Origin: Haloarcula mannanilytica
Lineage (GTDB): Archaea; Halobacteriota; Halobacteria; Halobacteriales; Haloarculaceae
Direction: 5' to 3'
Assembly: GCF_005406125.1 (NCBI RefSeq)
Contig: NZ_BIXZ01000001.1
Span: forward strand, 1,054,001-1,118,000
DNA length: 64,000 nt
Positions 1 through 64,000 of this stretch are shown piece by piece. The notes below the pieces were generated by a model. It was not told the DNA's origin. It searched no databases and saw nothing but the letters and a program-made list of their open reading frames with translations. The translations under genes were made by a program, and so were the position numbers. How positions within the stretch are numbered: the stretch's first letter is position 1; every line of letters starts with the position of its first letter.

Positions 1-177
1 GAGGATCCGGACTGCGTCGTAAACGCGGGTTCTCGGGACCTCCGTCACCTCGCTCAGTCCCTTCGCTGTACCGCTGGACATCCGGGAGAGTCCCACAAAG
101 CATTTCGCCTCGTACTCTTTCAACCCCAGCTCCTGAAGTAAACTTACTGCTTCTTCGTGTGTTGCATCAGATGTCAT
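1..177 (-). CDS. TrmB-family transcriptional regulator, N-terminal part (cut by window edge)
   Basis: The reading frame opens with ATG at base 177 and runs without a stop to base 1, giving the first 59 residues of a longer protein. The translation contains LGLKEYEAKCFVGL followed by GTAKGLSEVTEVPRTRVYDA, the usual start of the TrmB winged helix-turn-helix, with a recognition helix built on R-V-Y-D. The family regulates sugar and central metabolism genes in archaea, often with an effector domain after the HTH, which lies outside the window. The 23323-24129 gene is a complete relative. The upstream AT-rich stretch probably holds its promoter. The domain call is firm; the regulated genes cannot be told. 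Confidence 0.8.
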   Translation of the reverse strand, partial: MTSDATHEEAVSLLQELGLKEYEAKCFVGLSRMSSGTAKGLSEVTEVPRTRVYDAVRIL

Positions 178-804
178 GTGTCCCAACCTTCACCTCGGTA
201 GAAGCCGAGTACATCTAGTGGGATGACGCCCACAGGTAAAAGACGTTGTTACTGTCACACTGCCGCCGTTCGTCGCAGATAGCATATTTTAATATCTGGG
301 TCGCGGCGTTCAGACGCTAAGCCGGTTTAAACGGTTGTTATCGCCGACCTGAGGATTAGTTAAGGAACTGTTGTATTTTGTTTTACTCAGTTAATCACAC
401 AACTGTTATACATGGGTGTTGACTATAGATAGTTGGCACGCAGCACTCTATGTGTCCCAACCACATCGGCTGCGTGCCGTTTTCACGAAACTATCCCTGT
501 TGGCCGTAAGCAGTGATTTCTCGGCAAAGAGAGTCAGTGACGACGGCCGGAACTGTCCCGGCAGCCAAGTCGCTGTCCACATTGCAGTCACAACATCGCC
601 GCTCACGATCAGTCATGCCACCACCAATTTACGGTTTCACCGCATAGAAATCATATCAGGTTACGACTATAAAATTAGAACATTATGATTTTAGGAGAGT
701 TACGTCTGGGTGTTTACTCGAATATTAGCAGTTATTTCTATATCAATAATACGACTGAAAACTTGACAGTACAATTAATATGTTGGATGTGCACAGTTCA
801 CATA
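178..804. other. Long intergenic region, AT-rich, no convincing gene
   Basis: This 627-base gap separates the divergent TrmB-like and HalOD1 genes and is clearly richer in A and T than its surroundings. It holds an ATATT-TT-AATAT palindrome (284-295) that could be a TATA or operator site for the TrmB-like gene, and a strong composite hairpin at 435-478 described separately. A 90-codon open frame crosses the hairpin, but its composition is unlike haloarchaeal coding sequence. AT-rich promoter-like DNA lies immediately before the HalOD1 start. Confidence 0.6.
435..478. other. Composite hairpin, possible small RNA or terminator
   Basis: GGCACGCAGC (435-444) pairs perfectly with GCTGCGTGCC (469-478), a 10-bp stem. 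Inside it ATGTG (450-454) pairs with CACAT (462-466) across a 7-base loop, leaving an asymmetric internal loop (5 and 2 bases). GTTTTC follows the right arm, so a terminator on the + strand is possible, but no + gene lies upstream. A small structured RNA is the other option. Confidence 0.45.
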
Positions 805-1113
805 ATGAGCGGGTCTGACAACCGGTCCGAACGGGCACCCGACAGCAGTGATATTCTCCACGCCGAGTTTGACTGGACTGTTATCTCACCGTCGTTGGCG
901 ATCGTTCAGACGGTCGCAATTGCGGCCGACCGGAAAGCGATAGAACTCCCGCCACTCATCGAAACGGTCGATCCGGATGCGCTCGACGAGCTTTTCCAGT
1001 ACCCGACCGAACCGGACAGCAACATCTCGCTCTCGTTTCGGCTGGGTGACTACGAAGTCACCGTGACCGAGCACGGCGACGTGTACGTCCATAACGGACG
1101 CCTCGGTTCGTGA
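805..1113 (+). CDS. HalOD1 output-domain protein
   Basis: A 102-residue acidic protein that is almost entirely one HalOD1 (halobacterial output domain 1) module. It shows the typical order of an N-terminal strand, a helix rich in Val/Ala, the segment IELPPLIETVDPDALDELF (about residues 45-65) and a final two-strand hairpin around DYEVTVTEHGDVYV. HalOD1 domains are found alone or at the ends of haloarchaeal signalling proteins, and their ligand is unknown. An ATG 40 codons upstream in the same frame would add a low-complexity, cysteine-containing tail unlike the family, so the start at 805 is preferred. The gene stands alone. Its function beyond a likely signalling output role cannot be stated. 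Confidence 0.75.
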   Translation: MSGSDNRSERAPDSSDILHAEFDWTVISPSLAIVQTVAIAADRKAIELPPLIETVDPDALDELFQYPTEPDSNISLSFRLGDYEVTVTEHGDVYVHNGRLGS

Positions 1114-1158
1114 CCACCGCAGGACAGCTGTAGCGACGTCGACGGCACGTCGGATTAG

Positions 1159-2919
1159 TTAGCCCGCCCGGTCCGGTGTGGCCTCGCTTCCGTGGAGTTT
1201 CTCGCCCCGGAACAGACGACGGGCGATGTCGAACGTCTGGTTCCGCTCCCGTCGCGTCGGGAAGTGAGCGGCAAGATAGCGGGCTGCCGCGACCAGCGAA
1301 AGCCGTCGCTCCGCCGTGGTTGCGGCGAACTCGGCCTGTCGGACGGCAGCCTCCAGATGCTGCAGTTCGTGAAAGCCCGCGTCCTCGCGCAACAGCCCCT
1401 TTGCGAGCGTCCGCTGGAGGGCTTTGACAGTCCCGCCCGCGTCGAAGTGTTCCCTGACGAGCGCCCCGGCGTCGCCGACGCGGCCCTGTTCATCGAAGGT
1501 TCCCAGGAGGTCCTCGCGGATAGCCGCCGGGTCGCGGTCGGACTCCCCGGGGTCGGGCAGCGGCGCGGGCGGAGAGTTCAAAAATCGGCCGAGATACACC
1601 GACATTGCGCCGTCGAAACACGGCCGGTAGGCCTCGACTGCGTCGGTCCGAGCCGCGAGCGCGTGGGCGGCGTTGGCGTAGCTGAACGTGTGGTGGACGG
1701 TGTTCCAGTCCGAGAACTCGTTGCTCGTCCCGAACTGGGCCACCCGGCGGGTCGCCGCGAGTGCGACGGCTCGCGTCAGTTGCTCGGCGGTCGCGCCAGA
1801 CCGGATGGCGTCTTGGAGCGCGTCGACGATGGCTTCGGGGTCGGCCTGCAGGAGCGTCTCGACAAAGTCGTCGGGGCGGTCCCAGGTCCGGCCCTCGCCG
1901 GCGGCGACGAGGTCAGGAAGCGCCCCGTGGGCGTCGAAACACAACTGTGCCACGTCGACGGGTTGTCGCCACTGGGACCGCTCCTCGCTCCGTACGGCGT
2001 CGGTAAACTGGTCGACGGTCGACGCCAGCACGTCGTCGGCGCGGTCCCAGCCGACGTGGTCCAGCGTCTCGACGGCCTTGTTCACGAAGTCCAGCGTGTG
2101 GCTGGCGTTCAGATACAGGTGGTCCGTCGCCGCCGCGAGCAGTATCTCGACTACGTCGGCGGGCGGGAGCACGCTCGCGGCCGTGCGGAGACAGCGCTGT
2201 GCGCCGTCGCTGTCCCGGACCTCACAGGTCTCGCAGAACCACGACTTCAGGCGGGACTTCGAGAGGGCGTCGTTCCCGAGTTCGTACTGTGGGAACCGCG
2301 GCGGCTCGCCCGCGCAGTCGTCGGCCACCGCGGTGACGCCGACGTACATCGCCCGGAGCTTCTCGTCGTGGGCCACGTCGTCGTAGAGGTTCGCCATCGC
2401 ACCAAGCGTCGTCAGGCCACGGCCCCAGCCCATCGACCGGTACGTGACACCGAAATCCAGTGCCGTCGAAAGCGGCGTCTCGAATCCCTCGCCGAGGTCG
2501 TCGAGGTGGATGACGGCCTTCGCCGCGACGAGGTCGAGGTTCTGCTGGAGAGAGTCCGCAAGTCGGTTGCGCCAGTGGGTGGCCGGCGGCACGTCCGGGT
2601 CCGGGTCGGGATCGACGAACACCGTGCCGTCTCGGACCGCAACAGGGAACGTCTGGACATCGTCGGCCCAGGGGTCCAGCGTGTCCCCACAGGCCAGTTC
2701 GAACCGCGCGTGATGCCAGTGGCAGGTGAGCAGGCCGTCGTCGACCGTCCCCTCGGAGAGCGGGAACCCCATGTGGGGACATCGGTTGTCGACTGCGTAC
2801 ACGCTGTCGTCGTGGGCGAAGAAGGCGATAGACCGTCCGCCGACCTGTTCGACGACCGGCGTCTCCTCACGGAGGCGGTCTAGCGGAGCCACTGCCTGAT
2901 AGCTGTCATCAGTAGCCAT
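1159..2919 (-). CDS. Rieske [2Fe-2S] protein with large uncharacterised C-terminal domain
   Basis: The 586-residue protein begins with a complete Rieske ferredoxin domain (about residues 5-105). The cluster ligands are C47-x-H49 in RCPHMG and C66-x2-H69 in TCHWHHARF, so a [2Fe-2S] cluster bound by two Cys and two His is expected. The domain matches soluble ferredoxin-type Rieske domains, with no membrane anchor or signal peptide. The remaining ~480 residues are helical, Ala/Asp-rich, with conserved-looking Trp and His positions (for example WNTVHHTFSYANA near residue 420), and belong to no catalytic family I can name. They do not look like a ring-hydroxylase catalytic domain because no H-x4-H/D iron site is evident. 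It is monocistronic, with a TATA-like CTTATG about 20 bases upstream. Electron transfer to or from the C-terminal domain is inference. Confidence 0.75.
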   Translation of the reverse strand: MATDDSYQAVAPLDRLREETPVVEQVGGRSIAFFAHDDSVYAVDNRCPHMGFPLSEGTVDDGLLTCHWHHARFELACGDTLDPWADDVQTFPVAVRDGTVFVDPDPDPDVPPATHWRNRLADSLQQNLDLVAAKAVIHLDDLGEGFETPLSTALDFGVTYRSMGWGRGLTTLGAMANLYDDVAHDEKLRAMYVGVTAVADDCAGEPPRFPQYELGNDALSKSRLKSWFCETCEVRDSDGAQRCLRTAASVLPPADVVEILLAAATDHLYLNASHTLDFVNKAVETLDHVGWDRADDVLASTVDQFTDAVRSEERSQWRQPVDVAQLCFDAHGALPDLVAAGEGRTWDRPDDFVETLLQADPEAIVDALQDAIRSGATAEQLTRAVALAATRRVAQFGTSNEFSDWNTVHHTFSYANAAHALAARTDAVEAYRPCFDGAMSVYLGRFLNSPPAPLPDPGESDRDPAAIREDLLGTFDEQGRVGDAGALVREHFDAGGTVKALQRTLAKGLLREDAGFHELQHLEAAVRQAEFAATTAERRLSLVAAARYLAAHFPTRRERNQTFDIARRLFRGEKLHGSEATPDRAG

Positions 2920-2995
2920 GTGTCAACAAATGACATAAGCGGCCGTAAAGATTCGCAGAAACGAGCTACCGTAAACTGCAGGAGGTGTGCGCCCG

Positions 2996-3511
2996 TCAAC
3001 CAGTCCCGTTACCGAGCGTCACTGTACCAAGCGTCGTCGTCCGCTCGTCCGGTGCGCCGAGCGGGCGGCCGGTCCAGCGGACCGTGACGGTGTCACCGGC
3101 GTCGAGGTGAAAGCCGACTGAAGCGTCGCCATCGTGGTAGTTCCCGTCGCCGTCCGAGTCCACGCGCGGGTCGTCAACGACGAACGTCTCGCCCGACTCG
3201 ATAGGGAGCTGATCCGCGTCCGCCCACGTTAGCGTCGTCGACCGGTTCCGGTCGGCATCGGTGACGGCGATCTCCACCGCGTGGGTGCTGGTGTCCGTGA
3301 GTCGGTCACCGCCGGCGTGGGTGAGCGTGACCGCCCCCGCCTCGGCGTCGAACTCGCCGTCGATGGTGACCGACGGCGACGCCGTCCGGAGGTCCGCGCC
3401 GGGACCGACCACGAGCGCGACCAGTCCGGCGACGGCCAGCGCCGCGAGTCCCCAGACGGCGACCCGCTCGACCGTGACGAGACCGCGACTGCGCGACGAC
3501 TCAGGACTCAT
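2996..3511 (-). CDS. Pilin-like/secreted protein with type IV pilin N-terminal-type domain
   Basis: The 171-residue product has one hydrophobic helix (residues 16-36) near the N-terminus followed by a beta-rich Asp/Thr-rich exterior. The stretch VTIDGEFDAEAGAVTLTHAG is typical of the archaeal type IV pilin N-terminal domain, but the usual prepilin peptidase site before the helix is not obvious. It may therefore be an anchored surface protein related to pilins, not a processed pilin. The ATG at 3511 is chosen because an upstream in-frame start adds a basic tail unlike the rest. A short acidic calcium-like patch (DSDGDGNYHDGD, about residues 121-132) could bind divalent ions. Its partner genes are not nearby. 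Confidence 0.55.
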   Translation of the reverse strand: MSPESSRSRGLVTVERVAVWGLAALAVAGLVALVVGPGADLRTASPSVTIDGEFDAEAGAVTLTHAGGDRLTDTSTHAVEIAVTDADRNRSTTLTWADADQLPIESGETFVVDDPRVDSDGDGNYHDGDASVGFHLDAGDTVTVRWTGRPLGAPDERTTTLGTVTLGNGTG

Positions 3512-3685
3512 TGCCCGAAGCCTCCCCCGGCATGGAAATAAGCGCCCCGATCCAGTCCGGACTCGAATATCCAGCGCGTGTCCAGATATGAACCTGGCCG
3601 GAGCGGGCGTCGCGGCCATCGCGACAGTTCCGACCTCTCGAATCGCCACCCTTCTATTTGTCGGCTGCGTGAGAATCCGCGTCCG

Positions 3686-3985
3686 ATGCCCTCCCTAGTC
3701 AGCGAAGTCGTGTTCAGCGAGCCGTCCGGCCGACCACAAACACTCGTCCAGTTCTCCAGCGCACTCTTTTTCCTCGGCCTCTACGCGTACGCATGGAGCG
3801 TTGGTAACGCTACGTCGAGCCTGTGGTTACTCGGGATGGTGGTCGGAACGGCCCTGTCTGGTACGGCCGAAGCGCTCCCGAAGCAGCACCGGTGGGTAGC
3901 CGGTGTGCTCCGTCTCGCGGCAATTCTCGTCATCGTCACTGTGCTGGCTGCCACCGTCTTCGTCCCGGAACTCGTCGTCGTGTAG
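3686..3985 (+). CDS. Small integral membrane protein, unknown function
   Basis: A 99-residue protein with three predicted membrane helices (about residues 20-37, 42-58 and 72-95) joined by short loops. The ATG at 3686 lies about 25 bases after a TATTTG-type AT-rich stretch, which fits a leaderless haloarchaeal start, and an earlier in-frame ATG would add a hydrophilic Arg-rich tail. No motif that would suggest transport or catalysis can be seen. It stands between divergent and unrelated genes, so context does not help. I do not recognise the family. Confidence 0.6.
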   Translation: MPSLVSEVVFSEPSGRPQTLVQFSSALFFLGLYAYAWSVGNATSSLWLLGMVVGTALSGTAEALPKQHRWVAGVLRLAAILVIVTVLAATVFVPELVVV

Positions 3986-4098
3986 CCAGATGGCTGTCTG
4001 TCCGTTCGGTTCAGCATCGAACTGTTTGCGCATGCTGTGCCGCTAGTCGCCAACCCGTTCTTTTGAAGTAGCTCAATCGTCTATGCCTCGTACAACGA

Positions 4099-5253
4099 AT
4101 GAGTCAGGATTTCTATGAGATACTGGGTGTCTCTCGGGACGCCTCCGAAGACGAGATCAAGGAGGCTTATCGAGAGAAAGCCCGGGAATACCACCCGGAC
4201 GTGAGCGACGACCCCGACGCCGAGGAGAAGTTCAAGCAGGCCAAGAAGGCCAAGGAGGTTCTCACCGACGAGGAGAAGCGCCAGATGTACGACCAGATGG
4301 GCCACGAGCGCTTCGAGCAGGCCGAGAAGCGCGGCGGCGCTGGCGGTGGCGGCGGCCGCGGCGGCATGGGCGGGGACCCCTTCGGCGGCGGCGCTGGCGG
4401 CTTCGATATGCAGGACATCTTCGACCAGTTCTTCGGCGGCGGTGGCCGTGGCGGACGTGGCGGCAACCGACGGCGGCAAGGCCAGGACCTCCAGACGCGG
4501 CTGGAGATCGACCTCGAAGAGGCCTACGAGGGCGCGACGAAGCAGCTGAACGTGACCCGACCGGAGGCCTGCGACGACTGTGACGGGGCCGGGCATCCGC
4601 CGGGGGCCGACTCGGAAACCTGTCCCGAATGTAACGGGCAGGGCCAGACGACGCAGGTCCAGCAGACGCCGATGGGGCGCGTCCAACAGACGACGACCTG
4701 CCGGCGCTGTGATGGCGAGGGGACGCTGTACGACGAGACGTGTTCGACCTGCCGGGGCAACGGCGTCGTCCAGAACGACGCGATCCTCGAAGTCGAAATC
4801 CCGGCCGGAATCGCCGACGGGCAGACACTCCGGATGGAACGCGAGGGCGCACCCGGCGAACACGGCGGTCCGAACGGCGACCTCCTGATTCAGGTGAGCG
4901 TCCAGGACCACCCGGACTTCGAGCGCGACGGCGACGACCTGCAACACCAGCAGGCCATCTCGTTCCCCCAAGCCGTCTTCGGCGACACCATTACCGTCCC
5001 GACGCTAGACGGCGAGGTTGAAGTCGACGTGCCCAGCGGGACCCAGAGCGGCGAGGTGTTCCGTTTAGAGGGGAAGGGGATGCCCCGTCTTCGCCGTCGT
5101 GGTCGGGGCGACCTCTACGTACAGGTGCAGGTCGTCACGCCCGACAGCCTCAACGCCGAGCAGAAGGAGGCCCTCGAACAGTTCGCAGAGGCCGGCGGCG
5201 AGGAGGTCGATGTCGAGGAAGGCTTCTTCGAGAAACTGAAGAACTCGCTGTAA
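4099..5253 (+). CDS. dnaJ: Chaperone protein DnaJ
   Basis: Type I DnaJ of 384 residues, the co-chaperone that delivers clients to DnaK and stimulates its ATPase in the cytoplasm. Domains in order: J domain (1-72) with the essential HPD at 32-34; a long Gly/Phe-rich linker (79-125) that is unusually glycine-rich; a zinc-finger domain starting at C158 with all four CxxCxGxG repeats (CDDCDGAG, CPECNGQG, CRRCDGEG, CSTCRGNG); and the client-binding C-terminal domain (about 220-355). No dnaK or grpE lies in the window, so this dnaJ sits apart from them or they are on the unseen flanks. Its stop codon abuts the stop of the convergent MazG-like gene. Confidence 0.95.
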   Translation: MSQDFYEILGVSRDASEDEIKEAYREKAREYHPDVSDDPDAEEKFKQAKKAKEVLTDEEKRQMYDQMGHERFEQAEKRGGAGGGGGRGGMGGDPFGGGAGGFDMQDIFDQFFGGGGRGGRGGNRRRQGQDLQTRLEIDLEEAYEGATKQLNVTRPEACDDCDGAGHPPGADSETCPECNGQGQTTQVQQTPMGRVQQTTTCRRCDGEGTLYDETCSTCRGNGVVQNDAILEVEIPAGIADGQTLRMEREGAPGEHGGPNGDLLIQVSVQDHPDFERDGDDLQHQQAISFPQAVFGDTITVPTLDGEVEVDVPSGTQSGEVFRLEGKGMPRLRRRGRGDLYVQVQVVTPDSLNAEQKEALEQFAEAGGEEVDVEEGFFEKLKNSL

Positions 5254-5559
5254 TCAGTCGCCGCTTGCCGGCGTCCCGTTTGTGCCTGACCGCCCCTCGT
5301 ACTTCGCAAGCGCCGCCGCGAGCGCGGCGTCGGCGTCGACATCGAGTTGTTCACACAGTGCGAGCAGCGCGAACAGGGCATCACCGAGGTCGTCCTCTTG
5401 TACCGACAGCGCCGTCGAATCAGTGCCGTAGCCGGTCGTCTCGTTGACTTCATCCGCGATGGTTCCGAGTTCGGTCACCACGTCGAGCAACCGATAGGCT
5501 GGCGGCGTATCGATGTCGTTGTGCCTGAGCACGTCGGCGACCTGTTGTTGGCGTATCAT
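5254..5559 (-). CDS. MazG-like nucleotide pyrophosphohydrolase
   Basis: A 101-residue single-domain protein of the all-alpha NTP-PPase (MazG) type, which hydrolyses NTPs to NMP and pyrophosphate, often to remove unwanted nucleotides. The helical pattern LLDVVTELGTIADEV is followed by QEDDLGDALFALLALCEQLDV, giving the acidic ExxE-like and ExxD metal-binding helices, and by KYEGR near the end, as in MazG proteins. The first acidic motif is looser than the canonical EExxE, so substrate and activity are uncertain. It is convergent with dnaJ with no spacer between the stop codons. Confidence 0.7.
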   Translation of the reverse strand: MIRQQQVADVLRHNDIDTPPAYRLLDVVTELGTIADEVNETTGYGTDSTALSVQEDDLGDALFALLALCEQLDVDADAALAAALAKYEGRSGTNGTPASGD

Positions 5560-5637
5560 TTATAAAGCGTCGGGACGGCCACCTACATCGGCTTTGTGGC
5601 CGCGCTGTTTTTGATCGGTGGGTCCGAACCACGACGC

Positions 5638-6387
5638 ATGCAGGTACTCGGTGACCTCGTCGCACAGGCCCGCGACCGCGACGGCGTTCTCTTCCGTTCG
5701 CCGGAGCGGTCCACGCCGTACAGTTACTCCGATTTCGCCACGAACGCCTGGAAGGGCGGGAATCTGCTGCGCCACTACGGCGTCCGGCACGGAACCCGGG
5801 TCGCCGTCGTCGTGGGTCCGAAAGAGCCGGCTGATGGGGATGAACCGGGTTATCTCCGGGACGCACCGGACGCGCTACTCGCTTTTCTCGCGGCCGCCCT
5901 CGATGGTGCGGTCGTGGACATGGACCCGCCGAACGCAGTCGACGCGACGGCACTTGTCGCGCCAGCGGCGTGGCTCGACCGCTACACGCGAGGGCCGGGG
6001 ACGAAAGGATTGGCCTATGGCGGACCGGTCGAGGACGCGACAGTCGCACAGTTCGAGCGGGAACTATGGAGCGAGAACCCGCTCCAGCCGCCGGGCGAGA
6101 TCGCGCCCGACGACGACGTGCTGGCGGCCAACAGAACGTACACGCACGGCGAAGTCATGGCCGAAAGCGGCCGTGTCGTCGCCGACTACGACATCGACGC
6201 GGAGACGACCCTCGCGCTCCGGGCACCGATGACGACGGCGGGCGCGGTCGTCGCCGGCCTGCTTGCGCCGATGCGAGCCGGCGCGACAGTGGTGTTTGGC
6301 GGCGACGAGGTCGCGGACATCGCCGTCGCTGACGGGGATGCACCGGAAGAAACAGTGATTCGACCGGCCGACGCGACGCCGTCATAG
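5638..6387 (+). CDS. Acyl-CoA synthetase-like (ANL superfamily) N-terminal fragment-type protein
   Basis: The 249-residue product resembles the N-terminal subdomain of AMP-forming acyl-CoA/acetyl-CoA synthetases: SYSDFATNAWKGGNLLRHYG, then GTRVAVVVGP, then ALLAFLAAALDGAVVDMDPP. It lacks the glycine/Ser-Thr-rich AMP-binding loop and the C-terminal catalytic lysine domain, so it cannot catalyse adenylation by the known mechanism. The frame is clean with haloarchaeal codon use throughout, so it looks like a maintained small protein and not recent decay. The ATG at 5638 is favoured because the upstream extension is not protein-like. Function unknown; a binding or regulatory role for acyl or nucleotide ligands is speculation. 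Confidence 0.6.
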   Translation: MQVLGDLVAQARDRDGVLFRSPERSTPYSYSDFATNAWKGGNLLRHYGVRHGTRVAVVVGPKEPADGDEPGYLRDAPDALLAFLAAALDGAVVDMDPPNAVDATALVAPAAWLDRYTRGPGTKGLAYGGPVEDATVAQFERELWSENPLQPPGEIAPDDDVLAANRTYTHGEVMAESGRVVADYDIDAETTLALRAPMTTAGAVVAGLLAPMRAGATVVFGGDEVADIAVADGDAPEETVIRPADATPS

Positions 6388-6484
6388 CGTCCTGTCAAGA
6401 GCGTATCTATTGTTGATTTCGCACTACACCGTGCGGTCGGTTTGCTTCCTCAAAGAATTTATTTCTCCAGATACAACTGAAAGT

Positions 6485-6670
6485 ATGGATTTCGACTTCG
6501 TACCGGCAGTGGCCCCACTCGTCGTGATTGTCGCCATCGCGACGGTCGCGCTCACGTCTGTGATGACAGCCTCGACGGTCTTCATGATGGTGCTACCCTC
6601 AATGATCGTATTTTCGGTCGTTGCGTTCTTCCTCGGGATGAAACACGGCGAGTTCCGCGCAAGTCCGTAG
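6485..6670 (+). CDS. Small two-helix membrane protein
   Basis: A 61-residue protein with two membrane helices (about 10-27 and 32-52) and a short polar end KHGEFRASP. It resembles small haloarchaeal proteins I remember as a domain-of-unknown-function family (possibly DUF7333), which keep the TSTVxMMVLPSM core and the KHGE end. AT-rich promoter DNA lies just upstream (TTATTTCTC). The earlier in-frame ATG at 6410 would start inside the promoter-like region, so it is rejected. Function is unknown. Confidence 0.6.
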   Translation: MDFDFVPAVAPLVVIVAIATVALTSVMTASTVFMMVLPSMIVFSVVAFFLGMKHGEFRASP

Positions 6671-6753
6671 CAGTTCATCTCAATCCACGAAGTCCACAAA
6701 ATCAAGTCATCACTACCCCCGACTTCCTTCGGTTCTGAACGTTGGCCTTGCGG

Positions 6754-7503
6754 TCACTCTGTCGGGCGGACGAGGTCCGCAAGCGTCACGAGCAGGCCGA
6801 GCACCCACCCCAGCGGGATGGAGATGCCGAGCCAGATGATGACGTAGGCGATGCCTTCCCGGTCGAAGTTCTGGATGAAGAACTCCGCGGCACCGACCGA
6901 CGCCAGCACCTCGTAGAGAAACCATCGAGACAACGAATCGCTCGCGGGGATAACGACCGAGGCGACCGTCGTCGAGTACAGCGCCGCGACAACTGGCGGG
7001 AGGAAGACCGCCGTCATGGCGAACGGATACGCCAGCGCGACTGTCGTCCCGCGACCGCCGACGCGTCGGAACGTGACGGCGAGCGCGGCCGACAGCGTCG
7101 CGACGCCGCCGGCGACAGCGACAGCGGTGAACCCGCCCGAAACGAGGTCGATGCTGCCCGGTTCGAACCGCGCGAGCGCCGCCAACCCACCCCAGACAAG
7201 GACAGAGAGGAAAACGACGCCGACAACGCCCAACCGGGTCGCCGTCCCGTCGATCCGACGGGTCTGGTACCGCAGGACGACGCCACACAGCACCAGCGGA
7301 TAGACCACGGCGATGACTGGGACCCCGAGTGCAGACCAGAGGCGATAGAGGGCCATCCCGAACGAGGAGTCCGGCGTCCACGTCCCGAGGACGGTGTTGT
7401 CAGCGTTTCGCTGGCGTGGATACACGAGCTCCATCCACGTTTCATGTAACCTATTGAGGTCGATACGGATACCGCCGACGACCCCGTGGCTTCCGGTAGA
7501 CAT
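6754..7503 (-). CDS. Polytopic membrane protein, unknown function
   Basis: 249 residues with about five or six hydrophobic helices (near 55-77, 90-112, 122-144, 152-175, 185-205 and 220-243) after a hydrophilic N-terminus of about 50 residues. The N-terminal part (DLNRLHETWMELVYPRQR) carries many aromatic and charged residues and probably lies in the cytoplasm. There is no ABC, MFS or enzyme motif. It is monocistronic between a small membrane protein and the divergent halocyanin gene. Family not recognised. Confidence 0.6.
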   Translation of the reverse strand: MSTGSHGVVGGIRIDLNRLHETWMELVYPRQRNADNTVLGTWTPDSSFGMALYRLWSALGVPVIAVVYPLVLCGVVLRYQTRRIDGTATRLGVVGVVFLSVLVWGGLAALARFEPGSIDLVSGGFTAVAVAGGVATLSAALAVTFRRVGGRGTTVALAYPFAMTAVFLPPVVAALYSTTVASVVIPASDSLSRWFLYEVLASVGAAEFFIQNFDREGIAYVIIWLGISIPLGWVLGLLVTLADLVRPTE

Positions 7504-7628
7504 ACCGGTGGTTTCGGTCTACCGGCGTTAAATGTTTCACGGCACCTGCGCCATGCGTGATAACGCTGCGAGAGGAGCACCGACTCGAAACCGACATATT
7601 CAGGACGGGGAGTCCCAAACGGTCAGGT

Positions 7629-8297
7629 ATGACAGACGGTAGAGCGGACGTGTCCCGTCGGGGCTTCTTACGGACAGCGGCCGGAGCCACGGCTGCGTCG
7701 GCCGCTGCAGGCACCGCGACCGCACAGGAGGAGACTGGCACAAGCGGTGGTGGCGGAGGCGGCGGGCCGCCGGATTTCGGCGGCTTCCTCGACGGGGTCG
7801 GAAACTTCGACGGGTCGGTCACCGATGCGACCGGGCAGGACACGGCGACGGTCGAGGTCGGCGTCGAAGCAAACGGCGGGGCCTACGGTTTCGGCCCAGC
7901 AGCGATCCACGTCGACAACGGCGCGACCGTCCAGTTCGAATGGACGGGCAACGGCGGCGGCCACAACGTCGTCTCTGACGGCGACGGGCCGCTGGATTCC
8001 GGTAGCGCTGTCTCAAGCGCCGGCGTCAACTACGAGCACACCTTCGAGGAAGACGGCATCTACCCCTACGTCTGTGTCCCCCACGAGGGACTCGGAATGA
8101 AAGGGGCCGTCGTCGTCGGCACCGATTACCCGACACAGTCCTCCGGTGGCGGCGGTGGCGGCGGGAGCTCCGGCCCGCCGGAAGTGCCAAACAGCGCGAA
8201 AACGCTCGGCGTCGCAACCTCGTTCGTGATGGTCGCGACGCTTGGACTCGCGTACTTCTTCATCCGCTACGGCGGCGACTACGAGACACCCGAATAG
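7629..8297 (+). CDS. Halocyanin (membrane-anchored blue copper protein)
   Basis: 222 residues. A Tat signal with R10-R11 (SRRGFLRTAAG) is followed by a Gly-rich linker, a plastocyanin-like domain (about 70-165) and, unusually for the classic halocyanin layout, a C-terminal membrane helix (191-212) after a second poly-Gly linker. The type I copper ligands are all present: H112 in GGHNVV, then C149, H152 and M157 in VCVPHEGLGM. Such proteins carry electrons outside the membrane between respiratory complexes. The ATG at 7629 gives a proper Tat signal, while the earlier frame start does not. It is divergent from the preceding membrane protein, and no oxidase genes are adjacent. Confidence 0.9.
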   Translation: MTDGRADVSRRGFLRTAAGATAASAAAGTATAQEETGTSGGGGGGGPPDFGGFLDGVGNFDGSVTDATGQDTATVEVGVEANGGAYGFGPAAIHVDNGATVQFEWTGNGGGHNVVSDGDGPLDSGSAVSSAGVNYEHTFEEDGIYPYVCVPHEGLGMKGAVVVGTDYPTQSSGGGGGGGSSGPPEVPNSAKTLGVATSFVMVATLGLAYFFIRYGGDYETPE

Positions 8298-8326
8298 CGG
8301 TGTCCCGTTCTTCGGGCCGCGCTTTG

Positions 8327-8857
8327 TCACACCGAGTCCGGACCCGTATGAATCTCTAAATCAACGTCCCGCTTCTGTCCTTCGAGGTCTTCAACGACGC
8401 GTTCGACGATTTTCGTCGCCTCCTTCTTGATGAGTGGCTTCACTTTCTCGATGACCCAGTCCATCGACACCAACCGGGGAAGGTCGACGGCGTCGTCCGA
8501 CGCCGACCCGGGATCGAAGGTGACGTGGAACCGGACGCGTGACGCTGTTTCCACATCCGCCGGGACGCCGTCGGGGTCGGGTTCGACCGCCCAGTACCCC
8601 TCGGCGTCGATGTCTTTGACGATACGCCAGTCGATCCGTGTCGGCGGAGACACGTCAGTCACCGCCGACCGAGCGGTGTAGGAGAGCTTCCACCACGAGA
8701 ACACGAGGTCGTAGTTCGTCCCCGGCGAGCCGTCGCCGTCCTGTGTCACGCGGTCGAGATACTCCGAGTATCGAGCATAGCCCGGGAAGTCCAACAGGAA
8801 CTCGTGGACCTCCTCGGGTGGGACGTACACGACCGTGCTGACCTCGACTTCGTCCAC
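8327..8857 (-). CDS. SRPBCC (START/cyclase-like) family protein
   Basis: A 176-residue protein of the SRPBCC ligand-binding fold often annotated polyketide cyclase/dehydrase. It begins with VEVSTVVYVPPEEVHEFLLD, a typical first strand and helix, continues with the aromatic-rich core YDLVFSWWKLSYTARSAV, and ends with a long helix that would cap the pocket. A GTG start at 8857 (VDEVEVST) is chosen since relatives begin there; an ATG at 8947 would add 30 residues lying over the promoter of the divergent regulator gene. The bound ligand is unknown. Confidence 0.7.
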   Translation of the reverse strand: MDEVEVSTVVYVPPEEVHEFLLDFPGYARYSEYLDRVTQDGDGSPGTNYDLVFSWWKLSYTARSAVTDVSPPTRIDWRIVKDIDAEGYWAVEPDPDGVPADVETASRVRFHVTFDPGSASDDAVDLPRLVSMDWVIEKVKPLIKKEATKIVERVVEDLEGQKRDVDLEIHTGPDSV

Positions 8858-8997
8858 GTCTGTGACACCGGAGGTACTGAAGGTAAACTTTCGGGCATCG
8901 GCCCCAGTCTTGGCGGCCCATATTGCCGTATTATTTTCACAGAGCATAATTAGGAACAGTAAATATTATTATCCTGTATTGAAAAGGGGAAAGTACG

Positions 8998-9273
8998 ATG
9001 AGTGCATCCGATATCCAGTCCGTTGATGCCGACAGCAAACACGAGAACAGCGGGTGGGACGCCGTTCGTGACCTCCCACCGAGCGCGAAGCTCGTCGCGA
9101 AAGTCCTCGAGTACAACGACACCTTGACCCAGAGCCAACTCGCCGAAGAGACGCTACTACCGCCGCGGACGGTCCGGTACGCCCTCTCCCGGCTGGAAGA
9201 TGTCGGCGTCATCGACTCTCGGTTCTCGTTTTCAGATGCCCGGAAACGGATCTACACGCTGCAGGTCGAGTAA
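8998..9273 (+). CDS. Winged-helix (MarR/TrmB-like) regulator
   Basis: A 91-residue protein with a single winged helix-turn-helix (about residues 27-90): LPPSAKLVAKVLEY, the HTH proper TQSQLAEETLLPPRTVRYALSRLEDVGVI, then a wing SRFSFSDARKRIYTL. It has no effector domain. It sits 96 bases before a cetZ gene on the same strand, so it may regulate or be co-transcribed with it. The start is supported by a TATTGAAAAG-type AT-rich element about 25 bases upstream. A very common haloarchaeal family whose targets are mostly unknown. Confidence 0.75.
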   Translation: MSASDIQSVDADSKHENSGWDAVRDLPPSAKLVAKVLEYNDTLTQSQLAEETLLPPRTVRYALSRLEDVGVIDSRFSFSDARKRIYTLQVE

Positions 9274-9369
9274 GGTCCAGCTCCCGTGGGTCGCCTGCGT
9301 GTTCCCACTGTTCCATCTATCGGTCGTGTGAGGACAACGTTGATTAGTCACCCTCACAAGACATTGTGT

Positions 9370-10443
9370 ATGAAAGTCGTCCTGATTGGTGTCGGGCAGG
9401 CCGGTGGGAAAGTCACCCAGTCCCTCACCCAATTCGACTACGACATGGGGTTCGACGCCGTCCGTGGCGCCCTCGCCGTCAACACGGCACAAGCCGACCT
9501 ACAGAACCTCGACATCGATACGGCCCTCATCGGGCAAGACCGTGTGAAAGGCCACGGCGTCGGCGGCGACAACGAGCTCGGGGCCCAGATCATGCAGGAA
9601 AACGCCACCGAGGTGCTCGACGAGCTCGACGGCCGCATCACGACCGAGGCCGAGGCTCTCGTGGTCGTCGCCGGTCTCGGCGGCGGCACCGGCTCCGGCG
9701 GCGCACCGATGCTCGCCCGCGAACTCAAGCGCATCTACGAGAAGCCGGTGTACGTCCTCGGCATCCTCCCCGGCCGGGACGAAGGCGGCCTCTATCAGGC
9801 CAACGCCGGTCGTTCGCTCAAGACCGCCGCCCGCGAGGCCGATTCCCTCCTCCTCGTCGACAACGACGCCTGGCGTGGTAGCGGCGACAGCGTCGCCGCC
9901 GGCTTCGAACGCGTCAACGACGCCATCTCACAGCGCGTCGGGTTGCTGTTTGCCTCCGGCGAGGCAGTCGAAGGCGTTGGCGAGAGCGTCGTCGACTCCT
10001 CCGAAATAATCAACACGCTCCGGGGCGGCGGTATCGCCTCCATCGGCTACGCCAGCGCCGAGGCCAGCGAGGACGCCGGCGAGAACGTCAACACCATCAC
10101 CAGCGTCACCCGGAAAGCCCTCCTCACGAGCATGAGCCTCCCCAACGCTGTCAAGGCCGACTCCGCCCTCCTCGTCGTCGCGGGCGATCCCGAACGCCTC
10201 TCACGGAAAGGCGTCGAACGGGCGCGTCGCTGGGTGGAAGACCAGACCGGCAGTATGGAGGTCCGCGGGGGCGACTTCCCGCTCGGCTCCGACAAGATCG
10301 CCTCACTCATCGTCCTGTCCGGCGTCGAACGGTCCGAGCGGATTCAGGAGTTCATGGACCGCGCCCGCGAGGCGGCCAACTCACAGGGCGAGACAACCGA
10401 TCCGGACGAGTTCACGAACGACGACCTGGACGGCCTGTTTTAG
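9370..10443 (+). CDS. CetZ-type tubulin/FtsZ-family GTPase (not cetZ1)
   Basis: 357 residues. The tubulin signature GGGTGSG is at 104-110, with the N-terminal nucleotide loop GVGQAGGKV (7-15) and the switch region GHGVGGDNELG (61-71). CetZ proteins are cytoskeletal GTPases of haloarchaea that control cell shape, separate from the division FtsZ proteins. It differs in many places from the cetZ1-like protein at 47398, so it is a distinct paralogue, perhaps CetZ2-like or another class. The acidic C-terminus ends DDLDGLF, resembling the DELDPLF end of the other paralogue, which suggests a shared partner-binding tail. ATG at 9370 begins the usual MKVVLIG; an upstream start is rejected. Confidence 0.9.
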   Translation: MKVVLIGVGQAGGKVTQSLTQFDYDMGFDAVRGALAVNTAQADLQNLDIDTALIGQDRVKGHGVGGDNELGAQIMQENATEVLDELDGRITTEAEALVVVAGLGGGTGSGGAPMLARELKRIYEKPVYVLGILPGRDEGGLYQANAGRSLKTAAREADSLLLVDNDAWRGSGDSVAAGFERVNDAISQRVGLLFASGEAVEGVGESVVDSSEIINTLRGGGIASIGYASAEASEDAGENVNTITSVTRKALLTSMSLPNAVKADSALLVVAGDPERLSRKGVERARRWVEDQTGSMEVRGGDFPLGSDKIASLIVLSGVERSERIQEFMDRAREAANSQGETTDPDEFTNDDLDGLF

Positions 10444-10487
10444 ACTGTTTTCGCTGCAGATAGAAAGAACTCGACTGAGACCGTTCC

Positions 10488-11831
10488 TCAGGCGAGGCTG
10501 CTACCGTCGAATTCGCCGCGGTCGAAGTCGTGGTCGAGCAGGTCTAGAATCGTCGGCGCGATGTCATAGAGGTCAGCGTCCTCAATGCGAACGTCCGGGT
10601 CGTCGACCAGCAGCGTCGCGTTGTCGAAGCTGTGCATGCCGTTTCGCGGCCCGACGCCGAAGACATCCTCGGAGCCTTTGAAGCCAGCCTTCAAGTCGAA
10701 GCCGTGGTTCGGGACGACAGTGAGGTCCGGCGCGATGTCGTCGTGGTCGCCGCGGAAGGCGTCCTCCTTGGTGACAACGCGGTCGGCGACCTTCTTGCCG
10801 TCAGGGCCTTCCAGTGCTTCGAGGCGCTGTTTGAGGTCGGCGCGAACAGACTCGTACATGTCCTTTGGCACGCCGCCGTTCGGTTCGCGGCCCTCGAGGT
10901 TGACGTAGAAGCGTCCGGGAATGAGCGAGTAGGCCTTCGTATCCTCGCTGATGTCGCCGAGTTCGGAGTGGTCATCGGTCTCGTAATCGAGCCACCCCTC
11001 CTGCTGGAGCCACTCGTTGAAGTGGACCTCGTAGTCGAGGGAGGTGAAGCCATGGTCCGAGGCGACGACCATCGTCACGTCGTCGGGCAGTCGGTCGCGC
11101 AGGTCGCCGAGATAGGCGTCCACCTGCTTGTAGAACTCCAAAAAGGCCTCCTTGTTCTCGCCGTCGCGCTCGTAGTCCTTGAACAGGAAATGGTTCACCC
11201 GGTCCGTGGTCATGAACACGCCGAAAAACAGGTCCCAGTCGTCCTGGTCGACATAGTGTTTGAACGCCTCGTAGCGCTTGTCGAGCGTCTCGTGGGCGTC
11301 CTCGACGAAGTCGCTCTTGTCGTCGTCGTGACCGAGTTTGGCGTTAACGTCGATTCGATAGTCGCTTTCCTGGAGGTGGTCCCGGAGTTCGTCGGGATAT
11401 GCGGCCTTATCCACGCCCGGTGAGAGAAAGCCCGACACCATCCGCTGGACGTTCCGCTGTGGTGGGAAGGTCACCGGGACGTTCAGCACCGTCGCGTCTC
11501 GGCCCTCGTCGGTGACGCGGTCCCAAAGCCGCGTCGCCTGCACATCACGTCCCATCGGGACGTACGTATCGTAGGAGCCCACTTCGCGGTCCTGGAAACC
11601 GTACACACCGGTTTGTCCGGGGTTGACGCCAGTCGTCAGCGCCGGCCAGCAGGCGCTAGACTCGGGCGGAACAATGCTGTCGATAGGGCCAGCACTGCCC
11701 TCCGCTGCCATCTCTGAGAGGTTCGGGAACACGTCGGGGTGTTCGTCGATAAGGCTGAACGGTACGCCGTCAATGCCGAAGAAGGCAACACGCGGTGCGT
11801 CGTCTCCCTTCAGACGGTCGAATAATCCCAT
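10488..11831 (-). CDS. Alkaline phosphatase-superfamily phosphodiesterase/nucleotide pyrophosphatase-like protein
   Basis: A 447-residue cytoplasmic-looking enzyme of the type I phosphodiesterase/nucleotide pyrophosphatase family. The metal-binding residues expected for the superfamily are visible: D21 in FFGIDGVPF, the nucleophile region PPESSACWPALTTG (55-68), DRVNHF (near 213), ASDHGF (near 258) and the final GMHSFDNA His. No signal peptide is present. Archaeal relatives act on nucleotides, sugar nucleotides or phosphonates, and some sit in glycosylation clusters; here no glycosylation gene is close. Substrate unknown. It is convergent with the cetZ gene and has its own promoter region. 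Confidence 0.8.
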   Translation of the reverse strand: MGLFDRLKGDDAPRVAFFGIDGVPFSLIDEHPDVFPNLSEMAAEGSAGPIDSIVPPESSACWPALTTGVNPGQTGVYGFQDREVGSYDTYVPMGRDVQATRLWDRVTDEGRDATVLNVPVTFPPQRNVQRMVSGFLSPGVDKAAYPDELRDHLQESDYRIDVNAKLGHDDDKSDFVEDAHETLDKRYEAFKHYVDQDDWDLFFGVFMTTDRVNHFLFKDYERDGENKEAFLEFYKQVDAYLGDLRDRLPDDVTMVVASDHGFTSLDYEVHFNEWLQQEGWLDYETDDHSELGDISEDTKAYSLIPGRFYVNLEGREPNGGVPKDMYESVRADLKQRLEALEGPDGKKVADRVVTKEDAFRGDHDDIAPDLTVVPNHGFDLKAGFKGSEDVFGVGPRNGMHSFDNATLLVDDPDVRIEDADLYDIAPTILDLLDHDFDRGEFDGSSLA

Positions 11832-11918
11832 ACGACCCGTTAGTCAGGTCAGGAACAAGAAACTTCTTTTCGCCGCCGCGTCACCGAAAGCGGCAATATC
11901 CTCGGCACGGCCCAACGG

Positions 11919-12044
11919 TCACGACGACTGGTCCGCGTTCTCCGGGACCACAGTCAAATGTGCGATACCGGGTGTCGACCGCCGCTTCGCTCGCGGAACG
12001 ACAGTCGTGTGGTCCAGCGCCGCGTCGGTGTCATCAGTAGCCAT
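11919..12044 (-). CDS. Possible 41-residue small protein
   Basis: A short frame opening with ATG GCT ACT GAT GAC and closing with TGA, with a GC-rich third codon position as in neighbouring genes. The product is polar with a basic centre (RAKRRS) and has no known motif. It lies in the 343-base gap between the phosphodiesterase and inorganic pyrophosphatase genes, all on the same strand, with TTTTGT-type AT-rich DNA upstream. The other part of the gap (12045-12174) shows no further gene. It may be real or chance; no other support is visible. Confidence 0.3.
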   Translation of the reverse strand: MATDDTDAALDHTTVVPRAKRRSTPGIAHLTVVPENADQSS

Positions 12045-12174
12045 ACACATATCGGTAGCCACTGTACGGACAAAAGATTACCCATGCTCATACATAATCG
12101 GAGAGACCTGCCGGTATTACTTCTGGAAATACGCAGTGGTGGAAAAAACCGCAAACGGGGAACGTCCGAAAGCC

Positions 12175-12708
12175 CTAGTTGAACTCTTCGTCGTACAGTT
12201 CCTGTGCGTGGACGATGGCGTCCTTGGCGGCTTCCTTGTCCTCCCAACCCAGCGTTTCGACTTCCTTGCCTTCTTCGAGGTTCTTGTAGGTCGAGAAGAA
12301 CTCGTCGATCTCGTCGAGGGTCTGCTGTGGGATGTCGTCGAGGTCTTCGATGTGGTCGTACCGCGGGTCCTCGATGGGGACGGCGATGACCTTGTCGTCT
12401 TGCTCGCCGTCGTCGTCCATCTTCATCATGGCAACGGGACGAGCCTCGATGACACAGCCGGGGAACGTCTGGTCTTCGACCAGGACCAGCACGTCGAAGG
12501 GGTCCTCGTCGTCGTAGTACGACTGCGGAATGAACCCGTAGTCGGAGGGGTAGTGAACGTTTGAATGAAGCACGCGGTCGAGGACAACGCCGGGGATGTC
12601 CTTCTCGTACTCGTACTTGTTACGCTCTCCTTTCAGGCACTCAACGACGGCGTAGATTTCTTCCGGCGGGTTCGGTCCGGTTTCGAGGTCTTCCCAGAGG
12701 TTCGTCAT
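12175..12708 (-). CDS. ppa: Inorganic pyrophosphatase (family I)
   Basis: The 177-residue soluble enzyme hydrolyses pyrophosphate to two phosphates with Mg2+, driving biosynthetic reactions forward. The family signature DDEDPFDVLVLV (66-77) with the metal-binding Asp residues is intact, as are the basic patch GERNKYEY (28-35) and the later DDKVIAV segment (104-110) that completes the active site. A second ATG directly upstream (12711) would add one Met. Relatives begin M-x-NLWED, so 12708 is used. AT-rich promoter DNA with a TTATATAA box lies upstream. Monocistronic. Confidence 0.95.
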   Translation of the reverse strand: MTNLWEDLETGPNPPEEIYAVVECLKGERNKYEYEKDIPGVVLDRVLHSNVHYPSDYGFIPQSYYDDEDPFDVLVLVEDQTFPGCVIEARPVAMMKMDDDGEQDDKVIAVPIEDPRYDHIEDLDDIPQQTLDEIDEFFSTYKNLEEGKEVETLGWEDKEAAKDAIVHAQELYDEEFN

Positions 12709-12789
12709 CACCGCCGACTGCGCGACGCCGTCAAAAAATCCTTTCGTAATAGCTACAGCAACCGCTATTATGTGTTATATAACCCAAAA

Positions 12790-12807
12790 ATATCTAAGTA
12801 TAGATAT
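12790..12807. promoter_or_regulatory. AT-rich palindrome between ppa and PadR-like gene
   Basis: ATATCTA, a 4-base spacer, then TAGATAT: a perfect 7-bp inverted repeat in the divergent promoter region. It could be an operator for either gene, but no protein can be assigned to it. Confidence 0.35.
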
Positions 12808-12963
12808 ATTCTTAGATTACACTTACTCCCTGTAATCGACAATCAGAGAGCAAATAAATAGAAAATCCGATTCGGTGCGCTCCAGTATTCATAAGTTTAC
12901 TGTTATAAATGGGGATGCTAGTTGTACCGTGGTTAATGCCCCACAGAAGGCGTTGTGCACCAA

Positions 12964-12981
12964 ATTTAACAAGTGTTAAAT
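12964..12981 (+). promoter_or_regulatory. 18-base palindrome overlapping the TATA region of the PadR-like gene
   Basis: ATTTAACA-AG-TGTTAAAT is an 8-bp perfect inverted repeat. Its right half (TGTTAAAT) is centred about 27 bases before the ATG, exactly where the TATA box of a leaderless haloarchaeal gene should be. A regulator bound here would block transcription initiation, so autorepression by the product of the following gene is the simplest reading. Confidence 0.5.
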
Positions 12982-13004
12982 AGCCTGCTGACATTTACCC
13001 AACT

Positions 13005-13364
13005 ATGTCAGAGGCACAAACAGTAACTGACACCCCGGGCATCGCAAAAGAACTCACCGCTTTTCAGCAGAACATTCTAGTGATACTTGCTGAGGAGCCG
13101 CGGTATGGTCTCGCTATCAAGCGAGAACTCGAAGAGTACTACAACGACGAAGTCAACCACGGTCGCCTGTACCCGAACCTCGACGATCTCGTCGAAATGG
13201 ACCTCGTCGAGAAGAGCGAACTCGACAAGCGAACGAACCAGTACTCCCTGACTGAGACGGGCAAGGACGCGGTCCTTGACCAGCTCGGATGGGTGTTCGG
13301 GAAGTTCATTTCCGATGACGGTCGAGCAGACGAACTCCGCGATCTGATCGCGGCACAGCAGTAG
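13005..13364 (+). CDS. PadR-like transcriptional regulator
   Basis: 119 residues with a PadR-type winged helix: LTAFQQNILVILAEEPRYGLAIKRELEEYY is the characteristic first half, followed by NHGRLYPNLDDLVEMDLVE and the wing KSELDKRTNQYSLTETG. The C-terminal helix (about 90-119) is short, as in minimal PadR members that dimerise through it. PadR proteins are ligand-responsive repressors that often regulate themselves, which fits the palindrome on its promoter. The next genes are on the opposite strand, so other targets cannot be inferred. Confidence 0.8.
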   Translation: MSEAQTVTDTPGIAKELTAFQQNILVILAEEPRYGLAIKRELEEYYNDEVNHGRLYPNLDDLVEMDLVEKSELDKRTNQYSLTETGKDAVLDQLGWVFGKFISDDGRADELRDLIAAQQ

Positions 13365-13446
13365 AGTCGCAACTGGGCACTGCGAACTGCTGTTAATCCA
13401 TTCCTAACCGAACTAAACGCCGACTACCGACAGGTGTAGTAGCTGA

Positions 13447-14001
13447 CTACGCCTCGGGAACGCGGCCACCCGCTTCTTCGACAGTGAGACGGATCGATCG
13501 GTCGAGGACCGACTGCTGTTTCTCACTCGGCCATGCGTTTCGTCGGACGTAATCGTCCCGGAACTCCTGTAGTTCGTCCGCCGTCGCCTCGGCGATCGGT
13601 TTCGCGTAGTGATTCCCCATGAAATCAGCGAGGAGCTTCGCGTTCGCGCCGTGTGTCTCACCGTGTGCTTCGGTAACAGCCTCGACGACGGCCCGGTTTT
13701 CAGCGTCGATCTCCGCCCATGCATCCGGGTCCCCAGGACCGGAAAGCCGTATCTCGACGCCGCGGTCGATGTCGTCGACCCGCTCCGGACGGATGACGCC
13801 GTCCTCGACCCATTCGACGGGATGGCAGACGAGCACGTCACCAGTCTCGTCGTTCCTGACACGGGCGGTGTAGTCGTACTCGGCGAGGATTTCGTCGCGT
13901 TCGGCCCTGTAGGCGTCCGCCTCGGCGTCATCGACTGCTTCGCGAGCGAGTCTGGTCAGCCGTTCGGCCTGTTCGGTCACGTCTGTCGGCAGGTCAGTCA
14001 T
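13447..14001 (-). CDS. RNase HI-linked conserved haloarchaeal protein
   Basis: A 184-residue acidic protein. Helical N- and C-terminal parts flank a beta-rich centre (ARVRNDETGDVLVCHPVEWV). The C-terminal region (YAKPIAEATADELQEFRDDYVRRNAWPS) looks like a small helical module. It overlaps the end of rnhA by 8 bases, so the two are translated together and it may act with RNase HI. I recall similar proteins beside rnhA in other haloarchaea (possibly DUF7108) but have no function for them. Confidence 0.7.
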   Translation of the reverse strand: MTDLPTDVTEQAERLTRLAREAVDDAEADAYRAERDEILAEYDYTARVRNDETGDVLVCHPVEWVEDGVIRPERVDDIDRGVEIRLSGPGDPDAWAEIDAENRAVVEAVTEAHGETHGANAKLLADFMGNHYAKPIAEATADELQEFRDDYVRRNAWPSEKQQSVLDRSIRLTVEEAGGRVPEA

Positions 14002-14590
14002 CGTCGAGTGCGTCGTTTGCTAGTTGGTCCGCGCGGTCGTTTATTTCCCGCGGAACATGCTCGATCTGCCAGTCATCAAACCCAGTCAGTAGCTCGCGCA
14101 CGCGGACACGGTTCTCCCGCAGTTCGGGGTCGTTCGTGTCCCACTCGCCGCGGACTTGCTTGACGATAAGTTCCGAGTCGCCCCGGATGTGAACGTCGTC
14201 GAACCCGTAATCGCGCGCGACTTCAACCGCCCGGATGAGCGCTTCGTACTCCGCCTGGTTGTTCGTCGCCGTCCCGATTGTCTCCCCGCCCTCCGTGACG
14301 ATTCCGCTGTCGTCGACCAGCACGTAGCCGACCGAGGCCGGACCCGGATTGCCCCGTGACGCGCCGTCGAAGTACGCGTGGACGCGACCGCCGTCACTGT
14401 CGCGCAACAGCGCTTCCAGTTGTGCGGTCCCCTCGCCCTGGACGACGACTTTTCCGTCGTAGGCGACCGCCGTTGCACCGCCGTATTCGGCGCGCCAGCG
14501 CTCGTGGTCAGTGTTTCCCTGCTGGATGTCGAGTCCCGCGTCTGCCAGGCGCTCGCGGGCCGTCGTCTCGTCGCATTCGATGACCGGCAT
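13994..14590 (-). CDS. rnhA: Ribonuclease HI
   Basis: 198 residues; the enzyme cuts the RNA strand of RNA-DNA hybrids during replication and repair. A specific N-terminal extension of about 68 residues precedes the RNase H domain. The catalytic carboxylates are in place: D75 (YFDGAS), E114 (NNQAEYEAL), D138 (IRGDSELIV) and D185 or D188 (NDRAD). The fold is the short archaeal/bacterial type without a basic protrusion. It is first in a two-gene operon with the overlapping gene after it. Confidence 0.93.
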   Translation of the reverse strand: MPVIECDETTARERLADAGLDIQQGNTDHERWRAEYGGATAVAYDGKVVVQGEGTAQLEALLRDSDGGRVHAYFDGASRGNPGPASVGYVLVDDSGIVTEGGETIGTATNNQAEYEALIRAVEVARDYGFDDVHIRGDSELIVKQVRGEWDTNDPELRENRVRVRELLTGFDDWQIEHVPREINDRADQLANDALDDD

Positions 14591-14637
14591 TGTCCAGGGG
14601 TGGCTGACCCGTCGGTATAGACGTTGTGGTCGGCCGT

Positions 14638-15033
14638 TCAGTTCCCAGCACGACCGCTGATCCGCTCCGCACCGGTCCGTCGGCCCTCCTCACCGCCCAG
14701 GAAGCGACCGAGGATACCGACGAGTCCACCGAGAGTGATTACGGCCCCGGCGGCAAACATTATCGAGAGGATCGGATCGACAGGCTCGATGAAGATTGGC
14801 GAGAGAAAGAGGATGATGCCAGAGACAACCGCTATTGCCGCTGCAGTCGAACTCGCCTGCTTGCCCGACGAGACGCGGTAGGCGGAGTGTGCGAGTGCGA
14901 TAGCCGCCAGTTCTCCGACAAGGAGGTTGACGAGGGCCTGTTGATACGCGACCGGGATGATCGCCGAGACGACAATGGCGAAGATGCTGACCAGTGTGGC
15001 CCCGAGCAGGAACCACTTCGTGGTATCTACCAT
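14638..15033 (-). CDS. Small membrane protein, unknown function
   Basis: 131 residues with four hydrophobic helices (about 7-27, 35-50, 62-80 and 87-110) and a polar basic tail GGEEGRRTGAERISGRAGN. No motif gives a function. It is transcribed divergently from nreA with a 101-base shared upstream region, which includes a TTTATA-type box for this gene (near 15036). Family not recognised. Confidence 0.6.
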   Translation of the reverse strand: MVDTTKWFLLGATLVSIFAIVVSAIIPVAYQQALVNLLVGELAAIALAHSAYRVSSGKQASSTAAAIAVVSGIILFLSPIFIEPVDPILSIMFAAGAVITLGGLVGILGRFLGGEEGRRTGAERISGRAGN

Positions 15034-15103
15034 GATTTATATCACCTGTTGTTACTCAATCCAGCCCTGTAAGAGTTGCTCTCCCACGGACCCCCCGGAA
15101 AGG

Positions 15104-15110
15104 TTCTTAT
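15104..15110 (+). promoter_or_regulatory. TATA-like box of nreA
   Basis: TTCTTAT centred 28 bases before the nreA ATG, in an otherwise GC-rich stretch. The spacing fits a leaderless haloarchaeal transcript. Confidence 0.5.
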
Positions 15111-15134
15111 CGGGGAGGGCCGAAAGCGTGACAG

Positions 15135-16424
15135 ATGCAACTCGACGAGTTCATCGAGGGGTTCGAGGAAGACGAAGCCGCACAGCGGCGTCGCCTCGCA
15201 GCGGAGAAGTCCTACGCCATCACGGACCACCTCGAAGATGTCGAGCGGCAGTTCGAGGCAGCGGTGCAGGGCGATTCGCTGTTCGGGTCGACAGCCCCGG
15301 AGATATTCGTCGGCCGCTCGGGATATCCCAACGTCTCGACGGGGCTACTCTCCCCGGTCGACACCGACGCCGCCGCTTCCGGGTTCGCCACGAGCGGGGA
15401 CTGGTATCAGCAGGGGCTGGGCATCGAGGACGTGCTCCAGCGTCGAACGGGGATGGTGAACTCCACGCAGACCACGTCGGTCGACTCGGTCAGCGCCGGT
15501 AGCGGTCGCGGCAGCGGCGGGGTCCACGACGTGTGGAACGGCTTCGTGGGCGTCCAGCGGGAGGTCGCCATCGCGGACCATCCCGTCGACGTGGAGGTCG
15601 GTCTCGACGGCACTCCCGAGATGGACGTGAGCTTCGACGACGTTGGAACGCCCACGGGACCACGGGCACACGCGACGGGGGCCGACCTCGCGGAGAACCC
15701 CCATGTCCCCCGACCCGTCGAAAAGACCCTGTCGGACGACGACTGGCGCGCGGAGGGCGCAATGGCGTACCTGTACCGCCGGGGATTCGACGTGTACGAC
15801 ATCAACACGATCCTCTCGGCGGGCGCGCTCGGACAGGCCAGCGAGCGGTCGCTGGTGCCGACGCGGTGGTCGATCACGGCCGTCGACGACACGGTCGGCC
15901 AGTACGTCCGCGGGACGCTCCGCAACGCCGACACCATCGACAAGCCCGAGCTGTGGTACAACGAGTACATGGGGAACCGCTACTGGGTCGTCCTCGCGCC
16001 CGGCCGCTGGGAGTTCGAACTCGTCGAAATGAAAGCGCCCCAGAGCGTCTGGAACCCACGCCCCGAGACGGGCTACTACATGTCGAGTGCCCACGAGGGC
16101 TACGAGGGGCGGACGGCCTACGTCGAGGAGACCGCGGGGGCGTACTACGCGGCGCGCCTCGGCGTCCTCGAACACCTACAGGAGCGCGACAAGCAGGCGA
16201 AATGTCTGGTGTTGCGGGAGATGACCGACGACTACTGGGCACCGGTCGGGGTCTGGCAGGTACGGGAAGGGGTCCGGAATGCCTTCGACGGCGAGCCCGG
16301 AACCGCCCAGTCGTTCCGAGAGACGCTGACGGCCGTCGCCGACCAGCTCCCCGTCAGCCTCGGCCAGTTACGGCGCAAGTCCGAACTCGTCGCCGGACTC
16401 CAGTCGCAGCTGAGCGATTTCTGA
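15135..16424 (+). CDS. nreA: DNA repair protein NreA
   Basis: A 429-residue member of the archaeal Nre family, which takes part in repair of DNA damage such as interstrand crosslinks and works with the PCNA clamp. The protein ends QSQLSDF (423-429), a PCNA-interacting Q-x2-L-x2-F motif at the very C-terminus, as expected for NreA. It begins MQLDEFIEGFEEDE without the N-terminal zinc finger that marks NreB. The central region has the conserved FVGRSGYPNVSTGLLSP (about 58-74) and WSITAVDDTVGQY (about 242-254). A TATA-like box lies 28 bases upstream. Monocistronic. Confidence 0.9.
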   Translation: MQLDEFIEGFEEDEAAQRRRLAAEKSYAITDHLEDVERQFEAAVQGDSLFGSTAPEIFVGRSGYPNVSTGLLSPVDTDAAASGFATSGDWYQQGLGIEDVLQRRTGMVNSTQTTSVDSVSAGSGRGSGGVHDVWNGFVGVQREVAIADHPVDVEVGLDGTPEMDVSFDDVGTPTGPRAHATGADLAENPHVPRPVEKTLSDDDWRAEGAMAYLYRRGFDVYDINTILSAGALGQASERSLVPTRWSITAVDDTVGQYVRGTLRNADTIDKPELWYNEYMGNRYWVVLAPGRWEFELVEMKAPQSVWNPRPETGYYMSSAHEGYEGRTAYVEETAGAYYAARLGVLEHLQERDKQAKCLVLREMTDDYWAPVGVWQVREGVRNAFDGEPGTAQSFRETLTAVADQLPVSLGQLRRKSELVAGLQSQLSDF

Positions 16425-16473
16425 AGGGCCGTCGTATTCGGGTAAAGATTGACCGGCAGTCCAGCGACCGCGA

Positions 16474-17343
16474 TCAGCGTCGGCCGCTGTCTCCGTCACC
16501 GGCGTCGTCCCAGGCCGAGGTGCCGAATCCGTCACCGTCGGTGTCATCGCTCCAGCCAGCGTCACCGGCATCGCTGTCGCCAGTCTGATCGTCCACGCCC
16601 GAGGCGGTCCCTGTCGTGGCTGGCCCGGTGTGTGTCCCGTCGGTCACGGTGGCAAGCGGCGGTTCGCCGTACTCCTCCTCGTATGCGTCAGCGAAGCCAC
16701 GTCCCCAGACGTACATGATCGCCGACTGGCCGACGAACGCGAGGGACGGAACCGCAAGATAGCCGATGATGGTGATTCCCAAGATACTCGATCCGATGGA
16801 CACGATGATGTTGACGGCAAACGCCATCACCACGGCCATCAGCATCGTTCGGTTCGTCCCGACCGATGTGAGAACGTCGCGGTCAAAACCCGCGGCGATA
16901 CTGTCCGCCCGGAGGAAGCTCCCCGTCGCAACGGGCAGAATCACTGTCATTGCGATGACGCCGACGAAATAGAGCAACGCGATGACGAGGACCCCGGAAA
17001 GCAGTAGTCCCTCTGAGCCAGCGAGCCCGCCGCCGATAATCATCGCGCCCGGAATTGCGAGCACAAGGGTGAGCAACAGCCCATACCCCAGAACGACGAC
17101 GGTGTGTCTGACCCCATCGACGGTTATATCGACCAGGCCCAGTTCGTCCCAGGCCGGCGGCCTGTCAGTCTCGCCCCTGAGAACCCGGCGCATCACTTCG
17201 AGCATGTACCCCTGGAACGTAAACAACGGAACGATGAAGAAGCCGAAAAACAGTACGACCCCACCGAGAGCGACGCGTTTGACCCAGTCGTCGCCCTGTG
17301 TCTGATAGCGAAGTGCGTCCTCTATCATATGATAATCAGTCAT
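16474..17343 (-). CDS. DUF4013-type membrane protein
   Basis: 289 residues: about six membrane helices (from residue 22 to 230), an extended amphipathic re-entrant region, then a low-complexity acidic Gly/Thr/Asp-rich cytoplasmic tail (about 236-289). The pattern MIEDALRYQTQGDDWVKRVALGG at the start and the GYMLEVMRRVLRGETDRPPAWDELG loop are characteristic of DUF4013 proteins, whose function is unknown. AT-rich promoter DNA (CTTATTTAACGCTATATT) lies directly upstream. No linked genes. Confidence 0.75.
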   Translation of the reverse strand: MTDYHMIEDALRYQTQGDDWVKRVALGGVVLFFGFFIVPLFTFQGYMLEVMRRVLRGETDRPPAWDELGLVDITVDGVRHTVVVLGYGLLLTLVLAIPGAMIIGGGLAGSEGLLLSGVLVIALLYFVGVIAMTVILPVATGSFLRADSIAAGFDRDVLTSVGTNRTMLMAVVMAFAVNIIVSIGSSILGITIIGYLAVPSLAFVGQSAIMYVWGRGFADAYEEEYGEPPLATVTDGTHTGPATTGTASGVDDQTGDSDAGDAGWSDDTDGDGFGTSAWDDAGDGDSGRR

Positions 17344-17424
17344 AATATAGCGTTAAATAAGTTGTGAACGCGCTGAAAACTGAGTTTCCGGCAGCGTGAC
17401 TCTCGCAGCAGCGACAGGAGACTC

Positions 17425-17506
17425 ATAGTGATTATTGTAGCGATTTACCGGGACGCGCCGACCCCGGTGGCGGCGCTATCCGGAAATAATCTACAATAAT
17501 CACTAT
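17425..17506. mobile_element. MITE-like element, 82 bp with 16-bp perfect terminal inverted repeats
   Basis: ATAGTGATTATTGTAG (17425-17440) and CTACAATAATCACTAT (17491-17506) are exact reverse complements. The 50 bases between them contain further complementary GC-rich segments (GCGCCG and CGGCGC), so the element folds end to end. It has no open frame. Size and structure fit a miniature inverted-repeat element moved by a transposase elsewhere in the genome. No clear target-site duplication is seen. Its right edge supplies the first base of the neighbouring gene's stop codon. Confidence 0.7.
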
Positions 17507-17667
17507 CAGGGCGTGTCGGTACTGTGTGGCGAGATCTCGACAAACGCCGGGGCATCAACTGACCCGGCACAGACCGGGCACCCGGCCACCAGGAGACGCT
17601 CCCGGACACCACCGTCAACCGTTGCACACGCATTACAGTGCGGGCACGTGAAGCGGTACTCCGGCAT
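17506..17667 (-). CDS. Small zinc-ribbon protein ending at the MITE
   Basis: A 53-residue protein with two CPxC knuckles: C8-P-H-C11 and C30-P-V-C33, spaced as in haloarchaeal zinc-ribbon proteins (similar to what I recall as DUF7560). An extra cysteine C14 follows the first knuckle. The family is thought to bind one zinc ion; function unknown. The stop codon TGA takes its last transcribed base from the end of the 82-bp MITE, so the original C-terminus (here SPHSTDTP) may have been altered by insertion of the element. It is too short for most gene finders. The CPxC spacing makes it convincing. Confidence 0.7.
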   Translation of the reverse strand: MPEYRFTCPHCNACATVDGGVRERLLVAGCPVCAGSVDAPAFVEISPHSTDTP

Positions 17668-17855
17668 GTACTGAGGCACGGACTGGGATAGGCGAAGGAA
17701 CTACCTCCTCAATGTGGAGGGGGTATAGGTACGCAAGGTGGCACCGCTCAAGACAGTTCGCGGACACCGCTACCGTACAGCCGTGGATCTTGGATATATA
17801 GCCCTCAATAGCGGTCTTAGGAACTGTTATCTCGCTCGCTTGGGACCACAGCGGT

Positions 17856-18272
17856 ATGACTGATACGCCGCTGAAACTCGGATTCGTCTGCGTACAGAAC
17901 GCGGGCCGAAGTCAGATGTCTGCAGCCTTTGCCGAGCGAGAACGTGCCCGCCGCGGACTCGAAGACGATGTCGAAATCCTGACCGGCGGCACGGACCCCG
18001 CGGACGAAGTGCATCCGGAGGTTGTCGAAGCCATGCGGGAACTCGACATCGACCTGTCCGGCCGGGTACCGCAGGCGGTCTCGGACGAGGAACTCAACAG
18101 TTGCACCGTCGTTACGACGATGGGCTGTTCGACGCTCGAACTCGACGCCGATGTAACGGTGCGCGATTGGGCGTTGGACGACCCACACGGGCAATCGGTC
18201 GAACGGGTCCGTGACATCCGAGACGAGATTGAGCGCCGTGTCAACGACCTGTTCGACGAGTACACAGAATAG
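17856..18272 (+). CDS. Low-molecular-weight phosphatase-fold arsenate reductase-like protein
   Basis: 138 residues with the phosphatase P-loop C12-x5-R18 (CVQNAGRS). C83 and C91 (SCTVVTTMGC) and D109 in LDDPHG match the three-cysteine relay and acid of thioredoxin-coupled arsenate reductases, which turn arsenate into arsenite. A protein tyrosine phosphatase activity is the alternative, but those lack the second and third cysteines. No arsenite pump or ArsR is next to it. AT-rich DNA (GGATATATAG) upstream could be its promoter. It is convergent with the lipoprotein gene, with 7 bases between. Confidence 0.75.
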   Translation: MTDTPLKLGFVCVQNAGRSQMSAAFAERERARRGLEDDVEILTGGTDPADEVHPEVVEAMRELDIDLSGRVPQAVSDEELNSCTVVTTMGCSTLELDADVTVRDWALDDPHGQSVERVRDIRDEIERRVNDLFDEYTE

Positions 18273-18279
18273 CGAACGG

Positions 18280-19137
18280 CTACCACTCGACGTACGTGAG
18301 ATACTCGGTCTGTTCGTACTCTATGAGCCACGTCCCGTAGCTGTCAGTGACTTCGATCCCCTCGTGGTCCCGAATACGGTCGGTCACCGACTGGAAGGCC
18401 TCGTCATCTTCGAAGTATCCACCGTCGATAGCTTCCTCGACGACTTCCCGTTCGGCGTCGGAGAGCCCCGAGAGCGTGAACAGATACTGGTCTCGAATCC
18501 GGTCGGCAAACGAGTCGACGCCGGACGCGACCGCTGTCACCTCGTATCGGTATTCCGTCTCGGTTGTGGTTCGGCTGTTCACTTCAACTCGATAGCGGTC
18601 GCCGTCGTGAACGATGATGTCGTACTGCTGCTCCGGAACGAACACTGATCCGTCGCCCACTTCCTCAGCGGTCCCGTACCCGACACCCACGTCGTACCCA
18701 TCCTGACTGGGTGGGTCGTCGTCCGAGAGTATCTGATCGAGGCGCTGACGGTCCGCCGCCGGTAGCTCCTCGTAAGTGATCTCGCCGAGTTCTGCCGTCG
18801 AATCCGCCGGGTCGAAGTCGATTCGCACGTCGTACACCGTCACCTCGCTGCTCGAAAGTCGAGTCTCGGAGACCTCATAGAAGTGGTCCCCGATACGGAC
18901 TGTATCAGTGCGGTCGAACAGGTCGGATCGGCCGCGGCGCGTCGAAGAGCCGTTTTCGGCGGCCGAAGAAACGACCGCGTGTTCCGCCGAGTCCGGTTCC
19001 GGCGACATCGCAACTTCGTCAGCGATGTCGGCCGCCGTGGCATCGTCCATGTCGAGGACGACCGACGGATGGCCACAGCCAGCGACGGCGACGGAAAGGA
19101 GGGCTGTTCCGCTCGCGAGGAACTGGCGTCGTCGCAT
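18280..19137 (-). CDS. Predicted Tat-exported lipoprotein, unknown function
   Basis: 285 residues. The N-terminus MRRRQFLASGTALLSVAVAGC has twin arginines and a lipobox with Cys21, so the protein is exported, probably by Tat, and anchored by a lipid. The rest is acidic and beta-rich: VRIGDHFYEVSETRLSSSEV is followed by a segment AADRQRLDQILSDDDPP and later DAEREVVEEAIDGGYFEDDE. These look like repeats of a short helical module in surface proteins (E-x3-L-x2-I). The start at 19137 gives the signal; an upstream start would hide it. Family not recognised. Confidence 0.65.
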   Translation of the reverse strand: MRRRQFLASGTALLSVAVAGCGHPSVVLDMDDATAADIADEVAMSPEPDSAEHAVVSSAAENGSSTRRGRSDLFDRTDTVRIGDHFYEVSETRLSSSEVTVYDVRIDFDPADSTAELGEITYEELPAADRQRLDQILSDDDPPSQDGYDVGVGYGTAEEVGDGSVFVPEQQYDIIVHDGDRYRVEVNSRTTTETEYRYEVTAVASGVDSFADRIRDQYLFTLSGLSDAEREVVEEAIDGGYFEDDEAFQSVTDRIRDHEGIEVTDSYGTWLIEYEQTEYLTYVEW

Positions 19138-19230
19138 ACAGTCACTGACAGGTAACCGGGCCGAAAGTTTTCTGGTCGGCTTGTCGCTGGAACGCAACGG
19201 CGTGGCTGGCCTGTTGACCCCGAAACGTCA

Positions 19231-19313
19231 GGGGCCAAGGCGGATTGTGAACCGGAGGAAGACGGTCGGACTCACGACGTTCGTCCGCTGCGACTTCCAG
19301 GGTTCAAATCCGC
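19231..19313 (-). repeat. Hairpin unit behind tRNA-Ile ending in a copy of the tRNA 3' end
   Basis: Read on the minus strand, downstream of tRNA-Ile, GCGGATTTGAACC (19301-19313) pairs with GGTTCACAATCCGC (19240-19253) with one bulge. GGAAG (19294-19298) pairs with CTTCC (19257-19261), and CGGAC (19283-19287) pairs with GTCCG (19267-19271) around an 11-base loop. The right arm continues into CTTGGCCC, so the unit ends with a near copy of the T-arm and acceptor 3' strand of tRNA-Ile itself. The same architecture follows tRNA-Leu near 43 kb. Confidence 0.6.
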
Positions 19314-19329
19314 TCGGATGCACGAGTCA

Positions 19330-19371
19330 TGTGCCACAGACCTGTCACTCTGTTTCTCGTTATGTGGCACA
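19330..19371. repeat. 9-bp inverted repeat between tRNA-Ile and its hairpin tail
   Basis: TGTGCCACA (19330-19338) and TGTGGCACA (19363-19371) are exact reverse complements separated by 24 bases. It lies just downstream of the tRNA in the direction of transcription and could serve as a processing or termination structure, or mark an old integration site. Confidence 0.45.
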
Positions 19372-19377
19372 GAATAG

Positions 19378-19451
19378 TGGGCCAACGCGGATTTGAACCG
19401 CGAACCTCCCGGTTATCAGCCGAGCGCTCAACCTGATTGAGCTATTGGCCC
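19378..19451 (-). tRNA. tRNA-Ile (GAT)
   Basis: A 74-base gene without an intron. Acceptor GGGCCAA pairs with TTGGCCC followed by discriminator A, the D-arm is GCTC...GAGC, and the anticodon loop CTGATAA gives anticodon GAT (isoleucine AUC/AUU). The T-arm GCGGTTCAAATCCGC is perfect. CCA is not encoded. TATA-like DNA (TTTTCAATA) lies about 25-30 bases upstream on the minus strand. The region downstream carries an unusual hairpin with a second copy of the tRNA 3' end. Confidence 0.95.
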
Positions 19452-19532
19452 AACGCATTCGTCTGTACCCGAGGGGTATTGAAAAGGGTAACGTTTCGCG
19501 GGCGGTTGGGGATGTGAAACCGCGTCAGGGCT

Positions 19533-20096
19533 TCAGTTTCCGTCGCTATCGTCGAAGTCGACATCAGTGGCTTCGTCGGGGTCGAAAGAGGTTCCGGAGC
19601 CGGTACTGGAACCAGAGCTCGGGCCGGGGCCGCCATCCGGGTTGGTTGGGCCGGAGCCGGCTGGACCGCCTTCGTCGTCCGGGAAGCCGCCGATGTAGAC
19701 CTGGCCGCTGGCGAAACCGCCGGTCTTGGCGTCGATGTAGGGCCGGACGACCCAGCGGCGCGTGGCGGCGCGGACCGGGTATCGGGTGAACGGCACCGCG
19801 AGCAGGAGGCCAACGAAGTCCGTCACCAACCCGGGCGTGAGGAAGAACGCGCCGGCGGCGATGAGCAGCCCGCCGTCGATGAGTTCGTCGGTGGGGAGTT
19901 CGCCGACAGCGAGGCGCTGCTGTATCTTTTGTAGCGTCGCACGACCCTCAGCGCGGACCAGTAGCATGCCGACCAGCGCCGTCAGGACGACGAGAGCGAC
20001 TGTCACGTAAGGGCCGAGGAACGGTATCGCGACCGTCACCAGCAACACGATGTCGAACAGCGGGATGAGCAGCAACAGCCCGATGACCCGGAGCAT
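19533..20096 (-). CDS. FxsA-family membrane protein
   Basis: 187 residues with the FxsA domain at about 1-125: MLRVIGLLLLIPLFDIVLLVTV is a typical first helix, then GPYVTVALVVLTALVGMLLVRAEG and the LIDGGLLIAAGAFFLTPGLVTDFVGLLL module. In bacteria the family is linked to phage exclusion when overexpressed, but its normal role is unknown. The C-terminal 60 residues are a Gly/Pro/Ser/Asp-rich tail. ATG at 20096 is chosen; the upstream extension is low-complexity. Confidence 0.85.
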   Translation of the reverse strand: MLRVIGLLLLIPLFDIVLLVTVAIPFLGPYVTVALVVLTALVGMLLVRAEGRATLQKIQQRLAVGELPTDELIDGGLLIAAGAFFLTPGLVTDFVGLLLAVPFTRYPVRAATRRWVVRPYIDAKTGGFASGQVYIGGFPDDEGGPAGSGPTNPDGGPGPSSGSSTGSGTSFDPDEATDVDFDDSDGN

Positions 20097-20170
20097 ACTA
20101 CCGCTTGCAGGCCCGCCCCCAAACGCCTTTCGAGAGCGGGACCCGGAGCGTGGTGCGGCGGACCAATCGC

Positions 20171-21547
20171 TCACCGTTCCCGCAGTCGGACCTCGATGGG
20201 TTCAGTCGGGCTCAGCGTAATCTGCATCGCCAGCGACAGCGGCGGTTCGGTCACCGCCTCGACGGCGTACTGCTGGGCGATGGTCGCCAGCGCGAGCTTG
20301 GCCTCCATCCGGGCGAAACGCATTCCGATACAGTGGCGCGGGCCGCCACCGAAGGGGTAGTAGGCGTAGTCCGGAAGGGCGGCTTCGAGGTCGTCGTCCC
20401 ATCGCTTGGGACGGAAGGCGTCGGGCGCGTCGTACCAGCGCTCGTCACGGTGGACGAGCCACTGCGGGAGGGTGAGCTGTGCGTCCGGTGAGAGTTCATA
20501 CCCGCCGAGCGTTACCGGCTCCGTCGGCTGGCGAAACACCGTGAATGCGGGGGGGTACAATCGCAGGACCTCGTTCAGCACCGCGTCGAGATACGGCAGT
20601 TCGAACAGGTCCTCGGGAGTGGGCTGGCTGTCCCCCAACGTCGCGTCGAGTTCGTCATGGAGGCGCTGCTGGCATTCGGGGTTGGTCGCCAGCAGGAACC
20701 AGGCGTAGGTCAGCGTCAGCGCCGTCGTGTCGTGGCCGGCGACGAGGAAGGTCAGCAGTTGGTGGCTCAGCCGTTCGCGGTCCACCGTCTCCTCATCAAG
20801 GGAAAGCAGCAGGGAGAGCACGTCGTCGCGTGCCTCGCGGGCGCTCGCGTCTTCGCGCTTGCGGGCGGCGATAACGTCGTCAAGCGTCGACTGAAAGGCC
20901 GCGAGCGAGCGGTTGACAGCGCGGTTCGTTCCCGTCGGGACCCACAGCGGGACGTACGCCGACAGCGACCGCGGGTCCAGTCGCTTTCGTAGCGCGTCCA
21001 GCAGCGGTTCCAGCGCCGCCGCGGTGGTCTCGATGTCCACATCAAGCAGCGTCTTCCCGAGGATGTTCAGCGTCAGCGACTGCATCTGCGGAAGTACGTC
21101 GATGCGCTGGCCGTCGGCCCACGCCGCCGCGGTTCGGTCAGCGAACCCGGTCATCGTCTCGCCGTAGGTGGCGATTCGTTCGCGGTAGAACGCTGGCTGC
21201 AGCGCCGTTCGCTGGCGCTGCCACTCCTCGCCCTCCAGCAGGAACAGCCCCTCGCCGATGAACTGACCGAGCGTGTCCTGAAGGAGTTGCCCCTTCTCGT
21301 AGGCGTCGGCGTCGGTCACCAGCACTCGCTCGACGAGGTCGGGATGGCAGACGAAGTAGCCCGTCGTCCCAGCGACGTTGTACCCCACTATATCCGACTC
21401 GTGAGCGCCGGCGCGGTCGTAGAATCCCAGCGGATCACGCAGCATCGCGACGGTGTTGTCGAGAAACGGGACGCGACCGAGACGTGGCGGGCGGTCGCCC
21501 GGCGTGACCGGTTCCGACGCTTCGGTAATCGCCTGCTGGGAGTCCAT
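20171..21547 (-). CDS. Cytochrome P450
   Basis: 458 residues, no membrane anchor, so a soluble heme monooxygenase. The I-helix AGHDTTA (270-276), the ExxR motif E326-V-L-R329 and the heme-binding loop FGGGPRHCIGMRFA with proximal thiolate C406 are all intact. The overall sequence resembles the CYP174/CYP109-like haloarchaeal enzymes that may act on carotenoids or lipids, but substrate cannot be read from sequence. No redox partner gene is adjacent. The next gene starts divergently 81 bases away, so they share a promoter region. Confidence 0.93.
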   Translation of the reverse strand: MDSQQAITEASEPVTPGDRPPRLGRVPFLDNTVAMLRDPLGFYDRAGAHESDIVGYNVAGTTGYFVCHPDLVERVLVTDADAYEKGQLLQDTLGQFIGEGLFLLEGEEWQRQRTALQPAFYRERIATYGETMTGFADRTAAAWADGQRIDVLPQMQSLTLNILGKTLLDVDIETTAAALEPLLDALRKRLDPRSLSAYVPLWVPTGTNRAVNRSLAAFQSTLDDVIAARKREDASAREARDDVLSLLLSLDEETVDRERLSHQLLTFLVAGHDTTALTLTYAWFLLATNPECQQRLHDELDATLGDSQPTPEDLFELPYLDAVLNEVLRLYPPAFTVFRQPTEPVTLGGYELSPDAQLTLPQWLVHRDERWYDAPDAFRPKRWDDDLEAALPDYAYYPFGGGPRHCIGMRFARMEAKLALATIAQQYAVEAVTEPPLSLAMQITLSPTEPIEVRLRER

Positions 21548-21628
21548 CGTCGACGCTTGGACCGCCCCGCCAATCGGTCTTTCGCCGGGAGTGAGAGGGC
21601 CTTTGTACGACCGCCGCCCAGGGCAGGT

Positions 21629-23242
21629 ATGGACGAATACGCACGCGACACGAAGGTAGAGTGGCGCGAGTGGGGGACGACTCCCTTCGAGGACGCCGCC
21701 GACGCCGGCAAGCCGGTGCTGCTGGCGCTGACGGTTCCGTGGAGCGCCGAATGCCGGGCGATGGACCGCCGGACGTTCGGCGAGCCACGCATCGCGGCCA
21801 ACATCAACGACGGATTCATTCCGCTCCGTGTTGACGCCGACCGCAACCCCCGGGTCCGTGAGCGGTACACGATGGGCGGATTCCCCTCAACGGTGTTCCT
21901 GACTCCCGACGGGGAGGTCATCACCGGGGCGACGTTCCTCGGCCCGGACGGGTTCCGCGGTATTCTCGACTCCGTCCGGGAGTCCTGGGACGCCCAGGGC
22001 GCGGCGGCGGGGTCGATTCCCCGACAGCTACAGGACGAATCGCCGCCGGCCGGTGAACTCCGATCCCGCATCGAGGAACACATGATCGAACAACTGCTGG
22101 GGGCGTTCGACGACGAGTTCGGCGGCTGGGGGACCGACGTGAAGTTCCCGCTCCCGCGGACTGTCGAGTTCGCGCTCGTTCGCGCGCGGGACCAGGCCAC
22201 TCGGACACTCGAAGCGATCCGCACGCATCTGCTCGACACCTACGACGGCGGCTTCTTCCGGTACTCGACGGAGCGTAACTGGGGGAATCCACGGCGTGAG
22301 AAACTGCTGGACGAGAACGCCGCCTTGGTTCGTGCGTTCGCTCACGGTTACCGCTACACAGGAACGGAAGCGTACCGGGACGCCGCCCAGCGAACCGTCG
22401 ACTACCTTACGACGACGCTGTGGGCCGACGAGGCATTCGCTGCGAGCCAAGCCGGGTCGGACGAGTACTACCGGCTGGAGCCCAGCGAGCGCGAGGGAAC
22501 GGTGCCGCCAAACGTCGACGAGACGGTGTTCGCGGACCGCAACGGCCTCGCCATCGACGCCCTGCTGTGGGTCGCTGCCTACACCGACGACGAGCGGGCA
22601 CAGCAGTACGCGAGCCGCGCCCGGGACGCCGTCTGTGACACCCTCGTCGACGACGGCGAAGTGGCCCACTACGACGGCCCGGACAGCGAGACCGGCCTGC
22701 TGCTGGACCAGGCCCAGCTCCTGCAGGGGCTGACGACGAGCTGGCAGGTCCTCGGCGAGCCGGGGCCAGCCGAAGCCGTCGCCGACTGGACGATCGAGAA
22801 CCGCCAGCAGGACAGCGGCGCGTTCAGGGACGGCCCCGCCAGCGGGGCTGGACTCTGTAGCCGCTCGCTCCACCCCCTCGACGCGACGGTGGAACTGGCC
22901 GACGCTCTGGTCGACCTGGCAGCGCTGACCGGCGAGGATCGGTACCGCAACGCGGCGGTTGCCGCCGTCGAGTCCTTCGCCGGCGCGGCCGAACGGATGG
23001 GGGTCGAAGTGGCCGGCTACGCCAGCGTGGCGGCCCGCCTCCAGCAACCCCAGACGCTCACTGTCGGGACCGAAGCAGGAACGGACCTCCATCGGGCCGC
23101 GCTCCGGATGGCCGACCACGAGACCACCGTCGTCCCGGACCCGGACGGCGACGGCACCGCGCGGCTCCTCGACGGCGACGCCATCGTCGCCGAAGGGACG
23201 ACGCCGGCTGAACTCGAAGCCGCACTGACCGGCGAGAACTGA
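21629..23242 (+). CDS. DUF255/YyaL-type thioredoxin-fold protein with lost CxxC
   Basis: 537 residues: a thioredoxin-like domain (1-125) followed by an alpha/alpha-toroid-like region (about 160-500). The N-terminal domain matches SSP411/YyaL proteins (MDRRTFGEPRIAANINDGFI, then YTMGGFPSTVFLTPDG). Where the family normally has a W-C-x2-C active site, this protein reads WSAECRAMD, so only C42 remains. Thiol-disulfide exchange by the standard mechanism is therefore not possible. The C-terminal domain has conserved W and Q/D residues typical of sugar-processing folds, but no catalytic pair can be assigned. ATG at 21629 follows a TATA-poor spacer shared with the P450 gene. Confidence 0.75.
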   Translation: MDEYARDTKVEWREWGTTPFEDAADAGKPVLLALTVPWSAECRAMDRRTFGEPRIAANINDGFIPLRVDADRNPRVRERYTMGGFPSTVFLTPDGEVITGATFLGPDGFRGILDSVRESWDAQGAAAGSIPRQLQDESPPAGELRSRIEEHMIEQLLGAFDDEFGGWGTDVKFPLPRTVEFALVRARDQATRTLEAIRTHLLDTYDGGFFRYSTERNWGNPRREKLLDENAALVRAFAHGYRYTGTEAYRDAAQRTVDYLTTTLWADEAFAASQAGSDEYYRLEPSEREGTVPPNVDETVFADRNGLAIDALLWVAAYTDDERAQQYASRARDAVCDTLVDDGEVAHYDGPDSETGLLLDQAQLLQGLTTSWQVLGEPGPAEAVADWTIENRQQDSGAFRDGPASGAGLCSRSLHPLDATVELADALVDLAALTGEDRYRNAAVAAVESFAGAAERMGVEVAGYASVAARLQQPQTLTVGTEAGTDLHRAALRMADHETTVVPDPDGDGTARLLDGDAIVAEGTTPAELEAALTGEN

Positions 23243-23322
23243 GAGTTCGTTTCAACTGCCGGAAACGGTGACAAACGGTAAACCCCCGATAAGTTTTTGC
23301 GCGCGTGCCGTGATGTACTGGT

Positions 23323-24129
23323 ATGTCCAGTCTCAGAGACCTCGGTCTCTCCGAGTACGAGGCCAGAGCGTACCGGTCGCTGCTGGAAACGGGACCGACA
23401 ACAGCGAAAGAATTGTCCCGGGCCAGCGACGTGCCGATGGGCCGCATCTACGACGTGCTCAACAGCCTCGAAACGTATAATCTGGTCCGCAGCCAGACCG
23501 CCAGCCGACCCAAAAAATACGTCGCAGTCGAGCCGGACACGGCGCTTGACCGCCTGCTCGAAGACAAGAAACGCGAACTCCAGGAGAAGGTCGGCCAGTA
23601 CGAGGAGATCGTCGACGACCTCTCATCCCAGCTAGAATCGGCCGACCCCGTCGAGGAGCCGTTCTGGACCGCCGCTGTCGGCCCCGAGGACTCCCTGGAC
23701 CTGCTGCTCGAACGGCTGGCCGCCGCCGACGACGAGATCATCATGGTCGGGTCCTCACCCGCCCGCCAGGTGGATATACTCTCTAGCACTGAGCGGATCG
23801 TCGACGAACTCGAAGCGGCGTTGGAACGGGGCGTCGAAGTGTCCCTGCTCGTCCGGCCGGATCTGTTCGAGAGCCTGCCCGACGAGGCCAACCGCGAGTA
23901 CTACGACCGGCTCTTCCACTACGACAACTACAGCGCCCGCGCCAGCTCGAACATCAGGTCGGCGTTCGAGCTACTGGACGGCGTCGAGGTCTGTATCGAG
24001 GTCCCACACCCGCTTGGCCGCGAGGAGACCTTCGGCGTCATCGACATGAAGGACTCCGATTTCACTGCCGATATCACCAAGGCGTTCGAGGAGCACTGGG
24101 CCGAGGCGACGCCGGTCGGGCCGCCGTAG
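23323..24129 (+). CDS. TrmB-family transcriptional regulator
   Basis: 268 residues. Winged helix at 1-75 (LGLSEYEARAYRSLLETGPTTAKELSRASDVPMGRIYDVLNSLE), then a predicted coiled linker rich in Glu (85-115), then an effector-type domain (about 120-268) containing DEIIMVGSSPARQ and LLVRPDLFESL. This is the two-part plan of TrmB regulators that sense sugars or other small molecules. A TATA-like GATAAGTTTTTG is about 25-35 bases upstream. It is not in an operon; mptA is convergent. Effector and target genes unknown. Confidence 0.85.
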   Translation: MSSLRDLGLSEYEARAYRSLLETGPTTAKELSRASDVPMGRIYDVLNSLETYNLVRSQTASRPKKYVAVEPDTALDRLLEDKKRELQEKVGQYEEIVDDLSSQLESADPVEEPFWTAAVGPEDSLDLLLERLAAADDEIIMVGSSPARQVDILSSTERIVDELEAALERGVEVSLLVRPDLFESLPDEANREYYDRLFHYDNYSARASSNIRSAFELLDGVEVCIEVPHPLGREETFGVIDMKDSDFTADITKAFEEHWAEATPVGPP

Positions 24130-24170
24130 CTGGGTGTAGCAGACCGTTAGAACCAGAGTTACAGACAGTG

Positions 24171-24330
24171 ACCGCAGCCTCGCGGGTCGCTACGCTCACG
24201 GCTTCGCCGTTCGCAACCGAGACGCGTCACGTCTCGCGCTCACCCCTTTACGTTCCGAGGGCTTCGCTCAAAAATTACCGCAGTCTCACGGGTCACTCCG
24301 TTCCCCCCTCGACATTCCGAGGGCTTCGCT
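24171..24330. repeat. Degenerate tandem repeat with hairpins between TrmB-like gene and mptA
   Basis: Two diverged copies begin ACCGCAGYCTCRCGGGTC (24171 and 24277) and end TTCCGAGGGCTTCGCT. The first copy contains ACGGC-ttc-GCCGT and GAGACG-CGTCA-CGTCTC hairpins (24219-24235). This is typical of haloarchaeal intergenic GC-rich repeats and could terminate the convergent genes. No gene is seen in it. Confidence 0.5.
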
Positions 24331-24344
24331 TCGCTCAGCCCTCG

Positions 24345-25271
24345 CTATTCACTAACTTCCTGCCGCAAATCGCCCAGCTGCGCGACACGCTCGGCGTGGG
24401 CGTTGTGCTGGTGGATGGACTCGTCGTTGGACTGTTTCATCGTCACGATAGCGTCGTCCGCCAGGTCCGGGAACGTCTCGACGACGCCCTCGGCGAGTGC
24501 GCGAACGCAGTCCTCGACGAACTTGGCGTCTTTGTGGGCCTCGTAGGTCATGTGGTCCTCGTCGGGCCGCTTCGCGAGGTTGTAGATGCGAGCGCTCATC
24601 GAATCACGGGCGACCTTGATGAGTTCGTTCAGGTCGACTTCGGGCGCACCGTCGCTTTCGACGGTGAGCGTGGCGTGGCCCCGCTGCGAGTGGCCGGCCT
24701 GCGGGTTAGCTTCGAGGAACTCCTCGATGACATCGTCGTCCACGTCGAGCTGTTGAAGCGTCTCGCGGGCACGGGAGGCAGACATCCCCTGAGAACACGG
24801 ACAGACCGTCATCCCCGTGACGCGAGCGCCGATCTCCTCGCTCGTGCCGTCTTCGGTCGCCGTCGCCGAGGCGATGATGTCGGCGGTCGACTGCGTGGGC
24901 ATCTCTGAGGCCGGCGTGGACTCGTGGGTGACGTACTCCGCCTCCATCCGGACCTCCGCCTTCGTCGTGTAGTCGTGTTTCTCAAGTAAGAGTTCGGCTG
25001 CGTCGCCACAGACATCCTCCACTCGGTAGGCTTCCTCCGACACGGCGGTTTCCAGCGTCTCGTCGATGACCTCCATATTGCGGGACATATCCGCCCCCTT
25101 TCGCCAGGACGGCAGATCTACAAACACTTCGAACTCCGCCATGAGTACGATGGGATCGCGGTCACGACGCCCCAGTTTGACGAGTTTCTCGACGCCCGTC
25201 ACACCGACGCGATTGAGACCGACCGTTACGTCCGGACTCGACGCCTGCACGTCCGGGAGTTGCTGACTCAT
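24345..25271 (-). CDS. mptA: GTP cyclohydrolase MptA
   Basis: 308 residues; the Fe(II)-dependent enzyme converts GTP to 7,8-dihydro-D-neopterin 2',3'-cyclic phosphate, the first step of methanopterin/tetrahydrofolate-type pterin and related cofactor biosynthesis in archaea. The metal-site motif CPCSQGMS (157-164) and the surrounding VTGMTV are exact, as are [18 protein letters not shown] and [19 protein letters not shown]. The ATG at 25271 is preceded by AGGAG at a good ribosome-binding distance; two codons upstream a GTG could also start. Whole-length agreement with haloarchaeal MptA, as I recall it, makes this secure. Confidence 0.95.
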
Positions 25272-25366
25272 TGCCACTCCTAGGGGGGAGAATCGGTTAG
25301 TGCTTTCGAAAGGGTAGGCGGGTCACCGTGAGCCGCGCCGCCACGAGACCGACCGCGCCGAGCCAG

Positions 25367-25966
25367 TTACGGCCGCGTGTTGTCCGACATCGCTTCGCCC
25401 GTCTCGAAGTCCCGGAACAGCATCTCGAAGTCCGTGGCGTCGAAGGAGTCGGTGATCTCGTCAAGTTCGTCCCGCACCTCCGAGATCTCGGCTTTTAGGT
25501 CGGCGAACTCCTCGCTCTCCTCGAGGACGGCCTCCGGTTTCGAGGACTCCAGGGCGGCGTATTTCGCCGTGAGGGAGTAACACTCCCGGAGTCGCTCCTC
25601 GTAATCGGCGTACAGAAGCAGCTGCTCGATTGTCTCGAACAGTTCCGCTTTCGACACCGGCTTGATGACGTAATCGTCAAAGGGCATCTCGATGATATCG
25701 AAGCCGGGATCCACCGCGGTCACCATCGCGACACGGGTCTCGTAGCGTTTCTCGCGGATCGCCGAGAGGACCTCGTCGCCGGAGAGGTCCGGCATCCGTC
25801 GGTCCAGCAAGACGACATCGATAGCGGAATCTAACGCCGAGAGGGCCGCCTCACCACTGTATGCCGTCTCGACCGCGTACCGGTCGCGTAACTGTTCCGC
25901 GTACACGTCGGCCACCTCTGGCTCGTCATCGACCACGAGGATTTTCGCTCGCCGACCCTTTGTCAT
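25367..25966 (-). CDS. HalX-domain response regulator
   Basis: 199 residues. Receiver domain (1-122) with D13-D14 acidic pair, phosphoacceptor D55 in LLDRRMPD and the conserved Lys in YVIKPVS (about 103). The C-terminal part is a predicted coiled coil ending in the HalX domain (DATDFEMLFRDFETG). No DNA-binding domain is present, so it probably signals by protein contact, as is common in haloarchaea. The cognate histidine kinase is not in the window. Confidence 0.88.
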   Translation of the reverse strand: MTKGRRAKILVVDDEPEVADVYAEQLRDRYAVETAYSGEAALSALDSAIDVVLLDRRMPDLSGDEVLSAIREKRYETRVAMVTAVDPGFDIIEMPFDDYVIKPVSKAELFETIEQLLLYADYEERLRECYSLTAKYAALESSKPEAVLEESEEFADLKAEISEVRDELDEITDSFDATDFEMLFRDFETGEAMSDNTRP

Positions 25967-26040
25967 TACCTAGCAGGTTTTAGATAGGATTTGAAAAGGG
26001 TTCCGGCCATCTCACCCAGCCTTACCTGATTTACCAAGCG

Positions 26041-27078
26041 CTACTGGCCGACAATGTCGTCGTACCGTGCGCCGGTCTGTTTGAGCGTCGCCGTCGAGTA
26101 CAGCCGGTCGTGGTCGTAGGGGAGATGTTCGGTCGCGAGTTCGTCGATTTTCCGGTCGACGACGGCGGCTTCGCGGCCGTGAATCATGGTAAAGAGGTTG
26201 TACTGCCAGTCCTGGTCCGGGCGCCGTGGCCGGTGATAACAGAGCGTGACATATGGAAGTTCGCCGACAGCTTCGCCACGCTCGTCAAGAGCCTCGTCTG
26301 GCACATCCCAGACGACCATGCAGTTGTTGTCGAACCCGGTATCGATGTGGTTGACGACACAGCCGATGCGCTTGATACAGCCGGTTCGGCGGAGCCGCTT
26401 GATAGCTGAAAGGACTTCGGTCACGTCGGCGTCGACGGCCGCCGCTACCTCCCGATAGGGTGTCGCGACGAGCGGGAAACCGCTTTGGATCTCAAGCAGG
26501 AGCCGTCGGTCCAGTTCCGAGAGGTCGACGGCGGCGTCTTCGCTTATCCGGGTCGCACTGGCGTCAGTTGTCTCCAAACTCTCCCGTGCGAACCGGTCCC
26601 CGTTGACGACCGGAAACTCCAGGTCGATGTAGTAGTCCGTCAGCATCGGCAAGACGAGCACCGGACAACCGGTTCGGGCCTCGATGTCGGCAAGAATCTC
26701 GTCCCGCCGCTGTCGGGACCCTGCGGTGACGACGAACCACATGTTCCATTCGTGGTCGCGGGCGTAGTTGTGGTTCACCTGCCGGTACCCGTTGATGATC
26801 TCGGCCACCTCGTCGAACCGCGCCTCAGGGGCGCTGACAGCAGCCAGCGTCGAGGAGCCGATAACCGGCGGATTGAGGACCGGGCCGAACCGACGGAAGA
26901 TGCCATCGTCACGGAGCGCAGTAACGCGGTCGAGTGCCGTCTCAGCCGAGACCCCCAGCGCGTCACCGACAGCCTCGAACGGACGTTCCTGAATCGGGAA
27001 GTCGCTCTGGAACTCGTCGATGAGCGCGGCATCTACCTCGTCGATCCGCTCGCGCCACTCGCCCGACTGGAGACTCAT
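26041..27078 (-). CDS. Fused siroheme decarboxylase (AhbA-AhbB type, Lrp/AsnC fold)
   Basis: 345 residues made of two related halves, each an Lrp/AsnC-like winged helix plus RAM-like domain (about 10-175 and 183-345). The first half carries NHNYARDHEWNMWFVV (102-117), the second CYHRPRRPDQDWQYNLFTMIHG (positions noted by the motif; the two conserved catalytic-site sequences of AhbA and AhbB). The complex decarboxylates siroheme to 12,18-didecarboxysiroheme in the alternative heme b pathway. Annotation as an Lrp regulator would be a mistake. The two subunits occur here in a single chain. No other heme gene is in the window. Confidence 0.8.
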   Translation of the reverse strand: MSLQSGEWRERIDEVDAALIDEFQSDFPIQERPFEAVGDALGVSAETALDRVTALRDDGIFRRFGPVLNPPVIGSSTLAAVSAPEARFDEVAEIINGYRQVNHNYARDHEWNMWFVVTAGSRQRRDEILADIEARTGCPVLVLPMLTDYYIDLEFPVVNGDRFARESLETTDASATRISEDAAVDLSELDRRLLLEIQSGFPLVATPYREVAAAVDADVTEVLSAIKRLRRTGCIKRIGCVVNHIDTGFDNNCMVVWDVPDEALDERGEAVGELPYVTLCYHRPRRPDQDWQYNLFTMIHGREAAVVDRKIDELATEHLPYDHDRLYSTATLKQTGARYDDIVGQ

Positions 27079-27187
27079 TAGTTTCGGTTAGGAGTGTAGT
27101 CGTGTATCCCTTTCGGGAACCGGGCGTGTTCTCGCAAAATGGGAATGAAGCACAGGGGCTTTTGAACTCGCGCCCGAACGGGTTCGC

Positions 27188-28273
27188 ATGGCACAAGCGA
27201 CCCGGGAATACGGTGAATGGCCGCTCAAACGACTCATGACGGAAGTCGTCGGCTCCGGACATAAATCGGCCGACGACATGACGCGGACACAGGCCCGGGA
27301 AGCGTTCCAGCGCATCCTCGGCGGCGAACCGGATCACACGACGCTTGGCGCGTTCTGGCTCGCCAATCGCTGGAAACGCAACACCCCCGAGGAACTGGGT
27401 GGGTACGTCGACGTAATGGCCGAAGAATCGGTCGAGACGGCGACCCCCGAAGCCGACCCCGTCGATTGCGGGGCGAACTACGACGGCAAAGGCCGGTCCG
27501 CGATTCTCGGCGTCGGCGCGGGCGTCGTCGCTGCTGCCGCCGGCACACCCGTCGTCGTCCACTCGGGCGACCGTGTCCCCACACAGAAGCAGGACGCCTA
27601 CAAACACGTCCTGGACGAACTCGGCGTCCGGACCGAAATCGAACCGAGCGAGAGCGCCGATATGGTCGATGAAGTCGGTTTCGGCTTCTACTACCAGCCG
27701 GCGTTCAACCCTGGCATCGACGCCCTGTTCGAGCGCCGCGACAACATGGGCGTTCGGACATTCGTCAACACCGTCGAAACGCTCGCGAACCCGGCCAACG
27801 CCAGCGTCCACCTCGGGAGTTTCTATCACCTCGCGTTCGCAAAGAAGATGGTCCGTACGCTCAAGGAATCCGAGACCAGCACCGTCGAACGGGCGCTGTT
27901 CTTCCAGGGAATGGAAGGCTACGACGACGTTCGTCCCGGGGAGACCGTCGTCGCAGAGTGGCCCGTCGAGGGCGACGAGTCCGACGACGAGGACATCGCG
28001 GACTTCGAGATCCGTACCGGCGAGTACGGGATGGATATCGAGAGCGAGGACCTGCAGGTCGATGACGTGGCCGAAGAGTCGGCGGCGATAACCGAGGCCG
28101 TGTTGACCGGCGAGCGCGAGGACGGTTTCGCTGACGCCGTTGCGCTCAACGCAGCGCTCCGCATCTACGCCCGCGAGGACGCTGACAGCATTCAGGACGG
28201 ACTTGAACAGGCCCGTGACGTTATTGCCGACGGCAGTGCGGCGGACACGCTCGACGAGCTCCGGTCCTTCTAA
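27188..28273 (+). CDS. TrpD2-like glycosyltransferase-fold protein (not anthranilate phosphoribosyltransferase)
   Basis: 361 residues with the two-domain fold of anthranilate phosphoribosyltransferase: helical N-terminus REAFQRILGGEPDHTTLGAFWLANRWK and a core VDCGANYDGKGRSAILGVGAGVVAAAAG. The canonical TrpD GTGGD phosphoribosyl-pyrophosphate motif is replaced by CGANYDG, which is typical of TrpD2/YbiB-like relatives that bind nucleic acid or other ligands. So it is unlikely to make phosphoribosyl anthranilate. No trp genes are close. Function uncertain. Confidence 0.7.
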   Translation: MAQATREYGEWPLKRLMTEVVGSGHKSADDMTRTQAREAFQRILGGEPDHTTLGAFWLANRWKRNTPEELGGYVDVMAEESVETATPEADPVDCGANYDGKGRSAILGVGAGVVAAAAGTPVVVHSGDRVPTQKQDAYKHVLDELGVRTEIEPSESADMVDEVGFGFYYQPAFNPGIDALFERRDNMGVRTFVNTVETLANPANASVHLGSFYHLAFAKKMVRTLKESETSTVERALFFQGMEGYDDVRPGETVVAEWPVEGDESDDEDIADFEIRTGEYGMDIESEDLQVDDVAEESAAITEAVLTGEREDGFADAVALNAALRIYAREDADSIQDGLEQARDVIADGSAADTLDELRSF

Positions 28274-28331
28274 TCTGACAACGGAGCCACGGAGCGGAAC
28301 CCACTTTTGTCGAACGGGCCAATATGTTCCG

Positions 28332-29264
28332 ATGGGACGACACGCCAGCGCTCGTGACAGCAGTGGGTGGACGGTACCCGCGTCGGCGACGCCGGGAACC
28401 CACGAGCTGGTCGACACCAACGGAATCAGGCTCCACGCCGTTACCGCCGGACCGCCGGACGGCGATCTCGTCGTCCTGCTACACGGCTTCCCGGAGTTCT
28501 GGTACGCCTGGAAACACCAGCTTCCGGCACTCGCCGACGCCGGCTACCGCGTGGTCGCGCCGGACCTCCGGGGCTACAACCACTCCGACAAGCCCGACGG
28601 CGTCGCGGCGTACCACATCGACGAACTGGTCGCCGACGTTGCGGGCCTCGTCTCGGCGTTCGACCGCGAGCAGGCCCACGTGGTTGGTCACGACTGGGGC
28701 GGCCTGGTGGCCTGGCAGACCGCTATCGACCGCCCCGCTGTCGTCGACCGGCTGGCAGTGCTGAACGCTCCACATCCGACCGCCTACGAGCGGCACCTCC
28801 GTCGCTCGCCCGACCAGCTCCTGCGCTCGTGGTACGTGCTGTACTTCCAGCTCCCGGTCCTGCCGGAACTCGGCCTCCGCTGGAACGATTTCGCCCTGCT
28901 ACAGCGGATGCTAACGAAGGGCCCGACCCGCCCCGACGCGTTCACTGAAACGGACATCGAGCGGTACAAGCGAGCGCTCGGTCAGCCGGGCGCGCTGACG
29001 GCGGCGATTAACTACTACCGGGCGCTCGCCCGTCGGAACGCGAAGCTAACGCTCACGCAGGGCGGCGTCGGCGACCGCCCGGTAGCGGCTCCGACACTTC
29101 TGATCTGGGGCGTGCAGGACGACGCGCTATCGCTTTCACTGACCGATGGCCTCGACGAGTGGGTCCCGGACTGTCGGGTCGAGCGGCTCCCGGCGGCGAG
29201 CCACTGGGTCCAGTTCGACGCCCCTGAGCAGGTGTCGAAGCACCTGCTGTCACACTTGCCGTAG
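28332..29264 (+). CDS. Alpha/beta hydrolase, epoxide hydrolase-like
   Basis: 310 residues. Oxyanion-hole motif HGFPE (51-55), nucleophile D121 in GHDWGG and a terminal catalytic His in AASHWVQFD (about 288) place it with soluble epoxide hydrolases and haloalkane dehalogenases, which use Asp as nucleophile. A lid domain of about 70 residues (145-215) is present. The usual two lid tyrosines cannot be assigned with certainty. ATG at 28332 follows a TATA-like stretch; an earlier in-frame ATG would overlap the previous gene. Substrate unknown. Confidence 0.85.
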   Translation: MGRHASARDSSGWTVPASATPGTHELVDTNGIRLHAVTAGPPDGDLVVLLHGFPEFWYAWKHQLPALADAGYRVVAPDLRGYNHSDKPDGVAAYHIDELVADVAGLVSAFDREQAHVVGHDWGGLVAWQTAIDRPAVVDRLAVLNAPHPTAYERHLRRSPDQLLRSWYVLYFQLPVLPELGLRWNDFALLQRMLTKGPTRPDAFTETDIERYKRALGQPGALTAAINYYRALARRNAKLTLTQGGVGDRPVAAPTLLIWGVQDDALSLSLTDGLDEWVPDCRVERLPAASHWVQFDAPEQVSKHLLSHLP

Positions 29265-29441
29265 CCCGCAGTGGCGAACAGCCGACACTCCCGTTCGCGT
29301 GGCGGCGTGTCGGACACCCGCTTGACGCCACGCGGTCGCTAGTTAGGACATAGCGGGCGTGGCTTCGGTCTGGTATATCAATGTCCGGGTCGTGGCCGTG
29401 TAGTAAGCAGGCTTTTCTGCCGGGCTTCCCTCCGACCGAGT

Positions 29442-29990
29442 ATGAGCGACCTGACCGCGACCCTCCACACGACAGAGGGCGAGATCGATGTCGAACTGTA
29501 CGACGAGCGCGTGCCGACTACCGTCGAGAACTTCGTCGGCCTGGCCGAAGGGGCCGACGACTACGACGGCACCGAAATCGGGCCGGGAACCGGCGCGTGG
29601 GAAGACCCCGAATCCGGCGAAAAGCGCATCGACCCGCTGTACACCGACATCGAGATTCACCGCATTATCGAGAATTTCATGATCCAGATGGGCGACCCGA
29701 CCGGCACCGGCCGCGGCGGCCCCGGCTACTCCTTTGACGACGAGTTCCACGACGACCTCAGCCACGACGGCCCGGGCGTCCTCAGCATGGCCAACAGCGG
29801 CCCGAACACCAACGGCTCGCAGTTCTTCATCACGCTCGACGCCCAGCCCCACCTCGACGGCAAGCACGCCGTCTTCGGGAAAGTCATCGACGGGATGGAG
29901 GTCGTCGAGTCAATCGGCAGCGTCGACACCGACCGCAACGACGCGCCGACCGAGGAGATGCTGCTCGAATCGGTCGAGATTCACCGATAA
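29442..29990 (+). CDS. ppiA: Cyclophilin-type peptidyl-prolyl cis-trans isomerase
   Basis: 182 residues, a complete cyclophilin domain without signal peptide. Core motifs: [21 protein letters not shown], then [20 protein letters not shown] with the catalytic Arg and Gln, then [19 protein letters not shown] and [14 protein letters not shown]. It speeds proline isomerisation during protein folding in the cytoplasm. The acidic surface is typical of halophiles. Monocistronic, convergent with the following permease gene. Confidence 0.95.
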
Positions 29991-30006
29991 CCGGCCTGAG
30001 ACCGAG

Positions 30007-32343
30007 CTAGTTCCAGTCGGGGCTCGACCCCTGTTTCGGGCTGGACCGTGATAACCGCTTTCTGAGATACCGTGCGACCGGGAACAGCCGTTCGCTCAGC
30101 CGGCCGGAGACGCCGGTCTGGCTGGCATATACTAGGACCGGCACGTCCCGTTCAGCGGCGAGGGCGATGACCTCGTCCGGCGTGCTCCCGAACAAGGCCT
30201 GCCTGAGCCAGCGGTCTCGGGACGCGCCGATGACCAGCACCCCGCCGTTCTCTGCTGCGGTTTCGACGAGGCCGTCTGCAACGGAACCGGCCCGGACATT
30301 GTGGACCTGTGTCGTCTCGACGCCTTCGAGCGCGTCGAGCGTCGTCCCCGAGGCCTCGTTGGACCCTTCGTCTTCGGTGCTGACGTTGATGAGATGGAGT
30401 TCGCTCCCCCGTTGACCGAGCGCGTTCACGAGCGGGAGCACAGCCTGGTGGTGCGGACCACCGCCCGCACCGATGTTGATCACGTCGAGGTCGTCTGCCG
30501 TGGTCGCCTGGTCGGCGAAGAATACGTCGCAGGGCGCTTCGCGCTCGACGGTCTCGGTCACGTCCTGATGGCGCTCGGGATACCCCATGAGAATTAGGTC
30601 GGCGTCGTCGTCGCGTGCCGTCTGGAGAATGTCGAAGGCAACGTCCCGACAGGTGTGGCCTTCGATGAACAGTTCGGCTCCGTAGTCGTTCTCGTCCAGT
30701 TCCGACCGAATGCGCTCAGTTCGTGCCTTCGCGGTGTCCTGCACGGATTCCCAGGGCGTCTGGTCGGGGACCTGCGTCACGTTGAGGACGTGGACGATGG
30801 GGTCCTCGTCGGACACCTTCGCGAGCGCTGCCGCGAGTTCGACGTAGCGGACGGCGCGGTCCGGGCGCGCGACGGGGACGAGCACGCGGAAGCCGCCGGC
30901 GTCGGCAGGTGCTTCGGTTTCGGTTCCCTCCACCGCCCCGCGCGACGCCGGTGTCTCCGGGACAACCTCGCGGAGCAGGTCCTCGGTCTCTGGCGCGCCG
31001 CCCCAGGCGAGGTACGCGACGACCATCGCGGCCGTCAGCACCAGCCCGGTCACGACCCCCTTCGGCGGGAGGTTGTAGATGAGTCCGAGGTTCGCGAGCA
31101 CACCGATGACCGGCACGATCGGAACGCCGGGGACCCGAAAGCCTCGCGTGATGTCCGGGAACCGCCGCCGAGAGTAGATGAGCGCGACGTTGACGACGGC
31201 CAGCGGCAAGAGGAGGTTCAGCGTCGCGAAGCCGGTCAGGGCGTTCAGCCCCAGGTGGAGGCCGAGCCCGGCGAGCAGGCCGCCCTCCGCCGGGAACAGC
31301 GCGATGAAGAACACGATGAGCGCGACGATGGTCACCGTCGCGGTCGCCACGCTCCAGGACGGCGTCCCGTAGTCCGGGTGGATGCGCGAGAACCGCCGCG
31401 GGGCCTGTCCGCGGGTGCCCATCAGCGAGCCGATGCTGCTCGCGGCGAGGATCGACGCGTTCGAAGCCGACACCATCGAGAAGATGGCCCCGGCGACGAT
31501 TAGGCTCTCACCGATGCTGCCGAGGAACGAGGCGGCGACCCGGCCCATTGCGGTCTCGCCCTCCTGTGCGATGACCTCCGCGGGAATCGGAGAGTTCACC
31601 ATCGCGATAATCACGAACGCGTAGAGGACGGTGACTGTAAGCATGCTCGCGGCGATGGCACGGGGAACGGTCCGCTTTGGCTCGATTATCTCGCCCGCGC
31701 TGGCCGCGATAGCCGAGAAACCGAAGAACGTGATGAACGCCAGCGCGGAGATCGTGAGGATGTCGACGGGGCCGCCCCCGAAGTTCGCCGCGAACTTCCC
31801 GACGGCCACCGAGGGGCCACGGAAGGCGAACGCGCCGCCGATGAACGCGAACAGGACGGCGACCTTCGCGCCCGTGACGATGAGCTGAAAGCTCCCGCTT
31901 TCTTCCGTCCCGCGTGCGTTGAGGGTCCCGAGCAGGAGCGCCGTCGCCACACCGGCAGTGCCGTGTGGCAGGAAGTGAAGCGATTCAGGGAGGATGAAGC
32001 GGACGACCCACTCGTCCATCGTGGCGAGATAGAACGCCGTCGTGCCTGTGTAGCCGAGAAACAGCGACATCCCGATGCTGTAGGTTAGCAGGTCTCGGTC
32101 CTCGAAGGTCCGCGAACAGAAGAGGTAGCCGCCGCCGTTCTCGGAGTAGACGGACGCGAACTCGGAGTACGCGGCGGCGGTGACACCCGCGATGACGGCG
32201 GCGATGACGAACGCGATGACTGCGCTCGACCCAATCGCTGCGACGGCGGTCCCCGACAGCGAGAAAATTCCAGCAGCGATCATCGTTCCCAACCCGATCG
32301 CGAACGCGATCTTGAAGTCTAGCGTTCGGGTGTGCTCAACCAT
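30007..32343 (-). CDS. APC-family amino acid permease fused to two universal stress domains
   Basis: 778 residues: an APC transporter of about 12 membrane helices (1-460), then two UspA domains (about 485-620 and 625-770). The permease has the IGLGTMIAAGIFSLSG first helix and the EIIEPKRTVPRAI loop. The Usp parts contain VRYVELAAALAKVSDEDP and the VLVIGASRDRWLRQALFG nucleotide-binding-type loop. It is probably an amino acid or cation symporter whose activity is controlled by nucleotide or stress signals through the Usp tail; this is inference. A close relative follows upstream on the same strand. Confidence 0.85.
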   Translation of the reverse strand: MVEHTRTLDFKIAFAIGLGTMIAAGIFSLSGTAVAAIGSSAVIAFVIAAVIAGVTAAAYSEFASVYSENGGGYLFCSRTFEDRDLLTYSIGMSLFLGYTGTTAFYLATMDEWVVRFILPESLHFLPHGTAGVATALLLGTLNARGTEESGSFQLIVTGAKVAVLFAFIGGAFAFRGPSVAVGKFAANFGGGPVDILTISALAFITFFGFSAIAASAGEIIEPKRTVPRAIAASMLTVTVLYAFVIIAMVNSPIPAEVIAQEGETAMGRVAASFLGSIGESLIVAGAIFSMVSASNASILAASSIGSLMGTRGQAPRRFSRIHPDYGTPSWSVATATVTIVALIVFFIALFPAEGGLLAGLGLHLGLNALTGFATLNLLLPLAVVNVALIYSRRRFPDITRGFRVPGVPIVPVIGVLANLGLIYNLPPKGVVTGLVLTAAMVVAYLAWGGAPETEDLLREVVPETPASRGAVEGTETEAPADAGGFRVLVPVARPDRAVRYVELAAALAKVSDEDPIVHVLNVTQVPDQTPWESVQDTAKARTERIRSELDENDYGAELFIEGHTCRDVAFDILQTARDDDADLILMGYPERHQDVTETVEREAPCDVFFADQATTADDLDVINIGAGGGPHHQAVLPLVNALGQRGSELHLINVSTEDEGSNEASGTTLDALEGVETTQVHNVRAGSVADGLVETAAENGGVLVIGASRDRWLRQALFGSTPDEVIALAAERDVPVLVYASQTGVSGRLSERLFPVARYLRKRLSRSSPKQGSSPDWN

Positions 32344-32493
32344 TCGTCTGGCAACTGATTACCCCAGTCGATATGTAATAGTATCGCTCCAGTGACTTTC
32401 TGAACAGTCATCCTTGTCCCGTTTTCGGCTGTCTGGGACTTGAGGCCGCGGAGTTCCGATAATTGGCGACAGAGCAAAGCGGTTCGGACCCGC

Positions 32494-34725
32494 TCAGAAC
32501 AGCCGGTCCAGGAGCCCCCGATGTCGGTGTTTCTCGCCCAGCACGACCGTACATTCGACGTCGTCGACGACATCGAGAACGAGCGACCCGCCGACGAGTC
32601 GTCGTAACAGCCCTTCCTCTGTCGCACCGATGAGCAGGAGGGTTGCGTCTTCAGCGGCCCGCTCGATAGCTGTCTCAACGTCGCCGGTTTCGATGCGGAG
32701 TGTGGAATCTTCGAGTCCGTGGCCCTCGGCCCACGTTTCGAGGAACTGTTCTGCATCGTCGCGTTCACCGTCGTCCGCGACGTTTAGCAGCGTCACCTCG
32801 GAGCCGTACTCTGCCTGGAGCAGTTTCGCGACCGACGCCGTGAGGTCCGAGTCCGGGCCGCCGGCAGTCGGAAGCAGAATGCGCGAGGGATCGAAGCCGC
32901 GGTCGCGCATGACGAGGAAGTCACATGGGACGGATTCGGTCAGTTCGTCGATCGCCGACTCGGCGCGGCCGGGTGAGCCATGGGAGTCCGGCCCCCAGCC
33001 CATCACGACGAGATCAGCGGTGTGTGATTTGGCGGCGTCGAAAATCCCTTCGAAGGATTTGTGCGAGATAATCGTATGCGTCTCGATATCGACACCGAAC
33101 GTCTCTGCGTCTTCCCGCGCTCTGTCGAGCAGGTGTTGGGATGTCTCGTCGATCTCGTCAGAGCGTTCGGCCGCACCGGCAAGAGCCGTCTGGTCCGGCA
33201 CAGTGACGATATGTGTCGCGACGACAGTGCCGCCCCGCTGTTTCGCGATAGCGCTGGCGAGCGTGATGAGGTCCGATTCGTTTTCGGGATTTGCGAGCGG
33301 CACCATCACGCGGTAGTTTCCGCCGTCCGGCTGGACACCGGTCGCAGCGCTGACGGCGGCGTCCGGCATCGCTTCGGACCGCGAGAGGATGTACTGCGAG
33401 AGGATGCCCTGCTTCGTGGCCCGGGAGCGAGCGTACACGAAGTACCAGAGGACGGCCCCGGCGACGAGCACGGCGCTCAGGCCGATTGCCACCGGTGCGA
33501 GGAACACGATAAGCCCCAGCGAGGTCAGCGCCCCCAGAATCGGAACCACGGGGTACAGCGGGACGGTGTAATCGGGGTCGTACTCGGCCGGTTCGGCCTC
33601 GCGCATCACGATGAGGCCGATGTTCAACAGTCCGTAGATTATCAGGTGGAGCACGCTCCCCATCGAGGCGAGCGTCTCGACGGTGCCGGCGGCGATGAAC
33701 ACGAGGATGAGCCCGCCCGTCACCGCAATCGAGCGGTACGGGGTCGCAAAGCGCGGGTGAATCTCGTTGAGTGATTCGCTGACGATGCCGTCCCGGCCCA
33801 TCGCGAAGTTGATACGCGACGAGGCGAGAATCGAGGCGTTTGCCGAGGAGGCTGTCGCCAGCAGGCCGCCGAGCAACATCGCGATGGCCCCAATCGGCCC
33901 GAGAAGAATTCGTGCGACTTCGACGACAGCGATTTGTTCCGTCGGAAGCGCCTCGATGAACCCTGGCTCGACGGCGGCCGCCATCGTCAGCAGAACGAGC
34001 GCGTATATCACCGTCACGAGCAGGACGCTGCCGATGACCGCACGCGGGAGATTGACGCCGGGGTCCTGTATCTCCTCTGCGACGCTCGTGATCTGGACGA
34101 ATCCGAGATAGGAAACGAAAATGATGCCGGTGACTGCCATCGTATCGCTGAATCCGGCCGTCGGCGGGAGGTTCGCTGGGTCGGCGCGCAGGCCGCCATA
34201 GATAGTAAACACAGTCAGGATGGCGACCAGGATGATGACGATGACGTTCTGGAGCCGGCCGGTCTCCTTCGCGCCGACGTAGTTGACCGTGATGAACAGC
34301 AACGCGCCGGCCAGCGCGATGAGTTTCACCGGGTCGAGTGCGACGGGGCCAACGCCGACCGTGGCCGTGAGCCCGAATATCTGCTGGATGTACTGGCCGA
34401 AGCCGACCATATAAAACGCGGAGGCGAAGGCCAAGCCGAGCCAGTTCGCCCAGCCGGCGACGGAGCCGAACATCGGGCCGAGCGCGTGGTTGACGTAGTA
34501 GTAGGCCCCGCCGGACTTCGGCATCGCCGTTCCGAGTTCGCTCGCCGAAAACGCCGTGAGAAGTGCGATTGCGCCACCCAGCGTGAACGCGACGATAGCG
34601 AAAGAGCCGGCCTGGCTGATGGCCGCCCGGGGCAGGACGAAGATACCGGCCCCGATCATCGTCCCGACGCCGATTGTCAGCGCCGCAAGCGGGCCGATGT
34701 CCTTCGCGAGTTCCTCGTCACTCAT
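32494..34725 (-). CDS. APC-family amino acid permease fused to universal stress domains
   Basis: 743 residues with about 12 membrane helices (1-445) and a cytoplasmic Usp-type tail (about 465-743). The N-terminal helix LTIGVGTMIGAGIFVLPRAA and SVAEEIQDPGVNLPRAV loop are typical of amino acid/polyamine/organocation permeases. It overlaps the stop of the upstream UspA gene by 8 bases, so they are an operon, and it resembles its downstream neighbour in plan but not closely in sequence. Substrate unknown. Confidence 0.85.
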   Translation of the reverse strand: MSDEELAKDIGPLAALTIGVGTMIGAGIFVLPRAAISQAGSFAIVAFTLGGAIALLTAFSASELGTAMPKSGGAYYYVNHALGPMFGSVAGWANWLGLAFASAFYMVGFGQYIQQIFGLTATVGVGPVALDPVKLIALAGALLFITVNYVGAKETGRLQNVIVIILVAILTVFTIYGGLRADPANLPPTAGFSDTMAVTGIIFVSYLGFVQITSVAEEIQDPGVNLPRAVIGSVLLVTVIYALVLLTMAAAVEPGFIEALPTEQIAVVEVARILLGPIGAIAMLLGGLLATASSANASILASSRINFAMGRDGIVSESLNEIHPRFATPYRSIAVTGGLILVFIAAGTVETLASMGSVLHLIIYGLLNIGLIVMREAEPAEYDPDYTVPLYPVVPILGALTSLGLIVFLAPVAIGLSAVLVAGAVLWYFVYARSRATKQGILSQYILSRSEAMPDAAVSAATGVQPDGGNYRVMVPLANPENESDLITLASAIAKQRGGTVVATHIVTVPDQTALAGAAERSDEIDETSQHLLDRAREDAETFGVDIETHTIISHKSFEGIFDAAKSHTADLVVMGWGPDSHGSPGRAESAIDELTESVPCDFLVMRDRGFDPSRILLPTAGGPDSDLTASVAKLLQAEYGSEVTLLNVADDGERDDAEQFLETWAEGHGLEDSTLRIETGDVETAIERAAEDATLLLIGATEEGLLRRLVGGSLVLDVVDDVECTVVLGEKHRHRGLLDRLF

Positions 34726-35155
34726 CGGTTTCGGTGTCGGCTGTCTCGTCGGTTCTGTCGGGCAGTACGACCACTGGATGTTCGGTTTCGGTCACGAGTC
34801 GGAGCGCAACGTCACCCGTGATGAGCCGGATGAAGCGGTTGCCGCCCCGCGGCGTGACGACGATAGCCGAAGCGTCTCGGTCTGTCGCCGCGTCGAATAT
34901 CGCCTCGGCCACGTCAGCACCGTAGACCACGTCGGTCTCGATATCGCCGAGTTCGGCCCGCGCCGCCTCGAACATCTCCTCGGCGGCCTGCTCACGCTGT
35001 TCGACGCTCGCCTTGTCAGGTGCGCCGTCAGCCTTCTCGATGATGTGGACGACGGTCACCGTGCCGTAGTCCTGTTCCGCGAGAGCGCGTGCGGACGACC
35101 GCGCATCGTCTTCGCTCGCGACCGGGAGCAACACAGTGTCGAGGAGGTTACTCAC
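34718..35155 (-). CDS. Universal stress protein UspA family
   Basis: 145-residue single Usp domain: LLDTVLLPVASEDDARSSA at the start, and IVVTPRGGNRFIRLITGDVA near the end, which replaces the ATP-binding G-x2-G-x9-G-[ST] loop by a variant. It may therefore bind nucleotide weakly or not at all. It leads the operon with the fused permease whose start codon lies within its last codons. Role probably regulation of that permease or stress response. Confidence 0.8.
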   Translation of the reverse strand: MSNLLDTVLLPVASEDDARSSARALAEQDYGTVTVVHIIEKADGAPDKASVEQREQAAEEMFEAARAELGDIETDVVYGADVAEAIFDAATDRDASAIVVTPRGGNRFIRLITGDVALRLVTETEHPVVVLPDRTDETADTETDE

Positions 35156-35347
35156 AGTACTCCCCCCACCAGCCGCCGGTCCGCCGACAGCGAGTCCTTG
35201 AGAAACGCGACGCTAACAGAAACATATCCACTGGTACTTGTGGAACGCTCTTAACCTCACCGTCATCGCGCTCGGACAGTCAACAGTTACCAGCCGCCGC
35301 AGACGGAACGGGCACTGCTATACGACCGGGCGACAAAACCACACCCA

Positions 35348-36133
35348 GTGGCACACGTCGAGCGACTCACCGTCTACCCCGTCAAGGCGCTGGACGGCAT
35401 GGATTGTGAATCGGTATCGGTACGACCGGGCGGGACGCTGGCTCACGACCGCGAGTTCGCCATGTTCGACGCCGACGGCGACGTTGTCAACGGGAAACGA
35501 ACGGCTCGCGTCCACGATATCGACACCGGCTACGACCCCGAAACGGGGACGCTGACCGTCACTACCGACGACGATAGCGCATCATTCAATCTCCGTAGCG
35601 AGGACGGCCGGGCCGCGGCGACCGACTGGCTCAGCGCGTTCTTCGATGTCGACCTGACGGTCAAGCGCGACGAGACGCGGGGGTACGTCGACCGCCGGGA
35701 GATGGGGCCGTCGGTCATCAGTACCGCGACGCTTGAAACCGTTGCGTCGTGGTTCGACGACGTGACCGTCGAAGGGCTGCGTCGGCGGCTCCGGGCGAAC
35801 GTCGAAATCGGCGGCGTCCCGGCGTTCTGGGAGGACCGCTTCGTCGGGTCGGACGCCCCCGCCTTCGAAGTCGGTGACGTTCGCTTCGAGGGGGTGACAC
35901 CCTGCGGTCGCTGTGTCGTCCCGCAGCGGGACCCTGACACCGGCGAGCAAACCCCCGAGTTCCGGGAGCGGTTCATCGAGCGCCGGCGGGAGACGTTCCC
36001 GGAGTGGGCCGATGAAGACGCCTTCGACCACTTCTACACGCTGATGCTCATCGCCCGCGTCCCCGAGGCCGACCGCGGCGCGACCCTCGCCGTCGGGGAC
36101 TCCGTCGAAGTCGTGTCGGCGGTCGAGACGTAA
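35348..36133 (+). CDS. MOSC-domain protein
   Basis: 261 residues: MOSC N-terminal beta-barrel (1-85: VERLTVYPVKALDG), then the MOSC domain (115-255) with LRRRLRANVEIGG and the cysteine pair C186-G-R-C189 in EGVTPCGRCVVPQRDP. These proteins resemble the C-terminal part of molybdenum cofactor sulfurases and the reductase YcbX/mARC, which bind molybdenum cofactor through the conserved Cys. A GTG start is used; it is the first in-frame start with correct MOSC N-terminus. Followed in the same direction by a ferredoxin, a possible electron donor. Confidence 0.8.
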   Translation: MAHVERLTVYPVKALDGMDCESVSVRPGGTLAHDREFAMFDADGDVVNGKRTARVHDIDTGYDPETGTLTVTTDDDSASFNLRSEDGRAAATDWLSAFFDVDLTVKRDETRGYVDRREMGPSVISTATLETVASWFDDVTVEGLRRRLRANVEIGGVPAFWEDRFVGSDAPAFEVGDVRFEGVTPCGRCVVPQRDPDTGEQTPEFRERFIERRRETFPEWADEDAFDHFYTLMLIARVPEADRGATLAVGDSVEVVSAVET

Positions 36134-36190
36134 CGCGCGAATCTCGGGGAGACCGACAATCGAAAGGCGGTCCGTCTCGAACTGGAAATA

Positions 36191-36532
36191 ATGGCAGACG
36201 CGGACGACACCGTCGACCCGAGCGAGTTCGGCGAACAGGACGGCCCCCCGGTCGAGGAAAAGCCCTACAAGATCATCTTCGAGGCGAACAAGTGCTTCGG
36301 CGCGGGCAAGTGCGCCGAGAAGTCGCGTAACTGGACGCTCGATCTCGACACCGGCATCGCCAAGCCCGAGACCTACTTCATTGGCGAGGAGGACCTCGAC
36401 CACAACGTCGCGGCCGCGGAAGCCTGTCCGGCGAAGAAAGATCGCGGCATCATCCACGTCATCGACCGGCGGACGAACGAGGAGATCGCGCCGGACCCCA
36501 ACGGCGACGGCTCCCTTTCGGTCGACTGGTAG
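36191..36532 (+). CDS. Ferredoxin with three cysteines ([3Fe-4S]-type)
   Basis: 113 residues. The cluster-binding residues seen are C35, C41 (CFGAGKC) and C79 (ACPAKK), so three cysteines and no fourth in the usual place; a [3Fe-4S] cluster or a 4Fe cluster with another ligand is expected. Such small ferredoxins often serve cytochromes P450 or MOSC/mARC-like enzymes. It lies 57 bases after the MOSC gene on the same strand and may be its partner. Ends before the convergent ABC operon. Confidence 0.8.
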   Translation: MADADDTVDPSEFGEQDGPPVEEKPYKIIFEANKCFGAGKCAEKSRNWTLDLDTGIAKPETYFIGEEDLDHNVAAAEACPAKKDRGIIHVIDRRTNEEIAPDPNGDGSLSVDW

Positions 36533-36552
36533 CGGGTCCGGGCCGGGACGGG

Positions 36553-37863
36553 TCACTCACGGCACAGGTGACAGGCGACCGTGTGACGGTCGGCTCCGTA
36601 CTCGGGGTCGACCTCGTAGTCCGGCTCTTCCCGTGCGCAAATACTCTGCTCCGCGAACGCGTTCTGGAGCCGTTCGGCAGCGGCGTCCCAGTCGTCGGCG
36701 GCGATGTCGTCGATGGCCGCCGAGACCTTGTCCCCGGCGTCGCCGCTCGGAATCTGTCCGTCGAAGTACCGCTGACTGAGCGCGTCGGGGTCCGTCTCGG
36801 TGAAATCCCGGCGCTTGACGTGGCGCATGAACGACCGCACGCGCTCCCATTCAGCGTCGGTCAGGTCGTACTCCGCGGGGGTGATGAGTTCCGGACAGCG
36901 GGTTCGGAACCGACAGCCTGAGGGCGGGTCGATGGGCGACGGCACGTCGCCCTCCAGCACGCCGCGGTGGCCGTCGGCACGGGGGTCCGGCACGGGAATC
37001 GAATCGAGTAGCGCCTGCGTGTACGGGTGTGTTGGGTTCTCGAATAGCTCCTGCTTGTCGGCCAGTTCGACCAGTTGGCCCAGATACATCACCGCCACGC
37101 GGTCGGAGATGTGCCTGATGACCGAGAGGTCGTGGGCGATGAACAGGTACGTGAGACCGAATTCCTTCTGGAGGTCCCGCATCGTGTTCAGCACTTGGGC
37201 CTGAATGGACACGTCCAGCGCGCTGACCGGCTCGTCACAGACGATGAAGTCAGGGTTGACCGACAGTGCCCGAGCGAGGTTGATTCGCTGGCGTTGTCCG
37301 CCGGAGAAAGCGTGTGGGTAGCGGTTGTAGTGCTGTGGGTCCAGCCCGACCTTCTCCAGCAGTTCCTGGGCTCTGGCGGCCCGGCCCTCGCTGTCCAACA
37401 TCCCGTGGGCCTGCATCGGCTCCTCGACGATTTTTCCGACCTTCATCCGGGGGTCCAGCGAGGACTGCGGGTCCTGGAAGATCATCTGGATGTCTTTGCG
37501 GGTGTTCCGGAGCCGTTCGCCCGAGAGGTCAGCGAGGTCGGTCCCCTTGAAGTAGATGCTTCCCTCAGTCGGTTCCAGCAAGCGGAGGATGGTCCGAGCG
37601 AGCGTGCTCTTGCCACAGCCCGACTCGCCGACCAGTCCCAGGGTCTCGCCCTTGCGGATAGTAAAGGAGACATCCTCGACGGCCCTAACCCACTCGCGTC
37701 CGGTCTCGATGGGGAGGCCGTCGGCGTCGCGGTTGAAGGAGAGCCAAGAGAACATCCCCTCCTCGTTCGGGAAGTGCTTGCTGACGTTCTGTATCTCCAC
37801 GAGCGGCTCGCCGAAGCCGACGGCATCCGCGCCGTCGGATGCCGAACTGGCGCGTTCAGTCAT
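36553..37863 (-). CDS. dppF: Dipeptide/oligopeptide ABC transporter ATP-binding protein DppF
   Basis: 436 residues. Walker A GESGCGKS (79-86), signature [15 protein letters not shown], Walker B and D-loop [12 protein letters not shown]-terminal oligopeptide-type Cys motif (FRTRCPE) is followed by a ~100-residue extension ending CHLCRE with a few extra cysteines. Last gene of the operon; ATG at 37863 lies inside the end of dppD (8-base overlap), so translation is coupled. An upstream start would extend into dppD and is rejected. It powers the permease from the cytoplasmic side together with DppD. Confidence 0.9.
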
Positions 37864-38971
37864 CGGTCTCACCGCCTGACAGGGACACGTCGAACCCGCC
37901 GCCGCTCCCGGTCTCAAGCGGCGGCGACCCCTCGTAGGTCGTCTCGAAGGCGTCGTGTTTGATACAGGCAGCCCGGTGTTCGGTGACGCCGTCGGTGACA
38001 TCCCGACAGTCGGGGTTCGTCGTCTTGCAGGCCTCGCGGGCGTCCGGACAGCGCGTGTGGAACCGGCAGCCCGCGGGCGGGTTGATCGCCTCCGGCATCA
38101 CACCCTTGATCGGGTTCAGTTCCTCGACCGTCTCGTCGGGCCGCGGGACTGAGTCCAGCAAGGCCTCGGTGTAGGGGTGTTGTGTGTCGTAGAACAGGTC
38201 GTCGACCGGGGCCTGCTCGACGATTTCGCCGAGATACATCACGTTCACCCGGTCACAGATTTCGGCGACGACGCCCATGTCGTGGGTCACCCAGACGAAG
38301 CTGGTGTCGTACCGCTCCTGTAACTCGTCGACGAGGTCCAGAATCTGCGCCTCGACGGTCACGTCGAGCGCCGTCGTCGGTTCGTCGGCGATGATGAGCG
38401 CCGGCTCACAGGCCAGCGCCATCGCGATAAGTACGCGCTGGCGCATCCCGCCGGAGAACTGGTGGGGGTAGTCGTCGTACCGGGCCGCGGCCTCGGGGAT
38501 GCCCACCTCGCGGAGCATCCGCACCGCTTCTTCGCGGGCGTCTTCCTCCGACAGGTCGCGGTTGAGTTCGATGAACTCCCGGAGCTGGCCGCCGACGGTG
38601 AACACCGGGTTGAGCGACTCCATCGGGTCCTGGAAGATAATCGCGATCTCCCGACCGCGGATGCGCTCACGGAGTTCGCCGTCGGGTATCGTCGCGTCGG
38701 TTCGGTACGACTCGCCGTCGTCACCTCGTTCGACCTCGATGAGCGTCTCGCCCTTGAACTCGATGTGGCCGCCGACGATTCGGCCCGGCGATTCGACGAG
38801 TCGCATAATGGCCGAGACGGCGACGCTCTTGCCGGCACCGGACTCGCCGACCAGGCCGACCAGTTCGCCCTCGCGGACATCGAAACTGATGCCGTCGACA
38901 GCCCGGACGACGCCGTCTTCGGTGAAAAACTGGACTTGGAGGTCATCAACGCGGAGGAGTGGGGCAGACAT
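37856..38971 (-). CDS. dppD: Dipeptide/oligopeptide ABC transporter ATP-binding protein DppD
   Basis: 371 residues with Walker A GESGAGKS (42-49), signature [15 protein letters not shown] and Walker [14 protein letters not shown]. The C-terminal peptide-transporter motif with cysteines ([14 protein letters not shown]) is present. It is separated from dppC by 2 bases and overlaps dppF, so it belongs to the dppABCDF operon. Pairs with DppF as the heterodimeric ATPase. Confidence 0.92.
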
Positions 38972-38973
38972 GG

Positions 38974-40008
38974 TTAGTTGTTGAGTCGGGGGTCGAGCGC
39001 ATCTCTGAGGCCATCACCGAACATGTTGAACGCGACCACCGTGACGAGGATACACAGCCCCGGCCAGACGCTGAACCACGGGTTCTGAATCATGTAGTTG
39101 CGGGAGACCGACAGCATCTGCCCCCAGGACGGGGTCGGGGGCTGGATGCCAAAGCCGAGGAACGAGAGGCCAGCGATGATGATGATGGCCGTGCCGACCT
39201 GCAGCGTCGCCTGGACGAGCACCGGCGCGAAACTGTTCGGGATGACGTGCCGAAGGATGATGTTCCGGTCGCGGACGCCGGCCGCTTTCGCCGCCTCGAC
39301 GTACTCGTCTTCGCGCACGCTGACGACGCGTGAGCGGATGAGGCGGGCGAACTTCGGTATCGATGCGACGCCGACGCCGACCATCGCGAAGGTGATGCTC
39401 CGGCCGAACGCGGCGATGAACGCGAGCACGAGCACGAGGAACGGAATCGCGTACAGCGTCTCGGCCAGGCGCATCAGCACGTCGTCGGTCCAGCCGCCGT
39501 AGTAGCCCGACACGGCTCCGATGACCATGCCGCCGACGAGGCCGATAGCGGTCGCCAGCACACCGACCAGTATCGCGATTCGAGTCCCATAGATCAGGCG
39601 CAGCAGGATGTCACGGCCGCGGTCGTCTGTGCCGAGCGGGTGCGCCCAGGTCCCCTGGCCGAACGTGTTCTCCATGCCGACGGGCGGCAGCAGCGTCGGC
39701 GTCCCGGCCGGTTCCGCGGTCGGGCTCATCCAGATTGTCTTGGCGAGCCAGTACTTCTCGACGCCGAACTGGGCGAACACCTGATACTGGGCCAGATACT
39801 CGAAGACGACGGCGTCGATGGTCGTCACCAGCGCGACGACCGAGGCGACGGCGATGATGATGAATCCCGCGAACGCCGTCGGGTCTTTCCGCACCTGGGC
39901 GAGCGTGTAGCGCCAGCCCACGCGGGCCTCGACAGATTGCTCCGATTCGTCAAAGTCCTCGACCGACTCGCCACCGAGCGTCTCGGAATCCGAATGTGTC
40001 GTAGCCAT
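38974..40008 (-). CDS. dppC: Dipeptide/oligopeptide ABC transporter permease DppC
   Basis: 344 residues with about six membrane helices. The N-terminal cytoplasmic part (1-35) leads into a first helix with the family-typical DPTAFAGFIII. The EAA coupling loop is seen as EAAKAAGVRDRNIILRHVIPN (residues about 235-255). A long periplasm-side segment (75-115) is normal for DppC. Translation-coupled spacing with both neighbours (2 bases). Confidence 0.92.
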   Translation of the reverse strand: MATTHSDSETLGGESVEDFDESEQSVEARVGWRYTLAQVRKDPTAFAGFIIIAVASVVALVTTIDAVVFEYLAQYQVFAQFGVEKYWLAKTIWMSPTAEPAGTPTLLPPVGMENTFGQGTWAHPLGTDDRGRDILLRLIYGTRIAILVGVLATAIGLVGGMVIGAVSGYYGGWTDDVLMRLAETLYAIPFLVLVLAFIAAFGRSITFAMVGVGVASIPKFARLIRSRVVSVREDEYVEAAKAAGVRDRNIILRHVIPNSFAPVLVQATLQVGTAIIIIAGLSFLGFGIQPPTPSWGQMLSVSRNYMIQNPWFSVWPGLCILVTVVAFNMFGDGLRDALDPRLNN

Positions 40009-40010
40009 AG

Positions 40011-41009
40011 TTACTCCTGATCACCGTATGAGACCCGTGGGTCGATGTACGCGTAGGAGATGTCCGTGAGGATGACGCCGACAACGAACACCAGCGCGAA
40101 CACGAACGTCGTCCCCATCACCACCGGGAAATCCTGTCGCGAGATGGAACTGACGATGAGCCGTCCCATCCCGTTGATTTCGAACACTGTCTCGGTCAGC
40201 ACCGCGCCGCCGATAGCAGTCGTCAACTGGAGACCGATGATGGTGATGACCGGCAACTGTGCGTTCCGGAAGGCGTGTTTCCGGAGGATCGTCCGCTCCG
40301 TGACGCCGTAGGCACGCGCGAGTCGGACGTAGTCGTCGGAGAGCACCTCCAGCATCGACGACCGCTCGATTCGCGTTATCGCCGCCATCTGGAGCGTCCC
40401 GAGCGACAGCATCGGCAACAGGAGGTGCGCGCCCGCAACGTAGAGCACACCGAGCCGGGTGCTCGCACCGGTGACGTTCGAGGGGTGCGCCCACGGCATG
40501 ACGAGGTTCGTCGCCGGTAACACGCCGAGGTTGTACGAGAACAGGAGGATAAGCACCAGCCCGATCCAGAACGACGGTGTGCTCACGCCGACGAGCGACA
40601 CGATGCGGGTGACGTGATCGGTCGGCTTGTTCCGGCGTTTGGCCGAGATAACCCCAAGCGGGACCGCCGTCGCGATGGCGAAGGCGAAACTCGACACCAT
40701 CAGCAGTATCGTCTGCGGGAGCCGCTGGGCGATCTTCGTCGTGACCGGCGCGTCGTAATAGATGCTCCGGCCCATATCGAGCTGGACGAGGTTGACCAAG
40801 TACTTCCAGAAGCGGACGTGCAGCGGTTGATCGAGGCCGTACTTGGCTTTGAGCGTCTCGACGGCCGCCTGGTTCGGCGACGGGCCGAGCATTATCTCGA
40901 CGGGGTTTCCTGGTGCGGCGTTGATGAGCGTGAATGTGATCGCAACGACACCGAGGAGTACGGGAATAGCCTGGACGACCCGCCGCCCTGAATAGCGTAA
41001 CAGACTCAT
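40011..41009 (-). CDS. dppB: Dipeptide/oligopeptide ABC transporter permease DppB
   Basis: 332 residues, six membrane helices; typical N-terminus LLRYSGRRVVQAIPVLLGVVAITF and large extracytoplasmic loop. EAA-like loop with RLARAYGVTERTILRKHAFRN (residues about 235-255). It lies 25 bases after the binding protein gene in transcript order and 2 bases before dppC. Confidence 0.92.
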   Translation of the reverse strand: MSLLRYSGRRVVQAIPVLLGVVAITFTLINAAPGNPVEIMLGPSPNQAAVETLKAKYGLDQPLHVRFWKYLVNLVQLDMGRSIYYDAPVTTKIAQRLPQTILLMVSSFAFAIATAVPLGVISAKRRNKPTDHVTRIVSLVGVSTPSFWIGLVLILLFSYNLGVLPATNLVMPWAHPSNVTGASTRLGVLYVAGAHLLLPMLSLGTLQMAAITRIERSSMLEVLSDDYVRLARAYGVTERTILRKHAFRNAQLPVITIIGLQLTTAIGGAVLTETVFEINGMGRLIVSSISRQDFPVVMGTTFVFALVFVVGVILTDISYAYIDPRVSYGDQE

Positions 41010-41034
41010 ATGTGATCAAGAGAATGCGGTCCGC

Positions 41035-42696
41035 TTACTGGACGGAGGTGTTGTTGTATTCGCTGACAAGCGAGAACTGGTCTATCGGGTGAGCCATGAA
41101 GTCCTGCACTCGGTTGCGAACGCCGAAGCTGTTCTTCAGCGTGTACGCCGGGATGTGTGGCCGGTCCTGCATGAGCGTCTCCACCGCAGAAATGTATAGC
41201 TCGCGGCGCGTCTCGCGGTCGGTTTCCTGCCGGGCGTCCATGATAGCCGAGTCGACCTCGTCGTTGCGGTAGTACGTCCCGTTGGTGACTCCCTCCTGCT
41301 CCTGGGAGAAGAGGAAATACATGAACGTGTCTGGGTCGGGTGACCCGGACCAGCCCAACGTGTACATGTTGTAGTCGTCGGCGCTCCCGGAGACGTACTG
41401 GTCGAGGAACGCGCCCCAGTCGAGGCGCTGGACCGACGCGTCGTAGCCAGCCTCCTTGAGCCCGTTTGCGACAGAGGTGCCGATCTGTTCGCGCTTCTCG
41501 TCCGGCGGCACGATGATGCGGGCCTGCCAGTCGTCAGGCACGTTGTCGTTGTCGTCAAGCATCGATTTCGCCTGGTCGATGTCCTGGTCGTGCATGATGT
41601 CACCCCAGTCGTCCTGCGGGAAGTCCCAGGCCTCGGCGAGCGTCTTGGGAATCGGCGAAACGGCACGGACGCCGGAGGGTTCGACGAACCGATCGACGGC
41701 CGTCTGCATCGAGAAGGCGTAGTCGATGGCCTCCCGGACTTCGGGGTCGGCAGTCGGTCCCTCGTTGCAGTTGAAGGCGAGGTAGAAATAGCTCATCCCG
41801 AGAGCGGATTCGATGCTCGCGTTGTCCATCCCTTCGACCGTGCCCCAGGACTTCGGCGGGATGTTCTTGACCACGTCGTTCTTCCCGTTCTTGAGCGTCG
41901 TAATACGGGTCGTGGGCTCCTCGACGGGGACGAACTCAAGCGTCGAGAGGTTCGGCATCGGCTCTCCCCAGTAGTCGTCCCACCGGGAGAGCACCACGGA
42001 CTCGCCCTCGGTCCAATTCTCCAGCGTGAACGGACCGGACCCGACGGGGTCTTGCTTGTTGAACGCCTCGCGGTCTTCCGTCCGGATGCTCTTGGGGACG
42101 ATGTTGCGGTTCGTGTAGTACTTGAACGCGCCGAACTGGTACTTGAGGTCGAACTGCACCGTCGCCTCGTCGACGGCGGTGATAGAGTCGATCATGTTGA
42201 CCTCGCCGGCGTTCTCGGTCTCCTCTTCGACCGGTGCGAGGAACGTGTGCTTCACGTCCTCCGCAGTGACGGTGTCGCCGTTGTGGAACGTCACGTCGGT
42301 GTTCAGGGGGACGATCCAGCGCTGGCCGTCCCGCTCGACCGTCGGCATCTCTGCCGCAACCTTCGGGACGAGTTCGGTCCCGTCCTCGTTGTACGCGTAC
42401 AGCGGGTCGAAAATCATCATCGCCACTTCGAGCGACGGCACGTCGTTGAGCACGACCGGGTCGAACTCTACCGGTGATTTCGCCTGTGCGAGTCGGAGCC
42501 GCGAGCCGCCGCTTTCGCCGTCACCGCCGCTCTCGCCATCACTGCTGTCGCCAGTCTGGCCGCCGCTTCCACTGTCTCCACCGTCAGTCGGACCCTGACA
42601 GCCAGCGAGGAAGGCGGCCGCGCTCCCGCCAGCGAGCGCTCGCAATAGTTTACGTCGTGATACGCCGGATCGGTTGGAGGACTCAGGCAGCGTCAT
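41035..42696 (-). CDS. dppA: Peptide-binding lipoprotein of the ABC transporter (DppA-like)
   Basis: 553 residues. Tat-type lipoprotein signal: R14-R15 (SRRKLL), hydrophobic stretch and lipobox LAGC with C33, followed by a Gly/Ser/Asp-rich linker. The rest is a family 5 solute-binding protein (DVTFHNGDTVTAEDVKHTFL, then DPVGSGPFTLENW). It captures peptides or nickel-like solutes outside the membrane; the substrate is not definable. First gene of the dpp operon; AT-rich promoter DNA lies upstream (TATAATAAATC near 42730-42740). Confidence 0.92.
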   Translation of the reverse strand: MTLPESSNRSGVSRRKLLRALAGGSAAAFLAGCQGPTDGGDSGSGGQTGDSSDGESGGDGESGGSRLRLAQAKSPVEFDPVVLNDVPSLEVAMMIFDPLYAYNEDGTELVPKVAAEMPTVERDGQRWIVPLNTDVTFHNGDTVTAEDVKHTFLAPVEEETENAGEVNMIDSITAVDEATVQFDLKYQFGAFKYYTNRNIVPKSIRTEDREAFNKQDPVGSGPFTLENWTEGESVVLSRWDDYWGEPMPNLSTLEFVPVEEPTTRITTLKNGKNDVVKNIPPKSWGTVEGMDNASIESALGMSYFYLAFNCNEGPTADPEVREAIDYAFSMQTAVDRFVEPSGVRAVSPIPKTLAEAWDFPQDDWGDIMHDQDIDQAKSMLDDNDNVPDDWQARIIVPPDEKREQIGTSVANGLKEAGYDASVQRLDWGAFLDQYVSGSADDYNMYTLGWSGSPDPDTFMYFLFSQEQEGVTNGTYYRNDEVDSAIMDARQETDRETRRELYISAVETLMQDRPHIPAYTLKNSFGVRNRVQDFMAHPIDQFSLVSEYNNTSVQ

Positions 42697-42904
42697 GCTA
42701 ACGTAACACACCGCCATCGTGAAGTGTAGCTATAATAAATCAAGGGGTTGTTTCCAAGTAATACTTTCACAGAACCTGATGCAGAAGGCGTATAATCCGC
42801 CGAAAACAGCAGTCTGAGTTATAGCGTCGGCGTGGCACATTTGCCATAGTTATCACAGGCATATCGAAAGGACCATTCATCAGCCCCCGCAGAGTTCAAT
42901 CTGC

Positions 42905-42989
42905 GCGAGGGTAGCCGAGCTTGGCCAAAGGCGGTGGGCTTAAGACCCGCTCCCGTAGGGGTCCGTGGGTTCGAATCCCATCCCTCGCA
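42905..42989 (+). tRNA. tRNA-Leu (TAA)
   Basis: 85 bases with the long variable arm of class II tRNAs. Acceptor GCGAGGG pairs with CCCTCGC, discriminator A. Anticodon stem GTGGG/CCCGC with loop CTTAAGA gives anticodon TAA (Leu UUA/UUG). Variable arm TCCCGTAGGGGT is followed by T-arm GTGGGTTCGAATCCCAT. CCA not encoded, no intron. A short GCAGA/TCTGC hairpin (spanning the start) precedes it. Its 3' end is repeated twice downstream. Confidence 0.95.
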
Positions 42990-43024
42990 TTCTGTGACGA
43001 GTTATCACGAGGAGCGATGCGAGC

Positions 43025-43092
43025 GGGATTCGAATCACGGAAATCCGGACGAAGTGAGGATTTGCATCGGGTTCGAATCCCATCCCTCGCAT
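43025..43092 (+). repeat. tRNA-tail hairpin unit A behind tRNA-Leu
   Basis: GGGATTCGAA (43025-43034) pairs with TTCGAATCCC (43072-43081). Inside it AAATCC (43041-43046) pairs with GGATTT (43058-43063) around an 11-base loop GGACGAAGTGA. The unit ends in ATCCCTCGCAT, the acceptor end of tRNA-Leu. See unit B and the tRNA-Ile unit. Confidence 0.6.
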
Positions 43093-43138
43093 GAATTCGC
43101 TCGAACAGTTGTGAGAGCGTGTGAAACGTTTGGATGGC

Positions 43139-43205
43139 GATTCGAACTACGGAAACGCGAGCAACGCGAGCGTTTGCATTCGAGTTCGAATCCCATCCCT
43201 CGCAT
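43139..43205 (+). repeat. tRNA-tail hairpin unit B behind tRNA-Leu
   Basis: GATTCGAAC (43139-43147) pairs with GTTCGAATC (43184-43192). Inside, AAACGC (43153-43158) pairs with GCGTTT (43170-43175) around an 11-base loop GAGCAACGCGA. Compared with unit A, two inner base pairs have changed on both strands (T-A to C-G and C-G to G-C), so pairing is kept. Ends in the tRNA-Leu acceptor end. Confidence 0.6.
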
Positions 43206-43294
43206 TCTGTGACGAGTGAACTGTGGGTCACAGATTCATCTGCGACTAGTCCTCTGAACTCCGTCCGTGGCACACACTATGACCCCGCTCGTCC

Positions 43295-43313
43295 CACATG
43301 TGGCAAACATGTG
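43295..43313. promoter_or_regulatory. CACATGT palindrome upstream of the DUF5813-like gene
   Basis: CACATGT and ACATGTG, an exact 7-bp inverted repeat with a 5-base spacer (GGCAA), in the gap between the tRNA-Leu repeats and the next gene. May be an operator or part of an old integration site; no factor assigned. Confidence 0.3.
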
Positions 43314-43421
43314 TGAACAAATACAGGTGAGGGGTTCGGACGGACAGCCCCGGACAACGAACGTATGCGAGTCTGTCCCGACACGACGCGTTTTTCCACG
43401 TCTACGGCCTATACCGGCCTA

Positions 43422-43934
43422 ATGACTGATGTGCCAGACGACGTTGCCGAGGCGTTCGACCGACACGACGCGCTCGTCCCGGCCGGGGACAACTATGCCG
43501 TCGAGACGACGAACTTCGACGGTCGCGTGACCGCGACCGAGGGCGAGGAGTGGCGGACGAACTACGAGGTCACGGTCAGAGCGCCGTCGCTGCAGGCTGC
43601 GACAAGCGATGAGGTCGGTGACGCTGTCATCGACGGCTGGTTCGAGACGCTGGAACGACGGCTGGAAGACGCACCGAAAGCGACCCGAACGAACGTCGAA
43701 CTGGACGACTACAGCGTCATTGAGGACGGCAAGCAGGTCGTGGTCACGTTCGAGTACACGATGGGGGGCGAGCGCCAGGCCGCAGACGTTGCGAAGACCT
43801 TCGTCGAGTACGTCGAGGGGACGTACGTCGAGGGCGTCATCCCCGGCTACGACTACGTCGGCGTCGTGGCTGACCTGCTCGACTCGGCGAGTACCGGCGG
43901 CAGCGACGGGACTCGCGGCGGGACGCCGCTGTAG
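43422..43934 (+). CDS. Conserved haloarchaeal protein (DUF5813-like)
   Basis: 170 residues, acidic, soluble. The protein has an alternating strand pattern (GRVTATEGEEWRTNYEVTVR, then RRLEDAPKATRTNVELDD) and a later FVEYVEGTYVEGVIPGYDY segment that I recall from haloarchaeal DUF5813 proteins. Function unknown. ATG at 43422 is preferred over an upstream ATG at 43365 because of the family's usual start MTDVPDDV-like. No operon partners; the next gene is convergent. Confidence 0.65.
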   Translation: MTDVPDDVAEAFDRHDALVPAGDNYAVETTNFDGRVTATEGEEWRTNYEVTVRAPSLQAATSDEVGDAVIDGWFETLERRLEDAPKATRTNVELDDYSVIEDGKQVVVTFEYTMGGERQAADVAKTFVEYVEGTYVEGVIPGYDYVGVVADLLDSASTGGSDGTRGGTPL

Positions 43935-43973
43935 CTGGCCGAATTCGAGATCGGAAAACCGCGGTCGGGTCGT

Positions 43974-44204
43974 TCAGTCCATCGCGATATACGTCTGCGT
44001 GGTTTCGACGCCCTGAATTTCCTGAATGTGTGTCGCCGCGACATCCTTGACTTCGGCGGGCGTCTCGACCTCGACTTTCGCGATGAAGTCGACATCGCCG
44101 GCGACGATGTGGGCCTCGACGACGCCGTCGACGGCTTCGATATCGTCTTTCAGACGGTCCGCATCACCAGTGTGGGCTTTGACCATAACGTAGGCAATGA
44201 CCAT
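43974..44204 (-). CDS. Stand-alone Lrp/AsnC RAM-domain protein
   Basis: 76 residues, a RAM (regulation of amino acid metabolism) ligand-binding domain with no DNA-binding helix: VIAYVMVKAHTGDADRLKDDI, GVVEAHIVAGDVDFIAKVEV and the final TTQTYIAMD. RAM domains bind amino acids and oligomerise. It starts 2 bases after the stop of the TrkA gene and so forms one operon with it; a second RAM protein is divergently encoded on the other side of trkA. A small-molecule sensor that regulates K+ uptake is an attractive but unproven idea. Confidence 0.8.
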   Translation of the reverse strand: MVIAYVMVKAHTGDADRLKDDIEAVDGVVEAHIVAGDVDFIAKVEVETPAEVKDVAATHIQEIQGVETTQTYIAMD

Positions 44205-44206
44205 GT

Positions 44207-44893
44207 TCAGGCACCTCCGAGCGCGGTCGCGCGACCAGATTCGCCGACGACGATGCTACGGACATCGGAGAGCGTTCCGAAGTCCGCGAGTATCACGACC
44301 CGGTCGCCTGCCTCTAGCGTTTCGTCGGGGTCGGGGATAGCGAGCGGGGCCTCGCCTTTCCCGTGGGCCATGAGCCGGGAGTCCGACGGGAGTTCCAGTT
44401 CCGATAGCGAGTACCCTTCCATCGGCGATTGCTCCTGAATCGTGAACTCTACGAGCTGGAGGTTCTGTGCAATGTCGGCGACTGCACGGATGTTCCCGCC
44501 CAGCAGCGCGTTCTTCGCGGCGATAGCACCCAGACGTTCCGGGTAAATGACCTCGTCAACGTCGGAGGCGTATCGTCGGTAAATCTCCTCGCGGTAGTCC
44601 TCGTCGATGCGCATGACGGTTCGACAACCGTGTTCCTTGGCGATCATACAGGCCACGAAGTTGTCGTTCAGATCGCCGGTGAGCGCGCCGAGCGCGTCGG
44701 CAGCTTCGAGGTCGGCGTTGCCGAGTGTCTCCTCGATAGCGCCGTCGCCCGCGATCACCTCGAACCCGGCGGTCCGTGCGCGCTCAACCGCGTTCTCATC
44801 GCGCTCGATGAGGACAACTTCGTGGCCGCTCTCTTGCAGGACGCGAGCCGTCCGCAATCCGACACGACCTGCACCCACGATAACGAATCGCAT
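44207..44893 (-). CDS. trkA: TrkA-type K+ transport regulatory protein
   Basis: 228 residues with a TrkA-N (RCK) Rossmann domain (GAGRVG at 7-12; acidic ribose-binding E at the end of the second strand) and TrkA-C domain (about 140-220). It binds NAD(H) or ATP and gates a TrkH-type potassium channel, which is not encoded in the window. Co-transcribed with the RAM protein that follows. ATG at 44893 gives the usual MRFVIVGAG start. Confidence 0.88.
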   Translation of the reverse strand: MRFVIVGAGRVGLRTARVLQESGHEVVLIERDENAVERARTAGFEVIAGDGAIEETLGNADLEAADALGALTGDLNDNFVACMIAKEHGCRTVMRIDEDYREEIYRRYASDVDEVIYPERLGAIAAKNALLGGNIRAVADIAQNLQLVEFTIQEQSPMEGYSLSELELPSDSRLMAHGKGEAPLAIPDPDETLEAGDRVVILADFGTLSDVRSIVVGESGRATALGGA

Positions 44894-45033
44894 ACACACC
44901 CCTATGGGACGGGGGTGAATAAAAGTACCCACCCGGTGGAACCACCGGACATCTTGACCCTCATATCAAACAATAGAGGCGTTGTTTTCTCATGGCGGAA
45001 ACCTTTTCGTGTTATGATACGACATACCACAAT

Positions 45034-45264
45034 ATGGTTACCGCGTTTATTATGATCAAGACGGCCGCCGGGAAATCCGAAGACCTCCTCGCAGCGGTTC
45101 GTGATTCCGAGGGGATAACCGAGGCACACATCGTCGCCGGCCAGTACGACATCATCGCCGAGGCGACGGGCACGGAAGTGTACGACATCATGCAGTCCGT
45201 CGCCAATCGGGTTCGGGGTCTCGACGGCGTCGCCGATACGCGGACGTACATCTGTCTGGAGTAG
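45034..45264 (+). CDS. Stand-alone Lrp/AsnC RAM-domain protein
   Basis: 76 residues, another RAM domain: VTAFIMIKTAAGKSEDLLAAV, GITEAHIVAGQYDIIAEATG and ADTRTYICLE. It is a paralogue of the RAM protein on the other side of trkA (matching AHIVAG and T-x-TYI features) and is divergently transcribed from trkA. The start is the second in-frame ATG, giving the conserved length of 76; the first would add 14 residues. A TATA-like TTATGATACG region upstream. Confidence 0.8.
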   Translation: MVTAFIMIKTAAGKSEDLLAAVRDSEGITEAHIVAGQYDIIAEATGTEVYDIMQSVANRVRGLDGVADTRTYICLE

Positions 45265-45318
45265 CGTCCGCCTGCTGCGTTTCGACACGGCAAAGGGACT
45301 CCCCGACCAACGGGAGGT

Positions 45319-45639
45319 ATGGTCAGTGTCGTCGGTATCATCGGCCTGCTCGTCATCGTGCTGGTCAACAGTGCTGTGACGGCGCTCATGACGCGCTTTT
45401 TCCGCGTCCGCTTGCACACGCGATGGGGGAGTCTCGTCTACGCGATTCTGCTCTGTCCGGTAGTCATGGTCGTCATCCTCCTGATACTGAGCGGTGTATT
45501 CAGGCTCGGCGCGAACCTCGGGAGTCAGACGGCCGTCATCCTCGTGACAGTCATCATCCCGCTCGCCGTTGGCATCACGTTCGATTACTTCTGGATGCCG
45601 GCCCCCGACGAGGTCGAACTACCGGCGTCGATGGACTAA
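45319..45639 (+). CDS. Small membrane protein, three helices
   Basis: 106 residues with three hydrophobic helices (about 2-24, 38-61 and 70-92) and a short acidic end ([10 protein letters not shown]). A basic loop [11 protein letters not shown] lies between helices 1 and 2. It starts 54 bases after the RAM gene and could be co-transcribed. Its stop codon overlaps that of the convergent tmk gene. Function unknown. Confidence 0.65.
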
Positions 45640-46220
45640 ACTATCGCGTCCCGGACCCGTTCGTACACGGTGTCCGGGTCGGCCGTCGCGTCAACGCGAA
45701 CGAACCGCTCCGGGTCGGCTTCGATGAGTCGCTCGTAGTTGTCACGTACCGTGGCGAGGTAGTCGGCGGTCTCGAACTTGTTCGTCGCACCGCTTCGCTT
45801 CGCGGCGGTTTCGGGGTCGAGGTCAAGATAGACGGTCCGGTCCGGCGGTCGGGTCCAGGGGGCATGGACCTCACGGACGTACGACAGCGGATCGTCGAGC
45901 ATTTCGCTGTCCGCGAGTGTCGCCCCCTGATAGGCGTACCGGGAGTCGCTGTAGCGGTCGGAGACGACGAGCCGGTTCTCCTCAAGCGCCGGCCGAACTG
46001 TGTTCGAGAGATGCGCGGCGTGGTCGGCCGTGTAGAGGAACAGTTCGGCCAGCGAGTCCGCGTCATCGTCGTCGATGGACCGCTGGACAGCGTCCCCGTA
46101 CCAGGTGTCGGTCGGTTCGCGCGTGAACACGGTCTCATCGGGAACCATGTCGTCGCTCCGGAGCCGTTCCCACACGGTCGTCTTGCCGCTCCCGTCCAGA
46201 CCTTCGAGCGTGACGAGCAT
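45636..46220 (-). CDS. tmk: Thymidylate kinase
   Basis: 194 residues. Phosphate-binding loop GLDGSGKTT (7-15), the DRY/S motif region [17 protein letters not shown] and the lid-side region ([13 protein letters not shown]). It phosphorylates dTMP to dTDP for DNA synthesis. The ATG at 46220 begins [10 protein letters not shown], the standard start; longer N-terminus rejected. Its last bases overlap the convergent membrane-protein gene by 4. Confidence 0.95.
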
Positions 46221-46360
46221 ACCCCACAATCCGTGCGGGGGGACGTAAGCGCCCCGACCTGGGCAGTCCGTCCGACTGCTGACACAAGTAGCCGGACTGC
46301 GGGCCGGTCGGCGGAGCAATTACGCCCACCTTTACGGGTCTACCGCCCGTACTGGACTCT

Positions 46361-47260
46361 ATGGATGTACTTGTCGTCGGCGGGACTGGATTCATCGGGC
46401 AGCACCTGTGCCGCGAACTCGACGAGCGGGGCCACGCTGTCACTGCACTGTCTCGGTCGCCGGGCGACGCGACGCTTCCCGACGGTGTCGAAACCGTTTC
46501 CGGAGACGTGACGGACTACGAAAGCATCGAGAGCGCGTTCGAGGGCCAGGACGCGGTGTATTATCTGGTCGCACTGTCACCCCTGTTCAAGCCGGACGGC
46601 GGCGACACGATGCACGAGCGAATCCACCTCGGCGGGACCGAAAACAGCGTCCAGGCCGCGGAAGAACACGGCGTCGAGCGGTTCGTACAGTTGAGCGCGC
46701 TGGGTGCGGACCCCGACGGTGACACGCATTACATCCGGTCGAAGGGCCGGGCCGAGCAGGTCGTCACACAGTCCTCGCTGGACTGGACCATCTTCCGGCC
46801 GTCGGTCGTCTTCGGCGAGGGCGGGGAGTTCGTCTCCTTCACGAAGCGCCTCAAGGGGATGTTCGCGCCCGGCGTCCCGCTGTATCCGCTCCCCGGCGGC
46901 GGCAAACAGACGACGTTCCAGCCGATCTGGGTCGGCGACCTCGTGCCGATGCTGGTCGACAGTATCGAGTCCGATGCACACGTCGGCGAGACCTACGAGA
47001 TCGGTGGCCCGGAGGTGCTGACGCTCAGAGACGTGACCAATCAAGTGTACGAGGCGGAGGGGCGTTCGGTGAGCATCGTGCCGCTCCCGATGCCACTGGC
47101 AAAGGTCGGCCTTTCGGTCCTCGGCAGCATCGGCTTTCCGATGGGGACAGACCAGTACCGGTCACTCAAGTTCGATAACAGCCCATCGGCGAACGAAATC
47201 GACGCGTTCGGGGTCAGTAGTGACTCTTTAACGACACTCAGCGGATACCTCCGCGGATAA
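46361..47260 (+). CDS. NAD(P)H-binding SDR of the complex I NDUFA9 subunit type
   Basis: 299 residues, atypical short-chain dehydrogenase with the N-terminal dinucleotide loop VGGTGFIGQHL (6-16), no catalytic Tyr-x3-Lys in the normal place. The features SALGADPDGDTHYIRSKGRAEQVV and FRPSVVFGEGGEF match the NDUFA9/TMEM-like (mycofactocin-associated-type) NAD(P)-binding proteins. In haloarchaea they may assist respiratory complex assembly or act on quinones; no nuo genes are nearby. Role uncertain. Confidence 0.8.
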   Translation: MDVLVVGGTGFIGQHLCRELDERGHAVTALSRSPGDATLPDGVETVSGDVTDYESIESAFEGQDAVYYLVALSPLFKPDGGDTMHERIHLGGTENSVQAAEEHGVERFVQLSALGADPDGDTHYIRSKGRAEQVVTQSSLDWTIFRPSVVFGEGGEFVSFTKRLKGMFAPGVPLYPLPGGGKQTTFQPIWVGDLVPMLVDSIESDAHVGETYEIGGPEVLTLRDVTNQVYEAEGRSVSIVPLPMPLAKVGLSVLGSIGFPMGTDQYRSLKFDNSPSANEIDAFGVSSDSLTTLSGYLRG

Positions 47261-47397
47261 GCCACGGGAGTAGTCACCCCCTATAGACCCCGGTGTCAGA
47301 CAGTATTAATTTTCAAGTGTGAGTTTCACGGCTGAGAGTTGGGCAAAACACTTATACTCGCTATCGCTCTTTGACCCTTTAAGCGGAGAACCATATA

Positions 47398-48579
47398 ATG
47401 AAACTGGCGATGATCGGCTTCGGGCAGGCCGGTGGCAAAATTGTGGACAAATTCCTCGAGTACGACAAGGAGACCGGCTCGGGGATTGTCCGCTCAGCTG
47501 TTGCAGTCAACACAGCAAAAGCAGACCTGCTTGGGCTAGAACACATTCCGGAAGAGAATAGAGTGCTTATCGGCCAGGCCCGCGTCAAGGGCCACGGCGT
47601 CGGCGCAGACAACGAACTCGGCGCGGAAATCGCCGAAGAGGACATCGACGAGGTGCAGGGTGCGATCGACAACATCCCCGTCCACGAAGTCGACGCCTTC
47701 CTCATCGTCGCCGGGCTCGGCGGCGGGACGGGGTCGGGCGGGTCGCCGGTCGTCGCGAAACACCTCAAGCGCATCTACACCGAACCGGTGTACGGCCTGG
47801 GCGTGCTGCCGGGCAGCGACGAGGGTGGCATCTACACTCTCAACGCCGCTCGCTCGTTCCAGACGTTCGTGCGCGAGGTGGACAACCTGATGGTGTTCGA
47901 CAACGACGCCTGGCGACAGACCGGCGAGTCCGTCGAGGGCGGCTACGACCACATCAACGAGGAGATCGTCCGGCGTTTCGGCGTGCTGTTCGGGGCCGGC
48001 GAGATCGAGGCCGGCGACAACGTCGCCGAGAGCGTCGTCGACTCCTCCGAGATCATCAACACGCTCGACGGCGGCGGCGTGTCTACCGTCGGCTACGCCT
48101 CCGAGGATGTAGAAGTCTCCTCGGGCGGCGGGGGCCTGCTCTCGCGGTTCAAGGGCGACGACTCCTCTGACGACGGGATGGACACGGCAAACACGACGAA
48201 CCGGATTACATCGCTCGTCCGGAAAGCCGCACTCGGTCGGCTCACGCTCCCCTGCGAGATCGAGGGCGCGGAGCGCGCGCTACTGGTAATGGCCGGGCCG
48301 CCGAAGCATCTGAACCGGAAGGGAATCGAACGCGGCCGGAAGTGGCTCGAGGAGCAGACCGGCTCGATGGAGGTCCGCGGTGGCGACTATCCGACCAACG
48401 CCCCGAAGGTGGCCGCATCTATCCTGCTGGCCGGCGTCCACAATGTTCCACGCATCAAGGAACTCCAGCAGGTCGCCATCGAGGCCCAGGACAACATCGA
48501 CGACATCCGTGACCAAAGCGAAGATAACTTAGAGGACTTGGTCGAAGACGACGAAGATGAACTTGATCCGTTGTTCTAA
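47398..48579 (+). CDS. cetZ1: CetZ1, tubulin-like cytoskeletal GTPase
   Basis: 393 residues; N-terminus MKLAMIGFGQAGGKIVD, GTP-binding GGGTGSG at 108-114, and RVKGHGVGADNELGAE typical of CetZ1, which is needed for rod shape and motility in haloarchaea. A Gly/Ser-rich insertion (GGGGLLSRFKGDDSSDDG near 242-259) is a surface loop. The acidic end DEDELDPLF matches the tail type of the other CetZ here. A GGAG before the ATG could serve as ribosome-binding site, with TATA-like TTTAAG and ACTTATA upstream. The next gene overlaps its end by 23 bases. Confidence 0.93.
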   Translation: MKLAMIGFGQAGGKIVDKFLEYDKETGSGIVRSAVAVNTAKADLLGLEHIPEENRVLIGQARVKGHGVGADNELGAEIAEEDIDEVQGAIDNIPVHEVDAFLIVAGLGGGTGSGGSPVVAKHLKRIYTEPVYGLGVLPGSDEGGIYTLNAARSFQTFVREVDNLMVFDNDAWRQTGESVEGGYDHINEEIVRRFGVLFGAGEIEAGDNVAESVVDSSEIINTLDGGGVSTVGYASEDVEVSSGGGGLLSRFKGDDSSDDGMDTANTTNRITSLVRKAALGRLTLPCEIEGAERALLVMAGPPKHLNRKGIERGRKWLEEQTGSMEVRGGDYPTNAPKVAASILLAGVHNVPRIKELQQVAIEAQDNIDDIRDQSEDNLEDLVEDDEDELDPLF

Positions 48580-49333
48580 CAAGACCGCCGCACTCCTCTG
48601 TGTTGTCGCGTTGCTCGCGACTGCCGGCACAGCGAGTGCGTTCTCTGTCTCTGCCGACGGGGTCCCGAGCGAGACCGCCGTCGACGAAGAGGTATCTGTG
48701 ACGTACACCATCGACGACCCGTTCACCGATGCGCCAAACGAGTGGACGCTCTCCGGGTCGACCGAACTCCAGAACGTCAGCTGGACAGTCACTGTGTTGC
48801 GCGCGGGCGACCAGGTGGACCAGGAGACCTACGGTGACCAGTCCTTCGAGCAGGACCTCAACATCGACAACAACGGGGATCAGGTTCGCATCGAACTCGT
48901 CGGAACGACGCCGGCGGTTTCGAACTACACCTACGACCCGGCACAGAGCTACCAGGTGGCCTCGCTCAGCCGGATCAGCGGGAACAACGAAGACGAGTTC
49001 CGCAACGACACCGCCCACCACTACACTGAAGAGAGTCAGGCGACCAGACAGGCGATCGACGACGCACAGGCTGCAATCGACGAAGCCGGTGGAAACGAGG
49101 AGGCCGAGGAGCTAATCAATAGCGCTATCTCCTCCTACGAGAACGAGAACTTCCAGAACGCCCAGGACCTCGCCGGCCAGGCACAGTCCCAGGCCGAACA
49201 GGCCCAGCAGAGCGCCCAGACCCAGCGGACACTGCTCATGGCCGGTGGCGCGCTCGTCGTCCTCCTGTTGCTGGTCGGGGGCGGCTACTACGCGTACACC
49301 CAGATGGGTGGTGACGACTACTCCAAGCTGTAA
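48557..49333 (+). CDS. Exported single-pass membrane protein next to cetZ1
   Basis: 258 residues: an N-terminal signal peptide (about 1-28, cleavage near TASAF), a beta-rich extracytoplasmic region (30-140), a Gln/Ala-rich coiled-coil-like segment (about 150-225; AIDDAQAAIDEAGGNEEAEEL and QAQSQAEQAQQSAQ) and a C-terminal membrane helix (229-250) with short cytoplasmic tail. It overlaps cetZ1 by 23 bases and cofC by one base, so the three form one transcript and CetZ1 could be tethered to the membrane by it. Function is not known. Confidence 0.78.
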   Translation: MNLIRCSNKTAALLCVVALLATAGTASAFSVSADGVPSETAVDEEVSVTYTIDDPFTDAPNEWTLSGSTELQNVSWTVTVLRAGDQVDQETYGDQSFEQDLNIDNNGDQVRIELVGTTPAVSNYTYDPAQSYQVASLSRISGNNEDEFRNDTAHHYTEESQATRQAIDDAQAAIDEAGGNEEAEELINSAISSYENENFQNAQDLAGQAQSQAEQAQQSAQTQRTLLMAGGALVVLLLLVGGGYYAYTQMGGDDYSKL

Positions 49334-49956
49334 TGCGTCTCGTCGTCCCCGTCTCGGGGTCTGACCCCAAAACGCGGCTTACAACTGTTCTCTCACCTGA
49401 CGAGCGCCGTGGGTTTACTGAAGCGATGCTCGCCGATGTCGTTGACGCGGTGACAGCAGCGGGCCACGAACCCGACGTTATCTCGACGGCACCGCTTGAC
49501 TGTGCCGCGCCGGTCACTATCGACGACCGCGGACTCGACCCGCTCGTCAACGACTTGCTCACCGCAACAGTGACCGATGACGAGAGTGCTCTCGCCGTCG
49601 TGATGGCCGACCTTCCGCTCGTGACACAGGAAAGCATCGAGCGGTTGTTCACCCCCGACGCCGACGTGGTGCTGGCTCCGGGACTGGGCGGCGGGACGAA
49701 CGCCTTTGTCTGTCGGCACCCCGAATTCCGGGTCGACTACCACGGCGCGTCGATCCGGGATCACCGACGGATCGCACAGGAGGTGGGAGCCGAAACCGTA
49801 GAGGTCGATTCCCGGCGGCTCGCGACCGATATCGACGAGCCGGCTGACCTCGCGGAGGTCCTGCTGCACAGCGACGGCGCGGCCGCCGACTGGCTCGCCG
49901 ACGCCGGGTTCAGCCTGTCGCTCACAGACGGGCGTGTCACTGTCAGCCGCGAGTGA
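49333..49956 (+). CDS. cofC: 2-phospho-L-lactate guanylyltransferase CofC
   Basis: 207 residues. It activates phospholactate (or an equivalent) with GTP in coenzyme F420 synthesis. Nucleotidyltransferase signature: RLVVPVSGSDPKTRLTTVLSPDER-type start (visible as short motifs: VPVSG and KTRL), then VVMADLPLV with metal-binding Asp, and APGLGGGTNAFV. It begins on the last A of the upstream gene's TAA (1-base overlap) and is followed by cofG 12 bases later. Confidence 0.93.
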   Translation: MRLVVPVSGSDPKTRLTTVLSPDERRGFTEAMLADVVDAVTAAGHEPDVISTAPLDCAAPVTIDDRGLDPLVNDLLTATVTDDESALAVVMADLPLVTQESIERLFTPDADVVLAPGLGGGTNAFVCRHPEFRVDYHGASIRDHRRIAQEVGAETVEVDSRRLATDIDEPADLAEVLLHSDGAAADWLADAGFSLSLTDGRVTVSRE

Positions 49957-49968
49957 AGGTTTTTGTCT

Positions 49969-51096
49969 ATGGGGTGCAGACCCCGGGACGTGATACCCGG
50001 CACGGAGGCGTACGACATCGACATCGAGGTTCCGGACGCCGACATCGAGCGCCTGCTGTCGGTGATGCCAGAAGATGTCGAGGCCGCGCCCGCGCTGTCT
50101 TATTGTCGGAACGTGTTCCTGCCGCTGACGACCGCCTGCCGGTACACCTGCACCTACTGCACGTACTACGACCCGCCGGGGCAGGCCGAACTGATGGACC
50201 GCGAAGAGATCCGCGAGACCTGCCGCCGCGGGGCCGACGCTGGCTGTACCGAGGCGCTGTTCACCTTCGGCGACGACCCGGACGACCGCTACAGTGCGAT
50301 CCACAACCAGCTCGCCGAGTGGGGCCACGAGTCCATCCACGAGTACCTCCGAGAGGCCTGTGAAATCGCGCTGGAGGAGGGGCTGCTCCCGCATGCGAAT
50401 CCGGGCGACCAGACGCGGGAGCAGATGGCCCACGTCGCCGACCTGAACGCCTCGATGGGCGTGATGCTGGAGACGACTACGGAGGTCCAGGCTCACGGCG
50501 GCCCGCGGGCGAAGACCCCCGGCCAGCGGCTCAATACCCTTCGCGTAGCCGGTGAACTCGGCGTCCCGTTCACGACGGGCATCCTCGTCGGTATCGGCGA
50601 GGACTGGCACCACCGCGCCGAGAGCCTGCTCGCCATCCGCGAGATGCACGAGCGCTACGGCCACATTCAGGAAGTCATCGTCCAGCCCGTCGTCGAAAAC
50701 GAGCGCTGGCAGGGCGGCTCCCCCGACCTGGCGACGATGCGCCGGGTGACGGCGATGGCCCGCGCGGCGCTTCCCGAGGAGGTGTCGGTACAGGTCCCGC
50801 CAAATCTCGCACCCGCCCGGGACCTGACCGACTGTGGCATCGACGATCTGGGCGGTGTCTCTCCCGTCACTGTCGATCACATCAACCCCGAGTACGAATG
50901 GCCCGCCCTGCAGGAACTGACGGCCGTCGCCGAGGCCGCCGATGTGCCACTCCGCGAACGGTTACCGGTCTACGAGCGGTTCGTCGACGACGGCTGGCTC
51001 TCGAAGCCCATCGAGGCGGCTATCGAAGCTGAAGACGCCGCCGGCAAGCGATTCCGGTCGATACTGGGCCACGGCGAGAACCCGGTCAGCACGTGA
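49969..51096 (+). CDS. cofG: FO synthase subunit 1, CofG
   Basis: 375 residues, radical-SAM enzyme that with CofH makes FO (7,8-didemethyl-8-hydroxy-5-deazariboflavin), the chromophore of F420. The SAM iron-sulfur site is C57-x3-C61-x2-C64 (CRYTCTYC). Other motifs: LLPHANPGDQTREQM and VLVGIGEDWHHR-like segments. Start may also be GTG at 49990 (VIPGTEAYD), as often annotated. Same-strand operon with cofC; cofH is on the opposite strand beyond a terminator. Confidence 0.93.
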   Translation: MGCRPRDVIPGTEAYDIDIEVPDADIERLLSVMPEDVEAAPALSYCRNVFLPLTTACRYTCTYCTYYDPPGQAELMDREEIRETCRRGADAGCTEALFTFGDDPDDRYSAIHNQLAEWGHESIHEYLREACEIALEEGLLPHANPGDQTREQMAHVADLNASMGVMLETTTEVQAHGGPRAKTPGQRLNTLRVAGELGVPFTTGILVGIGEDWHHRAESLLAIREMHERYGHIQEVIVQPVVENERWQGGSPDLATMRRVTAMARAALPEEVSVQVPPNLAPARDLTDCGIDDLGGVSPVTVDHINPEYEWPALQELTAVAEAADVPLRERLPVYERFVDDGWLSKPIEAAIEAEDAAGKRFRSILGHGENPVST

Positions 51097-51164
51097 CAGT
51101 GGACCGCCACAACATGGTGCTTTGATATCGCAATGGGAGTGCTGTTTGGTAACAAGTAGCTATT

Positions 51165-51180
51165 GCCTAGTCCTCTAGGC
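51165..51180 (+). terminator. Hairpin in the cofG-cofH gap, weak terminator candidate
   Basis: GCCTAG-TCCT-CTAGGC, a 6-bp perfect stem, followed by the AT-rich TATATCTACATATAT. It lies about 70 bases after the cofG stop and may help end transcription; a T-run is weak. Confidence 0.35.
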
Positions 51181-51267
51181 TATATCTACATATATCGAGT
51201 CGACCAATATATATCATGCCTGGGGCGTGCCTCTGACAGCTATCCCGGGCCGAACTGTGCCGACCAC

Positions 51268-51300
51268 CCACGGCCTGCCCAGCCGTGGTTTTCCGCTTTT
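51268..51300 (+). terminator. Strong terminator behind cofG
   Basis: CCACGGC (51268-51274) pairs perfectly with GCCGTGG (51282-51288) around a 7-base loop and is followed by TTTTCCGCTTTT. The T-tract is on the + strand, so it serves the cetZ1-cofG transcript and not cofH, which ends just to the right. Confidence 0.65.
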
Positions 51301-51325
51301 GTACCAGTACAAATAGCGACCGCAG

Positions 51326-52678
51326 TCACTCGATCAGCGGTGTCCCGTCCGCTCTCGGACCGAGTTGCGGCCCGAGTACGTCGGCGTCGGAGTCGATGAC
51401 TCGGCGCTGTTCGTAGTCCGTCGAGCGCTCGACTGGCGTTCGTCCGATGGCGGTAATCATGTCGGCGTACTCCTGGAACGACCGGAACTCGCCGTAGTCG
51501 CCGCCGGCGCGCTTGGTGATTTCTTCGGAAAGAATTGTCCCCATGAAGTCGTCTGCGCCACAGGTGAGCATCTTCAGGCCCTGGGTGTCGCCGTATTTGA
51601 CCCAGGAAGACTGGATGTGATCGACGTTGTCGAGGAAGAGTCGGGAGACGGCGATGAGTAGTTCGTCCTCGTCGACCGTCGCGCCGGATTCGACCATGCC
51701 ACGCTCGTACAGCGGCGTCTCCTCGTGGACGAACGAGAGCGGAACGAACTCCGTGATTGCGCCGGTCCGGTCCTGTAGATCGCGGATGCGCTGCAGGTGC
51801 AGCGCGCGGTGGCGCTCGTTCTCGACGTGGCCGTACATCATCGTCGAGGTCATGTCGAGCCCGACCGACGCGGCCGCCTCCATCGCTTCGAGCCACTCGT
51901 CGGTGCGGATCTTCCCCGGGCAGATGACATCCCGCACCTCGTCGACGAGAATTTCGGCGGCCGTGCCGGGCACGCTGTCGAGGCCGGCGTCTTGCAGTCG
52001 GCTGAACACCTCCTCGTAGGACCAGTCGGTGCCCCGGCGGGCATGGTAGGCCTCCTCGGGGGTCATCGAGTGGACGTGGACGCCGCCGACGTTCATCGCG
52101 CTGAGTTGCTCGCAGTAGGTAGCCGGGTCTTTCTCGTACTCGCCGGGCGAGCGGTAGTTCAGGTCCCCGCGGTCGCTGGCTTCGAGAATCTCCCGGTGTT
52201 CGTCGTCCAGCGCGAGCGCGGGGTGGAGTCCCGACACCGAACAGACCTCGTAGATACCGCGGTCGAGGGCGTCCCGAACGATTTCGCGGGACTCGCTCGG
52301 CGTCTTCGTGAAGCCGCCGTGGTCCTCCTGATACTCGCTTCGGAACTGCTCGGAGCGGTCCTTGAAGTTACAGAACAGACAGCCCGTGTTGCAGGCCGTC
52401 GTGACGTTGTTGTTGAGGTTCGCGACGAAAGTGACCTCGTCGCCGACGACCTCGGCCCGGCGTCGGTCGGCCGCTTCGAGCACCTGTTCCTTCCGGCGGT
52501 GGTCGATGCTGTCCCGGTCGGTGCCCGTCGTGAAGAGTTCGACCGCGTCATCGACCGTCAGTCGCGTCCCGTCGCGCGCCTTGGCGAGCGCGTTCTCGAA
52601 GGACTGGTCGGTCGTCGGACGGTGGTCGAACTCGACGGTCCCGTCCGGTGTATCGACAGTCGCTGAGACATCCGGCAT
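51326..52678 (-). CDS. cofH: FO synthase subunit 2, CofH
   Basis: 450 residues, radical-SAM partner of CofG that joins 4-hydroxyphenyl-type unit from tyrosine to the pyrimidine. SAM cluster C96-x3-C100-x2-C103 (CNTGCLFC). Core YCEQLSAMNVGGVHVHSMTP and MYGHVENERHRALHL are typical. It is convergent with cofG, so the pair is not in one transcript. TATA-like TTTTGACCG upstream. Confidence 0.93.
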   Translation of the reverse strand: MPDVSATVDTPDGTVEFDHRPTTDQSFENALAKARDGTRLTVDDAVELFTTGTDRDSIDHRRKEQVLEAADRRRAEVVGDEVTFVANLNNNVTTACNTGCLFCNFKDRSEQFRSEYQEDHGGFTKTPSESREIVRDALDRGIYEVCSVSGLHPALALDDEHREILEASDRGDLNYRSPGEYEKDPATYCEQLSAMNVGGVHVHSMTPEEAYHARRGTDWSYEEVFSRLQDAGLDSVPGTAAEILVDEVRDVICPGKIRTDEWLEAMEAAASVGLDMTSTMMYGHVENERHRALHLQRIRDLQDRTGAITEFVPLSFVHEETPLYERGMVESGATVDEDELLIAVSRLFLDNVDHIQSSWVKYGDTQGLKMLTCGADDFMGTILSEEITKRAGGDYGEFRSFQEYADMITAIGRTPVERSTDYEQRRVIDSDADVLGPQLGPRADGTPLIE

Positions 52679-52789
52679 TGCTGGACAGGAGGGAAAGAAC
52701 GGTCAAAAGCGTATGGGTCCACACATGGCTCGCAAGGCCAGCAAGGTGGTGAGCAGCGACGGACGACCAAAGTGCTGGGCGGCCACCCG

Positions 52790-53806
52790 TCAGGTCGGTA
52801 GTACGCCCCCCACCCAGCCCGCGGTCTCGACGACGACCCACGCAACGAATCCCGCGTAGGCCCCAAGCAGCGCATACGATTCGAGTTCGCTCAACACGAG
52901 GTCGGTCCGGAGTACGGTAAACAGGAGAATCGTTGCTCCGGTCAGGACGCCGAACATCGGCACGGCCATCGCGAAGTCGACAGTCCACGCGCCGGCAATG
53001 AGAACACCGAGCGGGATCGCGACGAGCAGGTCGAACGTGTTCGAGCCGAGCACGTTTGCGAGCGACGTGAGCCCACGGTCGTCGCGGGCCGCCCGGACGC
53101 TGACGAGCGTGTCGGGGAGGCTTGTAGCCGCCGCCAGAATCGTCACACCGAGGAGGAACTCCTGGACTCCGGCGGCCTGACCGATGACGCGGACGGCGTG
53201 AACGAGGTTCTCCACCGCCACGAGGATGACACCGAGCCCGAGCAGGAGGAAGAGCCACTGCCGCCCGACCGAGATGCCGTCGTCCCGGGCCGCCCCCGGT
53301 TCGTGGTCAGCCGTGTCCTGGTACTGGATGAAGACGTACAGCCCGTAGAGCGCGAGCGGAATCGCCGCCAGCGGCCGCGTGACGACCCCCGAGAGCGTCG
53401 CCTCGCCGGGGTAGTAGATGACCGCCAGCGCGAACGTGATGAGCAACACGGAGACGGCCAGCATGTAGAACTGGGCTTCCTTGTACACCAGCGTCCGGTT
53501 GGATTCAAGCGGGTCGTCCGTGGCGATGCCCGCGACTGCGGGGATGACGAGGATGTTGAAGATCGCCGACCCGACGATGGCACCGACCCCTAGCGGCATC
53601 GACCCGCCAAGCGCCGCGACGACGACGGTGGCGACTTCCGGGAAGCTGGACCCGACGGCGACGATGATCGCCCCCTGGACGACTTCTGGGAGGCCGTAGT
53701 ACGTCGCGAGCCGTTCGCTTGAAGACTCCAGCCAGTCGCTCCCCTTCCAGATCGCGACCGTCGCGGCGACGATGATTGCCACTTGGACCAATAAATTGGG
53801 AGCCAT
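52790..53806 (-). CDS. Sodium/calcium exchanger-type antiporter (YrbG-like)
   Basis: 338 residues, about ten membrane helices in two inverted halves. Alpha-repeat 1: AIIVAVGSSFPEVATVVVAA followed by GSAIFNILVIPAVAG. Alpha-repeat 2: AATSLPDTLVSV then GSNTFDLLVAIPLG. These carry the ion-binding acid and Ser/Asn residues of the CaCA family. It is likely to export Ca2+ in exchange for Na+ (or K+), important in high salt. The substrate is inferred. Confidence 0.85.
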   Translation of the reverse strand: MAPNLLVQVAIIVAATVAIWKGSDWLESSSERLATYYGLPEVVQGAIIVAVGSSFPEVATVVVAALGGSMPLGVGAIVGSAIFNILVIPAVAGIATDDPLESNRTLVYKEAQFYMLAVSVLLITFALAVIYYPGEATLSGVVTRPLAAIPLALYGLYVFIQYQDTADHEPGAARDDGISVGRQWLFLLLGLGVILVAVENLVHAVRVIGQAAGVQEFLLGVTILAAATSLPDTLVSVRAARDDRGLTSLANVLGSNTFDLLVAIPLGVLIAGAWTVDFAMAVPMFGVLTGATILLFTVLRTDLVLSELESYALLGAYAGFVAWVVVETAGWVGGVLPT

Positions 53807-53858
53807 CAGGCGGTCGGTCGGGACCGCGACGGAAAACAGTTGACCTCGGTGGCGAGTG

Positions 53859-53930
53859 ATACTGTCGGCTGTAACTATTTTAAGAGATTCGCGGTGACGA
53901 AATTCGTTACAGACGTACAGCCGACAGTAT
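53859..53930. mobile_element. MITE-like element, 72 bp with 14-bp perfect terminal inverted repeats
   Basis: ATACTGTCGGCTGT (53859-53872) and ACAGCCGACAGTAT (53917-53930) are exact reverse complements. The centre contains TGTAAC/GTTACA and a looser GTGACG/CGTTAC pairing, so the element can fold over its whole length. No open frame. It lies 38 bases before the purC ATG. It could be a miniature transposon or a regulatory hairpin; its terminal repeats differ from those of the 17.4 kb element. Confidence 0.6.
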
Positions 53931-53968
53931 GAGAAACGTCTTTGTTCCCGGCCCGAAAGGCGGGCACA

Positions 53969-55003
53969 ATGACGAGCGTCAAGGAATTCCGCGTGGACGA
54001 ACCGGCGACGGCCGAGGGGCTCGGCCGCGGCGCGTTCGTGTTCACGGACGACTACTCCGTGTTCGACTGGGGCAAAATGCCGGACCAGATTCCCGACAAG
54101 GGCGCGTCGCTGTGTACGATGGGCGCGTACAACTTCCAGCTACTCGAGGAGAACCACGTCCCGACACACTACGAGGGCGTCAGACTCCCTGACAGCGACG
54201 AGGTGCTGGACCTCGGCGAGGCGCTGTCGGCCGACGCCGCCCCCGAGGAGATGGTCATCGAACTCACGCAGGTCCCGGACCTGCCCTTTGAGGGCGGGCG
54301 CTACGACTACGACGCCTACCACGCCGAGGCGGGCGAGAACTACCTCATTCCGCTGGAAGTCGTCTTCCGGAACCGCGTCGGCGTCGGGTCGTCGCTGCGC
54401 TCCCGGACCGACCCCGCCGACCACGGCCTCGACTACGACACCTGGCCCGAGGAAGTCGTCGATCTCGACGAACCCATCGTGGAGTTTTCGACGAAATACG
54501 AGGAACAGGACCGGTATCTCGACCGGGAGGCGGCCGACCGCATCGCCGGGACGGCCAGTATCGACCGCCTCGAAGAACTGGCTCGCGCGGTCAACCACAT
54601 CGTTACCCAGCAGGCCGCGGAGGCCGACCTGGTCCACGAGGACGGGAAAATCGAGTGCCTGTACTACAACGGAGAAATTCGCGTGGCCGACGTGGTCGGC
54701 ACGTTCGACGAGAACCGCTTTTCTTACGGCGGCCAGCAGGTCTCGAAGGAGGTCATCCGCCAGTACCACAAGCGGACTCAGCCCGAGTGGGTCGAGGCCG
54801 TGAGCGCGGCCAAACAGCGGGCCGACGAGGAAGGCGTGGCCGACTGGAAATCGCTCTGTACGGAGTCGCCGGAACCGCTTGAGGAGAGCGTTATTCAGGT
54901 CGCCCGGGACCTCTACTGTGCCGGCACGAACGCGTACGTCGGCGGCGACGTGTTCGACGCGCCGCCGCTGGAGGTGGCTGTCGACGCCGCCAGCGAACTC
55001 TGA
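53969..55003 (+). CDS. purC: Phosphoribosylaminoimidazole-succinocarboxamide synthase
   Basis: 344 residues. Purine biosynthesis: joins aspartate to CAIR with ATP. Haloarchaeal long form; motifs [28 protein letters not shown]-like region, [23 protein letters not shown], and [24 protein letters not shown] at 53969 begins MTSVKEF as usual. The MITE-like hairpin immediately upstream must sit over or near its promoter. Downstream gene is convergent. Confidence 0.93.
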
Positions 55004-55023
55004 GGGGCAAGCAGCGCCGCCGC

Positions 55024-55929
55024 TCACTCGCTGTTCTCGATGCGGCCAAGGAAATCTAGCTGGTGGGTGAGATACACCAGTTCGCCGGCGTCGACCTGTG
55101 CCCGGCGCTGTGCCAGCCACGGGCCGAGTTCGTCGAACGCCTTGCCACCCATCTCGCCGACGGCCGATTCGACAGTGTCCAAGATATGCCGGAGGAAGTA
55201 CGCTTCGTCGCCGGGATAGCCGCTGTCGTCCGGGCGCACAATCCAGTCCGAGCCGGCGACGGCGAGGAGTTCGACGCCCGGCATCGCCCGGAGCCGTTCG
55301 AGCACGTCGCTGCCGGCTCGGCTGCTGCCGCCCGGCTTCTGGTCCATGTGGTCGTGGTAGTAGCCCTCGATAGTCTCGTCGGCAGGATGTGACGGCCGGA
55401 ATCGCGTCGCGCCGTCGAACGTTATCGGGAAGTAGTACAGCCCACCCGGAGCGAGCGATTCCAGGAGTGTGTCGAGCCCGTTCAGGTCGAGAATGTCGAG
55501 CAGCGCCGCCCCGACGAGCAGGTCGAATTCCTGTGGGGTGTCGGCGGCGTAGGTCACGGCCTCCGAAGTCACCGGTTCGACGACGACCTGTCGGTCGGAA
55601 CAGTCCAGTTCCACGGTGTCGGTACCGGATACCGTCACTGGTCGGTCGCTCGCCCAGTCCGCAAAGTACTCGCGCATCGCCGCAACGTTGTCCCCGTTCA
55701 GGTCGAGGGCGGTGTACTCGATTCGGCCGGGCGGCAGCAGATCCCACTCCACAGCGCGGGCGACCATCGTTCCGATGCCGGCCCCGATTTCCAGCACCCG
55801 GAGCGGGCCGTCGGTCGTGTCTGCGCGGGCGGCCAGTTCCGTCCGCAACGTCTCGACAACGCGGCGGTCCAGCGCGCGGTCGTCGACCGTCCGTTTCGCC
55901 CGGAGATACCGCTGGAACGAGTCCGTCAT
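55024..55929 (-). CDS. SAM-dependent methyltransferase, class I
   Basis: 301 residues. Glycine-rich SAM motif LRVLEIGAGIGTMVARAVEW (about 44-63), acidic end of the second strand ALDLN (73-77) and EFDLLVGAALLDILDL as motif IV-like. C-terminal part (200-301) is helical, perhaps for substrate binding. ATG overlaps the stop of the GT4 gene by 4 bases (last gene in the four-gene operon). Substrate not known; a sugar, pterin or lipid acceptor can be guessed from neighbours. Confidence 0.78.
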   Translation of the reverse strand: MTDSFQRYLRAKRTVDDRALDRRVVETLRTELAARADTTDGPLRVLEIGAGIGTMVARAVEWDLLPPGRIEYTALDLNGDNVAAMREYFADWASDRPVTVSGTDTVELDCSDRQVVVEPVTSEAVTYAADTPQEFDLLVGAALLDILDLNGLDTLLESLAPGGLYYFPITFDGATRFRPSHPADETIEGYYHDHMDQKPGGSSRAGSDVLERLRAMPGVELLAVAGSDWIVRPDDSGYPGDEAYFLRHILDTVESAVGEMGGKAFDELGPWLAQRRAQVDAGELVYLTHQLDFLGRIENSE

Positions 55930-56993
55930 TTTGTCACCTCAGCGGTCGCAGCCACGGATTCGAGCAACTGACGGACACGGGCAGTCGTCTCGCCCCAGTC
56001 AGGGTGGCGCTCGTAGCGATGTCTGGCAGCCTGCCCCATCTCGGCCAGTCGGTCGCGGTCACCCGCCAGCGTCTCGATGGCACGCGCGATGGACGTGGGT
56101 ACGTCGGGGTCGACGAGCAGTCCTGTCTCACCATCCGTAACGATGTCCGTCGCGCCGCCGGCCCGCGAGGCGATGGCCGGCAGGCCGAAGCTCATCCCCT
56201 CCAGATACACGATACCAAAGCCCTCGTAGTGCGAGGGAACGGCGAGGACGTGACTGGCTTGGAGCGTCGCCGCGAGGTCGGCGTCGGAGAGTTCGCCGGC
56301 GAATCGGACGCGGTCGGTGAGGCCACGCTCGGCGACGGTCCGGCGGACGCCCGCGACGTAGTCTTCGTCGAGCGCGCGGCCGACGACCGTGAGTTCGGCG
56401 TCGGTGTCGGCGGCCGCCAGCCCCGTCATGAGCGAATCGAGCCCCTTCCGTGGCGTGACGTTGCCGACGAAGACGATTCGGAGCGGGTCCTCGTGTGCCC
56501 GTTCGTGAATCGTCGTCGCGCCGATGGCGGGGTCGAAGCGGTCGCCGGCCGGCGGCGCGACGACGGTTGCATCGCCGTCGACGCCGAGGCCCGTGACGAC
56601 ATCGCGCGTGACGGTGCTGGTACAGACGACGGCGTCGACAGTGTCGAGGTAGCGGCGCTCGACGGCGCGGTACAGCGGGGCCAGCCGTCGTCGTTCGCTC
56701 GCCCGGAGGTGATGGACGATGCTCACGATAGGGTATGGGAGGTGGCGGTTCGTCCGGACGAGCGAGGGATGAGCGAGTTCGTCCTGCACCATCACGTCAA
56801 CGTCCACGTCGAGACGGTCCCGCAGCCGTCGGGAGCCGTTGTCGAGCAGCCCACAGGGGTAGGACCGCCACGGCAGTTCCACGACCTCGACGGCGTCGCC
56901 GCCCGCCCGGAGTTCCTCGACCAGTCGTCGGTCGTAGCGGAATCCCCCGGAGCGCTCGTCGAGGCTGCCATACAGCGTCATCCCGACCCTCAT
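55926..56993 (-). CDS. Glycosyltransferase family 4
   Basis: 355 residues, GT-B fold. N-terminal half short Rossmann (MRVGMTLYG...RYDRRLVEELRAGG) and C-terminal donor-binding half: VTPRKGLDSLMTG, AVPSHYEGFGIVYLEGMSFG with the E-x7-E motif, and GETGLLVDPDVP. It transfers a sugar from a nucleotide-sugar to an acceptor, not identified here. Overlaps both neighbours by 4 bases. Confidence 0.85.
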   Translation of the reverse strand: MRVGMTLYGSLDERSGGFRYDRRLVEELRAGGDAVEVVELPWRSYPCGLLDNGSRRLRDRLDVDVDVMVQDELAHPSLVRTNRHLPYPIVSIVHHLRASERRRLAPLYRAVERRYLDTVDAVVCTSTVTRDVVTGLGVDGDATVVAPPAGDRFDPAIGATTIHERAHEDPLRIVFVGNVTPRKGLDSLMTGLAAADTDAELTVVGRALDEDYVAGVRRTVAERGLTDRVRFAGELSDADLAATLQASHVLAVPSHYEGFGIVYLEGMSFGLPAIASRAGGATDIVTDGETGLLVDPDVPTSIARAIETLAGDRDRLAEMGQAARHRYERHPDWGETTARVRQLLESVAATAEVTK

Positions 56994-57367
56994 ACGGCGG
57001 CGTCGTAGCTGGCGGCGGCTTCGTCGTCTTCCCAGACAGTCACGGTCAGTTCGGTGACGGTGTCGTCGGTGACGATGTCAGTCACGATGTCGAAGATGAC
57101 GCGGGCGAAACGTTCGACGCTTGGGTTGTCCCCCGCGAATTTCGGCTGGTCGTTGAGCAGTTCGTCGCGGTAGCGGTCGGCGATCTCGGCCAGCGCCGCC
57201 TCGGCGTCGTCGATGTCCACGAGGTAGTCGTACTCGTTGAGTTCCGGGCCGCGAAAGGTCAGTTCCACCTCGTAATGATGAGAGTGGGGCACTCCTTCCG
57301 GTCCCGGGTCCGGAACGGTGAGGTAGTGCTGTGCGACGAAGTCGGTCAGCACCGTCGTCGAGTACAT
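56990..57367 (-). CDS. 6-pyruvoyl-tetrahydropterin synthase-like protein lacking the catalytic cysteine
   Basis: 125 residues of the PTPS/QueD fold (tunnelling fold). The zinc ligands H14, H28 and H30 (HSH at 28-30) and the substrate-anchoring E85 (PSVERFA) are present. In QueD and PTPS a Cys precedes the H-G-H motif by a few residues; here that stretch reads PEGVPHSH, without Cys. So the known proton transfer is lost and a different reaction or plain binding of a pterin/GTP derivative is likely. A GTG 11 codons upstream (57400) overlaps the previous stop as GTGA and could be the real coupled start. In an operon with MDR, GT4 and methyltransferase genes. Confidence 0.8.
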   Translation of the reverse strand: MYSTTVLTDFVAQHYLTVPDPGPEGVPHSHHYEVELTFRGPELNEYDYLVDIDDAEAALAEIADRYRDELLNDQPKFAGDNPSVERFARVIFDIVTDIVTDDTVTELTVTVWEDDEAAASYDAAV

Positions 57368-57396
57368 ACCCGAGCAAGGGACGGCAGCCACTAAAT

Positions 57397-58386
57397 TCAC
57401 CCGTAGGTGAGCGCGACCTGTATCGCCTCGTCCTGGCGTTCTTCAAGCAGGCAGTAGGCGTCGGCTGCGTCGGCGATGTCGAACCGGTGGGTCAGCAGGC
57501 CGTCGAGGTCGGCGTCGGCCAGCCACGACCGCACCACGTCCATCCGGCGGTCCTTGTCCCAGCGGTCGGTGTGGTCCGGGTCGATGCGGCTCACCTGACT
57601 GCTCCGAACCCGGACGTGGCTGCGGTGGTACGCCTCGTCGAGCGTGAGGGTGACCTCCTCGGACCCGTACCAGGAGCCAACGATGACCTGCCCCGCGAAG
57701 CCGGTCACATCGATTGCACTGTCGAGTGCGTCCGGGTTTCCGGACAGTTCGAAGGCGATGTCGGCGTCGGCCCGGAGCGCCTCGGCCGCCTCGCCCGGCG
57801 CGACGGATCGGTCGGCCCCAAATGATTCCGAGAGCCGACGCCGGTTCTCGTACCGGTCGACCGTCACCAGTTCGGCGAGCGGGAACTCAGCGAGCAGTTT
57901 CGTCGTCAACAGTCCGACCGGCCCCTGGCCGAAGACCACGACCCGCGCACCGATTCGCGGCCGGGCGTCCATGACGAAGTTGGTCGCGGCCTCGGTGTTC
58001 GGGATGAACAGCGCCTGCTCCGGCGGGAGTTCCGTCGGAATGAGCGTCTCCGGGTCGGCCACGAAGTGGCTCGCATGGGGCTGGAACGCGAACACCTGTC
58101 GGCCGAGCCACTCCTCGGCCACGTCGTCACCGACGGCGGTCACCTCACCGACAGCGGTGTACCCGTACTGCAGCGGGTACGAGAAGGGTTCGTCAAGCGC
58201 CGCAATGGTCTCGTCGGCCGTCGTACCGGGCGTGAACTCCCCGCGGTACACCCGCAGTTCGGTACCCGGACTGATACCCGACCGCTCGACGCGAACCCGG
58301 ACCTCCTCGGGGCCGGGGTCGGGGACCGACGTTTCCCGGATATCGACGGTGTAGGGGTCGGTGAAGTACAGCGCCCGGCCGGTCAT
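57397..58386 (-). CDS. MDR-family dehydrogenase (BchC-like, zinc-free)
   Basis: 329 residues, medium-chain dehydrogenase/reductase. Nucleotide-binding G153-Q-G-P-V-G158. The catalytic zinc site of alcohol dehydrogenases is lost: the expected C-G-I-C-G motif reads SGISPGTEL (36-44), as in BchC-type proteins. The structural zinc cysteines are also missing. It would oxidise or reduce a large substrate, perhaps a glycoside, with NAD(P). First gene of the coupled operon. Confidence 0.8.
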   Translation of the reverse strand: MTGRALYFTDPYTVDIRETSVPDPGPEEVRVRVERSGISPGTELRVYRGEFTPGTTADETIAALDEPFSYPLQYGYTAVGEVTAVGDDVAEEWLGRQVFAFQPHASHFVADPETLIPTELPPEQALFIPNTEAATNFVMDARPRIGARVVVFGQGPVGLLTTKLLAEFPLAELVTVDRYENRRRLSESFGADRSVAPGEAAEALRADADIAFELSGNPDALDSAIDVTGFAGQVIVGSWYGSEEVTLTLDEAYHRSHVRVRSSQVSRIDPDHTDRWDKDRRMDVVRSWLADADLDGLLTHRFDIADAADAYCLLEERQDEAIQVALTYG

Positions 58387-58522
58387 CGGGTGACTCCACC
58401 GGTTCCTGTGAGTTCTGGAGTGGTCTGTTCATGTGCTGTCCCGTCCGGGGCGTCGAATCCGCGAGTCGTCGGGGGTTGCACGTCTACCACCCAGGATTAC
58501 TGCGACTAAAAAGTATCCGTGC

Positions 58523-59392
58523 TCATAGGTATCCCAGTGCGTCGAGCCGGTCCTGGTCGCCTTCAGCACCGTAGACCCGGGATACCGGGAGCGGCTCAGG
58601 CGGGTCGAGCGCTGGCGACCTCGTTTCGCGGTCCGTTCCCCACGTTTCCGCCCACGGTACCGCCAGCAGCGCCGGCACAGGCGTCTCCATCGGATGGCCG
58701 TACAGCCCCCACTCGCCGAAGAGGTTTCCGTGGTCAGCCGTGATAGCGACGCGACCATCGACATTCTCCAGTAGCGTCGCCACTTCAGACAGGACGTGCC
58801 GGAGATTGGCCCGGTAAGCCCGTCGGACCCGCTCGACCGAAACCTCGCCGCGGCGAAGCAACACCCATGGATTCCCGGTGTTGCTGTGGCTCCCAGTCCG
58901 GGCCAGACCGTCGTCGCCGGCCACTGGATCCGGCACGAAGGGATGGTGGGGCTGCATGTAGTGGGCGACCAGCCGCTCGGGGTCGCGCTCGCGGGCGTGA
59001 GCGATGGCTCGGTCAGTGATCGCTGCGGCGGGAACCGTTCCCAGGTCGTCGTCCCACGCGTACTTCCAGACCTCGTCGAGCGCCGCAAAGGCGTCGGCGT
59101 CGAGATACCGGTCGGTCCAGGTGTTGCCGGTGACCATCACCGTCCGCGCGGTCTCGGGGTGCCCGAGGAAGGTGTTTTCGAGCCACTCGGAGGAGGAACT
59201 GCCGACCGAGCGCAGCGAGTCGACGCCGTTGAGGAAGTCAAACGCCGGTACGACTGCCTCCAGAGCGTCCGCTCGGCAGGCGTCGAGGACCACGAGGACA
59301 TCCCACTCGCGGTCGAAGACGTTCGTCCCGTAGTCGAGTCGCCGGCCGACCGCCTGCAGCGCCCGGAGGTAAGCGGTCTCCAGCCGACTCAT
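58523..59392 (-). CDS. Sulfatase/alkaline phosphatase-superfamily protein
   Basis: 289 residues. It contains VLDACRADAL (about 34-43) with the superfamily Asp metal ligand, GSSSSEW with the probable nucleophile Ser, HPFVPDP and ITADHGNLFGEWG (about 230-242), which forms the D-H metal site. It is short for a sulfatase and lacks the C-x-P/A-x-R formylglycine signature, so it is more like a phosphoglycerol-type or phosphodiesterase enzyme. No signal peptide. A putative partner of the adjacent glycoconjugate genes. ATG at 59392; upstream extension rejected. Confidence 0.7.
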   Translation of the reverse strand: MSRLETAYLRALQAVGRRLDYGTNVFDREWDVLVVLDACRADALEAVVPAFDFLNGVDSLRSVGSSSSEWLENTFLGHPETARTVMVTGNTWTDRYLDADAFAALDEVWKYAWDDDLGTVPAAAITDRAIAHARERDPERLVAHYMQPHHPFVPDPVAGDDGLARTGSHSNTGNPWVLLRRGEVSVERVRRAYRANLRHVLSEVATLLENVDGRVAITADHGNLFGEWGLYGHPMETPVPALLAVPWAETWGTDRETRSPALDPPEPLPVSRVYGAEGDQDRLDALGYL

Positions 59393-59453
59393 GCCCGGTT
59401 CCGTCACGTTCTGAGATAGCGCGGGCGGGGCAAAACGCCATCGGCGGGAGACA

Positions 59454-59459
59454 TTTATG
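59454..59459 (+). promoter_or_regulatory. TATA-like box before the Gfo/Idh-AKR fusion gene
   Basis: TTTATG in GC-rich surroundings, centred 25 bases before the GTG at 59481. This spacing supports the GTG as leaderless start in place of the ATG that is itself part of the box. Confidence 0.4.
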
Positions 59460-59480
59460 CTCGCCAGCCGCGGTGTGTAT

Positions 59481-61469
59481 GTGAACTGCCTGTTCGTCGG
59501 CGCTGGGGCGATAGCACAGGAGTACGCGGCCGGATTGGCGGACAGTACGCTCTCCCTCGCCGGCGTCTGTGACCTCAACGGCGAGCGCGCGACAGCCCTC
59601 GCTTCCGAACACGGCTGTCCATCGTTCACCGATTTCGAGACGGCGCTTGCGGAAGTCGAGGCCCCGGTCGTGGTGAACCTGACGAGCCACGCTGCCCACG
59701 CGGCAGTGACGCGAACCGCGCTGGAGGCGGACCGGCACGTCTACTCGCAGAAGCCGCTGGCGCTGGACGCCGACACGGCAGCGGAGCTCGTTGCGCTGGC
59801 ACAGCAGCGGGACCTCGCGCTTGGCTGTGCCCCGGAGCCAGAGCGCGGCCCGTCACAGCAGCGAGCGGGCCGCCTGCTGGCTGATGGTCGACTCGGTCCT
59901 GTCCGACTGGGCTATGCACACGCCCACGTCGGCCGGGTCACTGACTGGCACGACCGGCCGGCATCGTTTCTGGAGATCGGGCCGCTGTACGACGGCGGGG
60001 TGTACCCCCTCGCACTACTCGTCGCCTGGTTCGGCCCCGTCGAGCGCGTTCGAGTCGCCGACGCGCTCGACATCTGGCCGGCCCGAGAGTCCCGGCGGCC
60101 CGCGGTGCCGAGCCACGTCGAAGCCACGCTCGAATTCCGGGCGGGGCCGGTCGTCCGCCTGACGGCAAGCTTCTACGCGCCCCATCGCAGCCGGGAGTTC
60201 TACGGCCTGGAACTGCACGGCGACGACGGCAGCCTGTATCTGGCCGGCACCGGCGCGATGGACACCGCGACCGACGACGTACGGTACGGCCGCATCGGTC
60301 GGGAGTACACGCCCGTCCCGCCCCAGTCCCCGACACAGCCGACAGCGTACCTCGACGGCGTCGAGCGACTCGCAAGGAGCGTCGAGCATGGCGACCCGTC
60401 CCGAGCGACCGGCCGCCGCGGCGCACACGTCGTCGCAGTCTGTAACGCCATCGAGACGGCCGCGGAATCCGGCGGCCCAGTTAGTGTCCGGGACCTCGGT
60501 GCGACGAGCACGCCGCTGCCGGACCCTGTCAGCGAGGGACTACAGAGTCCGAAAGACGACAGTGAGCGCCAGAACGAGGGGGCAGCGTCGCTTGGCCTCC
60601 CGCCCATCGGCTTCGGCTGTTCGCGCTATCGTGACGGCGAGTACGTGTCACGAACCGACTCCATCGAGACGGCGCTGGACGCCGGCTACCGCCTGCTCGA
60701 CAGCGCCGAACTGTACGGCAACGAGCACCGCATCGGCGACCTGCTGGCCGCACCGGGGTCGCCGGACCGCGAGCACCTCACCATCCTGGGGAAGGTCTGG
60801 CGGACGAACCACCGACGGGAGCACCTCATCGAGGCGTGTGCGAGCAGCCGCTCGGAACTGGGGATTGAGAGCTTCGACTGCTACATGCTCCACTGGCCCG
60901 AGGCGTGGGCCCACCGCGGGCCGCTGACTCGCCTTGCCGAGAAGCCGGTCGCGGAGCAGGAAGCGCTGACCTTTCCCGAGGACGAGGCGGGCGACATCGA
61001 GACGGCCGACATCTCGCTGCCAGAGGCCTGGGAGAACCTGACAGCGGTCCACGAGCGCGGCTGGGCGCGGACCCTCGGCGTCTGTAACGTCTCGCGGCCA
61101 CAATTAGAGACAATCCTCGACACCGAAACTGTTCGGCCGGCAGTGGTCCAGATAGAGCGCCACCCCTACCAGCCACAGCGGGACCTCGTGGCCTTCTGTC
61201 AAGAGCGGGGCATCGCGGTCGTCGCTCACTCGCCGCTGTCGGCCCCCGGGCTGCTGGACGAGTCGGTGCTACAGGAAATCGGTGAGACCCACGGCCTCTC
61301 GCCGGCGCAAGTCGTGCTGGCCTGGAATGTCGCTCAGGGCGTCGTGCCGATTCCGTCGAGTACGACGCGAGCGCACGTCGTCGCCAACCTCGCGGCAGCC
61401 GCCGAACGGCTCAGCGACGCGGACTGTCGGCGCATCGAAGCGCTACAGGACCCGAGTTTCGAGCGGTGA
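59481..61469 (+). CDS. Fusion of a Gfo/Idh/MocA dehydrogenase and an aldo-keto reductase
   Basis: 662 residues with two complete redox modules. Gfo/Idh/MocA part (about 1-345): nucleotide loop FVGAGAIAQEYA, the E-K-P position as QKP (SQKPLALD), and GPLYDGGVYPLALL. After a ~25-residue acidic linker comes an aldo-keto reductase barrel (about 370-662) with the catalytic tetrad D407, Y412, K438, H471 (LLDSAELYGN, LGKVW, MLHW). Both would use NAD(P) and act on sugars or polyols, so the chain could run consecutive oxidation and reduction. ATG at 59457 is possible; GTG fits the promoter. Divergent from the phosphatase-superfamily gene. Confidence 0.85.
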   Translation: MNCLFVGAGAIAQEYAAGLADSTLSLAGVCDLNGERATALASEHGCPSFTDFETALAEVEAPVVVNLTSHAAHAAVTRTALEADRHVYSQKPLALDADTAAELVALAQQRDLALGCAPEPERGPSQQRAGRLLADGRLGPVRLGYAHAHVGRVTDWHDRPASFLEIGPLYDGGVYPLALLVAWFGPVERVRVADALDIWPARESRRPAVPSHVEATLEFRAGPVVRLTASFYAPHRSREFYGLELHGDDGSLYLAGTGAMDTATDDVRYGRIGREYTPVPPQSPTQPTAYLDGVERLARSVEHGDPSRATGRRGAHVVAVCNAIETAAESGGPVSVRDLGATSTPLPDPVSEGLQSPKDDSERQNEGAASLGLPPIGFGCSRYRDGEYVSRTDSIETALDAGYRLLDSAELYGNEHRIGDLLAAPGSPDREHLTILGKVWRTNHRREHLIEACASSRSELGIESFDCYMLHWPEAWAHRGPLTRLAEKPVAEQEALTFPEDEAGDIETADISLPEAWENLTAVHERGWARTLGVCNVSRPQLETILDTETVRPAVVQIERHPYQPQRDLVAFCQERGIAVVAHSPLSAPGLLDESVLQEIGETHGLSPAQVVLAWNVAQGVVPIPSSTTRAHVVANLAAAAERLSDADCRRIEALQDPSFER

Positions 61470-61520
61470 TCCGGGCATTCTGGCAGTACGATTATGTGAC
61501 AGACACCCAAACAGTTCGAC

Positions 61521-61913
61521 ATGGCCACAGCCGAAACACAGGGACTGTCCCTCCGAACCGCATCACTTGGCGGACTCGAATGGACGGGTATCGTCGCCGC
61601 ACTGGTCAGTGCCGTCATTCACATCAGGCTCGGCGTCGGGTTCGCGCCGTCGCCGCTGGGTATCAGTTTCATCCTCGCCGGGTTGGGCTTTCTCGGCGCT
61701 ATCGCGCTCGTGCTGGTGGACTACCGCCGACGGACGGTGTACGCCGTCGGCGTCCCGTTCACGCTGGTCCAGATTGTCGCCTGGTACTACGTCAACTTCG
61801 TCGCGATGGGGAAATCGTTCCCCGGTGAGATAGGGACGCTGGGTGCTATCGACAAAATCGCCCAGATCGTACTCATCGCCGTCCTCGTCGTGTTGCTCCG
61901 CCAGCGGTCCTGA
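61521..61913 (+). CDS. Four-helix membrane protein, unknown function
   Basis: 130 residues with hydrophobic helices at about 19-38, 47-66, 74-92 and 107-126. The pattern LEWTGIVAALVSAVIHIRLG occurs in a haloarchaeal small membrane family I recall but cannot name. It starts 51 bases after the fusion gene on the same strand and may be co-transcribed. No functional residue can be chosen. Confidence 0.65.
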   Translation: MATAETQGLSLRTASLGGLEWTGIVAALVSAVIHIRLGVGFAPSPLGISFILAGLGFLGAIALVLVDYRRRTVYAVGVPFTLVQIVAWYYVNFVAMGKSFPGEIGTLGAIDKIAQIVLIAVLVVLLRQRS

Positions 61914-62047
61914 CAAGCACCATCTGATTTGGTCCTGCGTTTAAGCGTGTCCGCCACGAATTTGTTTCAGGGCTAACTGAATGAGCAGACACGGTCGTCG
62001 GCTGTGGCCTGCGCTCCGTTTGCAGCGACTGGCAGCGGGAGGTGGCG

Positions 62048-62821
62048 ATGGCCGAACGGTACAGTGATTTGCCGGTTCAGGTCGGGCTACGCGTTGCGAT
62101 GCCGGTCGTCGGCGCGCTCGTGCTCGCCGTCCTGCTCCGGGGACTGTTCCCGCCGGACGAGATGTTCCGGTGGATGTTCCACCCGGCGACCATCGCCGGC
62201 TGTTGCTGGGCCGGCCAGCTCTGGTACGTCGGCCGCTCCGTCGACACGACCCGAATCGCCAGCACGCTCGTCGGTCTGGCGAACGGACTCACGGTGCTCC
62301 GCGGCGGGCTGTACGCCGTCGTCGCCGGGTTCGTCGTCGTCCCCCCGTCAACCGGCCTCGCGTGGGTCCCCGCAGCCTGTTACGGGACCGGCGCAGTGCT
62401 TGACCGACTGGACGGGGCCGTGGCCCGGACCGTCGGGGAACAGACGGAACTTGGCACTCGCCTCGACATGGCCTTCGACACCTTCGGCTTCGTCGCCGCG
62501 CCGCTGGTCGCGGTGCTGTGGGGTCGACTCCCCGTCTGGTACCTCTCGATATCGGCGGCCCGTTACGTGTTTCTGGCCGCACTCTACTGGCGACGGTACC
62601 AAGGGCGGCCGGTGTACGACACGCCGGACAGCAACCTCGGGAAGTACCTGGCGGGCGTCCAGATGGCCTTTATTACGGTCGCGCTGGTCCCGACGATTCC
62701 GACGGCGCTCGTCTGGACCACCGCGCCGTTCGTGCTCGCGCCGTCGCTGCTGGTGTTCGGCCGCGATTTCCTCGCTATCAGCGGACGGCTGCCCGAATCG
62801 TTCGCGGGCGGACAGGACTGA
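62048..62821 (+). CDS. CDP-alcohol phosphatidyltransferase family protein
   Basis: 257 residues, about seven membrane helices. The metal-binding signature is exact: D119-x2-D122-G123-x2-A126-R127-x8-G136-x3-D140-x3-D144 (LDRLDGAVAR, then LGTRLDMAFD). It transfers a phosphoalcohol between CDP and an alcohol in lipid synthesis; archaeal relatives make archaetidyl-serine, -glycerol or -inositol. A GTG two codons earlier can also start. Which alcohol is used cannot be told. Next gene follows in 27 bases. Confidence 0.85.
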   Translation: MAERYSDLPVQVGLRVAMPVVGALVLAVLLRGLFPPDEMFRWMFHPATIAGCCWAGQLWYVGRSVDTTRIASTLVGLANGLTVLRGGLYAVVAGFVVVPPSTGLAWVPAACYGTGAVLDRLDGAVARTVGEQTELGTRLDMAFDTFGFVAAPLVAVLWGRLPVWYLSISAARYVFLAALYWRRYQGRPVYDTPDSNLGKYLAGVQMAFITVALVPTIPTALVWTTAPFVLAPSLLVFGRDFLAISGRLPESFAGGQD

Positions 62822-62848
62822 TATACGACTGCGTACCTACGGTGAATC

Positions 62849-63319
62849 GTGCTCTTTCCGACACACCTCGTCGCCGCCGGGCTACTGAGCAGAGTAACGC
62901 GGCTGTCGCCGTGGTGGCTCGTCGTCGGCGCGGCGCTGCCGGACGTGGTCGACAAGCCGCTGGGGCTGCTCGGCGTCGTCGATCTCTATCACTCGGTCGG
63001 GCACGCCGCGCTTCTGGTGGTTCTCATGGTTCCGATTGCGCTGTCGGGCCGTGCCGGACTCGCCACGGCGGTCGGCTGGGTCTCGCATCTGCTGCTCGAC
63101 GCGCTCCACGTCGTCGTCAACGGCCGGCCTGGCGACGCGCTGTTTCTGGGTTGGCCGCTCACGGTCCCGCCGGACCCGCTTGCGATTCCGCCCGGGTCTT
63201 TCATCTGGTATTACCTCGGCACGCCGTCGTTCTATCTGGACGTGCTCCTGTGGGTGGCGCTTGCCGTCGTCGTCGTGGCCGAGCGCCGGGACAGCAGCGA
63301 CGCCGTGGCCGACCAGTAG
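62849..63319 (+). CDS. Membrane-bound YdjM/LexA-binding-type (metal-dependent hydrolase-like) protein
   Basis: 156 residues with about four helices. LFPTHLVAAGLL at the start, GAALPDVVDKP (about 26-36) and DLYHSVGHAALL, VSHLLLDALHVV contain the His and Asp residues typical of the YdjM (DUF457) membrane family, which are thought to bind metal and may hydrolyse membrane substrates. GTG start (VLFPTH). 27 bases after the CDP-alcohol gene; perhaps co-transcribed. Confidence 0.75.
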   Translation: MLFPTHLVAAGLLSRVTRLSPWWLVVGAALPDVVDKPLGLLGVVDLYHSVGHAALLVVLMVPIALSGRAGLATAVGWVSHLLLDALHVVVNGRPGDALFLGWPLTVPPDPLAIPPGSFIWYYLGTPSFYLDVLLWVALAVVVVAERRDSSDAVADQ

Positions 63320-63426
63320 CTGCCTCGGTAACTGGTCGGCGACACCTCAAAGCTGGACTGCGACCAAAGCCCCGTCTCCACCGTACCCAGTGGGAATATA
63401 CCACACCAGCCCTTCAGACGAGAGAC

Positions 63427-63987
63427 ATGGAGCAGTTCGTCGCGGACGTACTCGATTTCGTCGTCGAAATCGACGAGCGTACCGTGTCGCTGATACTCGA
63501 CCTGCGCGGCCCCTTCGCAACGAAGATACTAACGTCCGTGACCGGCCTCGGATCGGCTTCGGCAGCAATCGTATTCCTCGGAATGTTCTATCTGGCGGGC
63601 TGGGAGGAGGAACTCCTGACGGCCGCCGTCGCGCTGGCGCTGACCGGCGTGGTCGTCGGGGTACTCATGCAAACGGTACAGCGGCCGTTTCCGCCGGACC
63701 CGGTGTGTCTGACCGGGGACGCCGAGAGCGTCGCCACGTCGTTTCCCTCCGGCCACGCGGCCGCTGTCGTGGTCTTTGCGATGACCGCACGGCAGTCGCC
63801 GCGGTTGCCCTTCGGCGCTGTGGCCGCCCTCGCGGCGATGATTGCGTTCTCGCGGGTCTATCTCGGCACGCACTACCTCTCGGACACTGTGGCCGGCGTG
63901 GCAATCGGCGTCGGTGCGTTCGTCGTCGCGAAGCGACTCGTCGACCGGTTCGACCTGCTGTCACGTGTCCGACCGTATTTCGACTGA
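63427..63987 (+). CDS. PAP2-family phosphatase
   Basis: 186 residues, membrane. Phosphatase motifs: R86-P87 of motif 1 with the normal Lys seven residues before replaced by Val; motif 2 PSGH (107-110); motif 3 S142-R143-x5-H149-x3-D153. The His and Arg needed for the phosphohistidine mechanism are intact, so it probably hydrolyses lipid phosphates or undecaprenyl/dolichyl-type pyrophosphate, though the lost Lys may change binding. ATG at 63427. About 100 bases separate it from the previous gene. Confidence 0.82.
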   Translation: MEQFVADVLDFVVEIDERTVSLILDLRGPFATKILTSVTGLGSASAAIVFLGMFYLAGWEEELLTAAVALALTGVVVGVLMQTVQRPFPPDPVCLTGDAESVATSFPSGHAAAVVVFAMTARQSPRLPFGAVAALAAMIAFSRVYLGTHYLSDTVAGVAIGVGAFVVAKRLVDRFDLLSRVRPYFD

Positions 63988-64000
63988 GTCACAGCGCGAG

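Follow-up and report, generated by a model that had tools for sequence, protein, structure and literature searches.

Introduction

Transfer RNA genes are classic docking sites of mobile DNA. The usual attachment (att) sites of archaeal integrases are repeats of tRNA 3' ends (PMC8371274; PMC3119063). The SMR-A elements of Haloquadratum (HqIRS42/43/55) are non-coding, palindrome-targeting sequences of about 110 bp with inverted repeats; they have terminal repeats of their own and insert in IS605/PATE palindromes without target duplication (PMC3119063). In M. kandleri, the palindrome CGTTA(N)9TAACG is located about 10 bp behind about half of the tRNA genes (PMC5217627).

Here we describe units located behind tRNA genes of Halobacteria, which seem to be an undescribed kind of repeat that apparently moves from tRNA to tRNA. 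No published description of the units was found in the open-access literature, and in two H. volcanii transcriptome papers the passages on tRNA trailers make no mention of such units.

Results

The tRNA-Leu(UAA) Locus

Coordinates are positions in the window, the whole 64,000-nt stretch of DNA analyzed (Haloarcula mannanilytica, NZ_BIXZ01000001.1, 1,054,001-1,118,000, forward strand). Behind the tRNA-Leu(UAA) gene we identified two units of ~105-110 bp each, and the other tRNA gene of the window, tRNA-Ile(GAU) (19377-19451, minus strand), also carries a unit. The features are as follows:

42905-42989, plus strand: tRNA-Leu(UAA) (ARAGORN; Rfam RF00005, 51.9 bits)
42969-42989, plus strand: repeat copy D1, the 3' part of tRNA-Leu from the T-loop to the discriminator
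42990-43024, plus strand: left part of unit 1, trailer and first-hairpin/linker region, resembling the post-tRNA flank TTCTGCGACGAGTG... of unit-free relatives
43025-43081, plus strand: second hairpin of unit 1, outer stem GGGATTCGAA/TTCGAATCCC (from folding and covariation)
43071-43091, plus strand: repeat copy D2, exact, tRNA-Leu from the T-loop to the discriminator base
43092-43131, plus strand: left part of unit 2, with trailer, first hairpin CGCTC-GAACAGTTGTGA-GAGCG (43098-43119) and linker
43132-43198, plus strand: second hairpin of unit 2, outer stem GGATGG-C-GATTCGAACT/AGTTCGAATC-CCATCC (from folding)
43184-43204, plus strand: repeat copy D3, tRNA-Leu 3' end, exact
43205-43217, plus strand: flank TTCTGTGACGAGT, a close version of which (TTCTGCGACGAGTG) directly follows the tRNA in unit-free relatives
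19232-19376, minus strand: unit of tRNA-Ile, outer stem GCGGATTTGAAC.../GTTCACAATCCGC, then the tRNA-Ile 3'-end copy CCTTGGCCC

In each unit at the tRNA-Leu(UAA) locus, a first hairpin after the trailer and then a second hairpin precede a copied tRNA 3' end. The first-pass annotation of this stretch had reported a 34-nt repeat and two hairpin units closed by the tRNA 3' end, and its positions all proved right: GTTCGAATCCCATCCCTCGCATTCTGTGACGAGT at 42969-43002 recurs with 100% identity at 43184-43217, and the 21-nt tRNA end is found exactly at 43071-43091 and 43184-43204. The length of 34 nt is that of the 21-nt tRNA end plus the shared flank TTCTGTGACGAGT, and in relatives with or without units a close version of this flank follows the last tRNA-end copy. 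The inner stems and the two 11-nt loops were likewise recovered as described, in units that are larger than the annotation had drawn them. In unit 1 the inner stem is AAATCC (43041-43046)/GGATTT (43058-43063) with the loop at 43047-43057, and in unit 2 it is AAACGC (43153-43158)/GCGTTT (43170-43175) with the loop at 43159-43169. Both loops are themselves structured: tandem GA/GA (in unit 1 GG/GA) is followed by two base pairs and then a triloop (hairpin tops GG-AC-GAA-GT-GA in unit 1 and GA-GC-AAC-GC-GA in unit 2).

Outside the inner stems, a long outer stem forms with the T-loop/T-stem copy: positions 43025-43034 of unit 1 pair with 43072-43081, and positions 43132-43148 of unit 2 pair with 43183-43198. 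The outer stem of unit 1 is the complement of the T-loop and T-stem of tRNA-Leu. Both second hairpins fold better than shuffled sequence (z of -3.9 and -5.0). The small first hairpin of unit 2 is present in intact versions in the units of relatives as well. With the Rfam 15 covariance models, the tRNA alone scored above the cut-off at this locus and the units were unmatched. The predicted folds have bulges of 1 and 3-4 nt flanking a short helix; the EndA substrate, the bulge-helix-bulge, has 3-nt bulges with a 4-bp helix between them.

Two open reading frames span the tRNA and the units (42896-43273, minus strand, and 42934-43212, plus strand), and would encode spurious small proteins with motifs that include ARDGIRTR and GFESHPSH. 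Similar reading frames occur in other arrays (L222, L466) and are a likely source of false annotation in haloarchaea.

Distribution and Attachment to tRNA Genes

The arm pattern GATTYGAAN{22,50}GTTCRAATCC was searched with the reversed pattern as control. It is present in 228 of 242 Halobacteria genomes, covering 69 of 73 genera; the reversed pattern has no match in any of the 242 genomes, which places the observation beyond chance. Similar tails thus occur behind other tRNA genes throughout the class, contrary to the refuting condition named in the annotation, that other tRNA genes lack them. In other classes of the phylum, five of about 240 genomes have one or two matches. The source genome has nine sites and no match to the reversed control; all nine are behind tRNA genes, namely those for Leu-GAG, Leu-UAG, Leu-UAA (twice), Lys, Gly, Pro, Asp and Val. 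When one core family was compared with 84,980 species, the matches listed were Halobacteria records only, and they included Haloferax (several species), Halorubrum, Natrinema and Haloarcula (one).

In 15 genomes, 100 of 101 sites are preceded by a tRNA at a distance of 18-454 nt, in many cases of 50 nt or less. A search with a 26-nt core, made without any requirement for the arms, placed 33 of 34 copies behind tRNAs of many kinds, on the same strand. The exceptions in the two sets (L236/L347 among the 101 and L306/L348 in the core search) have tRNA-Val-like 3'-end remnants or copies in front, where ARAGORN detects no tRNA. In the named genomes, 79 of 83 sites lie within 700 nt of a tRNA; of the others, L374 and L412 are at the edge of the examined piece, L435 is without a detected tRNA and L419 is 2.1 kb away. 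In a pattern-free count, 19 of 44 tRNA genes in the source genome and 17 of 34 in a second genome are followed within 500 nt by a repeat of their own 3' end; no such copies lie upstream of tRNA genes in either, and a control genome from another class gave 0 of 27.

The units are fitted to the tRNA that they follow. In 87 of 100 units, the acceptor copy is matched better by the host tRNA than by 95% of the ends of other tRNAs. For the variable base 57 of the T-loop, agreement with the hairpin arm was scored 263 times and disagreement 15 times (278 cases). Aberrant T-arms are matched as well, both for tRNA-His (TTCGATTCTC, matched as GAGAATCGAAC...GTTCGATTCTC) and tRNA-Val (TTCAACTCC, matched as GGAGTTGAAC...GTTCAACTCC). 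It is nearly certain that these gene-free, tRNA-bounded, host-fitted double hairpins form a class-wide family in Halobacteria.

Two irregularities were observed among the copies. One inserted T-loop base (GTTCACAATCC) is found in some tRNA-end copies of different tRNAs (L298, L310 and window positions 19241-19251, minus strand). At L466, near-identical tandem tRNA-Asp genes, each with a unit, lie beside single N letters, which may reflect a duplication or an assembly artefact.

Anatomy and Shared Cores

The units form direct-repeat cassettes of roughly 80-160 bp. The order within a cassette is a copy of the host tRNA 3' end (T-loop to discriminator) with a short trailer, hairpin I, a linker, hairpin II and the next copy. 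The outer stem of hairpin II forms with the closing tRNA copy of the unit, at its T-loop and 3' T-stem strand. For the sequence upstream of hairpin II, the better pairing partner in 126 units was the preceding tRNA end with its trailer in 71 and the following copy in 12, with 43 ties. This preference indicates that the tRNA end in front provides the base of hairpin I and the copy behind provides that of hairpin II. A left arm that is an inverted copy of the whole tRNA 3' end had been considered and was dropped, since the pairing test indicates two separate hairpins, in which the outer part of the arm matches the trailer of the tRNA itself and the inner part matches the T-loop. In one degenerate unit (L028; G024:C6:43015) the inner hairpin is apparently inverted and cut at the loop, suggesting an inversion between two T-arm stems.

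The inner cores of hairpin II fall into a small number of shared families, in which tandem GA pairs and GNA triloops are frequent. The motif GA-NC-NNN-GN-GA is found in 128 of 270 distinct units. Among near-identical core pairs, 531 of 621 are behind different kinds of tRNA, and ten such pairs occur within one genome; in these ten the left parts are unrelated (identity 0.29-0.55). Near-identical cores are on the same tRNA in 14.5% of cases, vs 4.4% by shuffling, so inheritance and exchange both act and part of the pattern is vertical.

The combination of shared cores and unrelated left parts in one genome would also suit a passive mutational product, in which template switching and short-homology recombination between T-arms make and exchange units and palindrome correction refits the stems, with neither a dedicated enzyme nor a function. 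The T-arm offers a short, near-universal homology (GTTCRAATCC) for such events, and recombination would yield repeat-bounded loss. However, T-arms are universal whereas the units are nearly confined to one archaeal class, core families are conserved over dozens of genera, and copies upstream of tRNAs are lacking. We regard a purely passive origin as improbable.

Structural Constraint

The annotation had offered a structured RNA as one meaning of the paired changes in the stems, and as a structure this stands up. An alignment of 14 units of one length has 98.7% of its cells paired and double changes at six pairs; the double-change cells number 26, vs 9.0 by shuffling, and the signal is lost on sliding. 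Because the 14 rows are related, this control falls short of a strict probability. Of the two strands, the tRNA-sense strand has the better predicted fold in 237 of 270 units with RNA parameters and in 234 of 270 with DNA parameters, a bias that would fit either an RNA or a folded DNA strand.

If the units act as RNA, they would be part of the pre-tRNA transcript, where the two hairpins might guide trailer removal or termination or form a small RNA whose 3' end resembles that of a tRNA; the outer stem would stop the copy from misfolding with the tRNA. Their position directly behind the tRNA, the compensatory changes, the better-folding sense strand and the pairing of hairpin I with the trailer of its own tRNA all point this way. 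On the other hand, only some 50% of tRNA genes have a unit, and sister species differ in carrying 0, 1 or 2 units at the same tRNA, so that the unit is dispensable. About 13% of units have a decayed acceptor copy, and the triloop is GNA in 94 of the 128 units with the motif, a type that is stable in DNA rather than RNA. Judged from sequence comparison and folding, such an RNA function is on balance unlikely. A pure acceptor mimic for tRNase Z, also put forward earlier, is weakened, as the acceptor copy outside the T-arm is often decayed (L207, L211, L214, L220).

Array Dynamics

The comparison of close relatives that had been proposed for the region downstream of tRNA-Leu shows zero, one or two units at orthologous tRNA-Leu(UAA) genes of the same genus, with the same outer flank. 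The occupied loci L013, L015, L016 and L018 end in a TTCTGCGACRASTG-type flank, which directly follows the tRNA in the unit-free relatives L017, L021, L022 and L024; the array in the window ends in TTCTGTGACGAGT, a close variant. As the same flank follows either the last copy or the bare tRNA, the change is exact at the tRNA-end repeat. Recombination between repeats would also yield exact loss, so exactness does not establish the polarity.

The spacing from repeat to repeat is 80-159 bp in 307 of 337 cases (about 91%), with a peak at 100-140. At L014 (G014:C1, about 983.5-984.1 kb), copies of the tRNA-Leu end are 578 bp apart and enclose A+T-rich sequence with a 77-aa membrane-like open reading frame on the opposite strand, for which no Pfam match was found. 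A gene-carrying cassette was considered here and rejected: relatives of the reading frame are present in 8 of 116 Halobacteria genomes, none within tRNA arrays.

Given that archaeal integrases usually have tRNA 3'-end repeats as their att sites (PMC8371274; PMC3119063), the arrays might be leftover att sites of tRNA-targeting integrated plasmids or proviruses whose interiors were deleted. The uniform spacing, the conserved double-hairpin interior and the stems fitted to each tRNA speak against such remnants, as does the lack of the unit in free viruses and plasmids. In the phage and plasmid records searched it is essentially absent, and in viral contigs a stricter pattern had a sole match (L096), where the unit is behind a tRNA-Glu. 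This origin is very improbable.

A Possible Recombination Mechanism

Among the three meanings that the first-pass annotation had suggested, "tiny att-bounded elements" fits best: tRNA 3'-end repeats bound units of narrow size range, the repeat is the exact point at which species gain or lose whole units, and near-identical cores are found behind different tRNAs. The fit is partial, as ordinary att remnants leave the host-complementary outer stem unexplained. We tentatively favor, at somewhat less than an even chance, folded cassettes that may recombine at the T-loop boundary through a trans-acting factor, because of the repeat-bounded gain and loss, the shared cores and the single-strand fold.

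The units would be non-autonomous palindromic cassettes, gained and lost by recombination within the tRNA 3'-end repeat, with a boundary that we infer to be close to G53/T54, where the T-loop begins. A putative trans-acting recombinase would recognize hairpin II in its folded, single-strand form, as the integron integrase does attC, and loss might also be possible through simple recombination between repeats. Ordinary double-strand cycling by an integrase would not work on a circle of only ~105 bp, and the proposal has to assume a single-strand form. The near absence of units from phage and plasmid records and from viral contigs counts against this reading, as does the vertically inherited part of the core pattern. 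Cores would pass between tRNAs, and the outer stem would then be refitted to the new host, either by selection for the hairpin or by template-switch correction. To our knowledge, no known mechanism moves a core to another tRNA and also adapts its stem and repeat to that host. The recombination, RNA and template-switching readings all need an added step, selection or palindrome correction, to account for the refitted outer stem.

Two further origins were rejected. Reverse transcription with a stop at modified T-loop bases was dropped, as the match to the host runs through base 57. A mobile element that brings its own tRNA end accounts for the trailer result, but not for near-identical cores behind different tRNAs.

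A more far-reaching form of the recombination proposal is that Halobacteria have a previously unknown system of mobile cassettes: tRNA 3' ends would be universal docking sites, folded hairpins would be recombined, and the repeat and outer stem would be copied from the host tRNA at insertion, so that any tRNA gene could be fitted without breakage. We consider this version doubtful.

Discussion

A whole archaeal class keeps gene-free, host-fitted hairpins downstream of a large fraction of its tRNA genes, and this seems to have escaped notice. Should the units move, the recombination system behind them would have to tailor its ends to each target; as functional RNA, they would be a new tRNA-linked RNA family. 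Loci exist in tractable genera (several Haloferax species and a Haloarcula among the matches listed), which makes the question directly testable. Annotation would benefit as well, since reading frames across the units can be recognized as spurious small proteins.

The units share with the SMR-A elements their haloarchaeal hosts, similar size, inverted repeats and lack of coding sequence. They differ in being located behind tRNA genes and in having arms that vary with the host tRNA, and the description of SMR-A sets them apart. The M. kandleri palindrome is likewise found just behind about half of an archaeon's tRNA genes, but is a short motif of one species without a copy of the tRNA end. Host-fitted stems are part of neither description. 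As with REP/BIME sequences and the hairpin ends of IS200/IS605 (RAYT/TnpA), the units are short, imperfect intergenic hairpins with a strand-specific fold; REP sequences, however, are scattered and have fixed feet, whereas the units are confined to tRNA 3' flanks (33 of the 34 core copies) and have stems that follow the host.

In form the units resemble integron attC sites: a direct-orientation array, an imperfect folded hairpin at each cassette end, outer and inner stems, an unpaired spacer and a G/TT boundary. The attC core is GTTRRRY/RYYYAAC. The arms of the units, GTTCRAAT/ATTYGAAC, have the same form and depart from this consensus with a C at position 4; moreover, integron cassettes carry genes whereas the units are gene-free, and the repeat is a tRNA end that differs at each locus. 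Finally, archaeal integrative elements also have the tRNA 3' end, from the T-loop on, as a direct repeat; there the repeats bound kilobase elements that bear an integrase, whereas here they bound double hairpins of ~105 bp.
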